This document shows, piece by piece, positions 1 through 64,000 of a stretch of DNA of 64,000 nt. This DNA is from Roseiflexus sp. RS-1 (lineage in GTDB: Bacteria > Chloroflexota > Chloroflexia > Chloroflexales > Roseiflexaceae), in contig NC_009523.1 of the NCBI RefSeq assembly GCF_000016665.1, positions 3,967,501 to 4,031,500 on the forward strand, written 5' to 3'. Under the pieces are notes generated by a model. It searched no databases, was not told the DNA's origin, and saw nothing but the letters and a program-made list of their open reading frames with translations. The position numbers and the translations under genes are program-made. Numbering within the stretch: position 1 is the stretch's first letter; each line of letters begins with the position of its first letter.

Positions 1-861
1 CCGATACAACGGGTTATTGAGCTGACAAACGAGGTACGGATGGCTAATGGCCTGTCGCCGCTGAAACGCAACGACATCCTGCAGCAGGCAGCGGTCTACA
101 TCGTGGAGGACAACGCCAGCCGGAATACCCTGTCGCACACCGACGGTCTTGGGCGCGATATGGGGCGGCGCTTTCAGGATTTTGGCTATGCCTATTCCAT
201 AGCCGCTGAGAACCTGGCAGGCGGTTATGCCTCTCCTGAGACCGCTATCGAGGGTTGGATGAATAGCTCCGGTCATCGAGCGAATATCCTACGGACTGGC
301 TTGTGCGAAATTGGCGTTGGTTACACCTACCGGAGCGGCACGACCTACGGCCATTTCTGGTCGCAGACCTTCGGCTGCCGCTGGAATACCTACCCGGTGG
401 TGATCAACGGCGAGGCGGCCGTCACGACTTCGCCGACGGTGAACCTGTACATTTATGGTGCGGGGTGGGCAGAGCAGATGCGGCTGAGCAATGATAGAGT
501 CAACTGGACGGAATGGCAACCATATGCCACCAATTCCACCTGGACGCTGGCGACAGGAAACGGGGAGCGCACCGTTTTCGTGCAAATTCGGCGCGGGACG
601 ACCATCCACGAGGCAAGCGATACGATCGTGGTGCAGCAAACAAACAACAATACCGCCACCCCAACCCCATCGGTCACCCCCTCCTCGACCCCGACGCGTA
701 CACCGACCCTGACCCCATCGGTCACGCCCTCTCTGACCCCATCACGCACCCCCTCCCCGACCCCGACGCGCACACCCTCCTTATCGCCGTCGGTCACACC
801 CACCATACCGCTGATGCTGCCGTCACCGCGGCAGGTGTACCTGCCGCTGGTGGTGCGGTGA
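1..861 (+). CDS. Secreted CAP/SCP-domain protein, 5' end outside window
   Basis: The frame is open from the first base, and the residues before the ATG at 40 (VIELTNEVRMANGLSPL) already match the start of a CAP (cysteine-rich secretory/PR-1) domain, so the gene begins upstream. The CAP domain runs to about base 400, with the expected His (HTDGLGRD), AENLA, GWMNSSGHRANIL and HFWSQTFG motifs. An Ig-like stretch follows. From about base 650 there is a low-complexity Thr/Pro/Ser linker, and the protein ends in QVYLPLVVR. Bacterial CAP proteins are extracellular and their substrates are mostly unknown. The export signal must lie upstream and cannot be checked here. The final YLPLV motif may be a surface-sorting tail, which is inference. 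Confidence 0.85.
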   Translation, partial: PIQRVIELTNEVRMANGLSPLKRNDILQQAAVYIVEDNASRNTLSHTDGLGRDMGRRFQDFGYAYSIAAENLAGGYASPETAIEGWMNSSGHRANILRTGLCEIGVGYTYRSGTTYGHFWSQTFGCRWNTYPVVINGEAAVTTSPTVNLYIYGAGWAEQMRLSNDRVNWTEWQPYATNSTWTLATGNGERTVFVQIRRGTTIHEASDTIVVQQTNNNTATPTPSVTPSSTPTRTPTLTPSVTPSLTPSRTPSPTPTRTPSLSPSVTPTIPLMLPSPRQVYLPLVVR

Positions 862-893
862 AGGGGTAAGTCAACTTTCCCGTGCGCTTTGGA

Positions 894-1505
894 CCCCTCA
901 TCCCCCCAACCCCCTTCTCCCACACGGGGAGAAGGGGGAGTCTGGGCATCTGAAGCCCAAAACGAGAGAAGGAACGCAAGGGCTTGCCAAAAAACCTGCC
1001 GCTGGAAGCGGAGATGCCCTGGGTGCGTGCGCCTCCGGCGCGCACCCGGCGAGATGCCTGCAACCGGAGAAGGAGCGCCAGAAACGCGGTCGTCCCGCGA
1101 TGACGACCACTCCGTTGCGGCGCCCGTTTGCCCCTCATCCCCCCAACCCCCTTCTCCCACACGGGGAGAAGGGGGAGTCTGGGCGTTCTGCTGCCTGAAA
1201 CCGGAGATGGCACGCAGGGACCTGCCAAAAAACCTGCCGCTGGAAGCGGAGATGCCCTGGGTGCGCGCGCCTCCGGCGCGCACCCGGCGAGATGCCTGCA
1301 ACCGGAGAAGGAGCGCCAGAAACGCGGTCGTCCCGCGATGACGACCACTCCGTTGCGGCGCCCGTTTGCCCCTCATCCCCCCAACCCCCTTCTCCCACAA
1401 GGGGAGAAGGGGGCGTCTGGGCATCTTGAAGCCCAAAACGAGAGAAGGAATGCAAGGGCTTCCCGAAAACCTGCCCCTGTAAGCGCCTGCGAGGGGATCG
1501 CCGGG
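894..1505. repeat. Tandem ~237-bp repeat with GC-rich hairpins
   Basis: A unit beginning CCCCTCATCCCCCCAACCC starts at 894, 1131 and 1369, a period of 237-238 bases; the third copy is incomplete. Each copy opens with a 12-bp hairpin (CCCCCTTCTCCC, loop ACACG or ACAAG, GGGAGAAGGGGG). The first two copies also carry a second hairpin around GGTGCGCGC/GCGCGCACC. The same element, inverted, recurs at 10251-10448 and 11834-11880. Open frames cross the block on both strands because the unit has few stops, but they show no protein-like character. No gene is seen between 862 and 1786. Confidence 0.8.
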
Positions 1506-1517
1506 GGCTTATAGTTG

Positions 1518-1740
1518 TTGAGTAATTCCTCCGCTCTCGCCCGCGCAGGCGGGCGTCGCTTCCCATAGCCGAGGGGTTGACCCCGACGGCGCACACCAGC
1601 CCGCACAGGCTGGCGTCGCTTCCCCTGGCCAGGAGATTTAGCGATCGGCAGCAGCGTCGGCGCGACAATCCCCGCGTCGCTTCCCCTGGCCAGGAGATTT
1701 AGCTCCACGGCTGGTTCGGCATACCAGACCTGACTCTCCA
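1518..1740. repeat. GC-rich hairpin repeat remnant
   Basis: This stretch holds the hairpin GCCCGC-GCAG-GCGGGC and a segment of about 28 bases (GCGTCGCTTCCCCTGGCCAG and onward) present twice, near 1613 and 1674, 61 bases apart. Its left part (TTGAGTAAT...CCGCTCTCGCCCGCGCAGG) resembles the small inserted element at 52980-53095. No matching right-hand inverted repeat is seen here, so it is probably a degenerate or rearranged copy. Confidence 0.5.
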
Positions 1741-1786
1741 TCTTCATAAGCGTCGGAGCGGGGCGGCACGAGCGCAGGGGGCAACC

Positions 1787-3796
1787 CTACAGCATACTCT
1801 TCAACTCTTCGGCGGCTTTGCGCGTCATGCCCGGCACGGCGGCGAGTTCATCGACGGTGGCGTTGCGAATGCCTTCGAGTGACCCAAAGCGCTTCAGCAG
1901 CAACTGTCGCCGCTTCGGACCGATGCCAGGGATTTCTTCGAGCCGCGACGATGTCGCCGATTTGCTGCGCAGTTTGCGGTGGTAGTCTTTTGCGAAACGG
2001 TCGGCTTCTTCGTCGATCATGCGGATAAGGCGCAACGCAGCGCTGTCGCGTTCAAGCACGATGACATCACTCGCACCGGGGAGCAGCAGGTCGAAGCGAT
2101 CACGGTTCGGTCCTTTGACCACCCCAACCACAGGAATGTGGTCGAAGCGCAGATCGCGCAGCGCCTGGATCGCTCCGTTCAGTTGTCCGACGCCGCCATC
2201 GATCAGGATCAGATCGGGCAGTTCCGCCCAGGTTTCCTGGCGTTCAATGTCGGCGTGCGACCCCGGCGTGTCGGTCTTCTCCGCTTCTTCCTGGTCGTCC
2301 GCTTCCGCCGGACCGTTGACGCTGCCGTTCATCCTTTGCGCTTCCGATTGCTGTTCTTCTTCCCCGATGACCATCGCAGCGCGACGGAAGCGGCGGCGCA
2401 GGATTTCCTGGATCGACGCGACATCGTTGGCGCCCTGAACGGTTTTGATCCTGAATTTGCGGTAGCGGCTCTTCTTTGGCTCGCCGCGCTCGAAGACGAC
2501 CATTGCTCCGACGGCGTGGCTTCCCTGGATGTTCGAGACATCGAAGCATTCGATGCGCGTCGGCAGTGCGCTCAAGCCAAGCAGATCGCGCACCTCGCTC
2601 AACCCTGCCACGGCGCGTTGCTCGCTGTTGAGCCATTGCAACCGCAGTTCTTCGAGTTTCTGGCGCGCGTTCTGTTCCGCCAGTTCGACGAGACGACGCT
2701 TTTCGCCGCGCTGTGGCGTGTGCAGTGTGATTTTGCGCCCCGCTTTCTGCGCCAGCCATTGCTCGATCACTGCCGGTTCATCGAGCGGCATCGGCAACAG
2801 TAACGCTGCGGGGAGTTCAGCAGCCGTATCGTAGAACTGGGTCAGGAATGAGGCAAGCAGGTCTTCGTTGCGCTCCCCTTCGGCATTTTGCAGCGGAAAC
2901 GATTCGGCGCTGATCAGTTTCCCGGCGCGAATGCACAAGACCTGAACGACCGCCATCCCTTCCTCGCGCGCCAGGCCAATGACGTCCTGATCGGCATCGT
3001 CGTGGCGCAGCACCTGCTGGCGCTGGCTGATCAACTCGATGTCGCGGATGCTGTCGCGCAACCGGGCGGCGCGCTCGAAATCGAGCCGTTCCGCCGCTTC
3101 TTCCATCTGGCGGCGCAACGTTTTCACCACCAGGTCGCTCTTCCCTTCCAGAAAACGACACACCGACTCAATGGTGGCGCGGTATTCTTCCTGGTTCACC
3201 AGCCCCGGCACGCACGGACCCAGGCATCGCTTGATGTCGTAGTACAGGCATGGCTTACCCATCCGCCGATGGCGGTTGAACTTGTCGTCGGGGCAGCGCG
3301 ACGGCGGGCGAAAGGCGAACAGCCGGTTGAGCTGGTCGAGCGTGCGGTAGACCGCTCCAGCGCTGGAGTAGGGTCCGAAGTAGCGCGCGCCCTCTTCCCA
3401 GCGCGGGTTGCGCGTGGCAAAGATGCGGGGCCAGGTTTCGTGCAACGTTACTTTGATGTACGGGTAACTCTTGTCGTCCTTCAACAGCACATTGAAGCGC
3501 GGACGGTGCTGCTTGATGAGGGTCATTTCGAGCAACAGCGCTTCGAGTTCGGTGGACGTGACGATCACCTGAAAATCGGCGATCTGTTCGACCAGTCGTG
3601 CCGTCTTCCCATAAGGATCGCCAGTCTGGTTGAAGTAGGATCGCATCCGATCGCGCAGACGCTTGCTCTTGCCAACGTAGATGATCTTCCCCTGGGCGTT
3701 CTTCCAGAGATAGACGCCGGGCGCGAGCGGAACAGCGCGCAACCGTTCTTCGAAGGCGGTCGGATCCGCGATTGCGGTATGCGTCAGGTCAGGCAT
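1787..3796 (-). CDS. uvrC: UvrABC excinuclease subunit C
   Basis: UvrC makes both incisions around DNA lesions in nucleotide excision repair, acting with UvrA and UvrB in the cytoplasm. From the N terminus there is a GIY-YIG nuclease domain (APGVYLWKN...IIYVGKS), a UvrB-binding UVR helix pair near residues 200-240, an RNase-H-like endonuclease domain (ECFDVSNIQG, LILIDGGVGQLN), and C-terminal helix-hairpin-helix motifs (IPGIGPKRRQLLLKRFGS). The length of 669 aa is a little above the usual ~610 because of an acidic insertion near residues 480-510. An upstream in-frame ATG at 3862 adds a non-conserved 22-residue extension. The ATG at 3796 fits the family and lies 6 bases after a TATAAT box. The gene is divergent from ilvD. 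Confidence 0.97.
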   Translation of the reverse strand: MPDLTHTAIADPTAFEERLRAVPLAPGVYLWKNAQGKIIYVGKSKRLRDRMRSYFNQTGDPYGKTARLVEQIADFQVIVTSTELEALLLEMTLIKQHRPRFNVLLKDDKSYPYIKVTLHETWPRIFATRNPRWEEGARYFGPYSSAGAVYRTLDQLNRLFAFRPPSRCPDDKFNRHRRMGKPCLYYDIKRCLGPCVPGLVNQEEYRATIESVCRFLEGKSDLVVKTLRRQMEEAAERLDFERAARLRDSIRDIELISQRQQVLRHDDADQDVIGLAREEGMAVVQVLCIRAGKLISAESFPLQNAEGERNEDLLASFLTQFYDTAAELPAALLLPMPLDEPAVIEQWLAQKAGRKITLHTPQRGEKRRLVELAEQNARQKLEELRLQWLNSEQRAVAGLSEVRDLLGLSALPTRIECFDVSNIQGSHAVGAMVVFERGEPKKSRYRKFRIKTVQGANDVASIQEILRRRFRRAAMVIGEEEQQSEAQRMNGSVNGPAEADDQEEAEKTDTPGSHADIERQETWAELPDLILIDGGVGQLNGAIQALRDLRFDHIPVVGVVKGPNRDRFDLLLPGASDVIVLERDSAALRLIRMIDEEADRFAKDYHRKLRSKSATSSRLEEIPGIGPKRRQLLLKRFGSLEGIRNATVDELAAVPGMTRKAAEELKSML

Positions 3797-3802
3797 ACCT
3801 GT

Positions 3803-3808
3803 ATTATA
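3803..3808 (-). promoter_or_regulatory. -10 box of uvrC, probably leaderless
   Basis: On the minus strand a perfect TATAAT is followed after only ACAGGT by the uvrC ATG. A start site about 7 bases past the box would fall on the start codon, which suggests a leaderless mRNA. The -35 region is weak. Confidence 0.55.
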
Positions 3809-3845
3809 CCATTCTGGAACCTTCCGCTTCACCCGGAAAAAGTGG

Positions 3846-3851
3846 TACAAT
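3846..3851 (+). promoter_or_regulatory. -10 box of ilvD
   Basis: TACAAT lies 57 bases upstream of the ilvD ATG in the 112-bp region between divergent uvrC and ilvD. A Shine-Dalgarno-like GGAAGGACGGAG precedes the ATG, so this transcript has a normal leader. No -35 of good quality is seen. Confidence 0.4.
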
Positions 3852-3908
3852 CGGGGATGCACCTCTGTTCATTCAGAATGATCGTCACTATCACGGAAGG
3901 ACGGAGCC

Positions 3909-5588
3909 ATGTCTAGCGACCTCAAACGCCGCAGTCGCACCATTACCGATGGGCGCACCCGCGCCGGGGCGCGCGCCATGCTCAAGGCAATCGGCTTCAC
4001 CGACGAAGACCTGGCAAAACCGATCATCGGCATCGCCAATACCTGGATCGAGACGATGCCATGCAACATCAACCTGCGCGCGCTGGCGGCGCGGGTCAAG
4101 GAAGGCGTGCGCGCCGCCGGCGGCACGCCGATGGAGTTCAACACCGTCGCTATCGCCGATGGCGTCACCATGGGTACGGAAGGGATGAAGGCGTCGCTGA
4201 TCAGCCGCGACCTGATTGCCGACTCGATCGAACTGATGGGGCGCGGGTATATGTTCGACGCGATCATCGCGCTGGTGGCATGCGACAAAACGATCCCCGG
4301 AGCAGCGATGGGATTGACGCGCCTGAACATCCCCGGCTTCCTGCTCTACGGCGGATCGATTGCTCCCGGTCACTGGCGCGGCAAAGAGATCACCATCCAG
4401 CATGTGTACGAAGCGATCGGTGCAGTTGCCGCCGGTAAGATGACCGACGAAGAACTGAAAGAGATCGAAGATGCCGCGTGCCCCGGTCCGGGAGCATGCG
4501 GAGGTCAGTACACTGCCAACACGATGGCAACCGTGATGGAAATTATCGGTCTCTCGCCGATGGGGACGGCTGCGGTGCCGGCTGCCGACCCGCGCAAAGA
4601 TTCGGTTGGATACCGCGCCGGGCAGTTGATTATGGATGTGCTGCGACGCGATCTGAAGCCGCGCGATATTCTGACACGGGCGGCATTCGAGAATGCGATC
4701 GCCAGCGTGGCGTTGACCGGCGGCTCGACCAACGCGGTACTCCATCTGCTGGCGCTGGCGCGTGAGGCGGGCGTGCCGCTAACGCTCGACGATTTCGACG
4801 CGATCAGTCGTCGTACACCGCTCTGCTGCGACCTGATGCCGAGCGGGAAGTACTCTGCCATTCACGTCGATCAGGCGGGCGGCATTCAGGTGATTGCGAG
4901 ACGCCTGGTCGACGGCGGTTTCGCGCACGGCGATGCGATCACCGTCACTGGTCGCACCCTGGCGGAAGAGGCGGCGGATGCTGTCGAAACGCCAGGTCAG
5001 GATGTGATCCGTCCCCTCGATAATCCGATCAAGCCGACAGGCGGGTTGCTGGTGCTGCGCGGCAATCTGGCGCCCGAAGGATCGGTGGTCAAACTGTTCG
5101 GTTATGAGCGCACCTACCACCGCGGTCCGGCGCGCGTCTTCGATGGCGAAGAGGCGGCAATGGCCGCTATCGTCGGCGGTGAAATTCGACCGGACGATAT
5201 TGTGATTATTCGCTATGAAGGTCCGCGCGGCGGTCCTGGCATGCGCGAGATGCTCGGCGTTACTTCCGCGATTGTCGGCGCCGGACTTGGGCAGTCGGTC
5301 TCGCTCATTACTGATGGACGCTTCAGCGGCGCGACGCGCGGTGTGATGATCGGACACGTGGCGCCGGAGGCGGCGCGAGGCGGACCGCTTGCGATTGTGC
5401 AGGAGGGGGATGAGATCGAGATCAATCTCGACGAGCGCCGTGTTGATCTGCTGCTGTCAGAAGAAGAGATTGCCGACCGGTTGCTCGCCTGGCAGCCGCC
5501 AGCGCCGCGTTATGAGTGGGGCGTGATGGCGCGCTACGGTGCGCTGGTGTCGTCAGCGTCCGAAGGCGCCGTGCTGGTGACACCATGA
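3909..5588 (+). CDS. ilvD: Dihydroxy-acid dehydratase
   Basis: IlvD dehydrates 2,3-dihydroxy-isovalerate and 2,3-dihydroxy-3-methylvalerate to the 2-keto acids in valine, isoleucine and pantothenate synthesis. The 559 aa are full length. Three cluster cysteines are visible in [18 protein letters not shown] and [14 protein letters not shown], and the C-terminal domain has GRFSGATRG and GHVAPEA. The Fe-S type cannot be decided from the sequence. The ATG at 3909 follows a good ribosome-binding site. It stands alone on this strand; no other ilv or leu gene is in the window. Confidence 0.97.
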
Positions 5589-5768
5589 ACAGCCTGGGTC
5601 AATGAACAGTCGCCTTCGACGGATGGCGGTCGGTGCGAGGTGGTATTCGCTTGCGCGCCGACCTTTTCATTGCCTGCATGACACACCCGGCTTTCTCCGA
5701 CTCTGAACTGCTACTTTGCCCTTCTCCCGTCGGCGTCAACCGGCGGGTCTGCATCCAGGGAGTTGTCC

Positions 5769-8700
5769 ATGTCCTTCCCCACCGATTTTACCGGCTTACT
5801 CGAATGGCGCTGCATCGGACCGTTCCGCGGCGGGCGGGTCGTCGCGGTCGCGGGAGATCCGCGCGACATTGGAACGTTCTACTTCGGTGCGTGCGCCGGC
5901 GGAGTCTGGAAGAGCGTCGATGGCGGGATGTACTGGGAGTGCGTCTCAGATGGGTTTTTCAACACGGCTGCAATCGGCGCGCTGGCGGTTTCCGATTCCG
6001 ATCCGAATGTTCTGTACGCTGGCACAGGTGAAACAACGATCCGGATCGATGTATCGCATGGCGACGGTGTGTACAAAAGTGTCGATGCTGGCAAAACCTG
6101 GAAACACGTCGGACTGACCGACACCCGCTTCATCGGCAAGATTCGCATTCACCCGCACAACCCGGATATTGTCTGGGTTGCAGCGCTCGGGCACGCCTTC
6201 GGACCCAACGATGAACGTGGCGTCTTCAAGAGCATCGATGGCGGGGCGACGTGGCGCAGGGTGTTGTTCAAAAGCGACAAAGCTGGCGCGGTCGATCTGT
6301 CGCTCGATCCGAACAACCCGCGTTTCCTGTATGCTGCCGTCTGGGAGGCGTACCGCTCGTTCTGGCAGATCTCTTCCGGTGGACCAGACAGTGGTTTGTG
6401 GATGAGCAGCGATGGCGGTGAGACCTGGACGGATATCACTGATCGACCGGGGTTGCCGAAAGGGTTGAAGGGCAAAATGGCGGTGGCTGCATCACCGGCG
6501 CGATCCGGGCGCGTCTGGGTGTTGATCGAGCACGCAAAAGAAGGCGGGCTCTACCGATCCGACAACTACGGCGACACGTGGGAAAAAGTTTCCGATAATC
6601 AGAACCTGATCTCGCGCGCCTGGTACTACATGCACCTCACCCCTGATCCGCTCGATTCGGAGACGATCTGGGTGAACAATCTCAGTCTATGGAAATCGAC
6701 CGATGGCGGACGCACGTTCGTTGAAGTTGCAACGCCGCATGGCGATAACCACGATCTCTGGATCGACCCACGCAACAACCGTCGCATGATCCAGGGGAAT
6801 GATGGCGGCGCATGCGTATCGTTCAACGGCGGCGAGTCCTGGTCCACGATCTACAACCAGCCGACGGCGCAGTTCTACCACCTGGCAGTGGACAATCGCA
6901 AACCCTACGTGGTCTACGGCACTCAGCAGGATAACTCAAGCATCGCTGTACCGGCTCGATCGCGGCACGGCGGCATTTTGTGGGGCGATTGCTGGATCGC
7001 CGGGACGGGAGAGAGCGGCTATATCGCAGTGCGCCCCGACAACCCAGATATCGTGTACGTCGGCGCGATCGGGTCATCGCCCGGCGGCGGCAACTGTTTG
7101 CAGCGGTATGATCATCGCGTTCGCCAGATTCGCCTGATCACCACGTGGCCCGAATATATGGGCGGCTACGGTGCTATCGACCATACATACCGTTTCGCCT
7201 GGACCTACCCCATCGTCATTTCACCGCACGATCCCAATACACTCTACATCGGCGGCAACATGATCTTCCGCACCACCGACGAAGGACAAAACTGGGAGGC
7301 GATCAGCCCCGATCTGACGCGCGCCGACCCGGCAACGCTGCAACCGACCGGCGGACCGATCAACCGCGACTCGATCGGCGCCGAGGTGTATGCGACGGTC
7401 TTCGCGTTCATCGAGTCGCCGCACGAACGGGGCGTCTTCTGGGCTGGCTCCGACGACGGACTGATCCATCTTTCGCGTGATGGCGGACTGACCTGGCAGA
7501 ATGTCACGCCGCCAGAACTGCCCGAATGGACGCTGATCAGTTGCATCGAGCCGTCACCCTTCGATGCGGCGACGGTGTACGTCGCGGCGACGCGCTACAA
7601 ACTCGACGACTATCATCCGTACCTGTACAAAACCACCGATTACGGCGCAACCTGGCAACGAATCGACGCCGGTATTCCGGCGCACGATTTTACGCGCGTC
7701 ATCCGCGCCGACCCTGTGCGTCGCGGGTTGCTCGTCGCCGGGACGGAAACCGGTCTGTATCTCTCGTTCGACGATGGCGCGTCGTGGATGCGCTTTATGT
7801 TGAACCTGCCGGTCGCGCCGGTCCACGAGATTCTGATCAAAGACAGCGACCTGATCGTCGGCACGCATGGTCGTTCGATCTGGATCCTCGACGATATAAC
7901 GCCGTTACGCGCAATGACTGCGGACATCCTCGATGCGCCGGTGCATCTGTTTGCGCCACGCACGTCTGAGCGCATTCTCCCCGGCATCGACTGGTCGGGC
8001 AACAATCCGGGCAAAGAATACCTGAGCAGCACTGGCGGCGCATTCATCAACGAAAAACAGCCTGATGGCGCAATCAAACGTCGCTATCTCGATGTAGGAC
8101 AGAATCCGCCGAAAGGCGTCATCGTCACATACTATCTGAAAGAGACGCCTGCCGAAGCGATCACGCTCAGTTTCTTCGACGCACGGGGCGAATTGGTGCG
8201 CCGTTTCCGCAGCAAACCGCCCGAAAGCGCCGATGGCGAGAAAAAGAAGGATGACAAAGAACCGAAGATCCCGGCGAAGGCGGGATGGAACCGTTTCGTC
8301 TGGGACATGCGTCATGCGCCTGCGCCCCGGATCGAAGGCAAAGACCCTCCTGCTGACATGGTTATCGAAGGTCCGTTTGTGGCGCCCGGCGCCTTCCGTG
8401 TGACGCTGAAGGCTGGCGATGCCGAAACTGCACAGGAATTCGTCATCGTGCAGGACCCGCAATCCACCGCCACGCAGGAAGACCTGGAGGCGCAGCACGA
8501 CCTTGCGATGCGGATTCATCAAACGCTCAGCACGGTCGTGCAGACGATCAATCGCATGCGCGATCTGCGCGCCCAACTCGATGGTTGGGCGAAGCGCGCT
8601 GAGACGCTGCCCGACGGCGCACCGGTCGCAGCGCAGGCAAAGGCGTTGCGCGAGAGGGTGCTGGAGATCGAGCAGCATCTCCTCGTGCCCGATCTGCGCC

Positions 8701-8951
8701 CTGGATGGGCGGATAATCTCAACCACGGGGTGCGCTTGCTGGAGAAGTTGATGAACGTCGCCGAAGTGGTTCAACCTGGCGATTACCGTCCGACCAGCGC
8801 GGCTGAAGCGGCGTTTCAAGACCTCGCAGCGCGCATTGCCGTCCAGACAGCGCACTTCGAGGCGTTGATCGAAAGCGATCTGCCTGCGTTGAACGCTGCG
8901 ATTGCCGGTGCTGGCTTCGGGGCAATTATGCTGCCGGTACCATCAACGTAA
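5769..8951 (+). CDS. BNR/Asp-box beta-propeller protein (VPS10/sortilin-like)
   Basis: This 1060-aa protein carries many Asp-box motifs of the type S-x-D-G-G-x-T-W (SVDGGMYWE, SVDAGKTWK, SIDGGATWRR, SSDGGETWT, STDGGRTFVE, SRDGGLTWQ, TTDYGATWQR) over about residues 20-660. Such motifs mark beta-propellers of sialidase, xyloglucanase and VPS10/sortilin folds. A C-terminal part (about 700-1060) has a beta-rich domain and a helical tail. No signal peptide or membrane segment is seen at the N terminus, so it may be cytoplasmic or exported another way. The substrate is unknown. The ATG at 5769 has AGGGAG six bases upstream; a TTG six bases earlier is less likely. Confidence 0.8.
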   Translation: MSFPTDFTGLLEWRCIGPFRGGRVVAVAGDPRDIGTFYFGACAGGVWKSVDGGMYWECVSDGFFNTAAIGALAVSDSDPNVLYAGTGETTIRIDVSHGDGVYKSVDAGKTWKHVGLTDTRFIGKIRIHPHNPDIVWVAALGHAFGPNDERGVFKSIDGGATWRRVLFKSDKAGAVDLSLDPNNPRFLYAAVWEAYRSFWQISSGGPDSGLWMSSDGGETWTDITDRPGLPKGLKGKMAVAASPARSGRVWVLIEHAKEGGLYRSDNYGDTWEKVSDNQNLISRAWYYMHLTPDPLDSETIWVNNLSLWKSTDGGRTFVEVATPHGDNHDLWIDPRNNRRMIQGNDGGACVSFNGGESWSTIYNQPTAQFYHLAVDNRKPYVVYGTQQDNSSIAVPARSRHGGILWGDCWIAGTGESGYIAVRPDNPDIVYVGAIGSSPGGGNCLQRYDHRVRQIRLITTWPEYMGGYGAIDHTYRFAWTYPIVISPHDPNTLYIGGNMIFRTTDEGQNWEAISPDLTRADPATLQPTGGPINRDSIGAEVYATVFAFIESPHERGVFWAGSDDGLIHLSRDGGLTWQNVTPPELPEWTLISCIEPSPFDAATVYVAATRYKLDDYHPYLYKTTDYGATWQRIDAGIPAHDFTRVIRADPVRRGLLVAGTETGLYLSFDDGASWMRFMLNLPVAPVHEILIKDSDLIVGTHGRSIWILDDITPLRAMTADILDAPVHLFAPRTSERILPGIDWSGNNPGKEYLSSTGGAFINEKQPDGAIKRRYLDVGQNPPKGVIVTYYLKETPAEAITLSFFDARGELVRRFRSKPPESADGEKKKDDKEPKIPAKAGWNRFVWDMRHAPAPRIEGKDPPADMVIEGPFVAPGAFRVTLKAGDAETAQEFVIVQDPQSTATQEDLEAQHDLAMRIHQTLSTVVQTINRMRDLRAQLDGWAKRAETLPDGAPVAAQAKALRERVLEIEQHLLVPDLRPGWADNLNHGVRLLEKLMNVAEVVQPGDYRPTSAAEAAFQDLAARIAVQTAHFEALIESDLPALNAAIAGAGFGAIMLPVPST

Positions 8952-9022
8952 CATCTGGACAGACGGCAGTCGGATTCGGAGATGGAGTCAGATATCTGAC
9001 ATTCGGACGGGTTGTGCAGGCA

Positions 9023-9083
9023 GGGGATGGGAACGAAGCCAGCGATGGAACGTCACGCATGGGCAACACTGTTTCCCATCCCC
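9023..9083. repeat. Inverted repeat between convergent genes
   Basis: GGGGATGGGAA at 9023 is matched by TTCCCATCCCC ending at 9083, an 11-bp stem with a loop of about 39 bases. It lies between the convergent ends of the beta-propeller gene and the sigma-factor gene, so it may terminate one or both. There is no T-run, so this is uncertain. Confidence 0.4.
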
Positions 9084-9095
9084 GAACGCTCTTTC

Positions 9096-10133
9096 CTACT
9101 CCAGATACGCCTGCAACCGTGCACCAATGCCAGGACGACGCAACTGACGCAACGCATCAGCCTCGATCTGTCGGGTGCGCTCGCGGGTGATGCCAAAGGC
9201 GGATCCGACCTCCTCCAGCGTGCGGCGGCGTCCGTCGGTCAAGCCATACCGCAACTGGAGCACAGCTCGCTCGCGGTCGGGCAGTTCCATCAGCGCCTGC
9301 GCCAGGTCATGCTGGAGCATGCGCCGGGTTGCGATTTCCATAGGCGCATCGGCATCGTCGTCAGCCAGCAACTCACTGATCTGCCCTTCCCCATCACTGG
9401 TGATCGGTTGTTCCAGCGAAATCGGTTGCGCCGACGCCTGCAACAGGAGTTTGACCTTGTGCTCCGGCATATCGATAGCCGCAGCGATCTCTTCGACGGT
9501 TGGTTCGCGCTCCAGCGACTGCTCAAGCCGTCGGGCAACACGACGTAACTGTGCAATGACATCACTCAAGTGCACCGGCAACCGGATCAGGCGACTCTGC
9601 TCGGCAATAGCGCGTGTAATCGCCTGACGAATCCACCAGGTTGCATACGTCGAAAAGCGATTACCTTTGCCAGCATCGAACTTCTCAACCGCGCGCATCA
9701 GACCGATATTCCCTTCCTGCACCAGGTCCATGAAGGAGAGCGGTCCGCCAATGTACTTTTTGGCAATGCTGACGACCAGACGCAGATTTGCCTGAATGAG
9801 GCGTCGCCGCGCTTCTTCAGCCTGCATCACGCGCCGTTCAAGCAGCAGGCGCTCGGCGAGCGATTCGAAGCGATGCGATTTCAATCGCTCCTGAGCCTCT
9901 CGACCGGCGCGAATGTCGTTCGCCAGCGTGATCTCCTCTTCGGCGCTCAGCAGGCTGACCTGCCCGATCTCACGCAGATACATTTGTGTTGAGTCATCGA
10001 TGGTTTCACTGCGGGAGAGGCGTTTTTCATCCAGATCGCTGATATCGGTCAGCCAGAAAGAGTCGATCTCCTCAGCACCGGGATCGTCTTCAACACGATG
10101 CTGGTCGTTGGCGCGGGTTTGGACCTGATTCAT
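9096..10133 (-). CDS. RNA polymerase sigma-70 family factor (group 1/2)
   Basis: Sigma factors direct RNA polymerase to promoters. The 345-aa protein has region 1.2 (TQMYLREIGQVSLLSAEEE), region 2 (MDLVQEGNIGLMRAVEKFD, GNRFSTYATWWIRQAITRAI), region 3 (EREPTVEEIAAAIDM) and region 4.2 (TLEEVGSAFGITRERTRQIE). The ~55-residue N terminus is too short for region 1.1, which fits a group 2 or compact primary sigma. It probably reads TTGACA/TATAAT-type promoters. The ATG at 10133 is preferred over GTG at 10136 because CCGGAGT lies at a better distance from it. No anti-sigma gene is adjacent. Confidence 0.92.
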   Translation of the reverse strand: MNQVQTRANDQHRVEDDPGAEEIDSFWLTDISDLDEKRLSRSETIDDSTQMYLREIGQVSLLSAEEEITLANDIRAGREAQERLKSHRFESLAERLLLERRVMQAEEARRRLIQANLRLVVSIAKKYIGGPLSFMDLVQEGNIGLMRAVEKFDAGKGNRFSTYATWWIRQAITRAIAEQSRLIRLPVHLSDVIAQLRRVARRLEQSLEREPTVEEIAAAIDMPEHKVKLLLQASAQPISLEQPITSDGEGQISELLADDDADAPMEIATRRMLQHDLAQALMELPDRERAVLQLRYGLTDGRRRTLEEVGSAFGITRERTRQIEADALRQLRRPGIGARLQAYLE

Positions 10134-10250
10134 CACGGTACTCCGGTAGCTTTATGTGAATCTATCCGTGTACCGTGTGCTACGCACGCTGTTGACGGAT
10201 GGATGTTCAATCGTTGAATATTCTTAAGAACCTATCCCCGGAAGACCTTC

Positions 10251-10448
10251 CTCACAGGGGTGGATGTTTTGGCACGCCCCTGCGCGCCATCTCCCGTTTC
10301 AGCCATCAGAACGCCCAGACTCCCCCTTCTCCCCGTGTGAGAGAGGGGCAGGGGGAAGGCTCACAGGGGTGGATGTTTTGGCACGCCCCTGCGCGCCATC
10401 TCCCGTTTCAGCCATCAGAACGCCCAGACTCCCCCTTCTCCCCGTGTG
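10251..10448. repeat. Two direct copies of the dispersed hairpin repeat
   Basis: A segment of about 89 bases starting CTCACAGGGGTGGATG begins at 10251 and again at 10360, a 109-bp period. It is the same family as 894-1505 but inverted: CCATCTCC..., AGAACGCCCAGACTCCCCC and the hairpin arm CCCCCTTCTCCC are shared. The second copy is cut in its hairpin loop by the insertion sequence that starts at 10448. The rest of 10134-10250 shows no gene. Confidence 0.75.
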
Positions 10449-11833
10449 GGTTGAAAGGGGGGGGATTCGCAGGCAGATTGTCAACCGTTTCCGTTCCACC
10501 GAACGCACGGGCCGATCCGTCGGTATCATGATCATGGAAGGATCGCGAGACACGGAGGATGGTATGTCCCGCACGTCCACAGAACGGTTGCTGCAGCAGC
10601 AGATCCAGACCCTCTTCCCGCGCTTGTCGCGTCACCGGCGCCGCGCCCTGGCCCGCTGGGTCTTGGGCGCCTTATTGGCGGGGAGCGCCAATCGTCCCGC
10701 GCTGGTGCACGCGCTCGCCACTGCCGGGATCGCCCGCGCCGCCACCCTGGCGGACGCCTGGGATGCCTGGATCGCCGCCCCGGCCCATCGCATTGACACC
10801 GCCGACCCACCCGCAGCGGGTGCGCCACCGGTGGTCAGTCCGCTGGCGTGCGGCGCCGACCTGCTCCGCTGGATTCGCGCGCACTGGACCGGCGGACCGC
10901 TGGTGCTTGGGCTGGATGCCTCCCATCGGCGCGATGACGTCGTTCTGCTGCGCATGAGCGTCCTCTATCGGGGCACCGCCCTGCCGGTCGCCTGGGTGAT
11001 CGTCCCGGCGAACCAACCGGGTGCGTGGGAACCGCACTGGGAGCGGATGCTGCGCTGGGCCCGCAGCGCGCTGCCGCTCGACCAGGAGGTCCTCGTGCTG
11101 GCGGATCAGGGGTTGTGGAGCCCCCGGCTGTGGCACGCCATCCGGTCGCAGCAGTTCCATCCCATCATGCGGGTGCGCACCACGTCGACCTTCGCGCCGA
11201 CCGGTCAGGCGCGCCAGTCGGTGCTGCGCCTGGCGCCCGGACCGGGGCATGGATGGGTGGGCGTGGGGGTCGCCTTCAAGCACGCACCCAAGCGGATTGC
11301 GGGCACGCTGGCGGTGGCGTGGGGCGCCGACCATGCGGAACCGTGGGTGCTGCTGACCGATCTGCCGCCCGCGCAGGTGGATGCCGCGTGGTATGCCCTG
11401 CGCAGTTGGGATGAGGCGGGCTTCCGCCAAAGTAAGTCGATGGGCTGGGACTGGCAACGCGGTCAGGTGACGGACCCGGATGCAGTCGCCTGGCAGTATC
11501 TGGTAGTGGCGACGGTCACGCTGTGGACGGTGGCCGTCGGCACGCGGATCGAAGATGCAGAACAGCAGGGGGTTCCGCCCGGTCGCCTGAAGCGGGCGCC
11601 GCCGACGACCGGCGCGCCGCCGCGCCGTCGCTGGAGCGGCACGGCGCAGCGGGTGATCAGCCTGCTCCGGCGGGGGATGCAGCACCTGCGCTGGTTGCTG
11701 GCGCAAGGGCGTTGTTGGGTCCGCTTGTGGTTGCGCCCGGAGCCCTTGCCCAAAATAGGTGACAGCGTAACCATGCATATCTATGACCCGTCCCAATGCC
11801 TGAAATCGCCCTAAATCCCCCCCCTTTCAACCC
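10448..11833 (+). mobile_element. IS4-superfamily insertion sequence, 1386 bp
   Basis: The element is bounded by perfect 20-bp terminal inverted repeats: GGGTTGAAAGGGGGGGGATT at 10448-10467 and its complement at 11814-11833. It is flanked by a 5-bp direct repeat CGTGT (10443-10447 and 11834-11838), the expected target duplication. Removing the IS and one CGTGT restores a perfect 12-bp hairpin (CCCCCTTCTCCC/GGGAGAAGGGGG) whose loop is exactly CGTGT, so insertion hit the loop of the dispersed repeat. It encodes one intact transposase whose stop codon touches the right inverted repeat. It looks complete and recent. Confidence 0.9.
10564..11814 (+). CDS. IS4-superfamily DDE transposase
   Basis: The 416-aa protein catalyses cut-and-paste movement of the surrounding IS. 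The DDE residues appear as LGLDASHRRDD, VLADQGLWS and the Y-(2)-R-(3)-E-(6)-K signature in YALRSWDEAGFRQSK, which is diagnostic of the IS4 group. The start ATG at 10564 gives an N terminus (MSRTSTERLL) inside the IS. An in-frame upstream extension would run through the repeat and is not used. No frameshift or internal stop is seen, so the enzyme may be active. Confidence 0.9.
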   Translation: MSRTSTERLLQQQIQTLFPRLSRHRRRALARWVLGALLAGSANRPALVHALATAGIARAATLADAWDAWIAAPAHRIDTADPPAAGAPPVVSPLACGADLLRWIRAHWTGGPLVLGLDASHRRDDVVLLRMSVLYRGTALPVAWVIVPANQPGAWEPHWERMLRWARSALPLDQEVLVLADQGLWSPRLWHAIRSQQFHPIMRVRTTSTFAPTGQARQSVLRLAPGPGHGWVGVGVAFKHAPKRIAGTLAVAWGADHAEPWVLLTDLPPAQVDAAWYALRSWDEAGFRQSKSMGWDWQRGQVTDPDAVAWQYLVVATVTLWTVAVGTRIEDAEQQGVPPGRLKRAPPTTGAPPRRRWSGTAQRVISLLRRGMQHLRWLLAQGRCWVRLWLRPEPLPKIGDSVTMHIYDPSQCLKSP

Positions 11834-11880
11834 CGTGTGGGAGAAGGGGGCAGGGGGGATGAGGGGCAAAAGCGCACGGG
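11834..11880. repeat. Right-hand remainder of IS-split hairpin repeat
   Basis: Bases after the IS (CGTGTGGGAGAAGGGGGCAG, then GGGGGATGAGGGGCAAAAGC and GCACGGG) match, inverted, the start of the repeat at 880-930 (CCCGTGCGCTTT...CCCCTCATCC). This shows that the IS split one pre-existing copy. Confidence 0.7.
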
Positions 11881-11959
11881 AATGCAGAACATCGCTCATC
11901 TCACCCGAAAACTCTACACGTGAGAATGAAAGGGGAGGAGGAGCAGAGTCAATGTGTAA

Positions 11960-11977
11960 TAGCATACTAGTATGCTA
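11960..11977. repeat. 18-bp perfect palindrome
   Basis: TAGCATACTAGTATGCTA reads identically on both strands. It lies in the gene-free stretch 11881-12434, far from either neighbouring start codon. It could be a protein-binding site or a mobile-element end. Nothing nearby settles this. Confidence 0.5.
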
Positions 11978-12141
11978 GCACGCCTCAGTCGGGCAACAAT
12001 CGCCCTGCTCTTTATCCTGGCATTACTCGAAGGGGGAAATGATAGCAAATCCTACAGATAAACCGGCACGACCTGTTTATTGGGTCTGCACCCCTGGGCA
12101 GCGGCATAGCGCGAAACGCCAGCGCCGCCACGTCCGTCTGC

Positions 12142-12250
12142 TCCATCGGCAACATCACCCGACACGCGCGCCTGCCCTTGGAAGAGCGCGTATCGCGAAG
12201 AGATTGAAAGAAATCCATCGGCAACATCACCCGACACGTGCGCCTGCCTG
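12142..12250. repeat. Short direct repeat, 72-bp spacing
   Basis: TCCATCGGCAACATCACCCG starts at 12142 and again at 12214, continuing as ACACGYGCGCCTGCC in both. Two further loosely similar segments (CCTCGTTTKGGTCGTCACCCC) follow near 12268 and 12339. No gene is seen from 11837 to 12434. Confidence 0.55.
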
Positions 12251-12434
12251 AGCATGCCAGCGGCGCGCCTCGTTTGGGTCGTCACCCCGGCGGGCTGCCG
12301 CACAGACGCCCCCGCGCACCGGGCAGTCAAGCAGTGCACCTCGTTTTGGTCGTCACCCCTGCAGGAGCGCCGGTTCATCTCATCCATCCTCTGGTATAGC
12401 GCCAGCGTGATGTTTAGAGCGCGCGCCACGCTCG

Positions 12435-13757
12435 TTATCCCGCCCGATGAGGGCGCACCAGGTCATCGCGCCGGGGCATCCCATCGACGTGCTGCTGATC
12501 GCCAGGGGCAGGTCGAGCAAGCGCCGCTGCCAGCGCCTGCCCGCGACCATACACATAGGTCGGCACACGCAATTCCGCCAGACGCATACGGATCGTCTGA
12601 TTGCTGCGCCCGCCGCCGAACGAATGTGCATCGATCAGGATAGCAACAATGCGCACACCACGGTAGAGCAGATGTTGCACACCGGTCACCCAGCGCTCGT
12701 CGAGCGAGGGAGTAATCACCACCAGCGTGCAATTGCGTCCAAAGCGCACGCTTTCCGCGCTCAGCACCTCCGCCAGCGAGGTCGCGCCATATGCGCGCAG
12801 TTCCGCCAGCGCCTCCAGAATCTTGTACAGCTGCCGCACTTCGCGTTCTGGCGGAATAACTTCACGGTGCTGCCCCCAGGCGATCAATCCCACGGCGCGG
12901 TTCTGATCCAGCACGTGCCGTGCTACCGACGCTGCAGCATGCACCGCATATTCTTCGGTAGACTCGGCAGTCCGCTGATCACGCGCGACGGGCATCGCTT
13001 CCGCCTGACGCAGCGCCTGTTGAGCGTGCTCATTCATGTCGAGCAGAATGTACACCTCGGCGGTCGGGTCGAGTTCGAACTCCTTCACCATCAATCTGCC
13101 AAGACGCGCTGTGCTGCGCCAGTGGATCCGGTTGAAACTGTCGCCCGGTTGATACTCGCGCAGCGCAGCGACATTCGGCGTCACATGGTGCGTACGTCTC
13201 CTGAGGTTCTGACCGCCGGGCAATTCTGCGCCGGGCAGCACAAACTCCGGCAACGGAACGGTTCGCGGGTAGACCAGAATATCGGTTGCGCCAGCAATGT
13301 CGCGTTGCAGACGAAACAATCCCAGCGGATCGCTGCTCGCCAGCGTCACCGGACCCAGGCGGAACTTTCCGCGCATGGTACAGGGAGTTCGCACCACCCA
13401 GCGTTGCTGCTCATTGCCGGGCAGACAGGCGACGAATCCAGCGCCGTGGGATGGCAGATTCGAGTGATCCAGCACTTCAACCCAGAGTCGCGGCAGAAAC
13501 CAGTGGTTGATCAGCGTCACGCGCTCGCGCGCCACGTCGCCGACCTGCGCCCGGTGCGAGAATGTCTCACGTCGTACACTGAGACCATGCAGATTGAGCC
13601 ATGCCCACAGATATGCCACCACCACGATGCTGATCAGCAGATAACTGAGGTGAAAGAAGAGTTCAATCCCTGTGCCCTGCGCCGCAATAAAGATCAACGC
13701 CGCCAGCAGGACAAGACTGAGCGGACGGAGGGAACGTTCGAGGCGTTGCCACTGCAT
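12435..13757 (-). CDS. DUF58-domain membrane protein
   Basis: The 440-aa protein has two N-terminal membrane segments (residues ~15-55), a cytoplasmic beta-rich part, and the DUF58 block (REYQPGDSFNRIHWRSTARLGRLMVKEFE) leading into a von-Willebrand-A-like fold (VYILLDMN). DUF58 proteins usually work with MoxR ATPases in poorly understood envelope or metal-insertion processes. There is no MoxR gene beside it; one occurs at 39.8 kb. It begins within bases of the mnmE stop (TGATGATGATG). The third ATG, at 13757, is best placed behind GGGAAG; 13763 and 13760 are alternatives. It is probably translated from the mnmE message. Confidence 0.82.
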   Translation of the reverse strand: MQWQRLERSLRPLSLVLLAALIFIAAQGTGIELFFHLSYLLISIVVVAYLWAWLNLHGLSVRRETFSHRAQVGDVARERVTLINHWFLPRLWVEVLDHSNLPSHGAGFVACLPGNEQQRWVVRTPCTMRGKFRLGPVTLASSDPLGLFRLQRDIAGATDILVYPRTVPLPEFVLPGAELPGGQNLRRRTHHVTPNVAALREYQPGDSFNRIHWRSTARLGRLMVKEFELDPTAEVYILLDMNEHAQQALRQAEAMPVARDQRTAESTEEYAVHAAASVARHVLDQNRAVGLIAWGQHREVIPPEREVRQLYKILEALAELRAYGATSLAEVLSAESVRFGRNCTLVVITPSLDERWVTGVQHLLYRGVRIVAILIDAHSFGGGRSNQTIRMRLAELRVPTYVYGRGQALAAALARPAPGDQQHVDGMPRRDDLVRPHRAG

Positions 13758-13762
13758 CATCA

Positions 13763-15148
13763 TCACTTCCCGATACAAAACCGGCTGAAGATGGCATGCA
13801 GCAGGTCCTCGCCGACCGACTCGCCGGTCACTTCGCCGATAGCGTTGATCGCCGCTGTCAGGTCAACCGCCAGCAGATCGGGAGAGACACCCTGCTGGAA
13901 ACCGGTAAGCGCGTCGCGCGCATGATCCGCTGCGCGCGCCAGTGCATCACGATGGCGTGCATTGGTCACCAGACGCCCATCCGCCGCTATTGGCGCACCC
14001 AGCAACAGACGCGCCACCGTTGCGCCGAGTTCGTCGAGACCCTGTCCGGTTAATGCTGAGACGGTCACCATCGCGTCGAATGCCTTGCCGCGGATCTGTT
14101 CATATTCACGCTGCCGCGCTGCGATGATCGACCGATCGGCGTCGATCAGGTCGATTTTGTTGAGCGTGAGGATCGTGCGTTTCTCTTCGGTCAACGCGAC
14201 AATCTCGCGGTCATCGTCAGCAACCGGGAGTGACACATCAACGACCAGCAGCGCCAGGTCTGCCAGCCTCACCGCCTGACGACTCCGTGCCACGCCAAGA
14301 CGCTCGACCGGATCGTCACTTTCCACGATCCCTGCGGTGTCCGTCAACACCACAGGCACGCCTCCCAGACTGGCGGTTTCCTCAAGCGTATCGCGCGTCG
14401 TGCCGGGGATCGGCGTCACAATCGCCCGATCAACGCGCAGCAGTGCGTTCAACAGGCTCGACTTTCCGGCATTCGGACGCCCGATCAACGCAGCGCGTGC
14501 GCCCTGGCGATAGATGATCCCGTGCTGCGCTGACGCAACCAGCGCATCGAGCGCCTGAACTGCCGCCGTCAGGGGAGTCTCGATGTCCTGCGGATCGACT
14601 TCGTCTTCAGGAAAATCGACCAGTGCTGTGCAGTATGCCAGCGGGTCCATCAACAGGTCACGGATGCGGTGCAGTTCCTGCGAGAGCCATCCGCCCAACT
14701 GCGCCTCTGCCAGCGCCAGCGCTGTCGTCGTTCGCGCTGTGATTATGTCAAGCGTTGCTTCTGCCTGAGCAAGATCGATCCGCCCATTCAAGAAAGCGCG
14801 CATGGTGAACTCGCCGGGAGCGGCCGCCCGCGCGCCAGCCGCCAGCGCCTGTTGCAGCACCCGCTCGACAACCAGCGGTCCTCCGTGAACTGATATTTCG
14901 GCAGTGTCTTCAGCAGTGAAGCTTCGTGGACCGCGCATGAACACTGCCAGCGCCTCGTCCACGACTGCGCCGTTCTGGTCAACCACACGACCATAACGCA
15001 TCTGGTAGGGTTTCCACCGACCAGGTCGCACCGGCACGAAGATGCGCTCCAGGATCTTCAACGCATCTCTTCCGCTTATGCGCACAATTCCAATGCCACC
15101 CTCGCCGGGCGGCGTCGCAATGGCTGCAATTGTGTCGTCATACAGCAT
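13763..15148 (-). CDS. mnmE: tRNA modification GTPase MnmE
   Basis: MnmE, with MnmG, installs the cmnm5 group on U34 of certain tRNAs, using GTP, 5,10-methylene-THF and glycine. The 461-aa protein has the N-terminal tetrahydrofolate-binding domain (IAAIATPPGEGGIGIVRISG), a central Ras-like G domain with GRPNAGKSSL (G1), DTAG (G3) and NKIDL (G4), and the C-terminal FCIGK with the catalytic Cys. The ATG at 15148 aligns with the family start; an ATG at 15178 adds ten unconserved residues. Its stop overlaps the next gene's start region. mnmG lies separately at 22612. Confidence 0.97.
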   Translation of the reverse strand: MLYDDTIAAIATPPGEGGIGIVRISGRDALKILERIFVPVRPGRWKPYQMRYGRVVDQNGAVVDEALAVFMRGPRSFTAEDTAEISVHGGPLVVERVLQQALAAGARAAAPGEFTMRAFLNGRIDLAQAEATLDIITARTTTALALAEAQLGGWLSQELHRIRDLLMDPLAYCTALVDFPEDEVDPQDIETPLTAAVQALDALVASAQHGIIYRQGARAALIGRPNAGKSSLLNALLRVDRAIVTPIPGTTRDTLEETASLGGVPVVLTDTAGIVESDDPVERLGVARSRQAVRLADLALLVVDVSLPVADDDREIVALTEEKRTILTLNKIDLIDADRSIIAARQREYEQIRGKAFDAMVTVSALTGQGLDELGATVARLLLGAPIAADGRLVTNARHRDALARAADHARDALTGFQQGVSPDLLAVDLTAAINAIGEVTGESVGEDLLHAIFSRFCIGK

Positions 15149-15256
15149 ACGACAGAACCGGGTTGCCCCGGCAGGCATGCATCCTGCCGATCAAGATTCT
15201 GGCGTCATTGTACCGGATCTCGCCCGACTGCGCCGGGAAAGCGTGCGCCGGACACA

Positions 15257-16609
15257 TTACGGTTGAACCGGTGGCGGTTCGGGCGTCGGCGGTTCGGGTG
15301 TTGGCGGTTCAGGCGTCGGCGGCGCGAGTGTCGGTTGCGGGCGCACCGTCGGACGCGGGCGCGCCGTTGGAGACGGCGTGGCGGTTGGCTCCAGCGTGGC
15401 CGTTGGTTCAGCAGTCGGGCTTGGCGTCGCGGTGCTTGTCGGCGTCGGGCTTGGTGTCGCAGTCGGTGTGAATGTCGCCGTTGGCGAGAAGGTTGGCGTC
15501 AGGGTTGGCGTCGGGGTCGCAGTCGGTGGAACAAACAGCATGCGTGCCCGTTCACCAAGCGCCGCAACACCTGCCGGGTCGATCGCCAGAATGCCGCCAA
15601 TGCCGATCACCAGCGCCAGCAACACCACGGCAGCCCATACCCACCAGGGTGGCGCAGAGCGCGGCAGCGACGTTCCTCCCAGGGCGAACAGAGGTTCGAC
15701 CGGCGCAGTGTAGTGGCGCTGACGATACTCTTCGAGTGCATGGGTCACATTCAATCCCAGGTAGGCGGCATACGTCTTCACCATCGCTTCGGTCATCGCA
15801 CCGTGCGGCAGCAGGGAAAACTTCTCCTCCTCCATCGCCTGGATATAGGACATGCGGATTTTCGTATCGAGTTCCGCCTGCACCAGTGTAATGCGCCGCC
15901 GTTGACGCGCTGCGTGCAGGCGTGCGCCAAGCGGCAGCCGCTCCAGTTCGGCGACCCGCAACTCATCGACCGGCATTGACGTGTGATCAGCGATCAGACC
16001 ACGCTCCTCAGCATGCGGAATAAAGACCGCCTCTTCTTCGTCATCGGAAGGACGCGCACGACGCAGGCGCTTCGTAGAACCCCCAGAATCCGAATGGCGG
16101 TCGTGCGTGTTTGCGACAGCAGCGGTCGCATCATCGGCAATGTCGTCATCGTCACCCAGATCGATCACCCTGGACGCGGTTGCCGGCGATGCCGCAGACG
16201 CGGTAGGAGTGGTAGAAGACGTGTCCTGGGAAGGAACGATCTCGTGAGTCGATCTCGATTTCAAATGTGCACGCAGACGGGCGAGCAACTCACCGGTGCG
16301 AAACGGCTTGGTCAGATAATCAACGGCGCCAGCGTCGAGTCCACGCACGACATCCTCTTCAAGACCATCGCCGCTGATCACAATGGTTGGTGTACGCGCC
16401 GCCAGGCGGGGCAGAAACTCCCAGCCAGCCTGGCGATCAATAGCCGGCTCCAGTAGCGCCAGATCAACCGTTGCACTGTCAAGGACATATTCCACCTGAC
16501 GCACACTGGTCGCCTGGATGGTTTCATATCCGGCATCTTTGAGTTGTGTCGCCAGCCGCGCCAGCAACACGACATCATCGTCAATAATCAGGATGGTTGG
16601 AGTTTTCAT
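15257..16609 (-). CDS. Response-regulator receiver fused to RodZ-like HTH membrane protein
   Basis: The 450-aa protein starts with a CheY-like receiver (residues 1-120; IIDDD, VISGDG, YLTKPF). A Ser/Thr/Asp-rich linker follows, then a RodZ-like XRE helix-turn-helix (about 235-310; LGARLHAARQRRRITL), one membrane segment (WWVWAAVVLLALVIGIGGIL) and a long Thr/Pro repeat tail outside the membrane. The position of the phosphorylated Asp is Glu54 (LALLEPAID), so it may be locked in an active-like state. RodZ links MreB to cell shape; whether this protein does so is unknown. The ATG at 16609 starts the receiver exactly. A TATAAT box lies 31 bases upstream. It is divergent from the gene at 16681. 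Confidence 0.82.
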   Translation of the reverse strand: MKTPTILIIDDDVVLLARLATQLKDAGYETIQATSVRQVEYVLDSATVDLALLEPAIDRQAGWEFLPRLAARTPTIVISGDGLEEDVVRGLDAGAVDYLTKPFRTGELLARLRAHLKSRSTHEIVPSQDTSSTTPTASAASPATASRVIDLGDDDDIADDATAAVANTHDRHSDSGGSTKRLRRARPSDDEEEAVFIPHAEERGLIADHTSMPVDELRVAELERLPLGARLHAARQRRRITLVQAELDTKIRMSYIQAMEEEKFSLLPHGAMTEAMVKTYAAYLGLNVTHALEEYRQRHYTAPVEPLFALGGTSLPRSAPPWWVWAAVVLLALVIGIGGILAIDPAGVAALGERARMLFVPPTATPTPTLTPTFSPTATFTPTATPSPTPTSTATPSPTAEPTATLEPTATPSPTARPRPTVRPQPTLAPPTPEPPTPEPPTPEPPPVQP

Positions 16610-16640
16610 GAGAAATTGACATTTCTTCTGACGGCGCGCT

Positions 16641-16646
16641 ATTATA
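16641..16646 (-). promoter_or_regulatory. -10 box of the receiver/RodZ-like gene
   Basis: A perfect TATAAT on the minus strand lies 31 bases before the ATG at 16609, in the 71-bp gap between divergent genes. Confidence 0.5.
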
Positions 16647-16680
16647 ACATGACCAGTATCGATGCATAAGGAAGAAACGT

Positions 16681-17670
16681 ATGGCGACACGCGTCGTTTG
16701 TTACGGACTCGGCCCAATCGGTCTGAGCATTGCACGTCTCGCCTGCGCGCGGTCTGGCATCCAGGTCGTCGGCGCCGTTGATATCGATCCGCAGAAAGCC
16801 GGTCGTGATCTGGGCGAATTGCTGGGCATTGGCGCGACCGGCATTTCCGTCAGCGCCGATGCCGCAACGACACTGAGAAACACGCGCCCCAATGTCGTGC
16901 TGCATGCCACGCTTTCGTCGCTTGCCGCCGTTGTACCGCAGTTGCAGGAATGTATCGCCGCCGGCGCCGATGTCATTTCGACATGCGAGGAACTCGCCTA
17001 CCCGTGGAGCGCCCAACCACAGATAGCAGCGGATCTGGATGCTGCGGCACGCGCTGCTGGCGTCACCCTGCTCGGTGCAGGGGTCAACCCTGGTTATGCA
17101 ATGGATGCGTTGCCGGTTATGCTGACGGCGGTGTGCGCCGGGGTGCGCGCCATTCGTGTGCTGCGCATCGTTGATGCAGCGCAGCGACGCGCTCCGTTGC
17201 AACGCAAGATTGGCGCCGGGCTGACACCCGACGAATTCGCGCAACGTGTGCATGAAGGCACGGTGCGCCACGTTGGATTGCCTGAGTCTCTTCACATGAT
17301 CGCAGCAACGCTCGGATGGCAACTCGATGCTGGCGATGACACGATTATGCCCGTCCTTGCCGAACGCGCAATCGCCACCGAACACGTTTCCGTCGCCGTC
17401 GGGCAGGTCGCCGGCGTGCGTCAGATCGCGCGCGGCTACGTTGGTGAGCGCGAAGTCATTGCTCTTGAATTGCAGATGTACGTTGGTGCACCCAATCCGC
17501 AGGATACTGTTGAGATCGATGGCGATCCACCGCTGCGTATGACGATCCCCGGCGGCATCCATGGAGATAGTGCGACCGCTGCTATCGCCGTCAACGCGAT
17601 TGCCAGCATTCGCAGAGCCGAGTCCGGATTGCTGAGTATGACCGATATACCACTGGTTCATTACTGGTAA
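16681..17670 (+). CDS. Dihydrodipicolinate-reductase-like NAD(P)-dependent dehydrogenase
   Basis: The 329-aa protein has an N-terminal Rossmann fold (VVCYGLGPIGLSIARLA, acidic VDIDPQKAG) and resembles the DapB-like/2,4-diaminopentanoate dehydrogenase family. A GAGVNPGYAMD motif follows near residue 135. It may oxidise or reduce an amino-acid-derived substrate. It is longer than true DapB (~270 aa) and lacks an obvious DapB catalytic His-His-Lys block, so lysine biosynthesis is not claimed. It stands alone, convergent with puhE five bases away. Confidence 0.72.
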   Translation: MATRVVCYGLGPIGLSIARLACARSGIQVVGAVDIDPQKAGRDLGELLGIGATGISVSADAATTLRNTRPNVVLHATLSSLAAVVPQLQECIAAGADVISTCEELAYPWSAQPQIAADLDAAARAAGVTLLGAGVNPGYAMDALPVMLTAVCAGVRAIRVLRIVDAAQRRAPLQRKIGAGLTPDEFAQRVHEGTVRHVGLPESLHMIAATLGWQLDAGDDTIMPVLAERAIATEHVSVAVGQVAGVRQIARGYVGEREVIALELQMYVGAPNPQDTVEIDGDPPLRMTIPGGIHGDSATAAIAVNAIASIRRAESGLLSMTDIPLVHYW

Positions 17671-17675
17671 TACGC

Positions 17676-18455
17676 CTACCCGACGTCCACCCGGCGTTCG
17701 CCCCACATGGCGCCCACCGGCGGGGTCATCAGCAACCAGATTTCGAGCAAGCCCAGCAGGGTAAGAAAGCTGAGCAGCGTTCCAACAACCGCTTCAAAAT
17801 CGGTCGCATCAGGGTGGAGCGCCCAGCGCGCCAGCAATGTCGCCACCACGACAGCAGCGGTGACGGAAAGAGGGAAGAACAGATTCATCGGGCGATAGCG
17901 AAAGAAGATGCCGAGGTGACGCAGGTGATCCGGCAGCAATCCGGCGTGAAAATTGCGCGCACCCAGAAAAATGTTGATTTTGGCAGCCAGATGCATCAAC
18001 CAGAGGAGGAGGTACGTCCACCAGCCTGTCTGGTTCGCAGCATCCCAGCTGAGCGCTGCCACAACGACAGCCCCGGCAAGGGCGGCAAGTTCGTGATGCA
18101 GGCTCGCATGCACTGCCTGCCCGAACCGAACGAAGCTGCTAGGGTGCCAGACCAGCGGCTCCTGACGCGGTCCCGTAACAAACCCCATGTAGAACCCGGC
18201 AAGTTGCCATCCCCACAGGAGCGTCCCACAGGTAAATCCCAGATACGCCCCCAGCATACCGGTATCGTCACGCGCCAGCCACACCCCGTAGAGCGACGCC
18301 AGCCCGACCGCCGTGAGCGCAGCGAAACTCAGGCGATAGGTACGCTGCGGCAATCGATAGAGCAGAATAATAATGGCAGTCGACACCCACCAGAGAACCA
18401 GCGCGTAAAGCAGAGGCACAAGGTATCGGGTGAAAACTGGAGATATGTCGGGCAT
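17676..18455 (-). CDS. puhE: PuhE-like photosynthetic complex assembly protein (DUF3623)
   Basis: This 259-aa polytopic protein has about seven hydrophobic segments and the family blocks HASLHHELAAL, LWLMHLAAKINIFLGARNF, LLPDHLRHLGIFFRYRPMN and LFFPLSVT. PuhE is found in phototrophs with type-2 reaction centres and is needed for efficient assembly or bacteriochlorophyll supply. The ATG at 18455 (MPDISPVF) is the natural start; any extension upstream would be encoded by heptanucleotide repeats. It lies downstream of pucC on the same strand, separated by the repeat tract. The family call is confident; the exact role in this lineage is inferred. Confidence 0.85.
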   Translation of the reverse strand: MPDISPVFTRYLVPLLYALVLWWVSTAIIILLYRLPQRTYRLSFAALTAVGLASLYGVWLARDDTGMLGAYLGFTCGTLLWGWQLAGFYMGFVTGPRQEPLVWHPSSFVRFGQAVHASLHHELAALAGAVVVAALSWDAANQTGWWTYLLLWLMHLAAKINIFLGARNFHAGLLPDHLRHLGIFFRYRPMNLFFPLSVTAAVVVATLLARWALHPDATDFEAVVGTLLSFLTLLGLLEIWLLMTPPVGAMWGERRVDVG

Positions 18456-18458
18456 GTG

Positions 18459-18636
18459 AAGAACCAGGAACCGAGAACCAAGAACCAAGAACCGAGAACT
18501 AAGAACCAAGAACCAAGGACCGAGAACCGAGAACTAAGAACCAAGAACCGAGAACCGAGAACTGAGAACCGTCCAACCTGCAACCTGCAACCTGCAACCT
18601 GCAACTGTTCAACCTGCAACCTGCAACCTGCAACTC
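18459..18636. repeat. Heptanucleotide tandem repeats between pucC and puhE
   Basis: From 18459 to about 18570 the sequence is repeats of AGAACCA/AGAACCG. From 18573 to 18636 it is repeats of AACCTGC. Both have 7-bp period. Tracts of the same period but other sequence occur at 31408, 51050, 52636, 52845 and 53227. Confidence 0.85.
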
Positions 18637-18675
18637 CTCATCCCCTCTCGCCTCTCGCCTCGTGCCTCTTGCCTG

Positions 18676-20100
18676 TCAGAACAGAATCTGATCGCCGGGC
18701 AGATCCTGCAACCCTGACCAGGGTGAGCGGACGGCGCCCTCGCGCAGCTGACGTCCGAGGCGCAACACCATGATCAACCCCAGGGTAAGGAGCAGAATAA
18801 CCAGTGCTGCGGCATAGACCGAAGTATATCCGAGCAGGATGCTGCCGGTTTGCTGTTGCGCAATATCGCGCGCCAGACCGCCACCCACCGTGCCGAAACC
18901 CTGCGCCAGCGCCTGCGTCACACCCCACAGACCAATGAACAATCCAGCATGCGCGCGGTCGGCAAGCGCCATAATCAACGCCACCGAACCAACGATAAAT
19001 AATCCGCGACCGATACCAATAAACACCACGCCGCCACGGAACATATTCACATCGACGCTTCCGCCTGCCAGGATGACCACCAGGAACCCAAGCGCGCCGG
19101 AAATGCACCCGCCAATAATTACTCCGATAGGAGAGTATCCACGCCACAACGCCAGACCTGCGGCGGTAATCCCGATGATCATCGCCACGCCCCACAACGC
19201 CGTCAACCGCGTTGTGGCGGCGACGCTCATGCCGAGCACCTGACCACCATACGGTTCGAGCAACACATCGTGTGTGGCGAGCGCCAGCGTGCCGCCAAAC
19301 AGCACAACGAACAACGCGCGCAACCCCGGTTGCTGCCAGACCACACGGAGTTGCTCGACCAGCGTCAACCGCACACGAATATCATCGGTATGGTTGACGA
19401 GGGTTCCATCAGGGCGCAGTTGCTCACGCCCCAGCAGCGATATCGTCGCCAGCACAGCGAAGATGACCGCCGAACCCTGCATCACCTGGATCAACAGCAC
19501 CGGCGAATATCGTTCGAGGATCGCGCCAACGATGATCGAACTGACGATGGTGCCGACGACCAGCATCATCCACAGCACCGCCAGCACCTTCCCGCGGTCG
19601 CGCGGCGGAGTAATATCGCTGACCAGCGCCAGATAGGTTGTTTCGACGATATTGACGCCGACACCGTATGCCAGGAAAATCGCAGTACAGATGATGAGCG
19701 CGATTGCGAACGGCATCGAGTCGTTGGGACCCAGCAGGATCAACGAGAACGGTGCAGTCGCCAACCCGCCATATGTCAGCATGAGACCCAATGCCACATA
19801 GGGCATGCGCCAGCGCCCTCGCGCCCGTTCCACATCCGACCGATACCCAAAGACTGCGCGTACCGGCGAGACAAAGTAGTGGATCGCCATTAACGAAGCG
19901 ACAAGAGCAGCCGAAATGTGCATATCACCGATCAACACACGGTTGAGCGTGCCGGTGATCGGCGCCAGTGCAACTCCCATGCCCAGTTGAAACAAGCCCA
20001 GACGCAGCACATTCGTCCACCAGGCAATCGCCTGGTGATCGCTGAACCAGCCACTGACGCGCTGCGCCAGACCGGACACACCCTGGCTTCCAGTCGCCAT
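18676..20100 (-). CDS. pucC: PucC-family major facilitator (BCH/light-harvesting assembly)
   Basis: The 474-aa protein has about 12 membrane helices and PucC/LhaA features: WWTNVLRLGLFQLGMGV, IHYFVSPVRAVFGYRSD, SDITPPRDRGKVLAVLW and LLEPYGGQVLGMSVA. PucC proteins help assemble light-harvesting antenna complexes, probably by handling bacteriochlorophyll. A strong Shine-Dalgarno (GAGGAGG) precedes the ATG. The gene follows the cyclic-nucleotide ferredoxin gene and precedes puhE on the same strand, which supports a photosynthesis role. An inverted repeat at 20157-20179 sits just upstream. Confidence 0.88.
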   Translation of the reverse strand: MATGSQGVSGLAQRVSGWFSDHQAIAWWTNVLRLGLFQLGMGVALAPITGTLNRVLIGDMHISAALVASLMAIHYFVSPVRAVFGYRSDVERARGRWRMPYVALGLMLTYGGLATAPFSLILLGPNDSMPFAIALIICTAIFLAYGVGVNIVETTYLALVSDITPPRDRGKVLAVLWMMLVVGTIVSSIIVGAILERYSPVLLIQVMQGSAVIFAVLATISLLGREQLRPDGTLVNHTDDIRVRLTLVEQLRVVWQQPGLRALFVVLFGGTLALATHDVLLEPYGGQVLGMSVAATTRLTALWGVAMIIGITAAGLALWRGYSPIGVIIGGCISGALGFLVVILAGGSVDVNMFRGGVVFIGIGRGLFIVGSVALIMALADRAHAGLFIGLWGVTQALAQGFGTVGGGLARDIAQQQTGSILLGYTSVYAAALVILLLTLGLIMVLRLGRQLREGAVRSPWSGLQDLPGDQILF

Positions 20101-20156
20101 TGCGCCTCCTCAAGGAGCCATTCATGCGCTGATACGCAGCTTCACCGTTACCGTGT

Positions 20157-20179
20157 TGATGACGGATACGGCGTCATCA
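20157..20179. promoter_or_regulatory. Inverted repeat upstream of pucC, possible operator
   Basis: TGATGACG and CGTCATCA form a perfect 8-bp inverted repeat with a 7-base spacer, 57 bases before the pucC start. There is no T-run on either side, so a regulator site is more likely than a terminator. The regulator is unknown. Confidence 0.4.
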
Positions 20180-20217
20180 TAACGCGCCCATATGGTCATG
20201 TCAAGCGAACAACCGGC

Positions 20218-21666
20218 TCATAACGGGAACACTTCCTCAACCGACACAAGCCGCAGGGCGCCGGTCGGACAGGCGCTGACACATGCCAGATCGTTGTATC
20301 CGTGGCACAGGTCGCATTTGTTTGCTCGTTGTTGCGTCTGATGATCCGTTTCCAGCGGAATGACCGGCATGCGCCAGCGCTGCAATCGCTGCCACAATCC
20401 CCAGAGCGGCGACTGATGCGGCGGAGCGATGGAACGCATGTCCACAGCATGGTAAGGACATGCCGGCACACACGCGCCACACCCGTTGCACGCATCGGTA
20501 ATGAACAGTGCGCCGCTCTCATTCCAGACGATTGCATCTTCAGGGCATGCTTCGACGCACTCCGCTCCGACACGACACTGCCGACACGCATCAGCGATTT
20601 CGATACCGTTCAAGGTCAAACCGGAAAAATGAATGCGCCCGGCGCCGTGACGTGATGCACAGGCATCTTCGCAAATCCTGCACCCGGGCTTACACAGACT
20701 CAGGTCGCGCACCAGAATGTGGGTTCCCCGGCGCAATCCATGTTCAAGTATCGCCGATAATTGCGCCTGACGCTCTGCATCGCTGCGGATCGCCCGACTC
20801 GCGGCTTTGCGCTGCTCGACGACTTCGCGCAACTGCATCGCCAGTTCCGGACGACTCGCCAGTAGCGCCTCCAGATCCTGGACCGGCAGCGCCAGCGCTT
20901 CCACCGGCGTTAGCGCCCGCACGTCCGCATTGTGCGGTTGATGGGTCAGCAGCGACATTTCGCCAAAGAAATCGCCTTCTTCAAGATAAGCGATCACCTG
21001 ACCGTTCTGCTCGATAACCACCTGACCCGACATGACGATATACAGCGCATCACCGATCGCCCCCTGCCGGAGCACGATCGCGCCGCGACTATACTGCATC
21101 GGGCGCAACACTCTGGCGATATGGATGCGTTCAGCCGGCGACAGGCGACTGAAGAGCGGCACGCGACCCAGCGTGCCCTCGACCAGGCGTTGCTGATAGA
21201 TCTGGCGCAATGCCCGTTCCAGTTCCGGCGAACCGGGCAGCATTGCACGAACCTCCGTCAGCGGGACCTGCACGAGATAACAGACGGTTTCAGCACGCAC
21301 TGTCGCTCCGCGAAAACGGTCGCCAAACAGCGTTGCAACCCCCAAACAATCACCACGGCTGAGAACGCCAATCAACACCTGACGCCCCGCCCGATCATGG
21401 AGCGTCAGACTGACAGAACCGCGAAGAATGAACGAGAGAAACGCGATGGGACGCTGTTCATTCACAATGATTGCGCCGGGCACGAATGCACGTAACGTTG
21501 CGCACGCCGCAAGGCGCGCCAGGGTATCGGGCGTGACGCCTTTCAGACAGTCGAGCTGCGCCAGCGCCTGCGTTTGTTGCTGACGCCGCTCTCGATAGCG
21601 TACCGCCGTATCACTTGAAGATGCTGGCATCCGTTGCTGATCGAACGGCGCAGTCTTTGCCCCCAT
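20218..21666 (-). CDS. Double cyclic-nucleotide-binding domain, 4Fe-4S ferredoxin protein
   Basis: The 482-aa protein has two CNMP-binding-type domains (about residues 35-150 and 155-275; the second has GDFFGEMSLLTHQPHNADV). Then comes a Cys-rich region: CKPGCRICEDACASRHG, CRQCRVGAECVEACPEDA, CNGCGACVPACPYHA and CDLCHGYNDLACVSACP, enough for about four Fe-S clusters. There is no helix-turn-helix, so it is not a classical CRP/FNR regulator. It probably links a nucleotide or ligand signal to electron transfer; partners are not visible. It is cytoplasmic by sequence. It lies between a lipoprotein gene (6-base gap) and pucC. Confidence 0.85.
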   Translation of the reverse strand: MGAKTAPFDQQRMPASSSDTAVRYRERRQQQTQALAQLDCLKGVTPDTLARLAACATLRAFVPGAIIVNEQRPIAFLSFILRGSVSLTLHDRAGRQVLIGVLSRGDCLGVATLFGDRFRGATVRAETVCYLVQVPLTEVRAMLPGSPELERALRQIYQQRLVEGTLGRVPLFSRLSPAERIHIARVLRPMQYSRGAIVLRQGAIGDALYIVMSGQVVIEQNGQVIAYLEEGDFFGEMSLLTHQPHNADVRALTPVEALALPVQDLEALLASRPELAMQLREVVEQRKAASRAIRSDAERQAQLSAILEHGLRRGTHILVRDLSLCKPGCRICEDACASRHGAGRIHFSGLTLNGIEIADACRQCRVGAECVEACPEDAIVWNESGALFITDACNGCGACVPACPYHAVDMRSIAPPHQSPLWGLWQRLQRWRMPVIPLETDHQTQQRANKCDLCHGYNDLACVSACPTGALRLVSVEEVFPL

Positions 21667-21672
21667 CGCTGC

Positions 21673-22248
21673 TCATCCCTCGGTCAAATACCACCGTCCA
21701 TCGATTTTGATGACCGGCACGGTGCCATCAGGACGCCCGATGACCTGGCTGAGGCTGATGGTTTGCTCGTAGAAAACGTATGAACCGCGTTCGTTGGTGC
21801 GCATCAGCATCATTGAAATCGTAGCCGACGGCAGACGCACCAGCGCCCGCTCACCATCGTCGGCGATCTTTTCCACCGGCTCAAAACCGCGAAACTCGAA
21901 TATGGCGGTCTCATCGTCCGCCAGTTGACGCAGACCGGTTGCGAACGATGCAAGCGCACGCCGCAAGGCGAGGCGTTGCGTGTCACGCTCCGCCGGAGCA
22001 AAGTACCCCGATAAACGCTCTGCCCAGAAACTGCGCGTTTCTTCCTGTTGCAGATTCGGGTCCTGCAACGCGCGTTGCAGATCCTCGAAAAAACTCTCGG
22101 TCACAACTTCTGGCGAAAATCCACCGCCCGCCTGCGGTTCCTCCGTCGCAGGAACGGTTGTACATCCAATGAGCATGAGTACGACGCATGCCACACACAG
22201 TGGAACGCGCAGAAGCACGCCGGTATGTTGCGCAGCACAGCGGTTCAT
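21673..22248 (-). CDS. Putative lipoprotein, unknown function
   Basis: The 191-aa protein has a basic start (MNRCAAQHTG), a hydrophobic stretch and a lipobox LMLIGC, so it is probably lipidated at Cys28 or close by and exported. The rest is a small alpha+beta domain resembling lipoprotein sensor modules, but no family is recognised. The ATG at 22248 is chosen because it starts the signal peptide and is 9 bases after a TACAAT box. It is the first gene of a probable unit with the ferredoxin gene, pucC and puhE. Confidence 0.7.
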   Translation of the reverse strand: MNRCAAQHTGVLLRVPLCVACVVLMLIGCTTVPATEEPQAGGGFSPEVVTESFFEDLQRALQDPNLQQEETRSFWAERLSGYFAPAERDTQRLALRRALASFATGLRQLADDETAIFEFRGFEPVEKIADDGERALVRLPSATISMMLMRTNERGSYVFYEQTISLSQVIGRPDGTVPVIKIDGRWYLTEG

Positions 22249-22257
22249 GACGTGCTC

Positions 22258-22263
22258 ATTGTA
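22258..22263 (-). promoter_or_regulatory. -10 box of the lipoprotein-ferredoxin-pucC unit
   Basis: On the minus strand TACAAT is followed after nine bases by the lipoprotein ATG, so the message would be leaderless or nearly so. No convincing -35 is seen. Confidence 0.4.
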
Positions 22264-22468
22264 GCACATCACCCTGATCTTCTCTTCAAAACACTGTATA
22301 ACTTCGCTGCAAAAATGCACCGCTGAGACGCCGAGGGCAAGGAGAACCCTACAAACGAACCATGATGGATGCATAGCGAAGCATGCGTGTGCGTGACCCG
22401 CTATGGAATTCACCTCTGCGAACACTGCGCCTCAGCGGTGACCTGCCCTTTTTGCAGCAGACTCACTG

Positions 22469-22474
22469 TATAAT
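22469..22474 (+). promoter_or_regulatory. -10 box of mnmG
   Basis: TATAAT lies about 140 bases before the mnmG start in the 22249-22611 gap. That gap otherwise shows no gene on either strand, only the divergent promoter of the lipoprotein gene. Confidence 0.4.
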
Positions 22475-22611
22475 TATTATTGAAGTTGTCCATCCAGACG
22501 ACCGCACCAACGTCTCCGTGGCAACTGTAATGATAAACAGGCTGGCAAGACCGGTGTTCATCGCGTTTCTTTTGAGCGGTCTTGTCGGATCAACCATTCC
22601 ACAACACATCT

Positions 22612-24651
22612 ATGCACAGTACCCATCCATATATCTACGATGTCATTGTTGTCGGCGCAGGGCACGCCGGATGCGAAGCGGCGCATGCCGCAGCGCGCAT
22701 GGGATGTCGTACCCTGCTACTGACCATCGATCTCGATAAACTGGCGCATATGTCGTGCAATCCATCGATCGGCGGACCGGCAAAGGGGCATCTGGTTCGT
22801 GAGATCGACGCACTGGGCGGACTGATGGGGCGCGTGACCGATCGCACCTTCATCCAGATCCGTCTGCTCAACGAGAGCAAGGGTCCGGCGGTGCAGGCGC
22901 CGCGCGCTCAGGCGGATAAGCGCCTCTACGCGAAGGTGATGAAAGAGACGCTCGAAACGATCCCCAACCTTGATCTCCGCCAGGCGATGATCGAGCGTAT
23001 CATTCTACCGCGACCAATCAATCGCAATGGCAGCGATACCGACGATGCGGAAGCGCTTTGCCCCGGTCACTATGCAGTCGTGACCCATACCCGGCGGATC
23101 TACCAGTGTCGGGCATTGGTGCTGACAACCGGCACGTTTCTGCGCGGCAGGGCGATCACCGGCGACGCGATCTGGGGCGCAGGACGGGCGGGCGAAGCGC
23201 CTGCCACTGCGCTCGGTGAAGATCTCGCTGCGCTTGGCTTTCCGCTGGTGCGGCTCAAGACCGGCACGCCGCCGCGCATCGATGCGCGCACAATCGATTT
23301 TTCGCTCACAAGCGTGCAGCACGGCAGTGCAACCCCGCTGTTCTTCGGCTTTTACTATCGCGCCCTGAACGAAGCGCCTCCCGAACCGGCATTCGGCGGT
23401 CCTCCCGCCAGCGCGTATCCTGAACCACTCCTCGATGCCTGGCGTCCGCAATTGCCCTGCTACCTGGTGCATACAACGCCGGAGTTTCACGAGATTGTAC
23501 GGCGCAACCTGGATCGCGCGCCGCTGTTCAGCGGGATCATTGAAGGGGTTGGTCCGCGTTACTGCCCTTCCATCGAAGATAAGATCGTGCGCTTCGCCGA
23601 CAAGGAGCGTCACGGGCTGTTCCTCGAACCCGAAGGCTGGTCGACGCACGAGGTCTACGTACAGGGATGCAACACGTCGCTGCCGGAAGATGTGCAGTGG
23701 GCGATGCTGCGGAGCATCCCGGCGCTCCGTCGCGTCGAACTGATGCGCGCCGGGTATGCCATCGAATATGACGCGCTTGCGACCGGCGAGATCGCTGCCG
23801 ATATGTCGTCGCGCCGCGCTCCGGGGTTGTTCTTCGCCGGTCAGATCAACGGTACGACGGGGTACGAAGAAGCGGCTGCGCAGGGGTTGATGGCTGGCAT
23901 CAATGCCGCACGTTTCGTTCAGGGGAAGCCGTCTGTTCTTCTTCGTCGTGATGAAGCCTATATTGGCGTGCTGATCGACGACCTGGTCACAAAAGAGATC
24001 CGCGAGCCGTACCGTATGTTCACCTCGCGCGCCGAGCATCGCCTCCTGCTGCGCGCCGATAATGCCGACCTGCGCCTGACGCCGCTCGCAGGCGAGTTGG
24101 GGTTGGTCGACCGTGAGCGTGTGGCGGTCGTTGAGCGCAAACGCGAAGAAGTGGAGCGCCTGCTCGCTGTGTTGCGCGGCAAACGCCTGTACCCGTCGGC
24201 AGCGATCAACGCCCGTCTGAGCGCTGCCGGAATTGCGCCGCTCACCGGTGAGATGAGCGCCGAAGAAGTGCTGCGCCGCCCCGAGGTGCGATACCGGCAA
24301 CTCCAGCCAGCGCTCGACCTGCCAGCATGCGAAGCCGATGTCGCCGAACAGGTCGACATCGAAGCGAAGTACAGCGGGTATCTGCTCAAACAACAGCGCG
24401 AAGTTGAACGATTGCGCCGCATGGAGTCGCGGCGCATCCCGCCCGATTTCGACTTTGCCGCGCTGCGCGGGTTGCGCAACGAGGCGCGGCAGACATTGCA
24501 ACGCTTTCGACCGGCGACCATCGGGCAGGCGGCGCGCCTGGCGGGGATCAACCCCGCCGATATTGCGCTGCTCCTCGTCGCCCTCGAACGACAGACACGC
24601 CAGGCGACGCCGGTCGAAACGCCTCACCCATCGCTGCCGCACACCGGGTGA
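22612..24651 (+). CDS. mnmG: tRNA uridine-34 carboxymethylaminomethyl modification enzyme MnmG
   Basis: MnmG is the FAD/NADH partner of MnmE in U34 modification. The ~679-aa protein has the FAD Rossmann motif GAGHAGCEAA, CNPSIGGPAKGHLVREIDALGG, a second dinucleotide region, GLFFAGQINGTTGYEEAAAQG, and the C-terminal helical domain (EAKYSGYLLKQ). The length is slightly above the usual ~630, partly from an insertion near residue 140. The ATG at 22612 matches the family start; a TTG at 22582 preceded by GAGCGG is an alternative. It is not adjacent to mnmE. Confidence 0.96.
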   Translation: MHSTHPYIYDVIVVGAGHAGCEAAHAAARMGCRTLLLTIDLDKLAHMSCNPSIGGPAKGHLVREIDALGGLMGRVTDRTFIQIRLLNESKGPAVQAPRAQADKRLYAKVMKETLETIPNLDLRQAMIERIILPRPINRNGSDTDDAEALCPGHYAVVTHTRRIYQCRALVLTTGTFLRGRAITGDAIWGAGRAGEAPATALGEDLAALGFPLVRLKTGTPPRIDARTIDFSLTSVQHGSATPLFFGFYYRALNEAPPEPAFGGPPASAYPEPLLDAWRPQLPCYLVHTTPEFHEIVRRNLDRAPLFSGIIEGVGPRYCPSIEDKIVRFADKERHGLFLEPEGWSTHEVYVQGCNTSLPEDVQWAMLRSIPALRRVELMRAGYAIEYDALATGEIAADMSSRRAPGLFFAGQINGTTGYEEAAAQGLMAGINAARFVQGKPSVLLRRDEAYIGVLIDDLVTKEIREPYRMFTSRAEHRLLLRADNADLRLTPLAGELGLVDRERVAVVERKREEVERLLAVLRGKRLYPSAAINARLSAAGIAPLTGEMSAEEVLRRPEVRYRQLQPALDLPACEADVAEQVDIEAKYSGYLLKQQREVERLRRMESRRIPPDFDFAALRGLRNEARQTLQRFRPATIGQAARLAGINPADIALLLVALERQTRQATPVETPHPSLPHTG

Positions 24652-24806
24652 ATGCCAGCAAGTTCATCTGCATACGAGGGCGCCGGGTTATGGTATGATT
24701 GTGCAGCGCTGGTGAGACAGTGCTCAATCCTTCTGCCCTGGTTGCTCTGACCATCACCGGAAAGTTCTAACGTTCGTACCGGTCCTGAATCGCCGTGGAG
24801 CACCGT

Positions 24807-25565
24807 ATGTCCGTGCCCATTTCAGGTCCTGCGACGGCATTTGTGATCGAGGACGATCCGTTTGCCCGCTGGGCGCTCGGTCAGTATCTCGAGTCGCTCC
24901 GATTTACGGTGCTTACTGCCGAGACCTACATCGATGCCTCTGCCCTGATTGCCGGGCATCCGCCACCCCGGCTTGCCGTTGTCGATCTGGCGCTCCGCGA
25001 CAATCCGGCGGAACCAATCCCTCAATCGCGCTCACGCGGCATCACGCTGGTGCATGCCTTGAAGCGCCGTGATCCGGCGGTGGCTGTGGTGATCTGGAGC
25101 GCCTATGGCGGCACGATTGCACCGATACTGCCGCTGCTGACCAGCGGTTATACCGGTCTGGCGTATGTGGCGAAAGGCAGCCCACAAGAGGCGCTGCACG
25201 ACGCGATCACCCATGCACTGCGCCAGGATGTGTTTTTCCAGCCTGGCATCGACCACGCAGCGACCGACTCGTGGGAGCAGATGTTTCTGGACGCGCTTGA
25301 ACCGGCGGTAGCGGCAACGGTCGTCAAACTGGCGCGCTGCTTCGATGAATTGACGCCGCAACAGCGCGCGGTCGCGGAGCGGATGGCGTGCACCACCGAG
25401 GCAATCGCCCATCAACTCGGAATCAGAGTAACGACCGTGCGCAAATATATCGACGCTATCTATGATCGGCTGGAACTCAAGGATACGGAGACTGTCGCGG
25501 GGTACCGACGCGAAGTGCTGCTGGCGCTGGCGCACATCCTGCGACGTTTGCGGACAACAGCGTAA
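24807..25565 (+). CDS. Response regulator with LuxR-type HTH
   Basis: The 252-aa protein has a receiver domain (FVIEDDPFARW; phospho-acceptor Asp60 in LAVVDLAL) and a C-terminal LuxR/NarL-type helix-turn-helix (LTPQQRAVAERMACTTEAIAHQLGIRVTTVRKYIDAIYDRL). It should bind DNA after phosphorylation. No kinase gene is adjacent; the nearest orphan kinase is at 43919-45637. The ATG at 24807 has GGAG six bases upstream. Confidence 0.85.
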   Translation: MSVPISGPATAFVIEDDPFARWALGQYLESLRFTVLTAETYIDASALIAGHPPPRLAVVDLALRDNPAEPIPQSRSRGITLVHALKRRDPAVAVVIWSAYGGTIAPILPLLTSGYTGLAYVAKGSPQEALHDAITHALRQDVFFQPGIDHAATDSWEQMFLDALEPAVAATVVKLARCFDELTPQQRAVAERMACTTEAIAHQLGIRVTTVRKYIDAIYDRLELKDTETVAGYRREVLLALAHILRRLRTTA

Positions 25566-25621
25566 AACTGCGCCGCTGCAGTGAAAAGACTTTTTTGCGG
25601 GAGACTCAGGGGTGTTGTTGC

Positions 25622-25698
25622 TGGTGACCCCGACTGGGCTCGAACCAGTAGCCTGCAGCTCCGGAGGCTGCCGCTCTATCCAATTGAGCTACGGGGCC
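25622..25698 (-). tRNA. tRNA-Arg (anticodon CCG)
   Basis: On the minus strand the sequence folds as a complete cloverleaf. The acceptor is GGCCCCG/CGGGGTC with one G-T pair, the D stem GCTC/GAGC, the anticodon stem GCAGC/GCTGC with loop CTCCGGA, and the T stem ACTGG/CCAGT with loop TTCGAGC. The anticodon CCG reads the CGG arginine codon. The 3' CCA is encoded. No integrase or attachment site is associated. Confidence 0.95.
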
Positions 25699-25735
25699 AG
25701 CACCATTCGCATTCTAGCACCCACGCCGGGCGCTG

Positions 25736-26674
25736 TCAAGATTCGCGCAGCAGCGCCGCACCCCCCAGGATGCCAACATCATCGCCAAGCGCGGCAGGCA
25801 CGACGCTCACTTCTGGATCGATCACACGTCGCGCAACGACGTGGCGCACCGGGTCGAACAGGAGCGCACCGGCGCGGGTCAACCCGCCGCCAAGCACGAC
25901 ACGCCCGGGATTGAGCAGGTTGGCGGCTGAAGCGATGCCGATCCCTAACCATCCCATCGCCTCGTTCCACACCGTGCGCGCCAGCGCATCGCCAGCCGCC
26001 GCTGCTTCTGCGACATGCTGCGCGGTTAACGCATCGGACGGGATGGCAGCCAGCGCGCTGGTTGCGCCGTCAGGTCCCCGCAACCGCAACCGTGCCTCGC
26101 GGGCGATCGACAAACCCGACGCCAGCGCCTCCAGACAGCCGTTGCGCCCACATGGGCAGGGTGGACCGTCGGGCTTCAGCACCTGATGCCCCGCCTCGCC
26201 CGCCCAGGCGCGTTCGCCACGATGCAGGCGCCCGTCGATGATTATGCCGCCGCCAATACCGGTGCTGACGGTCAGATACAGCAGATGGCGCACACCCTGC
26301 CCGGCGCCGAAACGGTACTCCGCCAGCGCTGCCGCGTCGCCATCATTGGCAACGATAGCAGGCAACCCAAGCGCCCCCTCGACATGCCTCGCCAGAGGAA
26401 CCTGATCCCATCCGGCAACGTGCATCGAGAGACGCACCGTGCGCCCATCCGCTGCAACCGGTCCGCCAAAACTGATGCCGACGCCCTGCACAGGCGCAGG
26501 CGCAGCCGCGATCAACGCCTGCGCCATTGCCAGCATCGCCTGGAGGCTGGCAGACGCGCCACCGGACACCGGCGTTGCCATCGAGCGGCGCGCCAGCACA
26601 CTGCCTTGCTGAAGATCAACCAGACCGGCGGCAAGTTTCGTGCCGCCAAAATCGAGACCAAGGACGAGTGTCAT
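25736..26674 (-). CDS. ROK-family sugar kinase (glucokinase-like)
   Basis: The 312-aa protein has the ROK ATP-binding motif LGLDFGGTKLAAGLVD, the catalytic region VANDGDAAALAEYRFG, and the zinc site GHQVLKPDGPPCPCGRNGCLEALAS. ROK kinases without a DNA-binding domain phosphorylate glucose, fructose or N-acyl hexosamines; which one cannot be told. The ATG at 26674 overlaps the upstream SIS gene's stop as ATGA; an ATG at 26680 is possible. Coupling to a sugar-phosphate isomerase suggests a joint role in sugar or heptose phosphate metabolism. Confidence 0.88.
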   Translation of the reverse strand: MTLVLGLDFGGTKLAAGLVDLQQGSVLARRSMATPVSGGASASLQAMLAMAQALIAAAPAPVQGVGISFGGPVAADGRTVRLSMHVAGWDQVPLARHVEGALGLPAIVANDGDAAALAEYRFGAGQGVRHLLYLTVSTGIGGGIIIDGRLHRGERAWAGEAGHQVLKPDGPPCPCGRNGCLEALASGLSIAREARLRLRGPDGATSALAAIPSDALTAQHVAEAAAAGDALARTVWNEAMGWLGIGIASAANLLNPGRVVLGGGLTRAGALLFDPVRHVVARRVIDPEVSVVPAALGDDVGILGGAALLRES

Positions 26675-27237
26675 AGACATTCGATGCCAATCCGCTCACC
26701 CAATGCCACTGCCAGGCTGTGGCAAATAGCGATGTGCACATCTTCGACTTCGGGCATAAAATGGCTGGGAACAACGACCGCAATCTGCGCCAGCGTTGCC
26801 AGTTTCCCGCCGTTAAAGCCGGTCAGTCCAATCGTCACGGCGCCCTGCGACGCCATCCACTCAACCGCGCGCAGCACATTCGGTGAATTGCCGCTCCCTG
26901 AAATGGCGACCAGCGTATCGCCAGGACGGTAGAGCGACATGACCTGCTCGACAAACACGCGCTCATACGCCGTGTCGTTCGACCATGCCGTCATCACCGG
27001 CACATTGTCGGTCAGCGCAAGCGCACGCAAACGGCGGCGCCCGTCGGAAATCGTCCACTTCGCCAGGTCGCACGCAAAATGCGACGCGGTTGCAGCACTG
27101 CCGCCATTTCCACAGATAATAATCGTCCCGTCGCGGAGATACGTTTGCCACAATGTCTCTTCGATCGCGCGCAGCGGCTCACGGGGAACGGCTGCAAGCG
27201 TTTCAGCCAGCGAAGCAAGATACCTGTCGACGCTCAT
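26671..27237 (-). CDS. SIS-domain sugar-phosphate isomerase (GmhA-like)
   Basis: The 188-aa protein is a single SIS domain of the phosphoheptose isomerase type (GNGGSAATASHFACDLAK, SISGSGNSPNVLRAVEW-like core, HFMPEVEDVHIAICH). GmhA converts sedoheptulose 7-phosphate to glycero-manno-heptose 7-phosphate; that substrate is likely but unproven here. The ATG at 27237 has GGGGAGGA six bases upstream. The downstream ROK kinase starts four bases before its stop, so they form a two-gene operon. Confidence 0.85.
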   Translation of the reverse strand: MSVDRYLASLAETLAAVPREPLRAIEETLWQTYLRDGTIIICGNGGSAATASHFACDLAKWTISDGRRRLRALALTDNVPVMTAWSNDTAYERVFVEQVMSLYRPGDTLVAISGSGNSPNVLRAVEWMASQGAVTIGLTGFNGGKLATLAQIAVVVPSHFMPEVEDVHIAICHSLAVALGERIGIECL

Positions 27238-27370
27238 GAACTGTCCTCCCCGGATAGATGAAAAAGGTTCTTTGACAATCGGCGCCTGCCGTTCTGCGTG
27301 CACCCTCATCATGAGTGTACCGCAAAACCTGGAGAGATGATGCGTGCGTCACATCGTACCTGCTGCGTGT

Positions 27371-27376
27371 TATAAT
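27371..27376 (+). promoter_or_regulatory. -10 box of accB
   Basis: TATAAT lies 53 bases before the accB ATG, in the gap between the divergent SIS gene and accB. Confidence 0.45.
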
Positions 27377-27429
27377 GCGTTGTGAAAAGTCTCTCATATG
27401 CACCGCCAGAGCAGGAAGTGAGCAGCACT

Positions 27430-27978
27430 ATGAGCGAAGGTGAGCGCGATCACACTGTGCAGTCGATCGAGGACGAGTTCGGCTTGAGCGCCGTGCGCGA
27501 ACTACTGCGCATGATCAGCGACACGGATGTGAATGAGATCTCGATTGAGCGCGGCACGACACGCCTGCATATCAAGCGAGGTCCGTCGCTGCATCCCCAT
27601 ACGCCGGCGCCGATGTTCGTCACACCATCGATTGCCGCAAACGTGCAATCTTCGGCGCCGCCGATCGGTATCGTTCAGGCGCCGGTGCAGACGCCGCCGC
27701 CGGTAACACCCGCTCCGGAGCCGGACGCCCTCCCGCCGGGCAAGATCATCGCTGCGCCAATGGTCGGAACATTCTATGCCGCGCCGTCGCCGAAGGATCC
27801 GCCCTACGTGCAGGAAGGCGACATCATTAATGTCGGTGATCGGGTCGGCATTATCGAGGCGATGAAGATGATGAACGAGATCGAGAGCGAGTTTGCCGGT
27901 CGGGTCGTGCGTATTCTGGTGCAGAATGCGCAACCGGTGGAGTATGGGCAGCCATTGATGGTTATCGAGCCGCTGTAA
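27430..27978 (+). CDS. accB: Biotin carboxyl carrier protein of acetyl-CoA carboxylase
   Basis: AccB carries biotin between the carboxylase (AccC) and the carboxyltransferase (AccA/AccD) to make malonyl-CoA. The 182-aa protein has the N-terminal helix domain, a Pro/Ala-rich linker (about residues 60-100) and the biotinyl domain with EAMKMMNE, biotin on Lys146. The ATG at 27430 is preceded by AGGAAGTGAG. In this organism malonyl-CoA feeds both fatty acids and carbon fixation. accD and accA are 30 kb away; accC is not in the window. Confidence 0.95.
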   Translation: MSEGERDHTVQSIEDEFGLSAVRELLRMISDTDVNEISIERGTTRLHIKRGPSLHPHTPAPMFVTPSIAANVQSSAPPIGIVQAPVQTPPPVTPAPEPDALPPGKIIAAPMVGTFYAAPSPKDPPYVQEGDIINVGDRVGIIEAMKMMNEIESEFAGRVVRILVQNAQPVEYGQPLMVIEPL

Positions 27979-28032
27979 CGAACGTGTTATCCCTCAACAC
28001 ACGTCGATAGGAACGCCTGTCAGTTCATTGCC

Positions 28033-29214
28033 ATGCAGTTGTTGACCGTCTCGCAACTCAACACATACCTGCGCGACTTGCTCGACGCCGATGATCTGTT
28101 GAGCGATGTGTGGGTCGAGGGGGAGGTTTCGAGTTTTAATCGTCACTTTTCCGGTCATTGTTACTTCACGTTGAAAGAGGGCGACGCGCAGATTGGCGCG
28201 GTGATGTGGAAGTCGGTCGCGGCACGTATGGCGACGCTGCCCGCCAACGGTGACGCCGTGCTCGCCCATGGGCGGGTGGCGTTCTATGAGGTGCGCGGTC
28301 AGGTGCAACTGTATGTCGATACGTTGCGACCGGCAGGCATCGGCGTGCTCCAGGCGCAGTTCGAACGCCTGAAGGAGCGTCTTGCTGCGGAAGGACTGTT
28401 CGATCAGTCGCGGAAGCGCCCGTTGCCGCCGCTGCCGCACCGGATTGGCATCGTCACATCGCCGACGGGTGCGGCGCTTCAGGATATGCTCAATATTCTG
28501 CGGCGTCGCTATCCGCTCGCCGAAGTGCTCTTCGCCCCCTGCCAGGTGCAGGGCGCCGGCGCTGTCGATACAATTATCGAGGCGCTCTGTGCCCTCTACG
28601 AGGCTGATGTCGATGTTATCATCGTGGCGCGCGGCGGCGGCGCCGCTGAAGATCTCTGGACGTTCAACGACGAACGACTGGCGCGCGCTGTGTTTGCCAG
28701 TCCGGTTCCGGTCGTCAGCGGCGTCGGGCACGAAACCGATACCACGCTGATCGATTTTGTTGCCGATGTGCGCGCACCGACCCCCTCCGCAGCCGCCGAG
28801 ATGGCATCTCCTGATATGACCGAACTGCTCGACGATATTCGCCAGTTGCGCAACCGCCTGGACGCAGCGGTGACACAGCGATTGACAACTGCACGCGATG
28901 GAGTATCCCATCTGAACCGGCGCCTGGTCCTCTGTTCGCCTGAACGCCGGATCCGACGCGACCGCCAGCACATCGATGACCTGATGCACCGCGCAACCAT
29001 CACGCTCGAACGACGTATCACGCTGGCGCGCGCCCATCTCGATGGCGTGCGCGGTCGCCTCCAGGCGCTCAGCCCCCTGGCGACGCTTGACCGTGGCTAT
29101 GCTGTGGTGCAATCAACAACCGGAGCGTTGATCACCGATGCGTCTCTGGTTGCACCTGATGATTGGATCGAGGTCACAGTACGCCGTGGCAGTTTTCGTG
29201 CCCGTGTCGAATAG
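28033..29214 (+). CDS. xseA: Exodeoxyribonuclease VII large subunit
   Basis: XseA is the catalytic subunit of the single-strand exonuclease ExoVII. The 393-aa protein has an N-terminal OB fold (VWVEGEVSSFNRHFSGHCYFTLK), the nuclease core (RIGIVTSPTGAALQDML, RGGGAAEDLWTFND, GVGHETDTTLIDFVADVRAPTPSAAAE) and a shortened coiled-coil region. It is about 60 residues shorter than the E. coli protein, within family range. The small subunit gene follows after 84 bases. Confidence 0.96.
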   Translation: MQLLTVSQLNTYLRDLLDADDLLSDVWVEGEVSSFNRHFSGHCYFTLKEGDAQIGAVMWKSVAARMATLPANGDAVLAHGRVAFYEVRGQVQLYVDTLRPAGIGVLQAQFERLKERLAAEGLFDQSRKRPLPPLPHRIGIVTSPTGAALQDMLNILRRRYPLAEVLFAPCQVQGAGAVDTIIEALCALYEADVDVIIVARGGGAAEDLWTFNDERLARAVFASPVPVVSGVGHETDTTLIDFVADVRAPTPSAAAEMASPDMTELLDDIRQLRNRLDAAVTQRLTTARDGVSHLNRRLVLCSPERRIRRDRQHIDDLMHRATITLERRITLARAHLDGVRGRLQALSPLATLDRGYAVVQSTTGALITDASLVAPDDWIEVTVRRGSFRARVE

Positions 29215-29298
29215 TGCATCTCTCACCCGTATGCGATTCCTGTTCCGCTCATCGTTCATGTAGAGATAGAATCGCCTGATAATCCCGCATCAAATGCC

Positions 29299-29532
29299 AT
29301 GACCACAAATGAACCTGTTCCGGGTGAAGAATACGAGACGCTGTACATCCGTCTGCAACAGATTGTCGAGCAGCTTGAGACCGGCGATCTCCCGCTTGCG
29401 CGGGCGCTGGCGCTCTACGAAGAAGGCGTCGCAACTGCCGAAGCGTGTCAACGCCTGCTCGATCAGGCAGCGCTGCGCGTGCGCACTCTGATGGGAGATC
29501 AGTCGCCTGCCGCTGCGGAGGCGGACGTGTGA
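29299..29532 (+). CDS. xseB: Exodeoxyribonuclease VII small subunit
   Basis: The 77-aa protein matches XseB (YETLYIRLQQIVEQLETGDLPLARALALYEEGVATAEACQRLLDQA), a two-helix protein that binds the XseA coiled coil. It is of normal length. Its stop overlaps the GTG start of the next gene as GTGA, so the membrane protein downstream is translationally coupled. Confidence 0.95.
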   Translation: MTTNEPVPGEEYETLYIRLQQIVEQLETGDLPLARALALYEEGVATAEACQRLLDQAALRVRTLMGDQSPAAAEADV

Positions 29533-31403
29533 ATATCGAAAAAGTTCATCGCTACCCCCTCCGTGTGATCGTTGCCATAGAACTCCTGTCGGCGGTTGCT
29601 GTCACCCTGGCGTCGGTGCGTCTGGGGCGTGATGTGCTGCGCCTGCTCTGGTCGATCTATTCAGTCGATACAACGCTGTTCGCTCAACTTCCCTGGCTCG
29701 ACGATCTGGTGCAGGCGATCAACACTGCCGATACGCCAGCGCCGACCATACTGGCGGATCTCTTGCCCGCACTGCTCTGGCTGGCGCTGGCGTTACTGGC
29801 GGCGCTTCTGCTGCGTAACAGTCTGCCGATGGTGCGCACCAGCGCACGCGGCATGCTGGTGGCATTTGTCAACGACTGGTTGCCCGTGCCCTGGGAAAAT
29901 ATCCGCGCCATCAAAGTCACCGAAGCCGGTGATCGCTATGTGTTGCTGGTCGAAACCGACCGTGGCTGGCTGACCGGATGGCATCGCTGGTACAGTTTCG
30001 TCTATCGCCTGGGTTTCCGCCCCGCGTTTCTGATCACATCACAGATCAGTGAGTTCGATGACCTGGTCAAGACGCTCCTCAGCGAAGCTGACCGTGTAGC
30101 GCGCACCATGGCGACCGGACGACAGGTCGAGTTGCAGGAGGGGGCGAGTTCACCGTTGTTCCGCCTGTTGCTCAGCCCATTGTCATTTTTTGCGCAACGC
30201 TCGTCCCAGCATGACGGTGCGCCGCCTGCGGTCGCCCTCTCCGGCGATGTTGTAGCTGGCGAGTATCCGCGACGCATCCGCGCCACCCTGACGTGGACGG
30301 CGGCGATCATTGCGGCGGTTGCGATCCTGCGGTATCTGACGCTGATCATGACCTATCTGGCGATAACATTTCCTGCAGTACGTCGGCTGCCGGTCTTCAA
30401 TCAACTTGACCTGCGACTTCTTCCGGCGCCGTGGTGGCTGCTGGTCGAAGCGCATATCGTCCTGCTCTTCCTGCTCGGCGTTGCATCATTCGTATACCAT
30501 CTTCTGCCGGCGCTTGAAGCGCACAGTAAGGGATTGGCCATCCGCCGCCTGCGGCGTACATACATGCTCCCCTGGTCACGCCTGCGCGTTATGAAGGTGA
30601 CCGAATTCTCCGAAAACAGTCAGGTCGTGCTGATCCAGGTCACACACGGATTGCCAGTCGATGCGCGGATCGTAAGTTTTCTCTACGATGGTTCGCTCTC
30701 CCCCGGCATCATAATCACCACAGCTATCAGCAACGCCGATGCGTTACTCCAACGCATTGTGCTGGAGGTTATGCGGCATCACGAGGAAACCGGCGATACG
30801 CAGGCGCCTCCGTTCCAGAGTGATGCGCGATCAGATCTCCTGCTGCTGAGCGTTCAGTCGACCGCAGCCGCCACCCGCCTGGTCGAGGAGAGCCGCGCCG
30901 ACCCCACAACTCAGCAGATCGTCGTCGGACGACTGCTGCACACGCTGCCGGCTGCGCTCGGAGTCGCAGTATTTCCTGCACTGATGTTGCTCGCCGATCG
31001 CTCACTCGTTCAGCATATCCTTCCAGACGGACGCCTGATTGTCGCTTCATTCATTATGACCCTCCTGGCGCTCCTTGAATGGCCCCTGGTATCGCTTGCC
31101 ACAGCTGCGCTCGACGAGATGAGCGGCGGCGGTGAGGAGGGAGCGCGTCCGCTGTACCTCTATCCACGGGTTCAGCAACCACGCCTGTTCCTTATGCTGG
31201 CAGCGCTGGTTGCGCTTCTTGTCGGCGCTCAACCGCTTGCGGCGCTCCTGTGGCTGGGCGCAATCGGGTGGTCATTCTGGCTGGCGGCAGGGTTGTGGAG
31301 CGCGTTGTACGACTGGCGCGGCGGACAACTCATCGGCGGGGGGTTGATCCCGGTTGTCTTTCAATTGATTCTCCTCATCGGGTATCTGGTGGTGCGGGGG
31401 TAG
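29529..31403 (+). CDS. Polytopic membrane protein with duplicated PH-like domains
   Basis: The 624-aa protein is not recognised as a named family. It has paired membrane helices at about residues 10-35 and 80-100, a soluble block (PVPWENIRAIKVTEAGDRYVLL...), another helix pair near 255-330, a second similar block (MLPWSRLRVMKVTEFSENSQVVLI), and about five helices at the C terminus. The two blocks align with each other, so the protein arose by internal duplication and resembles bacterial PH (YdbT-like) membrane proteins. GGAGGC lies seven bases before the GTG start, which overlaps xseB. Confidence 0.7.
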   Translation: MNIEKVHRYPLRVIVAIELLSAVAVTLASVRLGRDVLRLLWSIYSVDTTLFAQLPWLDDLVQAINTADTPAPTILADLLPALLWLALALLAALLLRNSLPMVRTSARGMLVAFVNDWLPVPWENIRAIKVTEAGDRYVLLVETDRGWLTGWHRWYSFVYRLGFRPAFLITSQISEFDDLVKTLLSEADRVARTMATGRQVELQEGASSPLFRLLLSPLSFFAQRSSQHDGAPPAVALSGDVVAGEYPRRIRATLTWTAAIIAAVAILRYLTLIMTYLAITFPAVRRLPVFNQLDLRLLPAPWWLLVEAHIVLLFLLGVASFVYHLLPALEAHSKGLAIRRLRRTYMLPWSRLRVMKVTEFSENSQVVLIQVTHGLPVDARIVSFLYDGSLSPGIIITTAISNADALLQRIVLEVMRHHEETGDTQAPPFQSDARSDLLLLSVQSTAAATRLVEESRADPTTQQIVVGRLLHTLPAALGVAVFPALMLLADRSLVQHILPDGRLIVASFIMTLLALLEWPLVSLATAALDEMSGGGEEGARPLYLYPRVQQPRLFLMLAALVALLVGAQPLAALLWLGAIGWSFWLAAGLWSALYDWRGGQLIGGGLIPVVFQLILLIGYLVVRG

Positions 31404-31407
31404 AGAA

Positions 31408-31566
31408 GGGTTGAAGGTTGAAGGTTGTAAGGTTGAAGGTTGGGACGTTGAAGGTTGAAGGTTGGGGCGTTGAAGGTTGAAGGTTGGGGCGTTGAAGGTT
31501 GAAGGTTGGGGCGTTGAAGGTTGAAGGTTGGGGCGTTGAAGGTTGAAAGTTGAAGGTTGAACGTTC
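31408..31566. repeat. Heptanucleotide repeat tract, ~22-bp higher-order unit
   Basis: The tract is built of GGTTGAA heptamers interrupted as GGCGTTGAAGGTTGAAGGTTGG units of 22 bases, about five copies. It lies between two convergent genes and contains no coding sign. Confidence 0.85.
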
Positions 31567-31592
31567 AACACCCCCCCACCCTCTCGCCTCTT

Positions 31593-32516
31593 CTACCGCA
31601 ATACGCTCAGGAGCAGCGTTAGAGTCACCAGGCTCATCAGCGTCGTGACAACCACTACCCCTGCGACGAATCGCGGACGGGCGTTGAATTCGAGCGAGTA
31701 GAGCACCATATTGACGGCTGTGGGCATACTGGCTTCGAGCACCACCACCCGCAGCGCCAGGTCATCGAGCGCCAGCGCGCGCGCCAGACCATACGCCATA
31801 AGCGGTGAAACCCCCAACCGCAACCCGGCAACCACCATGGTCAACCGAACGTCTTCCACCGTGGTTCCATTTGCCAGTTGCATGCCCAGCAAAAGCAGCA
31901 GGAGCGGCAATGCGGCATCAGCCATCAGCGCCACGCCGCGAAACGCACTGCCCAGTGCATCACCGCGATGCGGCAGATCGATGCCGCTGAAGCGCGCCAG
32001 CAAACCCGCTGCGACCGCATAGATCTGCGGCATGGCGAACATCTGCCGCACTGCGCTTTTGAGATCGCCGCGTCCGGCGCTGGCGATCGGTACTGCCAGC
32101 GTCTGCGCCAGGATTGTCTGCGCTATGAAGTAGAGGAGTGCGCGCTGAAAACCGGCTTCACCGAACGCAAAGCGTGTTGTCGGCAAACCGTAGTTGCCCG
32201 AGTTCATGAACATCACGCAGAGAAGCAATGCCATCAGGCTGCTGCGATCCAGGCGCATAAGCGCACCGACAATCAGCCCAACGACCCCGATTCCCAGACA
32301 CAGTGCCACAGACGCGGCAATGATGCGCGCTGCCTCGTCGCCGGTCACATCGATCCGCACAATCGTGGTGAAGATCAATGCAGGACCAAGAACATACATG
32401 CTTAAGCGATTGAGTGATGGGAGATCCAGTTCGAAGCGGCGTCGCAGCGCATATCCGCACACCACGACCACCGTCACCGGGAGGAGGACTTCAATGAAAG
32501 CCGAAACGATGAACAT
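31593..32516 (-). CDS. AEC-family transporter (auxin efflux carrier-like permease)
   Basis: The 307-aa protein has about ten membrane helices in two five-helix halves, with PALIFTTIVR and MNSGNYGLPTTRFAFGEAG near the helix-5 motif and MPTAVNMVLYSLEFN near the C-terminal half. AEC transporters move organic anions or amino-acid derivatives; the substrate is unknown. The ATG at 32516 is chosen because it starts directly before the first helix and has GGATGG upstream. Confidence 0.85.
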   Translation of the reverse strand: MFIVSAFIEVLLPVTVVVVCGYALRRRFELDLPSLNRLSMYVLGPALIFTTIVRIDVTGDEAARIIAASVALCLGIGVVGLIVGALMRLDRSSLMALLLCVMFMNSGNYGLPTTRFAFGEAGFQRALLYFIAQTILAQTLAVPIASAGRGDLKSAVRQMFAMPQIYAVAAGLLARFSGIDLPHRGDALGSAFRGVALMADAALPLLLLLLGMQLANGTTVEDVRLTMVVAGLRLGVSPLMAYGLARALALDDLALRVVVLEASMPTAVNMVLYSLEFNARPRFVAGVVVVTTLMSLVTLTLLLSVLR

Positions 32517-32606
32517 GCAACCCATCCATCGGCGGTGCAATGCACAAAACAATTCCTCACAGGGCGCAAACGCACCCCATCGTCCATCATCAAGATGGAA
32601 AGATGA

Positions 32607-34253
32607 CTAACGTATCAACGTATCAAAAATCAGGAGATCGACCAGACGCTCAACCGGTGCGCGATCATCGGTGAAAGGCGCGAAGGTTGCCGTAGATTGG
32701 CGCGTTGGAATATACACCCGTTCAAGGGTGCGCCGCAATGCCGGATGTTCGAGACGCTCATATGCATCGAGCAGATTGGCGTATCCATCGCCGACGTTGC
32801 GATTCACGCCAATGATGATCTGATTACTGAGACGCGCCGTTTCGATCACAAAAACCTGAGGAAAAACCTGCTCCATGGTCGCAACAATCGCCTGACTCAG
32901 GCGGTCGTCGCCATTGGGACCCAGCCCGGCATTGACGACTGCCACGCCATCGGGAGCAAGATGGTGTTGCACCAGTTGAAAAAACTCGACCGTCGTCAGA
33001 TGGAAGGGGATGTAGGGTTGGTGATAGGCATCCATGCCGATGACATCGTAGACGCCGCCCTGCGTCGCCAGCCAGAAGCGCGCGTCTTCGGCGTAGACGT
33101 GGTAATTCGGATGCTCTGGACCGGTTGAGGCATCGCGCATGTTGAAGAAGCGTCGTCCCACTTCGATGATTTTGGGATCGATCTCGACTGCATCGATGCG
33201 CGTCTCAGGTCCGTAGATCGCCAGAAACTGCGCTGGCGTCGTTCCCGCCGCTGAGCCAAGCATTGCCAGGCTACGCACCGTCGTCGGATCACGCCCCGGT
33301 ACAACAAACGGCGCAATCGCAAAGTAGTCCCATGGTCCGCCGCCGGTGAGTGTATCAAGCGGATCGCCATCGTAGGCGGTGTTGTAGATCGAATGGATCG
33401 CCAGACCTTCGTTCAGCAGCAGCACGACCTGCTGCCCATACTCCGGGTCGCGGCGCGTCGCAACCTGAATGTAATTGTAGGGCGATTCGTATTCAGCGAT
33501 CAGGGTGCATCCGGCACATCCGGCTTCCTTCACCGGTCCCGCCGTGAAAAGCACATACCCTGAGAGCGCTGCTGTGAGCGCCAGCGCCGCCAGCGCCTTC
33601 CAGTTGCGCACACCAACCGCGCCGAGTACGGTCAACAAACCAGCGTAGACATACGTCGTGGCTGTGGTGCCAATTGCGGGAATAAGCACCAGAACGGTGA
33701 GGAATGTCCCCACGATTGAGCCAACGGTCGAGATGGCAGAGACCGTTCCGGCGGCAGCGCCGGCAACCTGCACGCCGGCTGCCGCGCGGTGCAACTGCAA
33801 ACGCACTGCAAATGGTCCGACCATTGCCAGCAACGTGACCGGCACAGCGAACAACGCCAGCACGCCAAACAGCGCGCCGATGAAGCCGCCAACCGCGAGT
33901 TCGGCGACGGCGCGTTGCGCGAAACCAAGAATGGGGGCGGCAAGGAGCGGGATCAGCGCCGTCGCAACTCCCGATAGCAGAACAATACGGTACAGGACCC
34001 GCTCGTCAGGATGACGGTCAGCCAGGCGCCCGCCGAAGTGATACCCGACTGCCAGGTAGACCAGCGTCAGACCGATAATTGCAGCCCAGATCGGCTGCGA
34101 CGTGCCGAAATAGGGGGCAAGCAGGCGTGAGGCGATCATCTCGACGCCCAACGTGCCGACACCGCACAGGAAGACGGTGCTGAGCAACACACGTGCAGAA
34201 TGGGACGTCGTCCGAGAGATTTCTGACGATGTGACGATGACCTCCTGGTTCAT
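32607..34253 (-). CDS. Membrane protein fused to spermidine-synthase-like methyltransferase fold
   Basis: The 548-aa protein has an N-terminal membrane domain of about seven or eight helices (SRLLAPYFGTSQPIWAAIIGLTL, FGGRLADRHP) and a C-terminal spermidine-synthase-like Rossmann domain (about 260-548; IDAVEIDPKIIEVGRRFF). The glycine motif reads LGSAAGTTPAQFL and the residues after D-x-I-GMDAY differ from real spermidine synthases, so polyamine synthesis is doubtful. Such 'fused MFS/spermidine synthase' proteins are common but uncharacterised. The ATG at 34253 precedes the first helix. Confidence 0.8.
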   Translation of the reverse strand: MNQEVIVTSSEISRTTSHSARVLLSTVFLCGVGTLGVEMIASRLLAPYFGTSQPIWAAIIGLTLVYLAVGYHFGGRLADRHPDERVLYRIVLLSGVATALIPLLAAPILGFAQRAVAELAVGGFIGALFGVLALFAVPVTLLAMVGPFAVRLQLHRAAAGVQVAGAAAGTVSAISTVGSIVGTFLTVLVLIPAIGTTATTYVYAGLLTVLGAVGVRNWKALAALALTAALSGYVLFTAGPVKEAGCAGCTLIAEYESPYNYIQVATRRDPEYGQQVVLLLNEGLAIHSIYNTAYDGDPLDTLTGGGPWDYFAIAPFVVPGRDPTTVRSLAMLGSAAGTTPAQFLAIYGPETRIDAVEIDPKIIEVGRRFFNMRDASTGPEHPNYHVYAEDARFWLATQGGVYDVIGMDAYHQPYIPFHLTTVEFFQLVQHHLAPDGVAVVNAGLGPNGDDRLSQAIVATMEQVFPQVFVIETARLSNQIIIGVNRNVGDGYANLLDAYERLEHPALRRTLERVYIPTRQSTATFAPFTDDRAPVERLVDLLIFDTLIR

Positions 34254-34342
34254 TGACCAGACTTTCCAGGGAATCAGTCCTGACCGGCTCGAAAACAACC
34301 TGCTCCTCTGCCGGCGTATCCTGCCCGATCAGGCAATGATCA

Positions 34343-34600
34343 TCACAATGCGGAGCGGATTAGCATGCTGATAGCCTGTAGCAATAACATTGCAATAATC
34401 GGCGAAAAGTCGAACATCATCGTTTGTGGCAGGATGCTGCGGATCGGCGCCAGGATCGGTTCCGTCAGATCGCGAAGCATCTGCGTGATCCGCATATTGC
34501 CCAGCGGATCGACCCATGAGAGCAGCACGCGAAAAAGAATTGCCAGCGACAACACTTCTATCAGGAGAAAGATGAAACTTTCGATAAAACTCGACGGCAT
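34343..34600 (-). CDS. YggT-family membrane protein
   Basis: The 85-aa protein has two membrane helices and the family block FRVLLSWVDPLGNMRITQMLRDLTEPILAPIRSILP. YggT proteins are linked to cell division or osmotic response in several bacteria; the role here is not known. The ATG at 34600 has a strong GAGGAGG upstream and a TATAAT box about 43 bases upstream. Confidence 0.88.
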   Translation of the reverse strand: MPSSFIESFIFLLIEVLSLAILFRVLLSWVDPLGNMRITQMLRDLTEPILAPIRSILPQTMMFDFSPIIAMLLLQAISMLIRSAL

Positions 34601-34642
34601 ACCTGCCCGCCTCCTCACGCAGCATCTGTTCAGAACACCAGC

Positions 34643-34648
34643 ATTATA
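34643..34648 (-). promoter_or_regulatory. -10 box of the yggT-like gene
   Basis: A perfect TATAAT on the minus strand lies 42 bases before the start codon, directly after the hisD stop, so yggT has its own promoter. Confidence 0.45.
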
Positions 34649-34661
34649 CCAGACCTTACCC

Positions 34662-35993
34662 TTAACCTTCCAATCTTGCCCGCACCGCAGCCGCATGCGC
34701 CGCCAGACCTTCGGCATCTGCCAGACGCGCCGCAGCCGGTCCGATCCGGCGCAGTGCTGCATCGTTCAGCGCCACAAGCGAGATCATTTTACGAAAATCG
34801 TCCACATTGACCGGGGAAGCAAAGCGGGCGGTTCCGCCGGTCGGCATGATATGCGATGGTCCGGCCACATAGTCGCCAAGCACCTCGAAGGAACGTTCGC
34901 CAAGGAACACACCGCCCGCGTTACGCACCTTTCCGACATGGCGCCAGGGATCATCGATCAACAGACAGAGATGTTCCGGCGCGTATTCATTGGCGATCTC
35001 AAAGGCGGTATCGAGATCGGGAACCAGCACGACACCGCCACGCCCGGTCATGGCAGCAGCAGCGGCGGCGGCGTTCTGTGTCGGAAGCAGTTCGAGTTGC
35101 CGCGCAACTTCCGCCTGAACCTGCGTGGCAAGCGCCCGATCAGGCGTGATCAGAATCGCGGACGCAAGCACATGTTCCGCCTGCGCCAGCAGATCGGCGG
35201 CGACCAGGCGCGGATTGGCGTGCGCATCGGCGATGACCAGCGTCTCGGTAGGACCAGGGAGCGACTCGATCCCGACGACACCGTAGACCGCACGCTTTGC
35301 CAGCACCACGAAGAGATTGCCAGGACCGACGATCTTATCGACACGCGGCACGCTTGCCGTGCCATACGCCATTGCTCCAATCGCCTGCGCGCCGCCAATG
35401 GCGAACACCCGTGAAACTCCCACGGCAGCTGCGGCAGCAAGCACGGTCGGATCGATCTCGCCGTTGCGCTGCGGCGGTGTACAGACGATGATCTCCTCAA
35501 CACCGGCGACGCGCGCCGGAACTGCGGCATGCAGAAGGGACGATGGAAGCGGCGCAGCGCCACCCGGAACATAGATGCCGACCCGTCGCAACGGTGTGAT
35601 GATCTGCCCGAGCGCTCCTTCAGCGTCGAACTCGATCCACGAGGTGCGTACCTGACGTTGATGGAAGCGTGTGAGCCTGGCAATTGCCAGATTGATCGCT
35701 TCCCGCAGTGCAGGATCGAGCGCAGCCAGCGCCGCAGCGCAATGTTCCGGCGCAATCTCCAGCGGACCGGCGTAATTATCGAGACGCTGCGCCCAATCAC
35801 ATAATGCATCATCACCGCGTTCGCGCACATCACGCAGGATCTGATCAACCGCTTCGGCAGGAGTCAACCGTGCGCCAAAGCGCTCCTCGATAGCATTCAG
35901 CAGCGATACAGGAACATCGATCTCATCGAAGGGCACACGCCGCAGAATAGTGCGACGGGCAATAGAAAGATCTTCGAAGACAGGAATGGTCAT
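34662..35993 (-). CDS. hisD: Histidinol dehydrogenase
   Basis: HisD performs the last two oxidations from histidinol to histidine, using NAD and zinc. The 443-aa protein is full length with [60 protein letters not shown] and [14 protein letters not shown], which includes the catalytic Glu-His pair and zinc ligands. Its ATG overlaps the hisG stop by four bases (ATGA), so hisG and hisD are co-translated. Confidence 0.97.
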
Positions 35994-37009
35994 GGCGTCT
36001 GTTCCTCGAGCAACTCCAGCAAACGATGATAACTGCTGCAGGTTGCATCGAACACATACTGCGCCGGTACAACCGTGATGGTGTCACCGCCGAGTTGACG
36101 GAGATGCGCCGTCAGATCGAGCACCCGATCCTGTGGTATAAGCAGCGTGACCATGTACCATCCGGGTGCACCCGCAGCGCGCGACGTGCTGGGCCAGACC
36201 GGCGCTATTGTCGGTCCCTGCACACCGGCAAGGTCAGAGCGGACCGCCACACGACGTCCCACATCTTCCACCGACTCACCGGCGATATTCGCCGTCACCT
36301 GCACGAAACGACGCGCGCGCCGCCGCGCCTCGACCAGTTCCAGCACGGTACGGGTTGCTGCCAGCGCCGCAGGATTGGCGCGCAAACAGCGACGACTCGC
36401 GATCAGACATGCCTGAGTACGGAGAATCGGCTCGCCAACGATCTTCAACTGGTTATCGCGCAGCGTCACGCCGGTTTCCGTAATATCCACAATGATGTCG
36501 GCGTACCCAAGCCCCGGCGCTGCTTCGGTCGCCCCCTGCGACTCAACGAGACGGAAGTAGTTAATGCCATTCGCATAGCAGAAACGACGGGTCAGCGACG
36601 GGTATTTGGTTGCAATACGCAGCGGACGGCCCTGACTGTGCAACTCGACTGCCAGATCCGCCAGATCATGCCAGGACGTCACATCGATCCAGGTCTCCGG
36701 GACGGCGACGACCAGTTCGGCAGCGCCATAGCCAAGATCATCAAACAAAACGATCAGATCATCACGGTCGCCGCGCAGTTCTTCCACCAGATCAAGACCG
36801 CTAATCCCGAGATCGATTTCGCCTGCCGCCACTTTTTCGACGATGTCTGTCGGTCGATGAAGCAGCACGTCTGCTCCGGGAAGTGCGCGAATGGAAGCCG
36901 TGTAACGGCGTGGATTCGGGCGCGCCACGCGCAATCCGGCGCTCTCAAGAAAGGCGATCGTACCATCGTACAAACTGCCCTTCGATGGTATGGCAAAACG
37001 CAACGTCAT
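35990..37009 (-). CDS. hisG: ATP phosphoribosyltransferase, long form
   Basis: HisG couples ATP and PRPP in the first step of histidine synthesis. The 339-aa protein has [21 protein letters not shown], the LGISGLDLV region, [20 protein letters not shown] and a C-terminal ACT-like regulatory domain ([23 protein letters not shown]). It is therefore the long, histidine-inhibited form that does not need HisZ. The ATG at 37009 fits the family; a longer in-frame start at 37051 does not. Confidence 0.95.
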
Positions 37010-37060
37010 ATCGCTTCTCTGAAGAATTGCCATCTCTCCGAAACCGGCCATCCCGCCATG

Positions 37061-37657
37061 CTAGGCGTCGCGCATGATACGACGCAGGAGTACAACAAGA
37101 CGACTGAGACCGACCACCGCCAGCACGCCAGCGATCAACGCTCCCATTGAACCGATCTCGACACGCACAACAGTCGCCAGGCTGCCGGCCACAAACGCCA
37201 CCCCTGCAACAATCAGTAAACGAATGAAATGGACACGTCGCAGTGATCGTTCATCAACAATCATATCGGTCAGCGCCAGACGCCGATCAAGATCGGCGAG
37301 ACGCCAGGCAACCAGCGTCATAACCAGACCAGCAAGCGGAACAAGTGGCGCGACCTGAGTAAATGTCGCACCAGCAGCAACGACGATCAAACCGGGCATG
37401 GCAATCGTGCGCGTCCATTCACGCTGAAGGATCGCACCGGTTACCCACACACCGCCAAGGGCAGCTGGCGCCAGCGCAAAGAGCGTCTCACTTGCTGCAA
37501 TCAGTCCACCCGCGAGCAATGCAGCTGCCAGGACAATCGCGCTAACAACTGCCAGCGATCCGCCGGAACGCGCTGGATGTACAGTCCCCTGCTGCAATGC
37601 AGGCGACGCAGTTCTCCCTCCATCCGTGTGTTTTCCGTTCAACGCGATTACCCTCAT
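37061..37657 (-). CDS. Membrane protein, unknown function
   Basis: The 198-aa protein has about six hydrophobic segments (for example VVSAIVLAAALLAGGLIAA and LLIVAGVAFVAGSLATVV) and one polar segment in the middle (ADLDRRLALTDMIVDERSLRRVHFIR). No family is recognised. It stands just upstream of hisG on the same strand, 51 bases away, and could be co-transcribed with it. The start ATG has no clear ribosome-binding site. Confidence 0.6.
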   Translation of the reverse strand: MRVIALNGKHTDGGRTASPALQQGTVHPARSGGSLAVVSAIVLAAALLAGGLIAASETLFALAPAALGGVWVTGAILQREWTRTIAMPGLIVVAAGATFTQVAPLVPLAGLVMTLVAWRLADLDRRLALTDMIVDERSLRRVHFIRLLIVAGVAFVAGSLATVVRVEIGSMGALIAGVLAVVGLSRLVVLLRRIMRDA

Positions 37658-37681
37658 CGATGAAAAGTTGCTGACGCATCA

Positions 37682-38344
37682 TGCATTGTCCGGGTCGATC
37701 CCCAGCGCCCGTAGACGCTCGCGCAGGGCACGGAGCCGCTACTCCGCTTGCGCCCGCTCCTCCGCATCTGCCCGCGCCAGTTCTTCAAAAGTCAGAAACG
37801 GGCGACCATCCGGGTAGAACAGGTCCACGCCCTCCTCCGTCACCGCGAACCGCACTCCCAGCAGCGGACTGACCCACCCGTTCATTTCGTCAACCATGCG
37901 CAGCCGCGCCCCCTGCCGCACCCATCCTACCGCCTCGCCCTGCTGCGGGTCAATCAGGTAGTACTCGCTCACCCCGTACCGCACGTAGAACTCGTGCTTG
38001 CGCGCCATTTCGCTCATGGTGTTGCCCGGCGACCATATCTCGAAGACCACCTGCGGCGGCTGTCCCCCTTCCTCCCATTGGAGATACGCGCTGCGATCTC
38101 CCTTCGGGCGGCCGATGGCGACCATCACATCCGGCGCGCGGCGAATGTCGGGGCGCCCTTCCACCGGATACCACAACAGGTCGCCCGCCACGAACACATC
38201 CGGGCGGTCGGCGAACAGCGCCGCCAGATTGCCCTGCACTACCGTAATCCAGCGAAATTGCAGCGTGTTGTCCGCCATCGGCTGTCCATCGCTTTCCGGG
38301 TAGATGATCGCTGGCTTCGCTGTGGGTATCACGGCGCTCATCAT
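37682..38344 (-). pseudogene. Uma2-family (DUF820) nuclease-like gene with premature stop
   Basis: The intact part (37739-38344, 201 aa) has the Uma2/DUF820 fold, related to PD-(D/E)XK nucleases, with APDVMVAIGRPKGDRS, QVVFEIWSPGN and VRYGVSEYYLIDP. A TAG at 37739-37741 ends it after EERAQAE. The same frame then continues for 19 sense codons (RLRALRERLRALGIDPDNA) to a TGA at 37679, which looks like the usual coiled tail of these proteins. A single CAG-to-TAG change would explain it. The core is complete, so the short form may still work. Confidence 0.75.
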
Positions 38345-38509
38345 TGTCCCCCTTTCCCGCGTGTGGCGTGAGCGTATGCTCCGGTATCACGCCGCCTCTC
38401 GTCATTTCGTTCCCACTGTCGCCCGCAACTGTCGCACCGCTGCACGGTTTGCTGCTCAACCGACTCACTATCACAGGAGCCACAGTATAGCACAGAATTG
38501 CGACATTCA

Positions 38510-39769
38510 TCAGCGCTGCATACGCGCCAGCGCCTGCGCCAGTGGCGTCTCCACATTCCAGTCGACAACACGCACCCCAGCCAGATAAAGACGTTGCAGC
38601 AGAGCCTGACGTTCGATACGTGCGATCCGCACGGCGAGAGCCGCCCGGGGTCCGAAAACGTTCGCTTCGAAGGCAACCGGATCGGGACTGATAACCAGCA
38701 CCTCGTAGCCGTGCGCGCGCATATGCAGAATGGGCATAGCATCGCCCGGTTGCAGCGGACTGATCAGGATGATCTGTGAGCGCGCCGGAAAGAGGCGTGT
38801 TGGAATATCGGCGAGGCTGGCGAGGGCGGCGCGGTCGCCGGTACGTGCCTGCGCCAGCGCGCGCAACACCTTTTCACGCTGAATTTTGCCGTAGCCGGGA
38901 AACGTCCACTCGATGGCATGCCCGTAGATCAGCAACCCGACCCGGTTGCCTTGCCCTATCAGAGCATCTGCCAGCGCGACAGCAGCCTGTACACTATACT
39001 CGAACAGCGTATGACGGTTGCCCTGCACATCGCTGCCGCGCCGTGCGTCAAGAATAATACCGATGTCTGCAACGCGCTCCTGTTCGAACTCATTGACATA
39101 GAGCGACCCGGGGAAACGCGCACTGGCGCGGTTGTTGATCCAGCGCACCGGGTCACCCGCCTGATACTCGCGCACTCCGAAGAACTCGACGCCTGCCCCG
39201 CCCTGGCGCGCCGGGATCGTTCCGGAGTAGATGCGCGTGCGCCGAGGGCGAATGCCGAGACGGGTCAACCGCACGACCTCCGGCACAATCAGGATCTTGC
39301 CCGGCGCTGCGACCTCGATCCGGCGGCGGTTTAACCCAAGATGATCGCTCACTACCGCCTGCACGCTGCTGAAGTGGTGAAACCCGCGTGCGCCACGAAC
39401 GGTGTACGCAACTGTCACCGACGACCCCGGCGTGAGCAGCGCTATACCTGTGGGATGCCCTGCGATCAGTTCCAATCCTGCGGGCAGTACATCTTTGATT
39501 GCGACAGGTACAGTGCGCGTCCCATCGTTTGTAACCGTGACGCTCACATTGATTGTCGCGCCCGGCGATGCGCGCTCTGTGCTCAATGTACGCGTCGCCT
39601 GCAACTGCACAACTTCCGGCATATCGAGCAGTGCCGCGCCAATGAAGATGACGGGCGGGATCGCCAGCACGATCAACGCACTGTTGAGCGTGGCAAGTCC
39701 AGACAGCACCAGCCCGAATGCCAGCGCACCCAGTGCGATCAGGTTACGGTGGTCGAACGTCGCTCTCAT
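38510..39769 (-). CDS. DUF58-domain protein
   Basis: The 419-aa protein has two N-terminal membrane helices, a CARDB-like beta domain (ASPGATINVSVTVTNDGTRTVPVAIKDVLP), the DUF58 block (GVREYQAGDPVRWINNRASARFPGSLYVNEFEQER) and a vWA-like fold (DIGIILDARRG). With the MoxR ATPase upstream it forms the standard MoxR-DUF58 pair, thought to act as a chaperone system for complex or metal insertion. It begins four bases before the moxR stop. Confidence 0.87.
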   Translation of the reverse strand: MRATFDHRNLIALGALAFGLVLSGLATLNSALIVLAIPPVIFIGAALLDMPEVVQLQATRTLSTERASPGATINVSVTVTNDGTRTVPVAIKDVLPAGLELIAGHPTGIALLTPGSSVTVAYTVRGARGFHHFSSVQAVVSDHLGLNRRRIEVAAPGKILIVPEVVRLTRLGIRPRRTRIYSGTIPARQGGAGVEFFGVREYQAGDPVRWINNRASARFPGSLYVNEFEQERVADIGIILDARRGSDVQGNRHTLFEYSVQAAVALADALIGQGNRVGLLIYGHAIEWTFPGYGKIQREKVLRALAQARTGDRAALASLADIPTRLFPARSQIILISPLQPGDAMPILHMRAHGYEVLVISPDPVAFEANVFGPRAALAVRIARIERQALLQRLYLAGVRVVDWNVETPLAQALARMQR

Positions 39770-40731
39770 CGCATAACCGGCGCCGGGATCGCCTGAAGCA
39801 CGGCAGACAGGATTTCCTCCGCAGCACGACGCTGCATCCAGAGATCGGGCGTCAGGATGAGACGGTGCGCCAGCGCCGGGCGAACAAAAACTTTGACATC
39901 ATCGGGAATGACGAAATCGCGTCCATCGAGCGCAGCGCGCACCCGCGCCAGTTTGAGCAGCGCCAGCGACCCGCGTGGACTGGCGCCGACTGCCACACGC
40001 GCATCACTGCGCGTGGCTGCCACCAACCGCACAATGTACTCCTCAATGTCGGCATCGACATACACATCTTCGATAGCATCGCGCATCGCCAGCAATTCTT
40101 CGGCGTTGGTCACCTGCTCGATGACCGCATCATCGCGCCGACGCTCACGCCGCCGCCGCAGGATCTCGCGCTCTTCTTCCGGCGACGGGTATCCAATCGA
40201 AAGTTTCATCAAAAAGCGATCAAGTTGCGCTTCAGGCAGTGGAAAGGTTCCCTCGTACTCGATAGGGTTTTGCGTCGCCAACACCAGAAACGGTTCCGGC
40301 AGCGGCATCGTCTCGCCTTCGAGCGTTACCTGGCGCTCCTGCATCGCCTCCAGCAGCGCTGATTGGGTCTTCGGCGAGGCGCGGTTGATCTCGTCCGCCA
40401 GAACAATGTTGGCAAACACCGGTCCCCGACGCAACTCAAAGCGATCGGCAGCACGGTTGTAGACATAGCCGCCGGTTATGTCGCCTGGCAGGAGATCCGG
40501 CGTGAACTGAATGCGCCGGAACTCAAGCCCCAGCGCCGCTGCAAAACTGCGTGCAATCAGCGTCTTTGCCAGACCGGGGTAATCTTCGAGCAACACATGT
40601 CCGCCGGCGAGCGTCGCTGCCATAATCTGCTCGAGGACAGCCCGCTTGCCGACAATGACACGTTCAACCTGTTCGATCACACGTTGACCGAGAAGGGCAA
40701 CATCGGCATACTGTTCTCGCATACGGTTCAC
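39766..40731 (-). CDS. MoxR-family AAA+ ATPase
   Basis: The 321-aa protein has a Walker A variant LLEDYPGLAKTLIA, Walker B IVLADEINRASPKTQSALLEAM, the sensor motif VLATQNPIEYEGTFPLPEAQLDRF and a C-terminal lid. MoxR ATPases act with DUF58/vWA proteins. The GTG at 40731 overlaps the upstream stop (GTGA); an ATG at 40722 is an alternative start. Confidence 0.92.
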   Translation of the reverse strand: MNRMREQYADVALLGQRVIEQVERVIVGKRAVLEQIMAATLAGGHVLLEDYPGLAKTLIARSFAAALGLEFRRIQFTPDLLPGDITGGYVYNRAADRFELRRGPVFANIVLADEINRASPKTQSALLEAMQERQVTLEGETMPLPEPFLVLATQNPIEYEGTFPLPEAQLDRFLMKLSIGYPSPEEEREILRRRRERRRDDAVIEQVTNAEELLAMRDAIEDVYVDADIEEYIVRLVAATRSDARVAVGASPRGSLALLKLARVRAALDGRDFVIPDDVKVFVRPALAHRLILTPDLWMQRRAAEEILSAVLQAIPAPVMR

Positions 40732-41315
40732 TCACGATTCTCGCCGCGTGCAAGACGCTCAACGGCGGCAACAACCTGATCCAGATCGACATCGAGCGCT
40801 GACTCGCCACGTTGCAGGAATATGCTGCGACGTGGACGGTACGAATCGGCGCCAGCGCGAAGAAAATCGACGACATCCTGCGGCGCGTCGATCATGCCGG
40901 TTGCAATACGCTGGCGAGCGACGCGAAGTTCGACGCGCTCGCGTGCAGCCATCGTTTCAGCCAGTAAGATCATCAAACGTTGCGCCAACCGCCAGCGTGA
41001 ATAGTCGTGTCGCTGTGCAAGCGCTACCAGACGCTGCCACTCATAGACGCGCCCGCGAGGAGCACCGGCATCGGCGTGTTGAGCGTCATTTCGACGTCCG
41101 CCCCACACGCTCACCAGCGCGACAATGCTGGCTGCCAGCACAAAAGTAAGCCAGATGATCCCCTGCGGTATGCTCTCGAAGATCCGCACTGCTCCCCAGA
41201 TCAGATAGAGCAGCGGTGTAATCAGCGTCTCCGCCAGGAAGCCGCGAATCCCCAGAGCGACAATCTCAACTGCTGCAATCACCGTCAGGATCAGGATCAG
41301 GCGTCGTCGCCACAT
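40728..41315 (-). CDS. Membrane protein of the MoxR operon, unknown
   Basis: The 195-aa protein has two or three N-terminal hydrophobic segments (LILILTVIAAVEIVALGIRGFL, GIIWLTFVLAASIVALVSV) and a C-terminal soluble helical part with YEWQRLVALAQRHDYSRWRLAQRLMILLAETM. No family name is certain. Its place between the DUF4129 and MoxR genes, overlapping moxR by four bases, argues that it belongs to the system. The ATG at 41315 was chosen for the first helix; a GTG at 41354 is possible. Confidence 0.65.
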   Translation of the reverse strand: MWRRRLILILTVIAAVEIVALGIRGFLAETLITPLLYLIWGAVRIFESIPQGIIWLTFVLAASIVALVSVWGGRRNDAQHADAGAPRGRVYEWQRLVALAQRHDYSRWRLAQRLMILLAETMAARERVELRVARQRIATGMIDAPQDVVDFLRAGADSYRPRRSIFLQRGESALDVDLDQVVAAVERLARGENRE

Positions 41316-41374
41316 ATGCCTGTCTTCCGCTTCACTTTGCCTTCGCTGTGTCACGCTCCACGAACAGAGCGTTA

Positions 41375-42253
41375 TCAGCGTTTTCCATCACGCGACTGAT
41401 AGGCTTCGACAACGGCGCGCAGGCACTCCTCCGCTTCGCGCGCCTCACGCAGACCCGGTATGCGTGGACTGTAGCGCACCAGTTCAAACAGGCGCGTCAG
41501 GCGACGAATATGTGTTTCGGCGAGACCGGTGCGCGCCAGGCGTTGCTCAAACTCACGCGCCGTCATATCCGGAGCGCGCACAATCCCTCGTTCGGTGCGC
41601 AGAACACGCACCATCTCGACATAGCAGCGCGTGACAGCGTCACGCACATCGGCACCCGCTTCCAGATCGCGCAACGCCGCCTGCGCCTCAGCAGCGATGG
41701 AGCTCCCCAGGTCATCGAATGCCGACCTCCGCGGAAACCGGCGCAGCATCCACCAGGCAACCGCCGTCAGACCCGATGCAAGCGCCAGACTGATCAGTGT
41801 GACCAGCCACACCGGCGGATTGGTCACCAGTTCAGGAGGAACGACGATATCTGTCGATTCGAGGTCCTGACCGGATGAACCGATCGTCTGCGCCGGTGCA
41901 CTGCGCGGCTCGAATGTCGGCGGTCGCAGATTCGCCATGAGGAGGTAGACGGTCAGCATGATGAGCAGATACACAGGAAGATTCCGCACCAGCCAGCGTC
42001 GAAAATCAGGCGAGAAGACGGTCATAACCACAATGAACAATCCCAGGGTCAGCAACACGACGCCCAGCCATCCCATTCCGACCGGTTCGCCGGTTGCAGC
42101 GGCGCGCGCTGGCACAGGCGGCGCAAAGAGGTCGTAGGGAAATGGCTTGCCCGCTTCCAGAATCACCGACGGCAATCCGGCAGCCAGCACGATCAGCGCA
42201 CCAAGCAAGACGACCAGCCACCCTGTAAGACGCCGCCGTATATGCTGTGACAT
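41375..42253 (-). CDS. DUF4129-domain membrane protein
   Basis: The 292-aa protein has three or four membrane helices (WLVVLLGALIVLAAGLPSVI; WLGVVLLTLGLFIVVMTVF; LIMLTVYLLMANL; LVTLISLALASGLTAVAWWM) and a cytoplasmic C-terminal DUF4129 domain (VRDAVTRCYVEMVRVLRTERGIVRAPDMTAREFEQRL). DUF4129 proteins regularly accompany MoxR and DUF58. AGGTGATCT precedes the ATG. It starts three bases after the synthetase-like gene. Confidence 0.85.
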   Translation of the reverse strand: MSQHIRRRLTGWLVVLLGALIVLAAGLPSVILEAGKPFPYDLFAPPVPARAAATGEPVGMGWLGVVLLTLGLFIVVMTVFSPDFRRWLVRNLPVYLLIMLTVYLLMANLRPPTFEPRSAPAQTIGSSGQDLESTDIVVPPELVTNPPVWLVTLISLALASGLTAVAWWMLRRFPRRSAFDDLGSSIAAEAQAALRDLEAGADVRDAVTRCYVEMVRVLRTERGIVRAPDMTAREFEQRLARTGLAETHIRRLTRLFELVRYSPRIPGLREAREAEECLRAVVEAYQSRDGKR

Positions 42254-42256
42254 AGA

Positions 42257-43711
42257 TCACCTTTTGATCGGCGGGATATCCGTCAGAGCAATGAGCATCT
42301 CTTCGTGTCGCTCCAGATCACGCCAGGACATGCACCGCTGCGCACGCTCATCGGCGCCGACCACGGCAACGAAACGCACACCCCGACGATCAGCGTCGCG
42401 CAGGTTGCTACTCACACCGCGCATACGCACATCGGTCATCGCCGTATAGCCGTGCGCCCGCAGGAGGCGCGCCACTTCCAGCGCATACGGATAACTGCCA
42501 TCGTCGGTTGCAACCACCATCACAACCGGCGGACAGGGAAGAGCGGCAGCAGGCGATGCCGCAGCCACGACCCGTTCCAACCCGTAGGCAAAACCGACCG
42601 CCGGTGTCGATTGACGCCCGCCCAGCGCATTCACCAGATCATCGTAGCGCCCGCCGCCACACAACTGCAAGCCGTCGTCCGAGTAGATCTCGAAGATCAT
42701 GCCGGTGTAATAGTGCAACCCACGACCCAACCCAAAATCGAGCTTCAGACACTCCGGCGCCACGCTGTGCGCTGTAGCCAGGCGCAGGATCGCATGCAAC
42801 TCCTCGAGACCGGTCACAGGATAATCGCGCAGCAACGCTCCGGCACGTTCCAGCGCCTCGTCGGGTCCGCCTTCGATCCGGCACAACCGGTCAAGCAATT
42901 CGAGCGCCTGGTCAATCTGCTCGGACGACTCGCTGCGTCGCAGTTTGCGTACCAGGCGACCAACGATCGCTTCTGGCGGTCGAGTGCCGAAACGCAGGTT
43001 GACTCCGATTTCACGCAGCGCGTGCAGCAGCAATGCCTCGGCGCGCTGATCGTCGATCCCATCGAGAAGCGCAGGATCAACAGGGAATGAAGCGGGGTGC
43101 GCGTCCAGTTCTGCGCGCACTGCTGCGACCCCGTGCTCACGAAGGCGTTCCAGTCGCCACGCCAGCCTGCCCTGGGTTCGTTCACTCAACCCCAGCGATG
43201 CAAGCAGCGAGCGAATCAGACCGATATGACCAATGCGCACTGTAAAGCGCGTCACGCCTGCCGCGACCAACCCCTCGCACGCCAGCGCCAGACACTCGGC
43301 ATCGGCGCGCGGCGCCGCGCCGCCGATCAACTCAACGCCGATCTGCGTGAACTGACGATAGGTGGCGCGCTGTGGTCGCTCATTCCGAAAGACCGGGCCG
43401 GCATAACGCAGGCGCAGAGGCAGCGGTTGATCCTGCATACGCGCAACATAAGCGCGCAGGACCGAAGCCGTCCACTCCGGTCGCAACGCCAGATCACGCC
43501 CGTTGAACGTGAACTCATAGACCTTGCCGACCAGCTCTTCACCCAGCTTGCGCAGGTAGAGGTCGCGCTGTTCGATGATCGGCAGATCGATAGGTTCGTA
43601 GCCATACGCACCCAGCACGCGCTCGATTGCTGCAGCTGTTGCTCTCTGCACCGTCACTTCCGACGGCAGGATATCGCGCATACCGCGCACAGCATCGATA
43701 CTTGATCCCAC
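42257..43711 (-). CDS. hisS: Histidyl-tRNA-synthetase-like class II protein
   Basis: The 484-aa protein has class II motif 1 (GMRDILPSEV), motif 2 (FRNERPQRATYRQFTQIGVELIG), GGGRYDDLVNAL, motif 3 (GFAYGLERV) and a C-terminal anticodon-binding domain (VMVVATDDGSYPYALEVARLLRAHG). It should charge tRNA-His. The histidine-A motif reads GRGLHYYTG, with His where Asp is usual; the catalytic Arg remains. HisZ is the alternative, but HisG here is the long form that does not need it, so HisS is preferred. The start is a GTG. The leader has paired hairpins. It leads the DUF4129-MoxR-DUF58 operon. Confidence 0.78.
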   Translation of the reverse strand: MGSSIDAVRGMRDILPSEVTVQRATAAAIERVLGAYGYEPIDLPIIEQRDLYLRKLGEELVGKVYEFTFNGRDLALRPEWTASVLRAYVARMQDQPLPLRLRYAGPVFRNERPQRATYRQFTQIGVELIGGAAPRADAECLALACEGLVAAGVTRFTVRIGHIGLIRSLLASLGLSERTQGRLAWRLERLREHGVAAVRAELDAHPASFPVDPALLDGIDDQRAEALLLHALREIGVNLRFGTRPPEAIVGRLVRKLRRSESSEQIDQALELLDRLCRIEGGPDEALERAGALLRDYPVTGLEELHAILRLATAHSVAPECLKLDFGLGRGLHYYTGMIFEIYSDDGLQLCGGGRYDDLVNALGGRQSTPAVGFAYGLERVVAAASPAAALPCPPVVMVVATDDGSYPYALEVARLLRAHGYTAMTDVRMRGVSSNLRDADRRGVRFVAVVGADERAQRCMSWRDLERHEEMLIALTDIPPIKR

Positions 43712-43775
43712 AGATCGGTCACTCCATCCGAACGGGAAGATACAAGCCTGGAGGGTTCATTTCTCACCCTGCGAC

Positions 43776-43849
43776 GCACAGGCGCTATGACCTGCCCGGC
43801 GCAACGCACAGCAGATACAAACACAGGCGTCCAGCACGAGCGCCTGTGC
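43776..43849 (-). promoter_or_regulatory. Alternative hairpins in hisS leader, possible attenuator
   Basis: In the minus-strand RNA an arm GCACAGGCGC (43849-43840) can pair with 43829-43822 (8 bp, 11-base loop, then UUUGU, terminator-like) or with GCGCCTGTGC at 43785-43776 (10 bp). The two pairings exclude each other. No T-box consensus and no run of His codons is seen, so any trigger is unknown. Confidence 0.4.
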
Positions 43850-43885
43850 CTCCCTTCTCCTGAGAAATCCGGCAACATCACCGGC

Positions 43886-43914
43886 ATTGTACCCGATCCG
43901 TCACAGTGTCACAA
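43886..43914 (-). promoter_or_regulatory. Promoter of the hisS operon
   Basis: On the minus strand TTGTGA (43914-43909) and TACAAT (43891-43886) are separated by 17 bases, giving a leader of about 165 bases before the GTG. Confidence 0.5.
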
Positions 43915-43918
43915 GTGG

Positions 43919-45637
43919 TCAACGATCGGGCAGCCTGATGCGGAACGTTGCGCCATCGCCGGGGAAACTGCTGACCTCGATGGTTCCGCCGTGGGCGTCA
44001 ACCGCCATTTTACAGAAGGCAAGCCCCAGACCGGTGCTGCTCTGACGAGCAGGGCGACTCTCACCTGCCCCAACGAATGGCTCGAATATCCGTTCGATCT
44101 GATCAGGGGGGATGCCCGGACCGGTATCGGCGACCTCGATAACCGTCTGCTCGCCGCCGTCGGGATGCGGCTCACGCCAGGCGCGCAGCATAATCGTCGT
44201 TCCGTAGGGGGTGTGTTTGAGCGCGTTCGAGAGCAGATTCAGCAAAACCCGGCGCAGCAAACGACTATCAGCGCGTATTGTCGGGAGTGTCTGCGGCACA
44301 TCGAGGATCAGGGTTTTCGACTCGTATGCCAGCCATCCGGAAAGTTCGATGGCACACTCAGCGCAGAGATCGGGAAGTGATACATCACTCAGACGCAGGC
44401 GCAGACGACCTTCGTTGTAACGCGCCAGATCGAGCAGATCATCGACCAATCCCGCCAGGTTGCGTCCGGTGCGCAGCGCACTCTCGATCAGCGCACGTTG
44501 CGGGTCGTTCAACTCGCCCGTGCTCAACAACTCAAGAAATCCGATCAACGCCGTCAACGGATTCTTGAGATCGTGGATGACCATCTGTGCCAGTAATGTG
44601 ACGTTGCGTTCGCTCTGCTGGCGCATTGCGTCGAGTTGTTCCAACTCTTCACGCTGACGTCGCTCACGCGCGGCAGTGATGGCAAGGTTCTCCAGCGCGT
44701 CGATCTGGAGAGGAGACAGGCTGGCATCGCGCTGGAGCCGGGTGCGCAGTTCCACCGAAAGCGGCTCACGACGCTCCAGCGACTCAATCAACGCATCTAT
44801 GGCTTCCACCATTGCCGGACGCACCAGTTCGAAGGCGGCGCGATCGATAAGGCCACGCTGCCTTCGGTCACGTACCTCAAAAAATGCAGCGTATGCCATC
44901 AATGCAAGCGCGGCAATGCCTGCAGCGTGGGACAACCAGAACGAGAGATTGTATACCGGCGCGGCGATCTGCTGGATTGTCGTTGCTTCTCCCAACAATG
45001 CAAGAGCAGCCAGGAACGCAGGCGAGAGACGGATCGATGATCGACGGTATAATTGAATGTACCGCCAGAGCGCAAAACCGCAGGCGATCACGGTCAACAG
45101 ACGGATGAGCGCTTCGATCTCCGGTGCCACAGGGACGAACAGCCATCCGATACTGAAGGCGAGGAGCATGGTAAAAGGCGCTACATATCGCCACGCACGC
45201 TGCCGCCGATCCTGGGCGACAGGCGATGCCTCGAATGTGCCGATCACAATCCAGATGCCGACGATAGCGAGGCTGATGATGGGACATTCAGGCGTTGCAT
45301 CGGGCTGTGATGCCGCCCACAGCGCATGCACCAGAGCCGTTGCAGCACCTCCCAGCAATCCCAGACCAACCGCCAGCATGCGATTGTCGAGCGCCTGCCA
45401 CGCTGTGATGACGATGACCAGCGCCACCGTTCCGATGATCGCCGCAGTGCTTGCAATCCCTGCAAAGTAGAGCGGCGACGCTACAGGATACGGACGATCC
45501 AGAGCGGGGAATATGCGCTCAAGCGCCAGAGCGGACGGAACCACGAGAACAATCGCCATCCACCCCGCAACGACCCACCGCGAAGTCGGTTGGCTGGCGT
45601 CGGAAACGGAAGACGGGTCGGCAGGAAATGGATGCAT
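43919..45637 (-). CDS. Membrane sensor histidine kinase
   Basis: The 572-aa protein has about eight N-terminal membrane helices (to residue ~265), a coiled-coil linker, the H-box MVIHDLKNPLTALIGFLELL with the phospho-His, the N box NLLSNALKHTPYGT, G1 DTGPGIP, F box IFEPFVG and G2 GLGLAFCK. It should autophosphorylate and pass phosphate to a response regulator, but none is adjacent. The sensed signal is unknown; no known sensor domain is seen among the helices. It is divergent from mutY. Confidence 0.92.
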   Translation of the reverse strand: MHPFPADPSSVSDASQPTSRWVVAGWMAIVLVVPSALALERIFPALDRPYPVASPLYFAGIASTAAIIGTVALVIVITAWQALDNRMLAVGLGLLGGAATALVHALWAASQPDATPECPIISLAIVGIWIVIGTFEASPVAQDRRQRAWRYVAPFTMLLAFSIGWLFVPVAPEIEALIRLLTVIACGFALWRYIQLYRRSSIRLSPAFLAALALLGEATTIQQIAAPVYNLSFWLSHAAGIAALALMAYAAFFEVRDRRQRGLIDRAAFELVRPAMVEAIDALIESLERREPLSVELRTRLQRDASLSPLQIDALENLAITAARERRQREELEQLDAMRQQSERNVTLLAQMVIHDLKNPLTALIGFLELLSTGELNDPQRALIESALRTGRNLAGLVDDLLDLARYNEGRLRLRLSDVSLPDLCAECAIELSGWLAYESKTLILDVPQTLPTIRADSRLLRRVLLNLLSNALKHTPYGTTIMLRAWREPHPDGGEQTVIEVADTGPGIPPDQIERIFEPFVGAGESRPARQSSTGLGLAFCKMAVDAHGGTIEVSSFPGDGATFRIRLPDR

Positions 45638-45686
45638 TGGAAGTTCAAACGTTTTTCATCGTAGCCTGTACTATGAAGATAACGCT

Positions 45687-46643
45687 ATGACAATACGTAA
45701 GAGTATCATCCAAAAGAACGAAAGTTTACCGGCGTTTACCAGGTTCCATCAGGCGCTGATGAACTGGTTCAGTGAGGCGGCACGCGACCTCCCCTGGCGC
45801 CGCACCCGCGATCCATACCGCATTATGGTTGCAGAGGTGATGCTCCAGCAAACACAGGTTGATCGCGTGTTGCCGAAGTACGAAGCGTTCCTTACATGCT
45901 TCCCGACGCTTCAGGCGCTGGCAGACGCACCGACCGCAGAGGTCATCCGTCTGTGGTCGGGGCTTGGCTACAATCGCCGGGCGGTCAATCTGCAACGCGC
46001 AGCACGTGAAATCGTCGAACGCTTCGACGGCGTTTTTCCGCGCGATGTCGCTGTGCTGCTGACGCTTCCGGGCATCGGACCCTACACCGCTGGTGCTATC
46101 GCCTGTTTTGCCTTCGAGCAGGATGTGGCATTCATGGACACCAACATCCGGCGCGTTATTCGCCGCGCATTGACCGATCCTGCGGCAACGGTCAACGAAC
46201 GAGATTTGCTGGCGCTGGCGCAGGCAGCGCTCCCAACCGGGCGCAGCTGGATGTGGAACCAGGCGTTGATGGAACTGGGGTCGCTGATCTGCACTGCCGA
46301 CTCGCCAGCATGCTGGCGCTGTCCACTGCGCGATCTGTGCTGCGACTATGCCGCGCGCCGCACGTCGGACGGGCATCTTGAAGCGACGCCGGTGCGCAAA
46401 CGCATTGCTGAACATCGTGAACGCCCGTTCGTCGGATCGAATCGCTACTTCCGCGGACGTGCTGTTGCCGCGCTCCGCGCATTACCCCCCGGCACAACCC
46501 TTGACCTGGCAGAACTTGGACCACAAGTGCGCCCCGATTATACCCCGGAAGATGAAGCCTGGCTGGTGACCCTCCTCAACGGATTGGAGCGCGATGGATT
46601 AGTCGTGTGGCATGGCAATGGGGTACGACTTCCGGAGGAATGA
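45687..46643 (+). CDS. mutY: A/G-specific adenine glycosylase MutY, without NUDIX-like domain
   Basis: MutY removes adenine mispaired with 8-oxoguanine. The 318-aa protein has EVMLQQTQV with the catalytic Glu, the HhH motif LTLPGIGPYTAGAI, the catalytic Asp region VAFMDTNIRRVIRR, and the Fe-S loop C-x6-C-x2-C-x5-C (CTADSPACWRCPLRDLC). The C-terminal ~75 residues do not resemble the NUDIX-like domain that recognises 8-oxoG in canonical MutY, and look instead like a small winged-helix module. The ATG at 45687 fits the family start. It may therefore act on mismatches with altered selectivity. Confidence 0.88.
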   Translation: MTIRKSIIQKNESLPAFTRFHQALMNWFSEAARDLPWRRTRDPYRIMVAEVMLQQTQVDRVLPKYEAFLTCFPTLQALADAPTAEVIRLWSGLGYNRRAVNLQRAAREIVERFDGVFPRDVAVLLTLPGIGPYTAGAIACFAFEQDVAFMDTNIRRVIRRALTDPAATVNERDLLALAQAALPTGRSWMWNQALMELGSLICTADSPACWRCPLRDLCCDYAARRTSDGHLEATPVRKRIAEHRERPFVGSNRYFRGRAVAALRALPPGTTLDLAELGPQVRPDYTPEDEAWLVTLLNGLERDGLVVWHGNGVRLPEE

Positions 46644-46720
46644 AGGCGCCAATGATGGACACAGGAGTATGCACATCCTGACCAGCGGAGGTTGCGCCAT
46701 AAGCGGCGCAGCACCTGTGC

Positions 46721-46726
46721 TATAAT
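46721..46726 (+). promoter_or_regulatory. -10 box of the deacetylase-his unit, probably leaderless
   Basis: TATAAT followed by GCAGAGTC and then the ATG at 46735 leaves only eight bases between box and start codon. No ribosome-binding site is present. Confidence 0.55.
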
Positions 46727-46734
46727 GCAGAGTC

Positions 46735-47769
46735 ATGAGAACAGCCATTGCCATCAACCCGCGCCACGCCGCCCACGACGAGCCGCAGCACGTTGAGCAG
46801 GCGGCGCGTCTGCATGCGATTACTGCTGCACTGAACGCCAGTGGTCTACGTTCAGTGCTGCTCGAAGTTCCGGCGCGTCCGGCGACTGAGGCGCAACTGC
46901 GCGCTGTTCACACCGAACAGATGATTGAAGTGGTGCGCTGGTCGGCGACACGCCCGCGATCGTGGATCGATCACGACACATACACTACATCGGCGAGTTG
47001 GGATGCGGCGCTCATGGCTGCTGGCACGACCCTGGCGGTCGTTGACGCGGTCGTCAGCGGGTCGGCGCAGAATGGGTTTGCGCTGGTTCGTCCACCCGGT
47101 CATCACGCGACCCGAGCCGAATCCATGGGGTTTTGCCTGTTCAACAACGTTGCCATTGCTGCGCGCCACGCTATCGACCATCTGGGAGTCACACGGGTGG
47201 CAATCGTTGATTTTGATGTGCATCACGGAAACGGAACGCAGGATATCTTCTACGATGATGATCGGGTCTTCTTCTGTTCGACGCACGCTTCGCCGCTCTA
47301 CCCGGGCACCGGCGCCGAACGTGAGATCGGTTCGGGCAGAGGACGCGGCACGACGATGAATCTTCCGCTCCCTCACGGCGTCGGCGACGCCGGGTTTGCC
47401 CGCCTGTTCGATGATGTCGTCATTCCGGCGCTGCGGCGTTATCGTCCAGACCTGATCCTGGTGTCCGCCGGTTATGATGCCCATTGGGCTGATCCACTTG
47501 GACCATTGACGCTGTCGGTCGCCGGGTATGCTGCACTGACGCGCCGCCTGAAGGAAACGGCTGAAGAGGTCTGTAACGGACGTATCGCGCTGGTGCTCGA
47601 GGGCGGCTACAACCTGAAAGCGCTGGCGGCAAGTGTTCTGGCATGCCTGGAAGTTCTGGCAAACGATGATACTGTTGTTGACCCGTTCGGACCGTCAAAT
47701 GAGCCAGAGCCGGATATTTCGGCGCTGATCGCGCGTATGCATCAGAATCACCCGCTGCTTGCCGGATAA
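46735..47769 (+). CDS. Histone-deacetylase-family (class II/AcuC-like) deacetylase
   Basis: The 344-aa protein has zinc deacetylase motifs RPPGHHA, MGFCLFNNVAIAARHA, VDFDVHHGNGTQDIFY, STHASPLYPGTG, SAGYDAHWADPLG and LEGGYNLKA. Bacterial members remove acetyl groups from polyamines or protein lysines. No acetyltransferase or acetyl-CoA synthetase gene is adjacent. hisH starts 18 bases after its stop, so it probably heads the hisH-hisA-hisF transcript. Confidence 0.92.
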   Translation: MRTAIAINPRHAAHDEPQHVEQAARLHAITAALNASGLRSVLLEVPARPATEAQLRAVHTEQMIEVVRWSATRPRSWIDHDTYTTSASWDAALMAAGTTLAVVDAVVSGSAQNGFALVRPPGHHATRAESMGFCLFNNVAIAARHAIDHLGVTRVAIVDFDVHHGNGTQDIFYDDDRVFFCSTHASPLYPGTGAEREIGSGRGRGTTMNLPLPHGVGDAGFARLFDDVVIPALRRYRPDLILVSAGYDAHWADPLGPLTLSVAGYAALTRRLKETAEEVCNGRIALVLEGGYNLKALAASVLACLEVLANDDTVVDPFGPSNEPEPDISALIARMHQNHPLLAG

Positions 47770-47787
47770 TCGGAACATTGTACTCCT

Positions 47788-48411
47788 ATGAGCATTGCCG
47801 TTATTGATTATGGCGCCGGTAACCTGCGCAGCGTCATGCGGGCGCTCCAGCGGATTGGCGCACCGCTCGAAGTTACCAGCAACCCGGATGTTGTGATCGA
47901 CGCGCCGGCGGTTATTCTGCCCGGGGTTGGGGCAACCCGCGATACCATGCAGAACCTGGAACGCCTGGGACTTGTCGCCGCTATTCGTGACGTTATTGCA
48001 CGGGGGACGCCGTTCCTCGGCATCTGTGTGGGAATGCAGGTGCTCTGCGAACAGAGCGAGGAGTTCGGATTGCATTCCTGCCTCGGCATTGTTGGCGGGG
48101 TGGTGCGACGCCTGCCAGCCGGACTCAAGGCGCCGCAGATTGGATGGAATCAGGTGCACTATACGCCTCACGCAGCGCAGCATCCGCTGTTCACCGGCAT
48201 CGACGACGGCAGTGACTTTTATTTTGTCCATTCATACTACTGCGATCTGACGGATGAACGCGATGCGGCTGCGATGACAGAGTACGGCGTCTCTTTTCCG
48301 AGTGCGCTCATTCGCAACAATCTGGCAGCAGTGCAGTTCCATCCCGAAAAGAGCGGTCGCTGCGGATTGCAATTGCTGACGAACTTTGTCGCATGGGCAG
48401 GGGTTTTGTGA
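47788..48411 (+). CDS. hisH: Imidazole glycerol phosphate synthase, glutamine amidotransferase subunit
   Basis: HisH releases ammonia from glutamine for HisF. The 207-aa protein has [24 protein letters not shown], the nucleophile GICVGMQVL and the catalytic [10 protein letters not shown]. Its TGA overlaps the hisA ATG by one base (TGATGG), so translation is coupled. Confidence 0.96.
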
Positions 48412-49124
48412 TGGAAATCATTCCTGCCATCGATATGCAAGGCGGGCGATGTGTGCGTCTGTACCAGGGCGATTTTCAGCGCGTTACCGTGTACGATGAT
48501 GATCCAGTCGCGGTTGCGCATCGCTGGGTCGCACAGGGCGCGCCACGCCTGCATCTCGTCGATCTCGATGGCGCCCGCAGCGGTCACCCAGTCCACACCG
48601 ACATCATCCGCGCGATCGTGCAATCGGTCGATGCGCCAGTGCAGCTTGGCGGCGGACTGCGCAGCATCGCAGCGGTCGAACGCGCGCTGGAACTCGGCGT
48701 CCAGCGTGTCATTCTCGGCACAGCCGCCGTTCACGACCCGGAACTCATCAGGCAACTGGTGCAGCAGTTCGGCGATGCGATTGCTATCGCCGTCGATGCT
48801 CGCAACGATATGGCAGCCACCGCCGGGTGGACCGAAACCGCCGCTATCAGCGCCATCGATCTGGTCGAACGGATGGCAGCGCTGGGAGTCCGGCGCGTGA
48901 TCTACACCGACATCGCACGTGATGGCACACTCTCGGAACCCAATATCGCAACAACCCGCGCGCTTGTTCGTCCCGGCGGTCCTGCCATTATCGCATCAGG
49001 CGGGATCAGCACGATCGACCACCTGCGTCGTCTGGCGGAGGTTGGCGTCGAGGGCGCAATTGTCGGGCGTGCGCTCTACACCGGCGACCTCTCGCTGAGC
49101 GATGCGCTCGCCGCAGTGCAGTGA
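48411..49124 (+). CDS. hisA: Phosphoribosylformimino-5-aminoimidazole carboxamide ribotide isomerase
   Basis: HisA isomerises ProFAR to PRFAR. The 237-aa TIM barrel has [45 protein letters not shown] and [13 protein letters not shown], with both catalytic Asp residues in place. The start ATG at 48411 overlaps the hisH stop. A coiled-coil gene separates it from hisF. Confidence 0.96.
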
Positions 49125-49134
49125 AGGAGTCTGT

Positions 49135-50247
49135 ATGACCAACCCCGGCAAGCCAGCTCAACCGACCAGCAAATACGAAGAAGAGCGCCTCCGCGCCGCC
49201 GAACAATCACAGTTCGTCTACCTTCAGGGGCAGATAGACGAACTGCGCCGCCTGCTGAAAGAGCAGTCAAACAAATACGCCTGGGCGATGGAGCAGATCC
49301 GCAGAGTTGAAGCAAGCGTCTCCCAAATAGAGGGACTGCTCGACCGCCAGCGTCAGGAAATGGCGCAGACGCTCGACAGTTACCGGCGCGACATCACGGC
49401 GCTGCGGAAAGAGGTAGCCGGTGCGCTGGTCAAAATCGACGAAGGGTTGCGCCCCATGCGCGAGATGCAGTCGCAGATTCAGCAACTTGGTGAGGCGCGA
49501 CGCCAGGACCGCGACGCGATTGCGCCGCTTTTCCCGCGCATCGATGAACTGGAGCAACGGATTGCATCCTGGAATGCGCAGATCAAAGAAGCCGAAGAGC
49601 GGCATCGCACCCTCCAGGCTCGCCTGAACGACGCCACTGCCGCCGATGAGGCGCTGCGCGACGAGATGCGGCGGTTGAGCGAGGACCTCCAGATCGAAAA
49701 GCAGAGTCTGCGTCGTCAGGCAGTCGAAGCGCAGCAATTGATCGCGGATATTCATCCCACCCTCGAGGCGCATGCCAGTCGTCTCAACCGCCTCGATGAA
49801 ATCCGTCAGCATATCGATCTGTTTGCCGAGCAGTTACCGCCTCAGATAACGGCGATCAATGAGCGGATCAACGAGATAACTGGCGAGATCAAGCGGGTTG
49901 AACGCATCTCGACCGAACGGTTCCTGATGAATCAGGAACGTTTGGAAGAGATCCGTCAGCAACAGGACGAAAAGATTGTGTCGCTCGCGGAAACCGAGGA
50001 GCAGCATCTGCGTCAGTTGCACACCTGGCTTGATCGCATCGATGCCTGGTTGCGTGAACTGGAACAGCGGCAGAATCGCACAGCCAGCCATGTTGAGCAC
50101 GTTCAACGCGAGAGCCTGGCGTATCTCGTCGATCTGGAACGTCGAGATGTGCGCCTGATTGAAACATTACTGGCGGCGCTCCGCGCTCAGGCAGACGAAA
50201 TCCATGCCGAGCAGGTGGAACGTGGTCGCGCGCCGCAGGAGCGGTGA
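49135..50247 (+). CDS. Long coiled-coil protein, unknown function
   Basis: The 370-aa protein is almost entirely alpha-helical with heptad spacing and many Glu, Gln and Arg residues (for example [20 protein letters not shown]). There is no signal peptide, membrane segment or known domain. AAGGAGTC precedes the ATG at 49135. It sits between hisA and hisF with gaps of 10 and 25 bases, so it is transcribed with histidine genes. A cytoplasmic structural or scaffold role is possible but not shown. Confidence 0.8.
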
Positions 50248-50272
50248 GACGCTCATCGTTCGGAGAGACACG

Positions 50273-51049
50273 ATGCTGAAACGCCGTATCATTCCATGCC
50301 TTGATGTAAAAGCAGGTCGGGTCGTCAAAGGGGTTGCCTTCCTGAACCATCGTGACGCTGGTGATCCGGTTGAACTTGCTGCCGCCTACGACGCTGGCGG
50401 CGCTGATGAACTGGTGTTCTACGATATTACAGCCAGTAGCGATGAACGCGCGATTATGGTCGATGTGGTCGAGCGCACCGCAGCGCAGGTGTTCATTCCG
50501 CTCACAGTCGGCGGCGGGCTGCGCACCGTCGAGGATATGTACCGCATGCTGCGCGCCGGCGCCGATAAGGTATCGATCAACACCGCAGCCGTGCTTAATC
50601 CGCAATTGATCGAGGATGGCGCACGTCGCTTCGGAAGTCAGTGTATCGTCCTTTCGATCGACGCGCGACGGGTCAACGCCTCGGACGAACCGCCCCGCTG
50701 GCAGGTGTTTACCCATACCGGACGTGATCCGCGTCCAACGGGTCTCGACGCTATCGAATGGGCGCGCCGCGGGGTGGAATTGGGCGCTGGCGAGATCGTG
50801 ATTAACAGTATGGACGAGGATGGCGTTGGCGGCGGGTACGACATTGATCTCCTCCGGGCTATTACTGAAGCAGTCAACGTTCCCGTCATCGCCTCCGGCG
50901 GGGTCGGTTCGCCGGAACATATGTATGCCGGTCTGGTCGAAGGACGCGCCGATGCAGTGCTGGCGGCGTCGATCTTCCACTTCGGCGCCTATACTATCCG
51001 GGACGTCAAGCAGTATCTGGCAGAACGAGGCGTGCCGGTGCGGCTGTGA
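50273..51049 (+). CDS. hisF: Imidazole glycerol phosphate synthase cyclase subunit
   Basis: HisF joins ammonia from HisH to PRFAR, giving IGP and AICAR. The 258-aa barrel has [52 protein letters not shown] and [14 protein letters not shown] precedes the ATG at 50273. The gene ends at the edge of the repeat array. Confidence 0.96.
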
Positions 51050-51097
51050 GGGTTGAAGGTTGAAGGTTGAAGGTTGAACGTTGGGCGTTGAAGGTTG
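51050..51097. repeat. Heptanucleotide GGTTGAA tract
   Basis: Seven-base repeats (GGTTGAA, then CGTTG variants) begin right after the hisF stop and lead into the multi-hairpin array. Confidence 0.8.
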
Positions 51098-52635
51098 GCT
51101 GTGGCAGCGTCCACGCAGGTGGACGCCCGGCGAAAAGCCTTCCAGGGGCGATTTCAATCGCTGAACGCCAGGCAGCCTGAGCTCAGGCATGCGGTTGAAA
51201 CCCCGCCTGAGAGGACGCGCCGGGCGACCGCCTATGCGGTCGCTGTGGCAGCGTCCACGCAGGTGGACGCCCGGCGAAAAGCCTTCCAGAGGCGATTTCA
51301 ATCGCTGAACTGAGCTCAGGCATGCGGTTGAAACCGCGCCTGTGTGGACGCTTCGCGCCGGGCGACCGCCTATGCGGTCGCTGTGGCAGCGTCCACGCAG
51401 GTGGACGCCCGGCGAAAAGCCTTCCAGGGGCGATTTCAATCGCTGAACGCCAGGCAGCCTGAGCTCAGGCATGCGGTTGAAACCCCGCCTGAGAGGACGC
51501 GCCGGGCGACCGCCTATGCGGTCGCTGTGGCAGCGTCCACGCAGGTGGACGCCCGGCGAAAAGCCTTCCAGGGGCGATTTCAATCGCTGAACGCCAGGCA
51601 GCCTGAGCGGTTGAAACCGCGCCGGTGTGGACGCCCGGCGAAAAGCCTTCCAGGGGCGATTTCAATCGCTGAACGCCAGGCAGCCTGAGCTCAGGCATGC
51701 GGTTGAAACCGCGCCGGTGTGGACGCCCGGCGAAAAGCCTTCCAGGGGCGATTTCAATCGCTGAACGCCAGGCAGCCTGAGCGGTTGAAACCGCGCCTGT
51801 GTGGACGCTTCGCGCCGGGCGACCGCCTATGCGGTCGCTGTGGCAGCGTCCACGCAGGTGGACGCCCGGCGAAAAGCCTTCCAGGGGCGATTTCAATCGC
51901 TGAACGCCAAGGCAGCCTGAGCGGTTGAAACCGCGCCTGTGTGGACGCTTCGCGCCGGGCGACCGCCTATGCGGTCGCTGTGGCAGCGTCCACGCAGGTG
52001 GACGCCCGGCGAAAAGCCTTCCAGGGGCGATTTCAATCGCTGAACGCCAGGCAGCCTGAGCTCAGGCATGCGGTTGAAACCCCGCCTGAGAGGACGCGCC
52101 GGGCGACCGCCTATGCGGTCGCTGTGGCAGCGTCCACGCAGGTGGACGCCCGGTGAAAAGCCTTCCAGGGGCGATTTCAATCGCTGAACGCCAGGCAGCC
52201 TGAGCTCAGGCATGCGGTTGAAACCCCGCCTGAGAGGACGCGCCGGGCGACCGCCTATGCGGTCGCTGTGGCAGCGTCCACGCAGGTGGACGCCCGGCGA
52301 AAAGCCTTCCAGGGGCGATTTCAATCGCTGAACTGAGCTCAGGCATGCGGTTGAAACCGCGCCTGTGTGGACGCTTCGCGCCGGGCGACCGCCTATGCGG
52401 TCGCTGTGGCAGCGTCCACGCAGGTGGACGCCCGGCGAAAAGCCTTCCAGGGGCGATTTCAATCGCTGAACGCCAGGCAGCCTGAGCTCAGGCATGCGGT
52501 TGAAACCCCGCCTGAGAGGACGCGCCGGGCGACCGCCTATGCGGTCGCTGTGGCAGCGTCCACGCAGGTGGACGCCCGGCGAAAAGCCTTCCAGAGGCGA
52601 TTTCAATCGCTGAACGCCAGGTAGCTGAGGAGTTA

Positions 52636-52680
52636 CGAACGTTGAACGTTGAACGTGGGAGCGTTGAACGTTGAAATGTT
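52636..52680. repeat. Heptanucleotide CGTTGAA tract
   Basis: Seven-base repeats of ACGTTGA with small interruptions (GTGGGAG) lie between two hairpin units. Confidence 0.75.
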
Positions 52681-52844
52681 GGCAACTGCTCAGGCGTGCG
52701 GTTGAAACTGCGCCTGAGAGGACGCTTCGCGCCGGGCGACCGCCTATGCGGTCGCTGTGGCAGCGTCCACGCAGGTGGACGCCCGGCGAAAAGCCTTCCA
52801 GAGGCGATTTCAATCGCTGAACGCCAGGCAACTGAGGAGTTACG

Positions 52845-52960
52845 AACGTTGAACGTTGAACGTGGGAACGTGAGAACGTGGGAGCGTTGAACGTTGAACG
52901 TTGAACGTTGAACGTTGAACGTGGGAACGTGGGAGCGTTGAACGTTGAAATGTTGGCAAC
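52845..52960. repeat. Heptanucleotide CGTTGAA tract
   Basis: At least five uninterrupted CGTTGAA heptamers occur near 52885-52920, flanked by GTGGGAACGT variants. Confidence 0.8.
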
Positions 52961-52979
52961 TGCTCAGGCGTGCGGTTGA

Positions 52980-53095
52980 TGGTCTTTGAGTAAATAATCC
53001 GCTCTCGCCCGCGCAGGCGGGCTTCGCCTCGCCTAGCCGAGGGCTTTAGCCCGACGGCACAAGGCGTATAGCGGATTTATTTCTCAATCTCCATA
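52980..53095. mobile_element. MITE-like element inside a repeat palindrome
   Basis: About 115 bases absent from other array copies interrupt GCGGTTGA/AACCGCGCC. The ends are imperfect inverted repeats (TTGAGTAAATAATCCGCT on the left; TTGAGAAATAAATCCGCT read from the right), with outer TGG. Inside are the hairpins GCCCGC-GCAG-GCGGGC and GGGCT-TT-AGCCC. It encodes nothing. A related sequence is at 1518. End positions are uncertain by one or two bases. Confidence 0.65.
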
Positions 53096-53226
53096 AACCG
53101 CGCCTGAGAGGACGCTTCGCGCCGGGCGACCGCCTATGCGGTCGCCGTGGCAGCGTCCACGCAGGTGGACGCCCGGCGAAAAGCCTTCCAGGGGCGATTT
53201 CAATCGCTGAACGCCAGGCAGCCTGA

Positions 53227-53287
53227 GTAGTTACGAACGTTGAGCGTTGAACGTGGGAGCATTGGAACGTTGAACGTTGGAACATTG
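53227..53287. repeat. Heptanucleotide tract abutting moaDE start
   Basis: GTTGAAC/GTTGAGC-type heptamers end six bases before the moaD-moaE ATG, so the promoter and any ribosome-binding site of that gene lie in repeat DNA. Confidence 0.7.
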
Positions 53288-53292
53288 ATGGT

Positions 53293-54009
53293 ATGGCCGA
53301 CACGATCACCATTATTGTGCGTTACTTTGCGGCGCATCGTGAGATAACCGGGCGCAGCGACGAGACGCTGACCCTTGCGCCGGGAACAACCGTTGGGGCG
53401 CTCTGGACGCTGCTGACCGAACGCTACCCGCGCCTGGCAGGGTACAGCGGTCGCTTGCTGTTTGCAGTCAATCAGGAGTTTGCCACACCCGATCAGTCCC
53501 TGCACCATGGCGACGAGGTCGCATTCATTCCGCCGGTGAGCGGCGGCGCACCCCGCGCCTTCGTCGTCACGCACGAGCCGCTCGATCCCGCGCCACTGGT
53601 TGCGCTGGTGCAGTCACCCGATATGGGTGCGGTTGTTACATTCGCCGGCGTGGTGCGCAACCATTTCGGCGGTCGCAAAACCGCATTTCTGGAATATGAA
53701 GCCTACACCGGTATGGCGGAGGCAGTACTGGAGCAGATCGCCGGGGAAGCGCGCACACGCTGGAACACCGGCGGGATCGCTGTTCACCACCGGATCGGTC
53801 GCCTGGAGATCGGCGAAACGGCGGTGCTGGTCGTGGTTGCAGCGCCGCATCGCCGCGAAGCCTTCGAGGCGGCGGCGTGGATCATGGATCGCGTCAAAGA
53901 GATAGCGCCGATCTGGAAGAAGGAGTACTGGGCGGATGGCGCCGCCGAGTGGGTAGGCGACGAAAAGGAACGCAAGCGCGAAGTGCCGGATCAAGGTTCA
54001 ACTACATAA
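53293..54009 (+). CDS. MoaD-MoaE fusion, molybdopterin synthase
   Basis: Molybdopterin synthase puts two sulfurs into precursor Z. The 238-aa protein joins a MoaD ubiquitin-like domain (1-85; ends FIPPVSGG) to a MoaE domain (about 88-225; VVTFAGVVRNHFGGRK, EIAPIWKKEYWADGAAEWV). MoaD must normally expose its Gly-Gly C terminus for thiocarboxylation; here Gly84-Gly85 are followed directly by APRAF, so cleavage would be needed, as known for MoaX-type fusions. No protease gene is adjacent. It lacks a clear ribosome-binding site. Its end overlaps the convergent neighbour by 19 bases. Confidence 0.93.
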   Translation: MADTITIIVRYFAAHREITGRSDETLTLAPGTTVGALWTLLTERYPRLAGYSGRLLFAVNQEFATPDQSLHHGDEVAFIPPVSGGAPRAFVVTHEPLDPAPLVALVQSPDMGAVVTFAGVVRNHFGGRKTAFLEYEAYTGMAEAVLEQIAGEARTRWNTGGIAVHHRIGRLEIGETAVLVVVAAPHRREAFEAAAWIMDRVKEIAPIWKKEYWADGAAEWVGDEKERKREVPDQGSTT

Positions 54010-55550
54010 ACCATATACTCTCCAATCATACGCTTCGGATAAGTCGCATCCAGGTATGCGCGCACATCATCGGATGCCAGTGGCTCTGCGCTCCAACCAA
54101 GATCCCGTCCAATGGGCAATGCGGCGTACCATTGCGCTTCCGGCGACGCCAGGCGCTTCGCCTCTGCATCCGGATCGCGTGGCAGCACGATGTAGCGAAT
54201 CGGCGCTCCTGCAAGATACCGGCGGAAATTGGTCGCATGATGCATGATGTTGCGTTGAAAGACCGGATCATGCTCAAACCAGGTCACCGGTTGATGGGTG
54301 TATAACGCCGCCTGCCAGTACTGATCGGTCAGAATGACCCCAGGTGGCGCATCGCGCAGCGCTGACCACACCGGCATTGCCGCAGATGTCACCCGTGCCT
54401 GCAACACCTGGTACGCCACCCCAACGCTGTTCACGATCACAAAAACGGTAAAAATGACCGTCAGCATGATCAGACGCACACGGCGACCCAACTGCATCAC
54501 TCCGGCAGCGGTCAGGATACAGAGCGCCGGCAATGCCGGAATGAACACCCGTGGATTATTGCTTGCACCAGGCAGCGCGGAGTAGACCAGCAGCACAACC
54601 AGACCGAGCGCCATCCAGACGCCGAGCATCGTCGTCGCCATTCCCGCACTGCCGCGCGCGACAGCCAGAACAGCGGGGGCAAGCAGCAACAGAAGCATCA
54701 CCATCGCCAGCGTCAGCGGCAATGTGAACATCTGCTCCAGCATTTGCGGCGCAATAGTCAAAAAGACATCAATCTGCGCACCGCCGCCAACCGTTGTTGG
54801 ACGACCGATAACACCGTAGATCAGGAGAACCCACGGCGCCAGCGCGAGCACTGGAATCCCAATCGCCAGCAACATATGACGGGCAGGCAGCGGTCGTTCG
54901 CCGCGCAATTGTAATAGCCAGGTCAATCCGGCAACGCCGGGGTAGAGAAACGCAAGATCGATTTTGCCGTACATCGCCAGCGTACCGCAGAGCACCGCCA
55001 GCCAGGTGCGCTGTTCGAGGAACGCCCATAGCGCACCCATCACCAGCAGTGCAGAGAGCGGCTCAACGAATGATAGCGGACCATGCTCGCGAAACACCGG
55101 GAAGAGCGCCAGGAGCGCCGCCGCCAGCACACCTCCGCGCTGCCCGATAAAGCGTGACCCGAAAGCACAGGTCAGGATCACCACACCCCCGGCAGCAACC
55201 GGAACGACCGCCTGAAGAAGCGTATACGAGCCGCTCAGTCGCCAGACCGCGCCAAACATCATCAGGTACAGGGGACCCCACCACGGATGCAACGGACCAC
55301 TGCGCCCATGCGCTAATCCGGCTGGCGCCAGGGAGACCGGATCGGGAGGAAACCCATTCACACGATCATAGGGATTTTCGGCATCGATCAGAAAACGCGG
55401 CAGTTTCTGAGCAACGATGCCCCAGTGCAGATTGCGAGGACTATCCCAGTATTGGACGCCGGTCAGCAGTTGGAGCGCAACATACTGCCCCGCAAGTGCG
55501 CTGATCAGCACCAGGCGCAGGTCGAGCCAGCGAGCGGTCCTGGGAGTCAT
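53991..55550 (-). CDS. Polytopic membrane protein, glycosyltransferase-39-like
   Basis: The 519-aa protein has about ten or more membrane helices and a luminal C-terminal domain. The helix pattern and the motif GPLHPWWGPLYLMM near the first loop resemble dolichyl-phosphate-mannose mannosyltransferase-like (GT39/PMT, ArnT) proteins, but the acidic Asp-Asp motif expected in loop 1 is not clear. It probably transfers a lipid-linked sugar in the envelope. The ATG at 55550 opens the first helix. It lies four bases after a CorC-like gene stop on the same strand order. Confidence 0.7.
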   Translation of the reverse strand: MTPRTARWLDLRLVLISALAGQYVALQLLTGVQYWDSPRNLHWGIVAQKLPRFLIDAENPYDRVNGFPPDPVSLAPAGLAHGRSGPLHPWWGPLYLMMFGAVWRLSGSYTLLQAVVPVAAGGVVILTCAFGSRFIGQRGGVLAAALLALFPVFREHGPLSFVEPLSALLVMGALWAFLEQRTWLAVLCGTLAMYGKIDLAFLYPGVAGLTWLLQLRGERPLPARHMLLAIGIPVLALAPWVLLIYGVIGRPTTVGGGAQIDVFLTIAPQMLEQMFTLPLTLAMVMLLLLLAPAVLAVARGSAGMATTMLGVWMALGLVVLLVYSALPGASNNPRVFIPALPALCILTAAGVMQLGRRVRLIMLTVIFTVFVIVNSVGVAYQVLQARVTSAAMPVWSALRDAPPGVILTDQYWQAALYTHQPVTWFEHDPVFQRNIMHHATNFRRYLAGAPIRYIVLPRDPDAEAKRLASPEAQWYAALPIGRDLGWSAEPLASDDVRAYLDATYPKRMIGEYMVYVVEP

Positions 55551-55593
55551 AGTGCGATGGCGATCAGGCACGCCTGCCAGAACAGGCAACAGA

Positions 55594-57000
55594 TCATCGA
55601 GCGGCCTCGATCTTGCTGGTGTGGCTCGTCTTCGGCATCATCGCCCGTGTAGCCAGCACATGCTGCGTCTGATCAACCGCCGGGCGCGGTGGAACAACCA
55701 GCACCTTATCGATCCGCCGCCCATCCATATCAACAATCTCGAAGGAATACCCCTCCCACTTCACACTGTCGCCGACGGCAGGAATGCGACCAAGTAACGC
55801 CAGCAGGAAACCGGCAAGGGTTTCAAACCCATGCTCACGGACAAGATCATCGGCTGGCGGCAATTTGAGACGTTCGCGCAGATCGGCAAACGGCGTCAGC
55901 CCATCGACCAGGTAACTGCCATCGTCACGGCGCACGATCGACTCATCGGTCTCATCGTCATATTCGTCGGAAATATCGCCGACCAGTTCTTCGAGCATGT
56001 CTTCGATGGTGATCACCCCGGCGACCTGTCCGTATTCATCAAGGACGATCGCCAGCGCGTTGCGGTTCTGCTTCAGTTGCTGAAACGCCTGCGCTGCACG
56101 TTGACTCTCGATCACATACATTGGCGGGCGCAGCAGTTCGCGCAGATTCGGCGGTTCACACTGCCCCCAGAACGCCAGCAGATCCTTGACATACAGAATG
56201 CCGATCACGTGATCGAGCGAGCCTTCGTACACCGGAATACGTGAATAGCCCGACTCCGTAGCGATCCTCAAGGCTTCTTCAATTGGCGTGTCGACATCAA
56301 GAGCGGTAATCTGCGTGCGCGGCGTCATCAAAGAACGAACGGTGCGGTCGCTGAACTTGAAGACATTGTGAATAACGGTTTGCTCAGCGTCCGCCACGGT
56401 GCCATCGGCAGCGCCTTCGCGCACCAGCGCCATAATATCGTCCTCGGTGACCGGCATTTCAGCCACATTGTGCCGACCAAGCAACCGCAACACAACCTCG
56501 GTTGAGAAGGTCAGAAAACTGACCACAGGCGATGCCAGACGCGCCAGCAACGCCATGATTGGAGCGACCGTCGCTGCGACTCGCTCAGCGTTCTGCAACG
56601 CCAGACGCTTTGGCACCAACTCACCGACGATCAGCGAGAAGTAACTGATGGTCAGCGCCACGATAGCCGGCGCCAGCGCCCCGGCGTAGGGCGCCAACCC
56701 AGAAATACTGCGCAACCAGGCATCCAGCACCTTCACAATGCTTGCACCGCCAAAAACCGCCGCAAATGTACCCAGGAGCGTAATACCAACCTGAACCGTT
56801 GAAAGAAAACGGCTCGGTGATTCCAGCAGCGCGAGCGCCGTGCGCGCGCCAGCGTCACCCCGTTCCGCCTGCTGTTCGAGACGCCCCTTGCGCGCAGAGA
56901 CAATTGCGATCTCCGAAGCGGCAAAGAAGCCATTGGCGACGATAAGCAGCAGGATCAGGAGGCTTTCGAAGAGGATATTCGAGTTTGCGGAATCTGTCAT
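55594..57000 (-). CDS. CNNM/CorC-HlyC family membrane protein
   Basis: The 468-aa protein has a DUF21 membrane domain of four helices (NGFFAASEIAIVSARKGRLEQQ, LIVGELVPKRLALQ), two CBS domains (about 200-330; MTPRTQITALD, VLDEYGQVAGVITIEDMLEELVGDI) and the C-terminal CorC_HlyC domain (YLVDGLTPFADLRERL). Family members act in magnesium or cobalt efflux. The ATG at 57000 is preferred over an upstream in-frame ATG at 57033. Confidence 0.92.
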   Translation of the reverse strand: MTDSANSNILFESLLILLLIVANGFFAASEIAIVSARKGRLEQQAERGDAGARTALALLESPSRFLSTVQVGITLLGTFAAVFGGASIVKVLDAWLRSISGLAPYAGALAPAIVALTISYFSLIVGELVPKRLALQNAERVAATVAPIMALLARLASPVVSFLTFSTEVVLRLLGRHNVAEMPVTEDDIMALVREGAADGTVADAEQTVIHNVFKFSDRTVRSLMTPRTQITALDVDTPIEEALRIATESGYSRIPVYEGSLDHVIGILYVKDLLAFWGQCEPPNLRELLRPPMYVIESQRAAQAFQQLKQNRNALAIVLDEYGQVAGVITIEDMLEELVGDISDEYDDETDESIVRRDDGSYLVDGLTPFADLRERLKLPPADDLVREHGFETLAGFLLALLGRIPAVGDSVKWEGYSFEIVDMDGRRIDKVLVVPPRPAVDQTQHVLATRAMMPKTSHTSKIEAAR

Positions 57001-57086
57001 ACGATCATTCGGCACGCGCTGGTACCATCGCATACCGTATGTAAAAGTATACCGTGTGCACAGCGCCTGTCAAGTAATCGTACTGA

Positions 57087-57218
57087 TTTGTTGCAGAAAG
57101 CGAACTGCTCGACTTCAAGAGTTCGCCGTTGGGGCAAACCATTCTGCGCGGTGATCACCTTCCCGACGAACTGGCGGACGTCGCGCCGAAACTACGCGAA
57201 CTCCTCGAAAAACTCTGA
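57087..57218 (+). pseudogene. Short 3' remnant of a coding sequence
   Basis: This frame runs from just after a TGA (57084) to a TGA at 57216 without a start codon. It encodes a helical, protein-like end (ELLDFKSSPLG..., DELADVAPKLRELLEKL). Codon use is like that of real genes nearby. The rest of 57001-57515 has no gene, only the accD promoter region and a small GC hairpin near 57265 (CCCC-CCA/TGG-GGGG). The parent family is not recognised, so this is tentative. Confidence 0.35.
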
Positions 57219-57346
57219 CGATACTTCAAGTTGCAGGAGTCCCCAGGAGAACGCACTGCCTCTCCCCGCCATTTGGTGGGGATTGTCATCTTCATGGGGA
57301 TGCGAAACCTGTACTTCCGATTGTTTTGTTCCAAAACTCACAATGG

Positions 57347-57352
57347 TATACT
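57347..57352 (+). promoter_or_regulatory. Possible -10 box of accD-accA
   Basis: TATACT lies about 165 bases before accD, after a T-rich TTGTTTTGTT. A long leader follows with the direct repeat ATGAGCAT-ATGAGCAT. Confidence 0.3.
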
Positions 57353-57515
57353 GCGTCATGAGCATATGAGCATGTTTTAATGTGACCAGCACGCTCTTCT
57401 CACGTGGTGCGCCCCCAAGGCTCTTGCTGTCGATAACACACTTTGATGTGTGGTTCACATGCGCGAAGGTTTGCGGTCGGGCGACCATCACAGTTGGTGT
57501 CAGAGGGAGGACCGG

Positions 57516-58418
57516 ATGAAAGAGTTGATCCAACGATCGCGCAAGAGTTTCACCGTCGTACAATCCGTCGAGGCGGATGTTCCGGACAATGTCTGGATCA
57601 AGTGTCCATCGTGCCGCGAACTGATCTACCACAAACAACTGGCGGAACGCATGAAGGTTTGCCGCTGCGGCTACCATATGCGTCTGAAGGCGCGCGAGTG
57701 GCTGGCGCTGCTGGATGAAGACTCGTTCGTCGAGCACGACGCCCACCTGCGTCCAGCCGATCCGCTGGGTTTTGTGTCGCCCAAAGAGACGTATGCCGAC
57801 AAGTTGCGCGAGGCGCAGCGCCGCACCGGTCTTGCCGATGTAGTGGTCAGCGGCGTTGGGAGTATCGAAGGGCGCCGTCTGGCAGTTGCAGTATGCGACT
57901 TTGAATTCATCGGCGGCTCAATGGGCAGCGTGTTCGGCGAGAAAATGGCGCGTGCAGCGGAACGCGCTGCGGCGCTCGGCATTCCGCTGCTCACGATCAA
58001 TACCAGTGGCGGCGCACGGATGCAGGAAGGGGTTATTGCGCTGATGCAACTGGCAAAAGTCAACATGGCGCTGACCCGCCTTGCCGCTGCCCGTCAACCG
58101 CACATCGCCGTGCTGGTCGATCCCTGCTATGGCGGCGTCACCGCTTCCTACGCTTCGGTCGCCGACATCATTATTGCCGAGCCGGGCGCCAGCATCGGGT
58201 TTGCCGGTCGTCGCGTCATCGAGCAGACGATTCGCCAGAAACTTCCGGCAGATTTCCAGACTGCCGAGTTTATGCTTCAGCACGGCATGGTTGATATGGT
58301 CGTTCCGCGCAGTGAGTTGCACAGCACCCTGGCGAAACTGCTGCGCCTCTACGCGGCTGAAGGTCGTGCCACAGCGCACAAGTCCGAACCGATCGTAACA
58401 GCGTTGGCTTCTCTCTGA
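57516..58418 (+). CDS. accD: Acetyl-CoA carboxylase carboxyltransferase beta subunit
   Basis: AccD with AccA moves the carboxyl group from biotin to acetyl-CoA. The 300-aa protein has an N-terminal zinc ribbon and the crotonase-like core (DFEFIGGSMGSVFGEKMARAAE, NTSGGARMQEG, DPCYGGVTASYAS, EPGASIGFAGRRVIEQT). The ribbon is CPSC...VCRCGYHM: its second knuckle is Cys-x-Cys, one residue shorter than the usual Cys-x2-Cys. GGGAGGA lies just before the ATG. It leads the accD-accA-mcr-pcs block, so it probably supplies malonyl-CoA for carbon fixation. Confidence 0.96.
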   Translation: MKELIQRSRKSFTVVQSVEADVPDNVWIKCPSCRELIYHKQLAERMKVCRCGYHMRLKAREWLALLDEDSFVEHDAHLRPADPLGFVSPKETYADKLREAQRRTGLADVVVSGVGSIEGRRLAVAVCDFEFIGGSMGSVFGEKMARAAERAAALGIPLLTINTSGGARMQEGVIALMQLAKVNMALTRLAAARQPHIAVLVDPCYGGVTASYASVADIIIAEPGASIGFAGRRVIEQTIRQKLPADFQTAEFMLQHGMVDMVVPRSELHSTLAKLLRLYAAEGRATAHKSEPIVTALASL

Positions 58419-58442
58419 CATGCGTGGCTGAAGGGACGTCTC

Positions 58443-59279
58443 ATGACACAAACACTTACTCCCTGGGACAAAGTGCAACTTGCCCGCCATATGCAGCGCC
58501 CGCGCACCCTCGATTATATTCGCGGGTTGTGCGACGATTTCGTCGAACTGCACGGCGACCGGCGTTTCGGTGACGATGCAGCGATTGTCGGCGGCGTGGC
58601 GACGTTTGAAGGGCGAACCGTCGTGCTGGTCGGGCACCAGAAAGGGCGCGATGCGCGCGAAAACATCCGGCGCAATTTCGGCATGCCGCACCCCGAAGGG
58701 TATCGCAAAGCGCTGCGGCTGTTTCAGCACGCCGAGAAGTTCGGCTTCCCGGTGATCTGTTTCATTGACACACCAGGCGCCAACCCCAACCGCGAATCGG
58801 AAGAGCGCGGGCAGGCGAACGCAATCGCCGAGAACATCCTGACGATGGCAGGTTTGAAGACGCCGATCATTGCGTGCGTCATCGGTGAGGGCGGTAGCGG
58901 CGGCGCGCTGGCGATCGGCGTGGCAGACCGAATCTTGATGCTGGAGCACGCGATCTACTCGGTCGCTTCACCGGAAGCAGCCGCCTCGATCATCTGGCGC
59001 GACGCGGCGAAAGCGCCCGATGCAGCGCGTGCGATGCGGATAACGGCGCAGGACTTGCTGGAACTGGGGATTATCGACGAGATCGTTCCTGAACCATCCG
59101 GCGGCGCCCATGCCGATCCGACCACGATGGTCGCAACGCTGGGTGACGCTATTCGTCGGCATCTGAACCAACTGCTGGCGTTCGATATCGAGACATTGCT
59201 CCAACATCGTTATGAGCGCTATCGGGCGATTGGACGGTACGAGGAAGATGCATCCGGGATCCTTCACACTGTGAATTGA
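58443..59279 (+). CDS. accA: Acetyl-CoA carboxylase carboxyltransferase alpha subunit
   Basis: The 278-aa protein has VQLARHMQRPRTLDYI, DDFVELHGDRRFGDD, the oxyanion region MPHPEGYRKALRL, FIDTPGANPN and GEGGSGGALAIGVAD. It is a little shorter than the E. coli protein (319 aa), lacking part of the N terminus, as in many bacteria. It follows accD by 24 bases. A hairpin lies just after it. Confidence 0.96.
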   Translation: MTQTLTPWDKVQLARHMQRPRTLDYIRGLCDDFVELHGDRRFGDDAAIVGGVATFEGRTVVLVGHQKGRDARENIRRNFGMPHPEGYRKALRLFQHAEKFGFPVICFIDTPGANPNRESEERGQANAIAENILTMAGLKTPIIACVIGEGGSGGALAIGVADRILMLEHAIYSVASPEAAASIIWRDAAKAPDAARAMRITAQDLLELGIIDEIVPEPSGGAHADPTTMVATLGDAIRRHLNQLLAFDIETLLQHRYERYRAIGRYEEDASGILHTVN

Positions 59280-59292
59280 ACTGTAACTGCTG

Positions 59293-59320
59293 CTGTGATG
59301 ATAGGATCACAGTTCTCTTG
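59293..59320 (+). terminator. Hairpin after accA
   Basis: CTGTGAT-GATAGG-ATCACAG forms a 7-bp stem followed by TTCTCTT, 13 bases after the accA stop. The stem is AT-rich for this genome, so termination may be partial. Confidence 0.45.
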
Positions 59321-59544
59321 TAAGACAATACTTGCGAATGGCAAACGGTCCTCATTGCTGCTATCGGGGCGCATCGCACCGCGACGGGCTGTGATTCCGG
59401 CAACCCTCACATTCTGACGCACGTCCGGATGATCAGGACCGTTCCGCGTCACACACGCATACTCACGAAACCAGAGGTCTGTGGCGCCGCCACAGTGCAT
59501 CATACCGCAGTGTGGCGGGCGCCATCGGAAGAGGAGAGAAACCC

Positions 59545-62500
59545 ATGAGCACAACGCGGCGACACGACCGCCTCGAAGGAAAAGTGGCTCTGATCACCGG
59601 CGGCGCTGGTAACATCGGCGAAGTCATTACCCGTCGATTCCTGGCAGAAGGGGCTACCGTCGTCATTACCGGGCGCAATGTCGAGAAACTTGCCGCTTAC
59701 CGTCGCCGCCTGATCGACGAAGAGCGCATCGCCCCGGATCGCGTCGTGGCACTGCGGATGGACGGCAGCGATATGGCGCAGGTGCGCGCCGCCATCGCGC
59801 AGATCGTTCACGGCGGTGCGGATGTTCCAACACCCCTGAAACGCATCGATATCCTGGTCAACAACGCTGGCAGCGCCGGACCGCGGCGCCGCCTGGTCGA
59901 TATTCCGCTCGAGCCATCTGAGGTGCACCCGCCAGACACCGAAACGCTGGCGCAGGCGGTCGGAAATCTGGTCGGCGTCGCCTGGAACCTGACCCGCGCC
60001 GCCGCCCCCTATATGCCGCCTGGCAGCAGCATTATCAATGTTTCGACGATCTTTTCGCGCACCGATTACTACGGACGTATCGCCTACGTTGTGCCCAAAG
60101 CGGCGCTCAATGCGTTGAGCCAGGGGCTGGCGCGCGAACTGGGGGTGCGTGGGATTCGGGTCAATACCATCTACCCCGGACCGATCGAGAGTGAGCGGAT
60201 CCATACGGTATTCCAGGCGATGGATGCCCTGAAGGGGCAACCCGAAGGCGAAACTGCCAGAAGTTTTCTCAGGCTTATGCGCCTGAGTCGCGCTGATACG
60301 CAGGGCGAAGTGACAAAACGGTTCCCGCTGCCGGTCGATGTCGCCAATACGGCCGTGTTTCTTGCCAGCGAAGAATCGGCAGCCTTCACCGGTCATGCCT
60401 TTGAGGTGACCCACGGCATGGAGGCGCCGGTCGAAAGCCGCACGACATTCGTGTCGCGCCCCGGTCTGCGCAGCGTTGATGCAACCGGCAACGTCATTCT
60501 GATCTGTGCCGGCGATCAGGTCGATGATGCAATTGCGCTATCTGACACACTGCGCTCCTGTCGGGCGACGGTGGTCGTCGGGTTCCGCGACGTGCAGGCG
60601 CTGGAAAAAGCCTCGGCATTGCTGCGCGAACCGCGCCACGTCGCTCCAGCCGATATGTACGGTCGCCCGACGATGGTCGCTGAAACCCGTCTGGTGCATC
60701 TCGATCCGCTCGACTCGCGCGCGGCTGCGCAGACGCTTGAACGCATCCGCGCAGAACTGGGAACGCTGCACCACGCGGTCATTCTGCCCGCTTCACTCCG
60801 CCATGCGCCAACCGAAAGCCTGATCGATGTGGATGACCGGATTATTGACCGCTTCCTGGAGCAGGAACTGGTTGGCGCTATCGCGCTGGCGCGCGAACTG
60901 GCGCGATTCTGGGAAGAACATCCCGCTGGCTCGCGGGCGCATCGGGTGCTCTTCGTCAGCAACCCGGATGACCAGCAGGGGAACCGGTACGCCGATATTC
61001 TGCGCGCTGCGGTCGAACAACTGGCGCGCGTCTGGCGTCACGAGAGCGAGTACGATGCGGCGAACCCGGCGCACCGGCACGAAGATCAACCGGGCGCAGC
61101 AGTATGGGCGAATCAGTTGATCCGCTATGTCAATTCAGAGTCGGCAAACCTCGACTTTACCTGCGCCTGGGTGGCAAAACTGCTGGGCAGCGACCGGCGT
61201 ATCGCCGAGATCAATCTGTATCTTCCCGAACAAATCGTCAGTACCATCGGCGTGCACAATCCGGGCTTCGGCTGGGCGGAAAGTCTGTTCGGTCTGCATA
61301 TGGGCAAGGTTGCGCTGATTACCGGCGGCAGCGCGGGGATCGGCGCGCAGATTGGACGTCTGCTGGCGCTCTCCGGCGCCCACGTGATGCTGGCGGCGCG
61401 CAATGCTGAACAACTGGAGCAGATGCGCGCCCTGATCGTGCGTGAGGTGCGTGATGCCAGTTACCCCGATGCCGAGTCGCGCGTTGCAATCTTCCCCAAC
61501 AGCGATGTTTCTGACATCGATGGATTGGAGCGGCTGGTCAACCATACGCTGCGGGTGTTCGGCAAGGTCGATTATCTGATCAACAATGCGGGCATTGCCG
61601 GCGCCGAAGAAATGGTGATCGATATGCCGGTTGATGCCTGGCGCCATACGCTGCGCGCCAACCTGATCAGCAACTATGCGCTGCTGCGTCGGCTCGCGCC
61701 GCAAATGAAAGCGGCAGGCGGCGCGTATGTCCTGAACGTCTCATCGTACTTCGGCGGCGAAAAGTATGTGGCGATCCCCTACCCCAACCGCGCCGATTAT
61801 GCGGTCAGCAAAGCGGGTCAACGCGCAATGGTCGAAAGCCTGGCGCGCTTCCTGGGACCGGAGATTCAGATCAATGCCATCGCTCCCGGACCGGTGGAGG
61901 GGGAGCGGTTGAAAGGCGCCGCCAATCGTCCCGGTCTATTTATGCGTCGCGCCCGCTTGATCCTCGAAAATAAGCGTCTCAATGAGGTTTTTGCCGCTCT
62001 CCTGGCGGCGCGCCACGAAGGCGCCGTGATCGCTGCGCTGCTGCCGGATCTGTTTGTGAATGATCTCCAGACGATCGCCGACAACCCGGCCATGCCTGCG
62101 CCGGTGCGCCGCCTGGCAACCATGCTGCGCGAGACGACCGACGCTGGCGGGAGCGCTCAATCGTACCTGATGAATGCCACCATTGCGCGAAAACTGCTCA
62201 ATCGCCTGGAGAATGGCGGATACATCACCGCTGGCGACCGGCGTGCGTTGACCAATGAGCCGCCCGATCCGTTCTTCACCGAGGCGCAGATCGAGCGCGA
62301 GGCGATCAAGGTGCGTGATGGCATCCTTGGCATGCTGCATCTGCAACGCATGCCGACCGAGTTTGACGTGGCGCTGGCGACCGTATTCTACCTGGCTGAC
62401 CGTAATGTGACCGGTGAAACGTTCCATCCATCGGGTGGTTTGCGCTTCGAGCGCACTGTGACCGAAGGTGAACTGTTCGGTAAACCAGGGCGGCAGCGGC

Positions 62501-63243
62501 TCGAGCGCATGGCGGGAAGCGTTGTCTACCTCATTGGCGAGCATCTGCGACAGCATCTGCTGCTGCTTGCACGCACGTTCCTTGATGAAATCCACGTTGC
62601 GCGCGTTGTGCTGCTGACGGAGACAGAGCAGGCGGCTGCCGAACTGGCGACTGTTTTTGCCGATGAAGAAGCTGCCGGGCGTTTCGTCATCATTCCGACC
62701 GGCGGCGACATTGAGGGAGGCATTGATCGCGCGATGGCGGAGTATGGTCGCCCCGGACCGGTCATCTCGACGCCGTTCCGTCCATTGCCGTCACGGGCGC
62801 TCAGCGCCCAGAACGGCGACTGGAGCAATGTTCTGACGACGCCTGAGTTCGAGGAACTGGTCGAACAGCACATCACCCATCACTTCCGGGTTGTGCGCAA
62901 AGCGGGGTTGATCGAGGGCGCCAATGTCACCCTTGTCACACCGCCAACCTCGGCGCGATCCACTGCGGAAGAGTTCGCACTGGCAAACTTTATCAAAACG
63001 ACGCTGCACGCCCTCACCGCAACCGCCGGTGCAGAAAGTGAGCGCACGATGCCGCACGTGCCGGTCAATCAGGTGGACCTGACCCGACGCGCGCGCAGTG
63101 AAGAGCCACGCACACCGGCAGAGGAGGAAGAAGAGTTGCAACGCTTCGTCAATGCCGTGCTGCTCACCAGCGCACCTCTTCCAACGCCGCTCGAAAGTCG
63201 CTACCGGGCGCGCATCTACCGCGGGAATGCAATAACCGTATAA
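59545..63243 (+). CDS. mcr: Bifunctional malonyl-CoA reductase
   Basis: Mcr reduces malonyl-CoA by two NADPH steps to 3-hydroxypropionate, the key reaction of the 3-hydroxypropionate bi-cycle. The 1232-aa protein fuses two SDR regions. The N-terminal half has GGAGNIG (19-25) and Tyr181-x3-Lys185 (YVVPK) and by family knowledge reduces malonate semialdehyde. The C-terminal half has GGSAGIG (594-600) and Tyr752-x3-Lys756 (YAVSK) and reduces malonyl-CoA. Length and layout match the Chloroflexus enzyme. GGAAGAGGAGAG precedes the ATG at 59545. pcs starts 37 bases later. Confidence 0.97.
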   Translation: MSTTRRHDRLEGKVALITGGAGNIGEVITRRFLAEGATVVITGRNVEKLAAYRRRLIDEERIAPDRVVALRMDGSDMAQVRAAIAQIVHGGADVPTPLKRIDILVNNAGSAGPRRRLVDIPLEPSEVHPPDTETLAQAVGNLVGVAWNLTRAAAPYMPPGSSIINVSTIFSRTDYYGRIAYVVPKAALNALSQGLARELGVRGIRVNTIYPGPIESERIHTVFQAMDALKGQPEGETARSFLRLMRLSRADTQGEVTKRFPLPVDVANTAVFLASEESAAFTGHAFEVTHGMEAPVESRTTFVSRPGLRSVDATGNVILICAGDQVDDAIALSDTLRSCRATVVVGFRDVQALEKASALLREPRHVAPADMYGRPTMVAETRLVHLDPLDSRAAAQTLERIRAELGTLHHAVILPASLRHAPTESLIDVDDRIIDRFLEQELVGAIALARELARFWEEHPAGSRAHRVLFVSNPDDQQGNRYADILRAAVEQLARVWRHESEYDAANPAHRHEDQPGAAVWANQLIRYVNSESANLDFTCAWVAKLLGSDRRIAEINLYLPEQIVSTIGVHNPGFGWAESLFGLHMGKVALITGGSAGIGAQIGRLLALSGAHVMLAARNAEQLEQMRALIVREVRDASYPDAESRVAIFPNSDVSDIDGLERLVNHTLRVFGKVDYLINNAGIAGAEEMVIDMPVDAWRHTLRANLISNYALLRRLAPQMKAAGGAYVLNVSSYFGGEKYVAIPYPNRADYAVSKAGQRAMVESLARFLGPEIQINAIAPGPVEGERLKGAANRPGLFMRRARLILENKRLNEVFAALLAARHEGAVIAALLPDLFVNDLQTIADNPAMPAPVRRLATMLRETTDAGGSAQSYLMNATIARKLLNRLENGGYITAGDRRALTNEPPDPFFTEAQIEREAIKVRDGILGMLHLQRMPTEFDVALATVFYLADRNVTGETFHPSGGLRFERTVTEGELFGKPGRQRLERMAGSVVYLIGEHLRQHLLLLARTFLDEIHVARVVLLTETEQAAAELATVFADEEAAGRFVIIPTGGDIEGGIDRAMAEYGRPGPVISTPFRPLPSRALSAQNGDWSNVLTTPEFEELVEQHITHHFRVVRKAGLIEGANVTLVTPPTSARSTAEEFALANFIKTTLHALTATAGAESERTMPHVPVNQVDLTRRARSEEPRTPAEEEEELQRFVNAVLLTSAPLPTPLESRYRARIYRGNAITV

Positions 63244-63280
63244 AATACATACTGGGGATCTTGTCAGGAGAAAAGGACCT

Positions 63281-64000
63281 ATGACCACCATCGAATCCGC
63301 TCTTCGCCCGCCGCGCACCAATCCGGTGCGCACGCGCGCCGACTGGGAGGCGCAGCGCCAGGCCGCGCTCGCCGACCCCGGCGCATTCCATGGCGCAATC
63401 GCCCGTAGCGCCATTCACTGGTATGACCGACGCCTTGGCGCATGGATCACCTGGGATGAAGAGGGCGGTTGCTGGAAAGGACTGCGCCACAGCGATGGCG
63501 CACCTGTCGATGTGCCCTACGGTCCTGAGTATGAGCCGTGGGAACGCGCGTTCAACGGCGACGATCCGCCGTTCTACCGCTGGTTCGAGGGCGGGTTGAC
63601 GAATGCCTGCTTCAACGAGGTGGATCGCCACGTGTTGACCGGGTATGGCGATGAGGTGGCGTTCTACTTCGAAGGTGACCGCTGGGACTCCTCGCTCAAC
63701 AATGGACGCGGCGGTCCGGTTGTCAGTTTCGCCGTGACCCGCAAGCAACTAATGCTCGAAGTGGTCAAAGCGGCGCAGGTGCTGCGTGATCTGGGGCTGA
63801 AGACGGGGGATCGCATCGCTCTGAACATGCCCAATATCATGGAACAGATCTACTACACTGAGGCAGCCAAGCGCCTGGGGATCATCTACACGCCGGTATT
63901 CGGCGGCTTCTCCGATAAGACCCTCAGCGACCGCATTCACAACGCAGGCGCACGCCTGGTGATCACCAGCGATGGCGCCTATCGCAATGCACAGGTCGTC
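63281..64000 (+). CDS. pcs: Propionyl-CoA synthase, 5' part, runs off window
   Basis: Pcs is a very long fused enzyme (3-hydroxypropionyl-CoA synthetase, dehydratase, acryloyl-CoA reductase) that turns 3-hydroxypropionate into propionyl-CoA. The 240 visible codons show the N-terminal extension and the start of an acyl-CoA synthetase domain (WERAFNGDDPPFYRWFEGG, NACFNEVDRHV, GDRIALNMPNIMEQIYYTEAAKRLG, VFGGFSDKTLSDRI). AGGAGAAAAGGACC precedes the ATG. The position right after mcr supports the call strongly. The catalytic parts lie beyond the window. Confidence 0.93.
   Translation, partial: MTTIESALRPPRTNPVRTRADWEAQRQAALADPGAFHGAIARSAIHWYDRRLGAWITWDEEGGCWKGLRHSDGAPVDVPYGPEYEPWERAFNGDDPPFYRWFEGGLTNACFNEVDRHVLTGYGDEVAFYFEGDRWDSSLNNGRGGPVVSFAVTRKQLMLEVVKAAQVLRDLGLKTGDRIALNMPNIMEQIYYTEAAKRLGIIYTPVFGGFSDKTLSDRIHNAGARLVITSDGAYRNAQVV

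Follow-up and report, generated by a model that had tools for sequence, protein, structure and literature searches.

A natural and reversible exchange of Asp and Glu at the phosphorylation site of a receiver domain appears, from the comparison of orthologous sequences, to characterize a membrane protein of the Chloroflexales, in which the receiver is fused to a RodZ-type HTH domain (HTH_25), a single transmembrane (TM) helix and, in many members, a Thr/Pro-rich tail. The gene considered here belongs to Roseiflexus sp. RS-1, the genome of which is a single contig of 5,801,598 bases. Positions refer to the window, i.e., the whole stretch of 64,000 nucleotides that was analyzed. The orthologues of the window protein are called family A and those of a second protein of similar design are called family B.

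The gene (15257..16609, minus strand, 450 residues) is organized as receiver, linker, HTH_25, TM helix and Thr/Pro tail, all the features below being on the minus strand. It is read from an ATG at 16609 to a stop at 15257, the plus frame across 15257-16609 is broken by stops, and the start is constrained by a stop codon that lies 7 codons before it in an orthologue of 93% identity. The receiver (Response_reg, PF00072; residues 6-112, 16274..16594) scores 66.4 bits in Pfam for a cut-off of 30.2, and its fold is backed by Foldseek, with TM-scores of about 0.9 (target-normalized) against receiver domains. The linker (residues 121-222, 15944..16249) is of low confidence or disordered (residues 122-193 in the AlphaFold2 model) and ranges from 33 to 302 residues across orthologues. 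It contains a short conserved motif, VFIxxAEERxL (residues 195-206, 15992..16027), in which F196, E202 and L205 are invariant among 11 orthologues. The HTH_25 domain (PF13413; residues 230-287, 15749..15922) scores 59.3 bits for a cut-off of 24.6. It is confidently modelled by AlphaFold2 as five helices and matches, by sequence, two PDB entries, i.e., T. maritima RodZ (2wus_R) and the chlamydial CT009 (4gqm_A). The single TM helix (residues 322-343, 15581..15646) is found by both AlphaFold2 and hydropathy, the hydrophobic stretch beginning at residue 325 with a mean hydropathy of 2.7. It is followed by a juxtamembrane helix (AlphaFold2; residues 345-359, 15533..15577) and by the external tail, defined by composition (residues 362-450, 15260..15526). 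The region after the TM helix has about 107 residues, of which 56% are Thr or Pro.

Pfam, hydropathy and AlphaFold2 thus bear out the receiver-HTH_25-TM-Thr/Pro fusion that a first-pass annotation had described. Contacts between receiver and HTH, for which that annotation had called on structure prediction, are not supported: the AlphaFold2 model, built with 11 sequences, is confident for both domains and gives no reliable interdomain contact. The tail is kept in most Roseiflexaceae-, Herpetosiphon- and f4-type genomes. It has fewer than 30 residues in most Chloroflexaceae-type genomes and is therefore not essential to the family; it is probably a dispensable external stalk.

Orthologues of the fusion are present in 74 of the 82 genomes of the Chloroflexales, an order of filamentous bacteria, and 7 of the 8 genomes without a match are less than 86% complete. 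Outside the order, the class contributed 76 genomes, and none of them had a match reaching 1e-20. A profile search of a sample of 400 genomes of the phylum gave 370 matches; among the matches listed, those from beyond the Chloroflexales are confined to the receiver. The receiver-HTH_25-TM fusion thus looks like an order-specific core gene of the Chloroflexales, and its conservation in 70 or more genomes means that it is not due to chance. In the literature searched, the coverage of which is incomplete, no paper joins RodZ with Chloroflexus or describes such a fusion.

The two parts might have been separate genes in relatives, which would have spoken against the fusion. This is the case in one genome only (G035). 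Its receiver forms a gene by itself next to mnmG, on sequence without gaps, and the HTH-TM half is about 150 kb away, behind a scaffold gap of 100 N. It must be noticed that the two halves (L134:4922-5272 and L102:4434-5195) are split at the repeat-rich linker, the gap being on the HTH side. The split may be a rearrangement or, given the gap, a misassembly.

The acceptor codon of the window protein is GAG (16448..16450, read from 16450 to 16448), i.e., Glu54, as had been noticed at first. The conservation of this residue holds only in part: the 72 orthologues contain Glu in 45 cases, Asp in 27 and another residue in none. All five Roseiflexus orthologues carry Glu and the other members of their family carry Asp, and Chloroflexaceae-type genomes mostly carry Glu. 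A maximum-likelihood tree was computed after masking of the acceptor and was rooted on ten sequences of paralogue B. Its well-supported branches force seven acceptor changes. By parsimony, Asp was changed to Glu twice, in Roseiflexus and in the ancestor shared by the three remaining families, and Glu to Asp five times (G053, the g29 clade, G034, G025 and G041). With a two-state model rooted at Asp, lnL is −30.6 if the exchange is reversible vs. −54.0 if the change from Glu to Asp is forbidden, i.e., the irreversible model is worse by 23 log units. Four of the five reversions are each seen in one genome only, in several cases a draft, and genus g9 is joined to the outgroup by long branches; the count of forced changes is unaltered by either. 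The naive single-base expectation that all seven changes land on Asp or Glu is about 1e-4, mutation bias being ignored. Sister proteins with Asp and Glu are 76-88% identical; pairs of them differ by a third-position change while the surrounding residues stay the same, e.g., VILEVRAGDG vs. VILDVRAGDG (GAG vs. GAC). With Asp in 27 of 72 orthologues and about five reversions, a receiver fixed in a constitutively «on» state by its Glu, as had been proposed, does not fit the family. These results suggest that a negative charge is all that the acceptor needs, or else that control by phosphate was gained and lost repeatedly.

Apart from the acceptor, where the canonical Asp is replaced by Glu54, the pocket of the window protein is canonical (D10, D11, D12, S79 and K101), with the acidic pair, the Thr/Ser and the Lys all in place. 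The window protein can thus be classed with the pseudo-receivers, defined by the absence of the acceptor Asp, and family A can be so classed only in part. D10, D12, K101, P102 and Ser or Thr at position 79 are kept in all 45 Glu forms, the receivers of which have a mean pairwise identity of 51%. D10 and the catalytic Lys (K101) are lost in two Asp forms (G062 and G070), thus Asp does not guarantee phosphotransfer. Taken together, the pocket kept in Glu forms and the loss of two of its residues in two Asp forms indicate that a carboxylate is selected in a pocket that looks functional. A motif search of the neighbourhoods revealed no histidine-kinase-like ORF beside any orthologue. This is a weak argument, since the kinase acting on an orphan receiver can be encoded far away.

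Paralogue B of the same genome (G000:C1:1863756-1864550, minus strand; L136:2254-3051) has 265 residues and, like family A, comprises a receiver, a linker, HTH_25 and a single TM helix. It differs from family A by an invariant Asp, a Thr switch, a TM helix at the extreme C-terminus and the lack of a tail. Asp, Thr and Lys are found in 31 of the 31 genomes sampled. Families A and B form separate clades with full support, and family B appears to be order-specific, as does family A. Paralogue B is thus an internal control, with architecture and organisms shared and the acceptor fixed, and was used as such for the acceptor statistics together with the published figures for aspartate-less receivers (ALR). 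It is undetected in many genomes carrying family A, and no correspondence is visible between its presence and the Asp/Glu state. A protein of 991 residues resembling HEAT repeats precedes paralogue B, and its reading frame overlaps the start of the latter.

The interpretation that we tentatively prefer, and to which we give close to an even chance, is that of a membrane-tethered adaptor or interaction hub, the receiver of which would need a carboxylate and not phosphorylation, perhaps with paralogue B as partner. The cytoplasmic receiver would be a protein-interaction module, probably for dimerization. It would require the carboxylate, the metal/lysine pocket and a folded alpha4-beta5-alpha5 face, phosphorylation of the acceptor being dispensable. 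Asp and Glu would be nearly equivalent in such a receiver, hence a site that swaps between these two alone. HTH_25 would bind DNA or a protein other than MreB at the membrane, to which the TM helix would anchor it, and the tail would serve as stalk. Paralogue B, with its invariant Asp, would be the likely phospho-responsive partner, by analogy with pseudo-receiver/receiver heterodimers, i.e., WhiI-BldM and, as a proposal, CmrT-CmrR (PMC12632262).

It is also conceivable, though rather unlikely, that a kinase phosphorylates the proteins with Asp and that those with Glu mimic the phosphorylated state and are locked on, phospho-control having been lost and regained repeatedly among the lineages. 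The pocket and switch residues kept in both states agree with this, but the loss of the catalytic Lys and D10 in some Asp forms does not. The reversible history of the acceptor is in its favour, and a regained phospho-control would also look like the five returns to Asp, in which Lys and acids stay intact, but no adjacent kinase was found by motif. Glu can partly mimic phospho-Asp in many response regulators (PMC12632262), but the change from Asp to Glu alone often fails to activate (PMC4395418).

A membrane-bound transcription factor of ToxR-like layout, in which the HTH would bind DNA under the control of the receiver, is improbable. The HTH_25 region is also a weak match to HTH_19, but among solved structures the closest to it in sequence are domains of RodZ type. 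The basic segment of helices 1-2 (RQRRRITLVQ) is conserved, but the helix that aligns with a recognition helix has at its end AMEEEKF, which is strongly acidic and conserved.

The HTH had been called RodZ-like and the protein linked to the cytoskeleton. The likeness stands for the order of parts, which, as in RodZ (2wus_R), runs from HTH_25 through one TM helix to an external region of low complexity. The window protein is unlike RodZ in that: (i) an N-terminal receiver is added; (ii) RodZ_C (PF13464) is absent according to Pfam; (iii) the aromatic residues contacting MreB are lost; (iv) a genuine RodZ, with HTH_25 and RodZ_C, is encoded separately in the same genome. The contact pair, in helix 4 of the HTH, is F60/Y64 in E. 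coli and Y66/F70 in CT009 (PMC4047632), and Y/F in the RodZ of this genome. All 72 family-A sequences carry Met, Ile, Leu or Val at the second of these positions, and the first is aromatic in one. The window protein is thus partly RodZ-like without being a RodZ, and binding of MreB in the manner of RodZ is unlikely, the cytoskeletal link being disfavoured by the loss of the second aromatic residue and by the true RodZ encoded elsewhere. A RodZ-like linker tying the receiver to MreB is very improbable, since the HTH_25 and 2wus_R matches and the two strong MreB genes of the genome are opposed by the loss of the two aromatic residues on which MreB binding depends (PMC4047632) and by the absence of RodZ_C.

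Glu is the commonest replacement of the acceptor in Asp-less receivers (26%; PMC4395418). Family A shares the receiver fold and a non-Asp acceptor with aspartate-less receivers and pseudo-receivers (PsR), e.g., ChxR (with Glu), WhiI and CmrT. Unlike these, it keeps the rest of the pocket, it has a membrane-anchored HTH_25 effector, and its site moves both ways between Asp and Glu within one orthologous family. The acceptor Asp of plant PRR and of fungal Rim15p is replaced by Glu lineage-wise; these proteins are eukaryotic and of other architectures, and the passages of PMC12632262 consulted mention no repeated return to Asp in them. How pseudo-receivers become active, and whether an acceptor Glu is responsible, is an open question (PMC12632262). 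Glu pseudo-receivers are thus already known, and what seems to be new here is the fusion and the repeated reversion from Glu to Asp, no description of which was found in a literature search of incomplete coverage. The family offers natural revertants, i.e., closely related sisters with Asp or Glu, plus an always-Asp paralogue, and the residue differences between sisters bear on the choice between equivalence, mimicry and regulation lost and regained. Two order-wide signalling proteins of the Chloroflexales (A and B) are also defined. If the switching of phospho-control were true, a single bacterial order would have lost and regained, time and again, such control over a core membrane protein.

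The gene is separated by a divergent intergenic region of 71 bp (16610..16680), with a promoter-like match on the plus strand, from a 2,4-diaminopentanoate-dehydrogenase-like gene (16681..17670, plus strand), a divergent neighbour conserved in several genera. Downstream and co-directional is mnmE (13763..15178, minus strand), a conserved neighbour in Roseiflexus. The window copy of mnmG (gidA) is at 22582..24651 (plus strand), and in nearly all Chloroflexaceae-type (f2) genomes the orthologue has mnmG directly next to it in divergent orientation. A link with tRNA modification was considered and rejected: the mnmE/mnmG neighbours vary by family, are absent in f3 and f4, and were treated as gene order. 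Photosynthesis-associated genes, DUF3623 and PUCC (17676-18509 and 18676-20100, minus strand), lie upstream of the gene. In genus g9 the orthologue directly follows pucC-DUF3623, with gaps of -51 to 25 bp, in an operon-like arrangement. A role restricted to photosynthesis was rejected, since the gene also occurs where reaction-centre genes are missing (all f3 and most f4 genomes).

Other features of the window and of the genomes compared were noticed. Two cyclic-nucleotide-binding domains are fused to 4Fe-4S dicluster domains at 20218-21666 (minus strand); this fusion of sensor and ferredoxin is unusual and recurs beside pucC in Roseiflexus. Just downstream of mnmG, an orphan weak receiver with a LuxR-like C-terminus, below the Pfam cut-off, is encoded at 24789-25562 (plus strand). 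A transposase-like ORF (weak DDE_Tnp_1; 10228-11811, plus strand) is found in a repeat-rich stretch between sigma-70 and DUF58 genes. Intein-like insertions, judged by eye, occur in a dCTP-deaminase-like gene of Herpetosiphon-type genomes (L098:5854-7071) and in mutS of G024 (L073:9213-11501).
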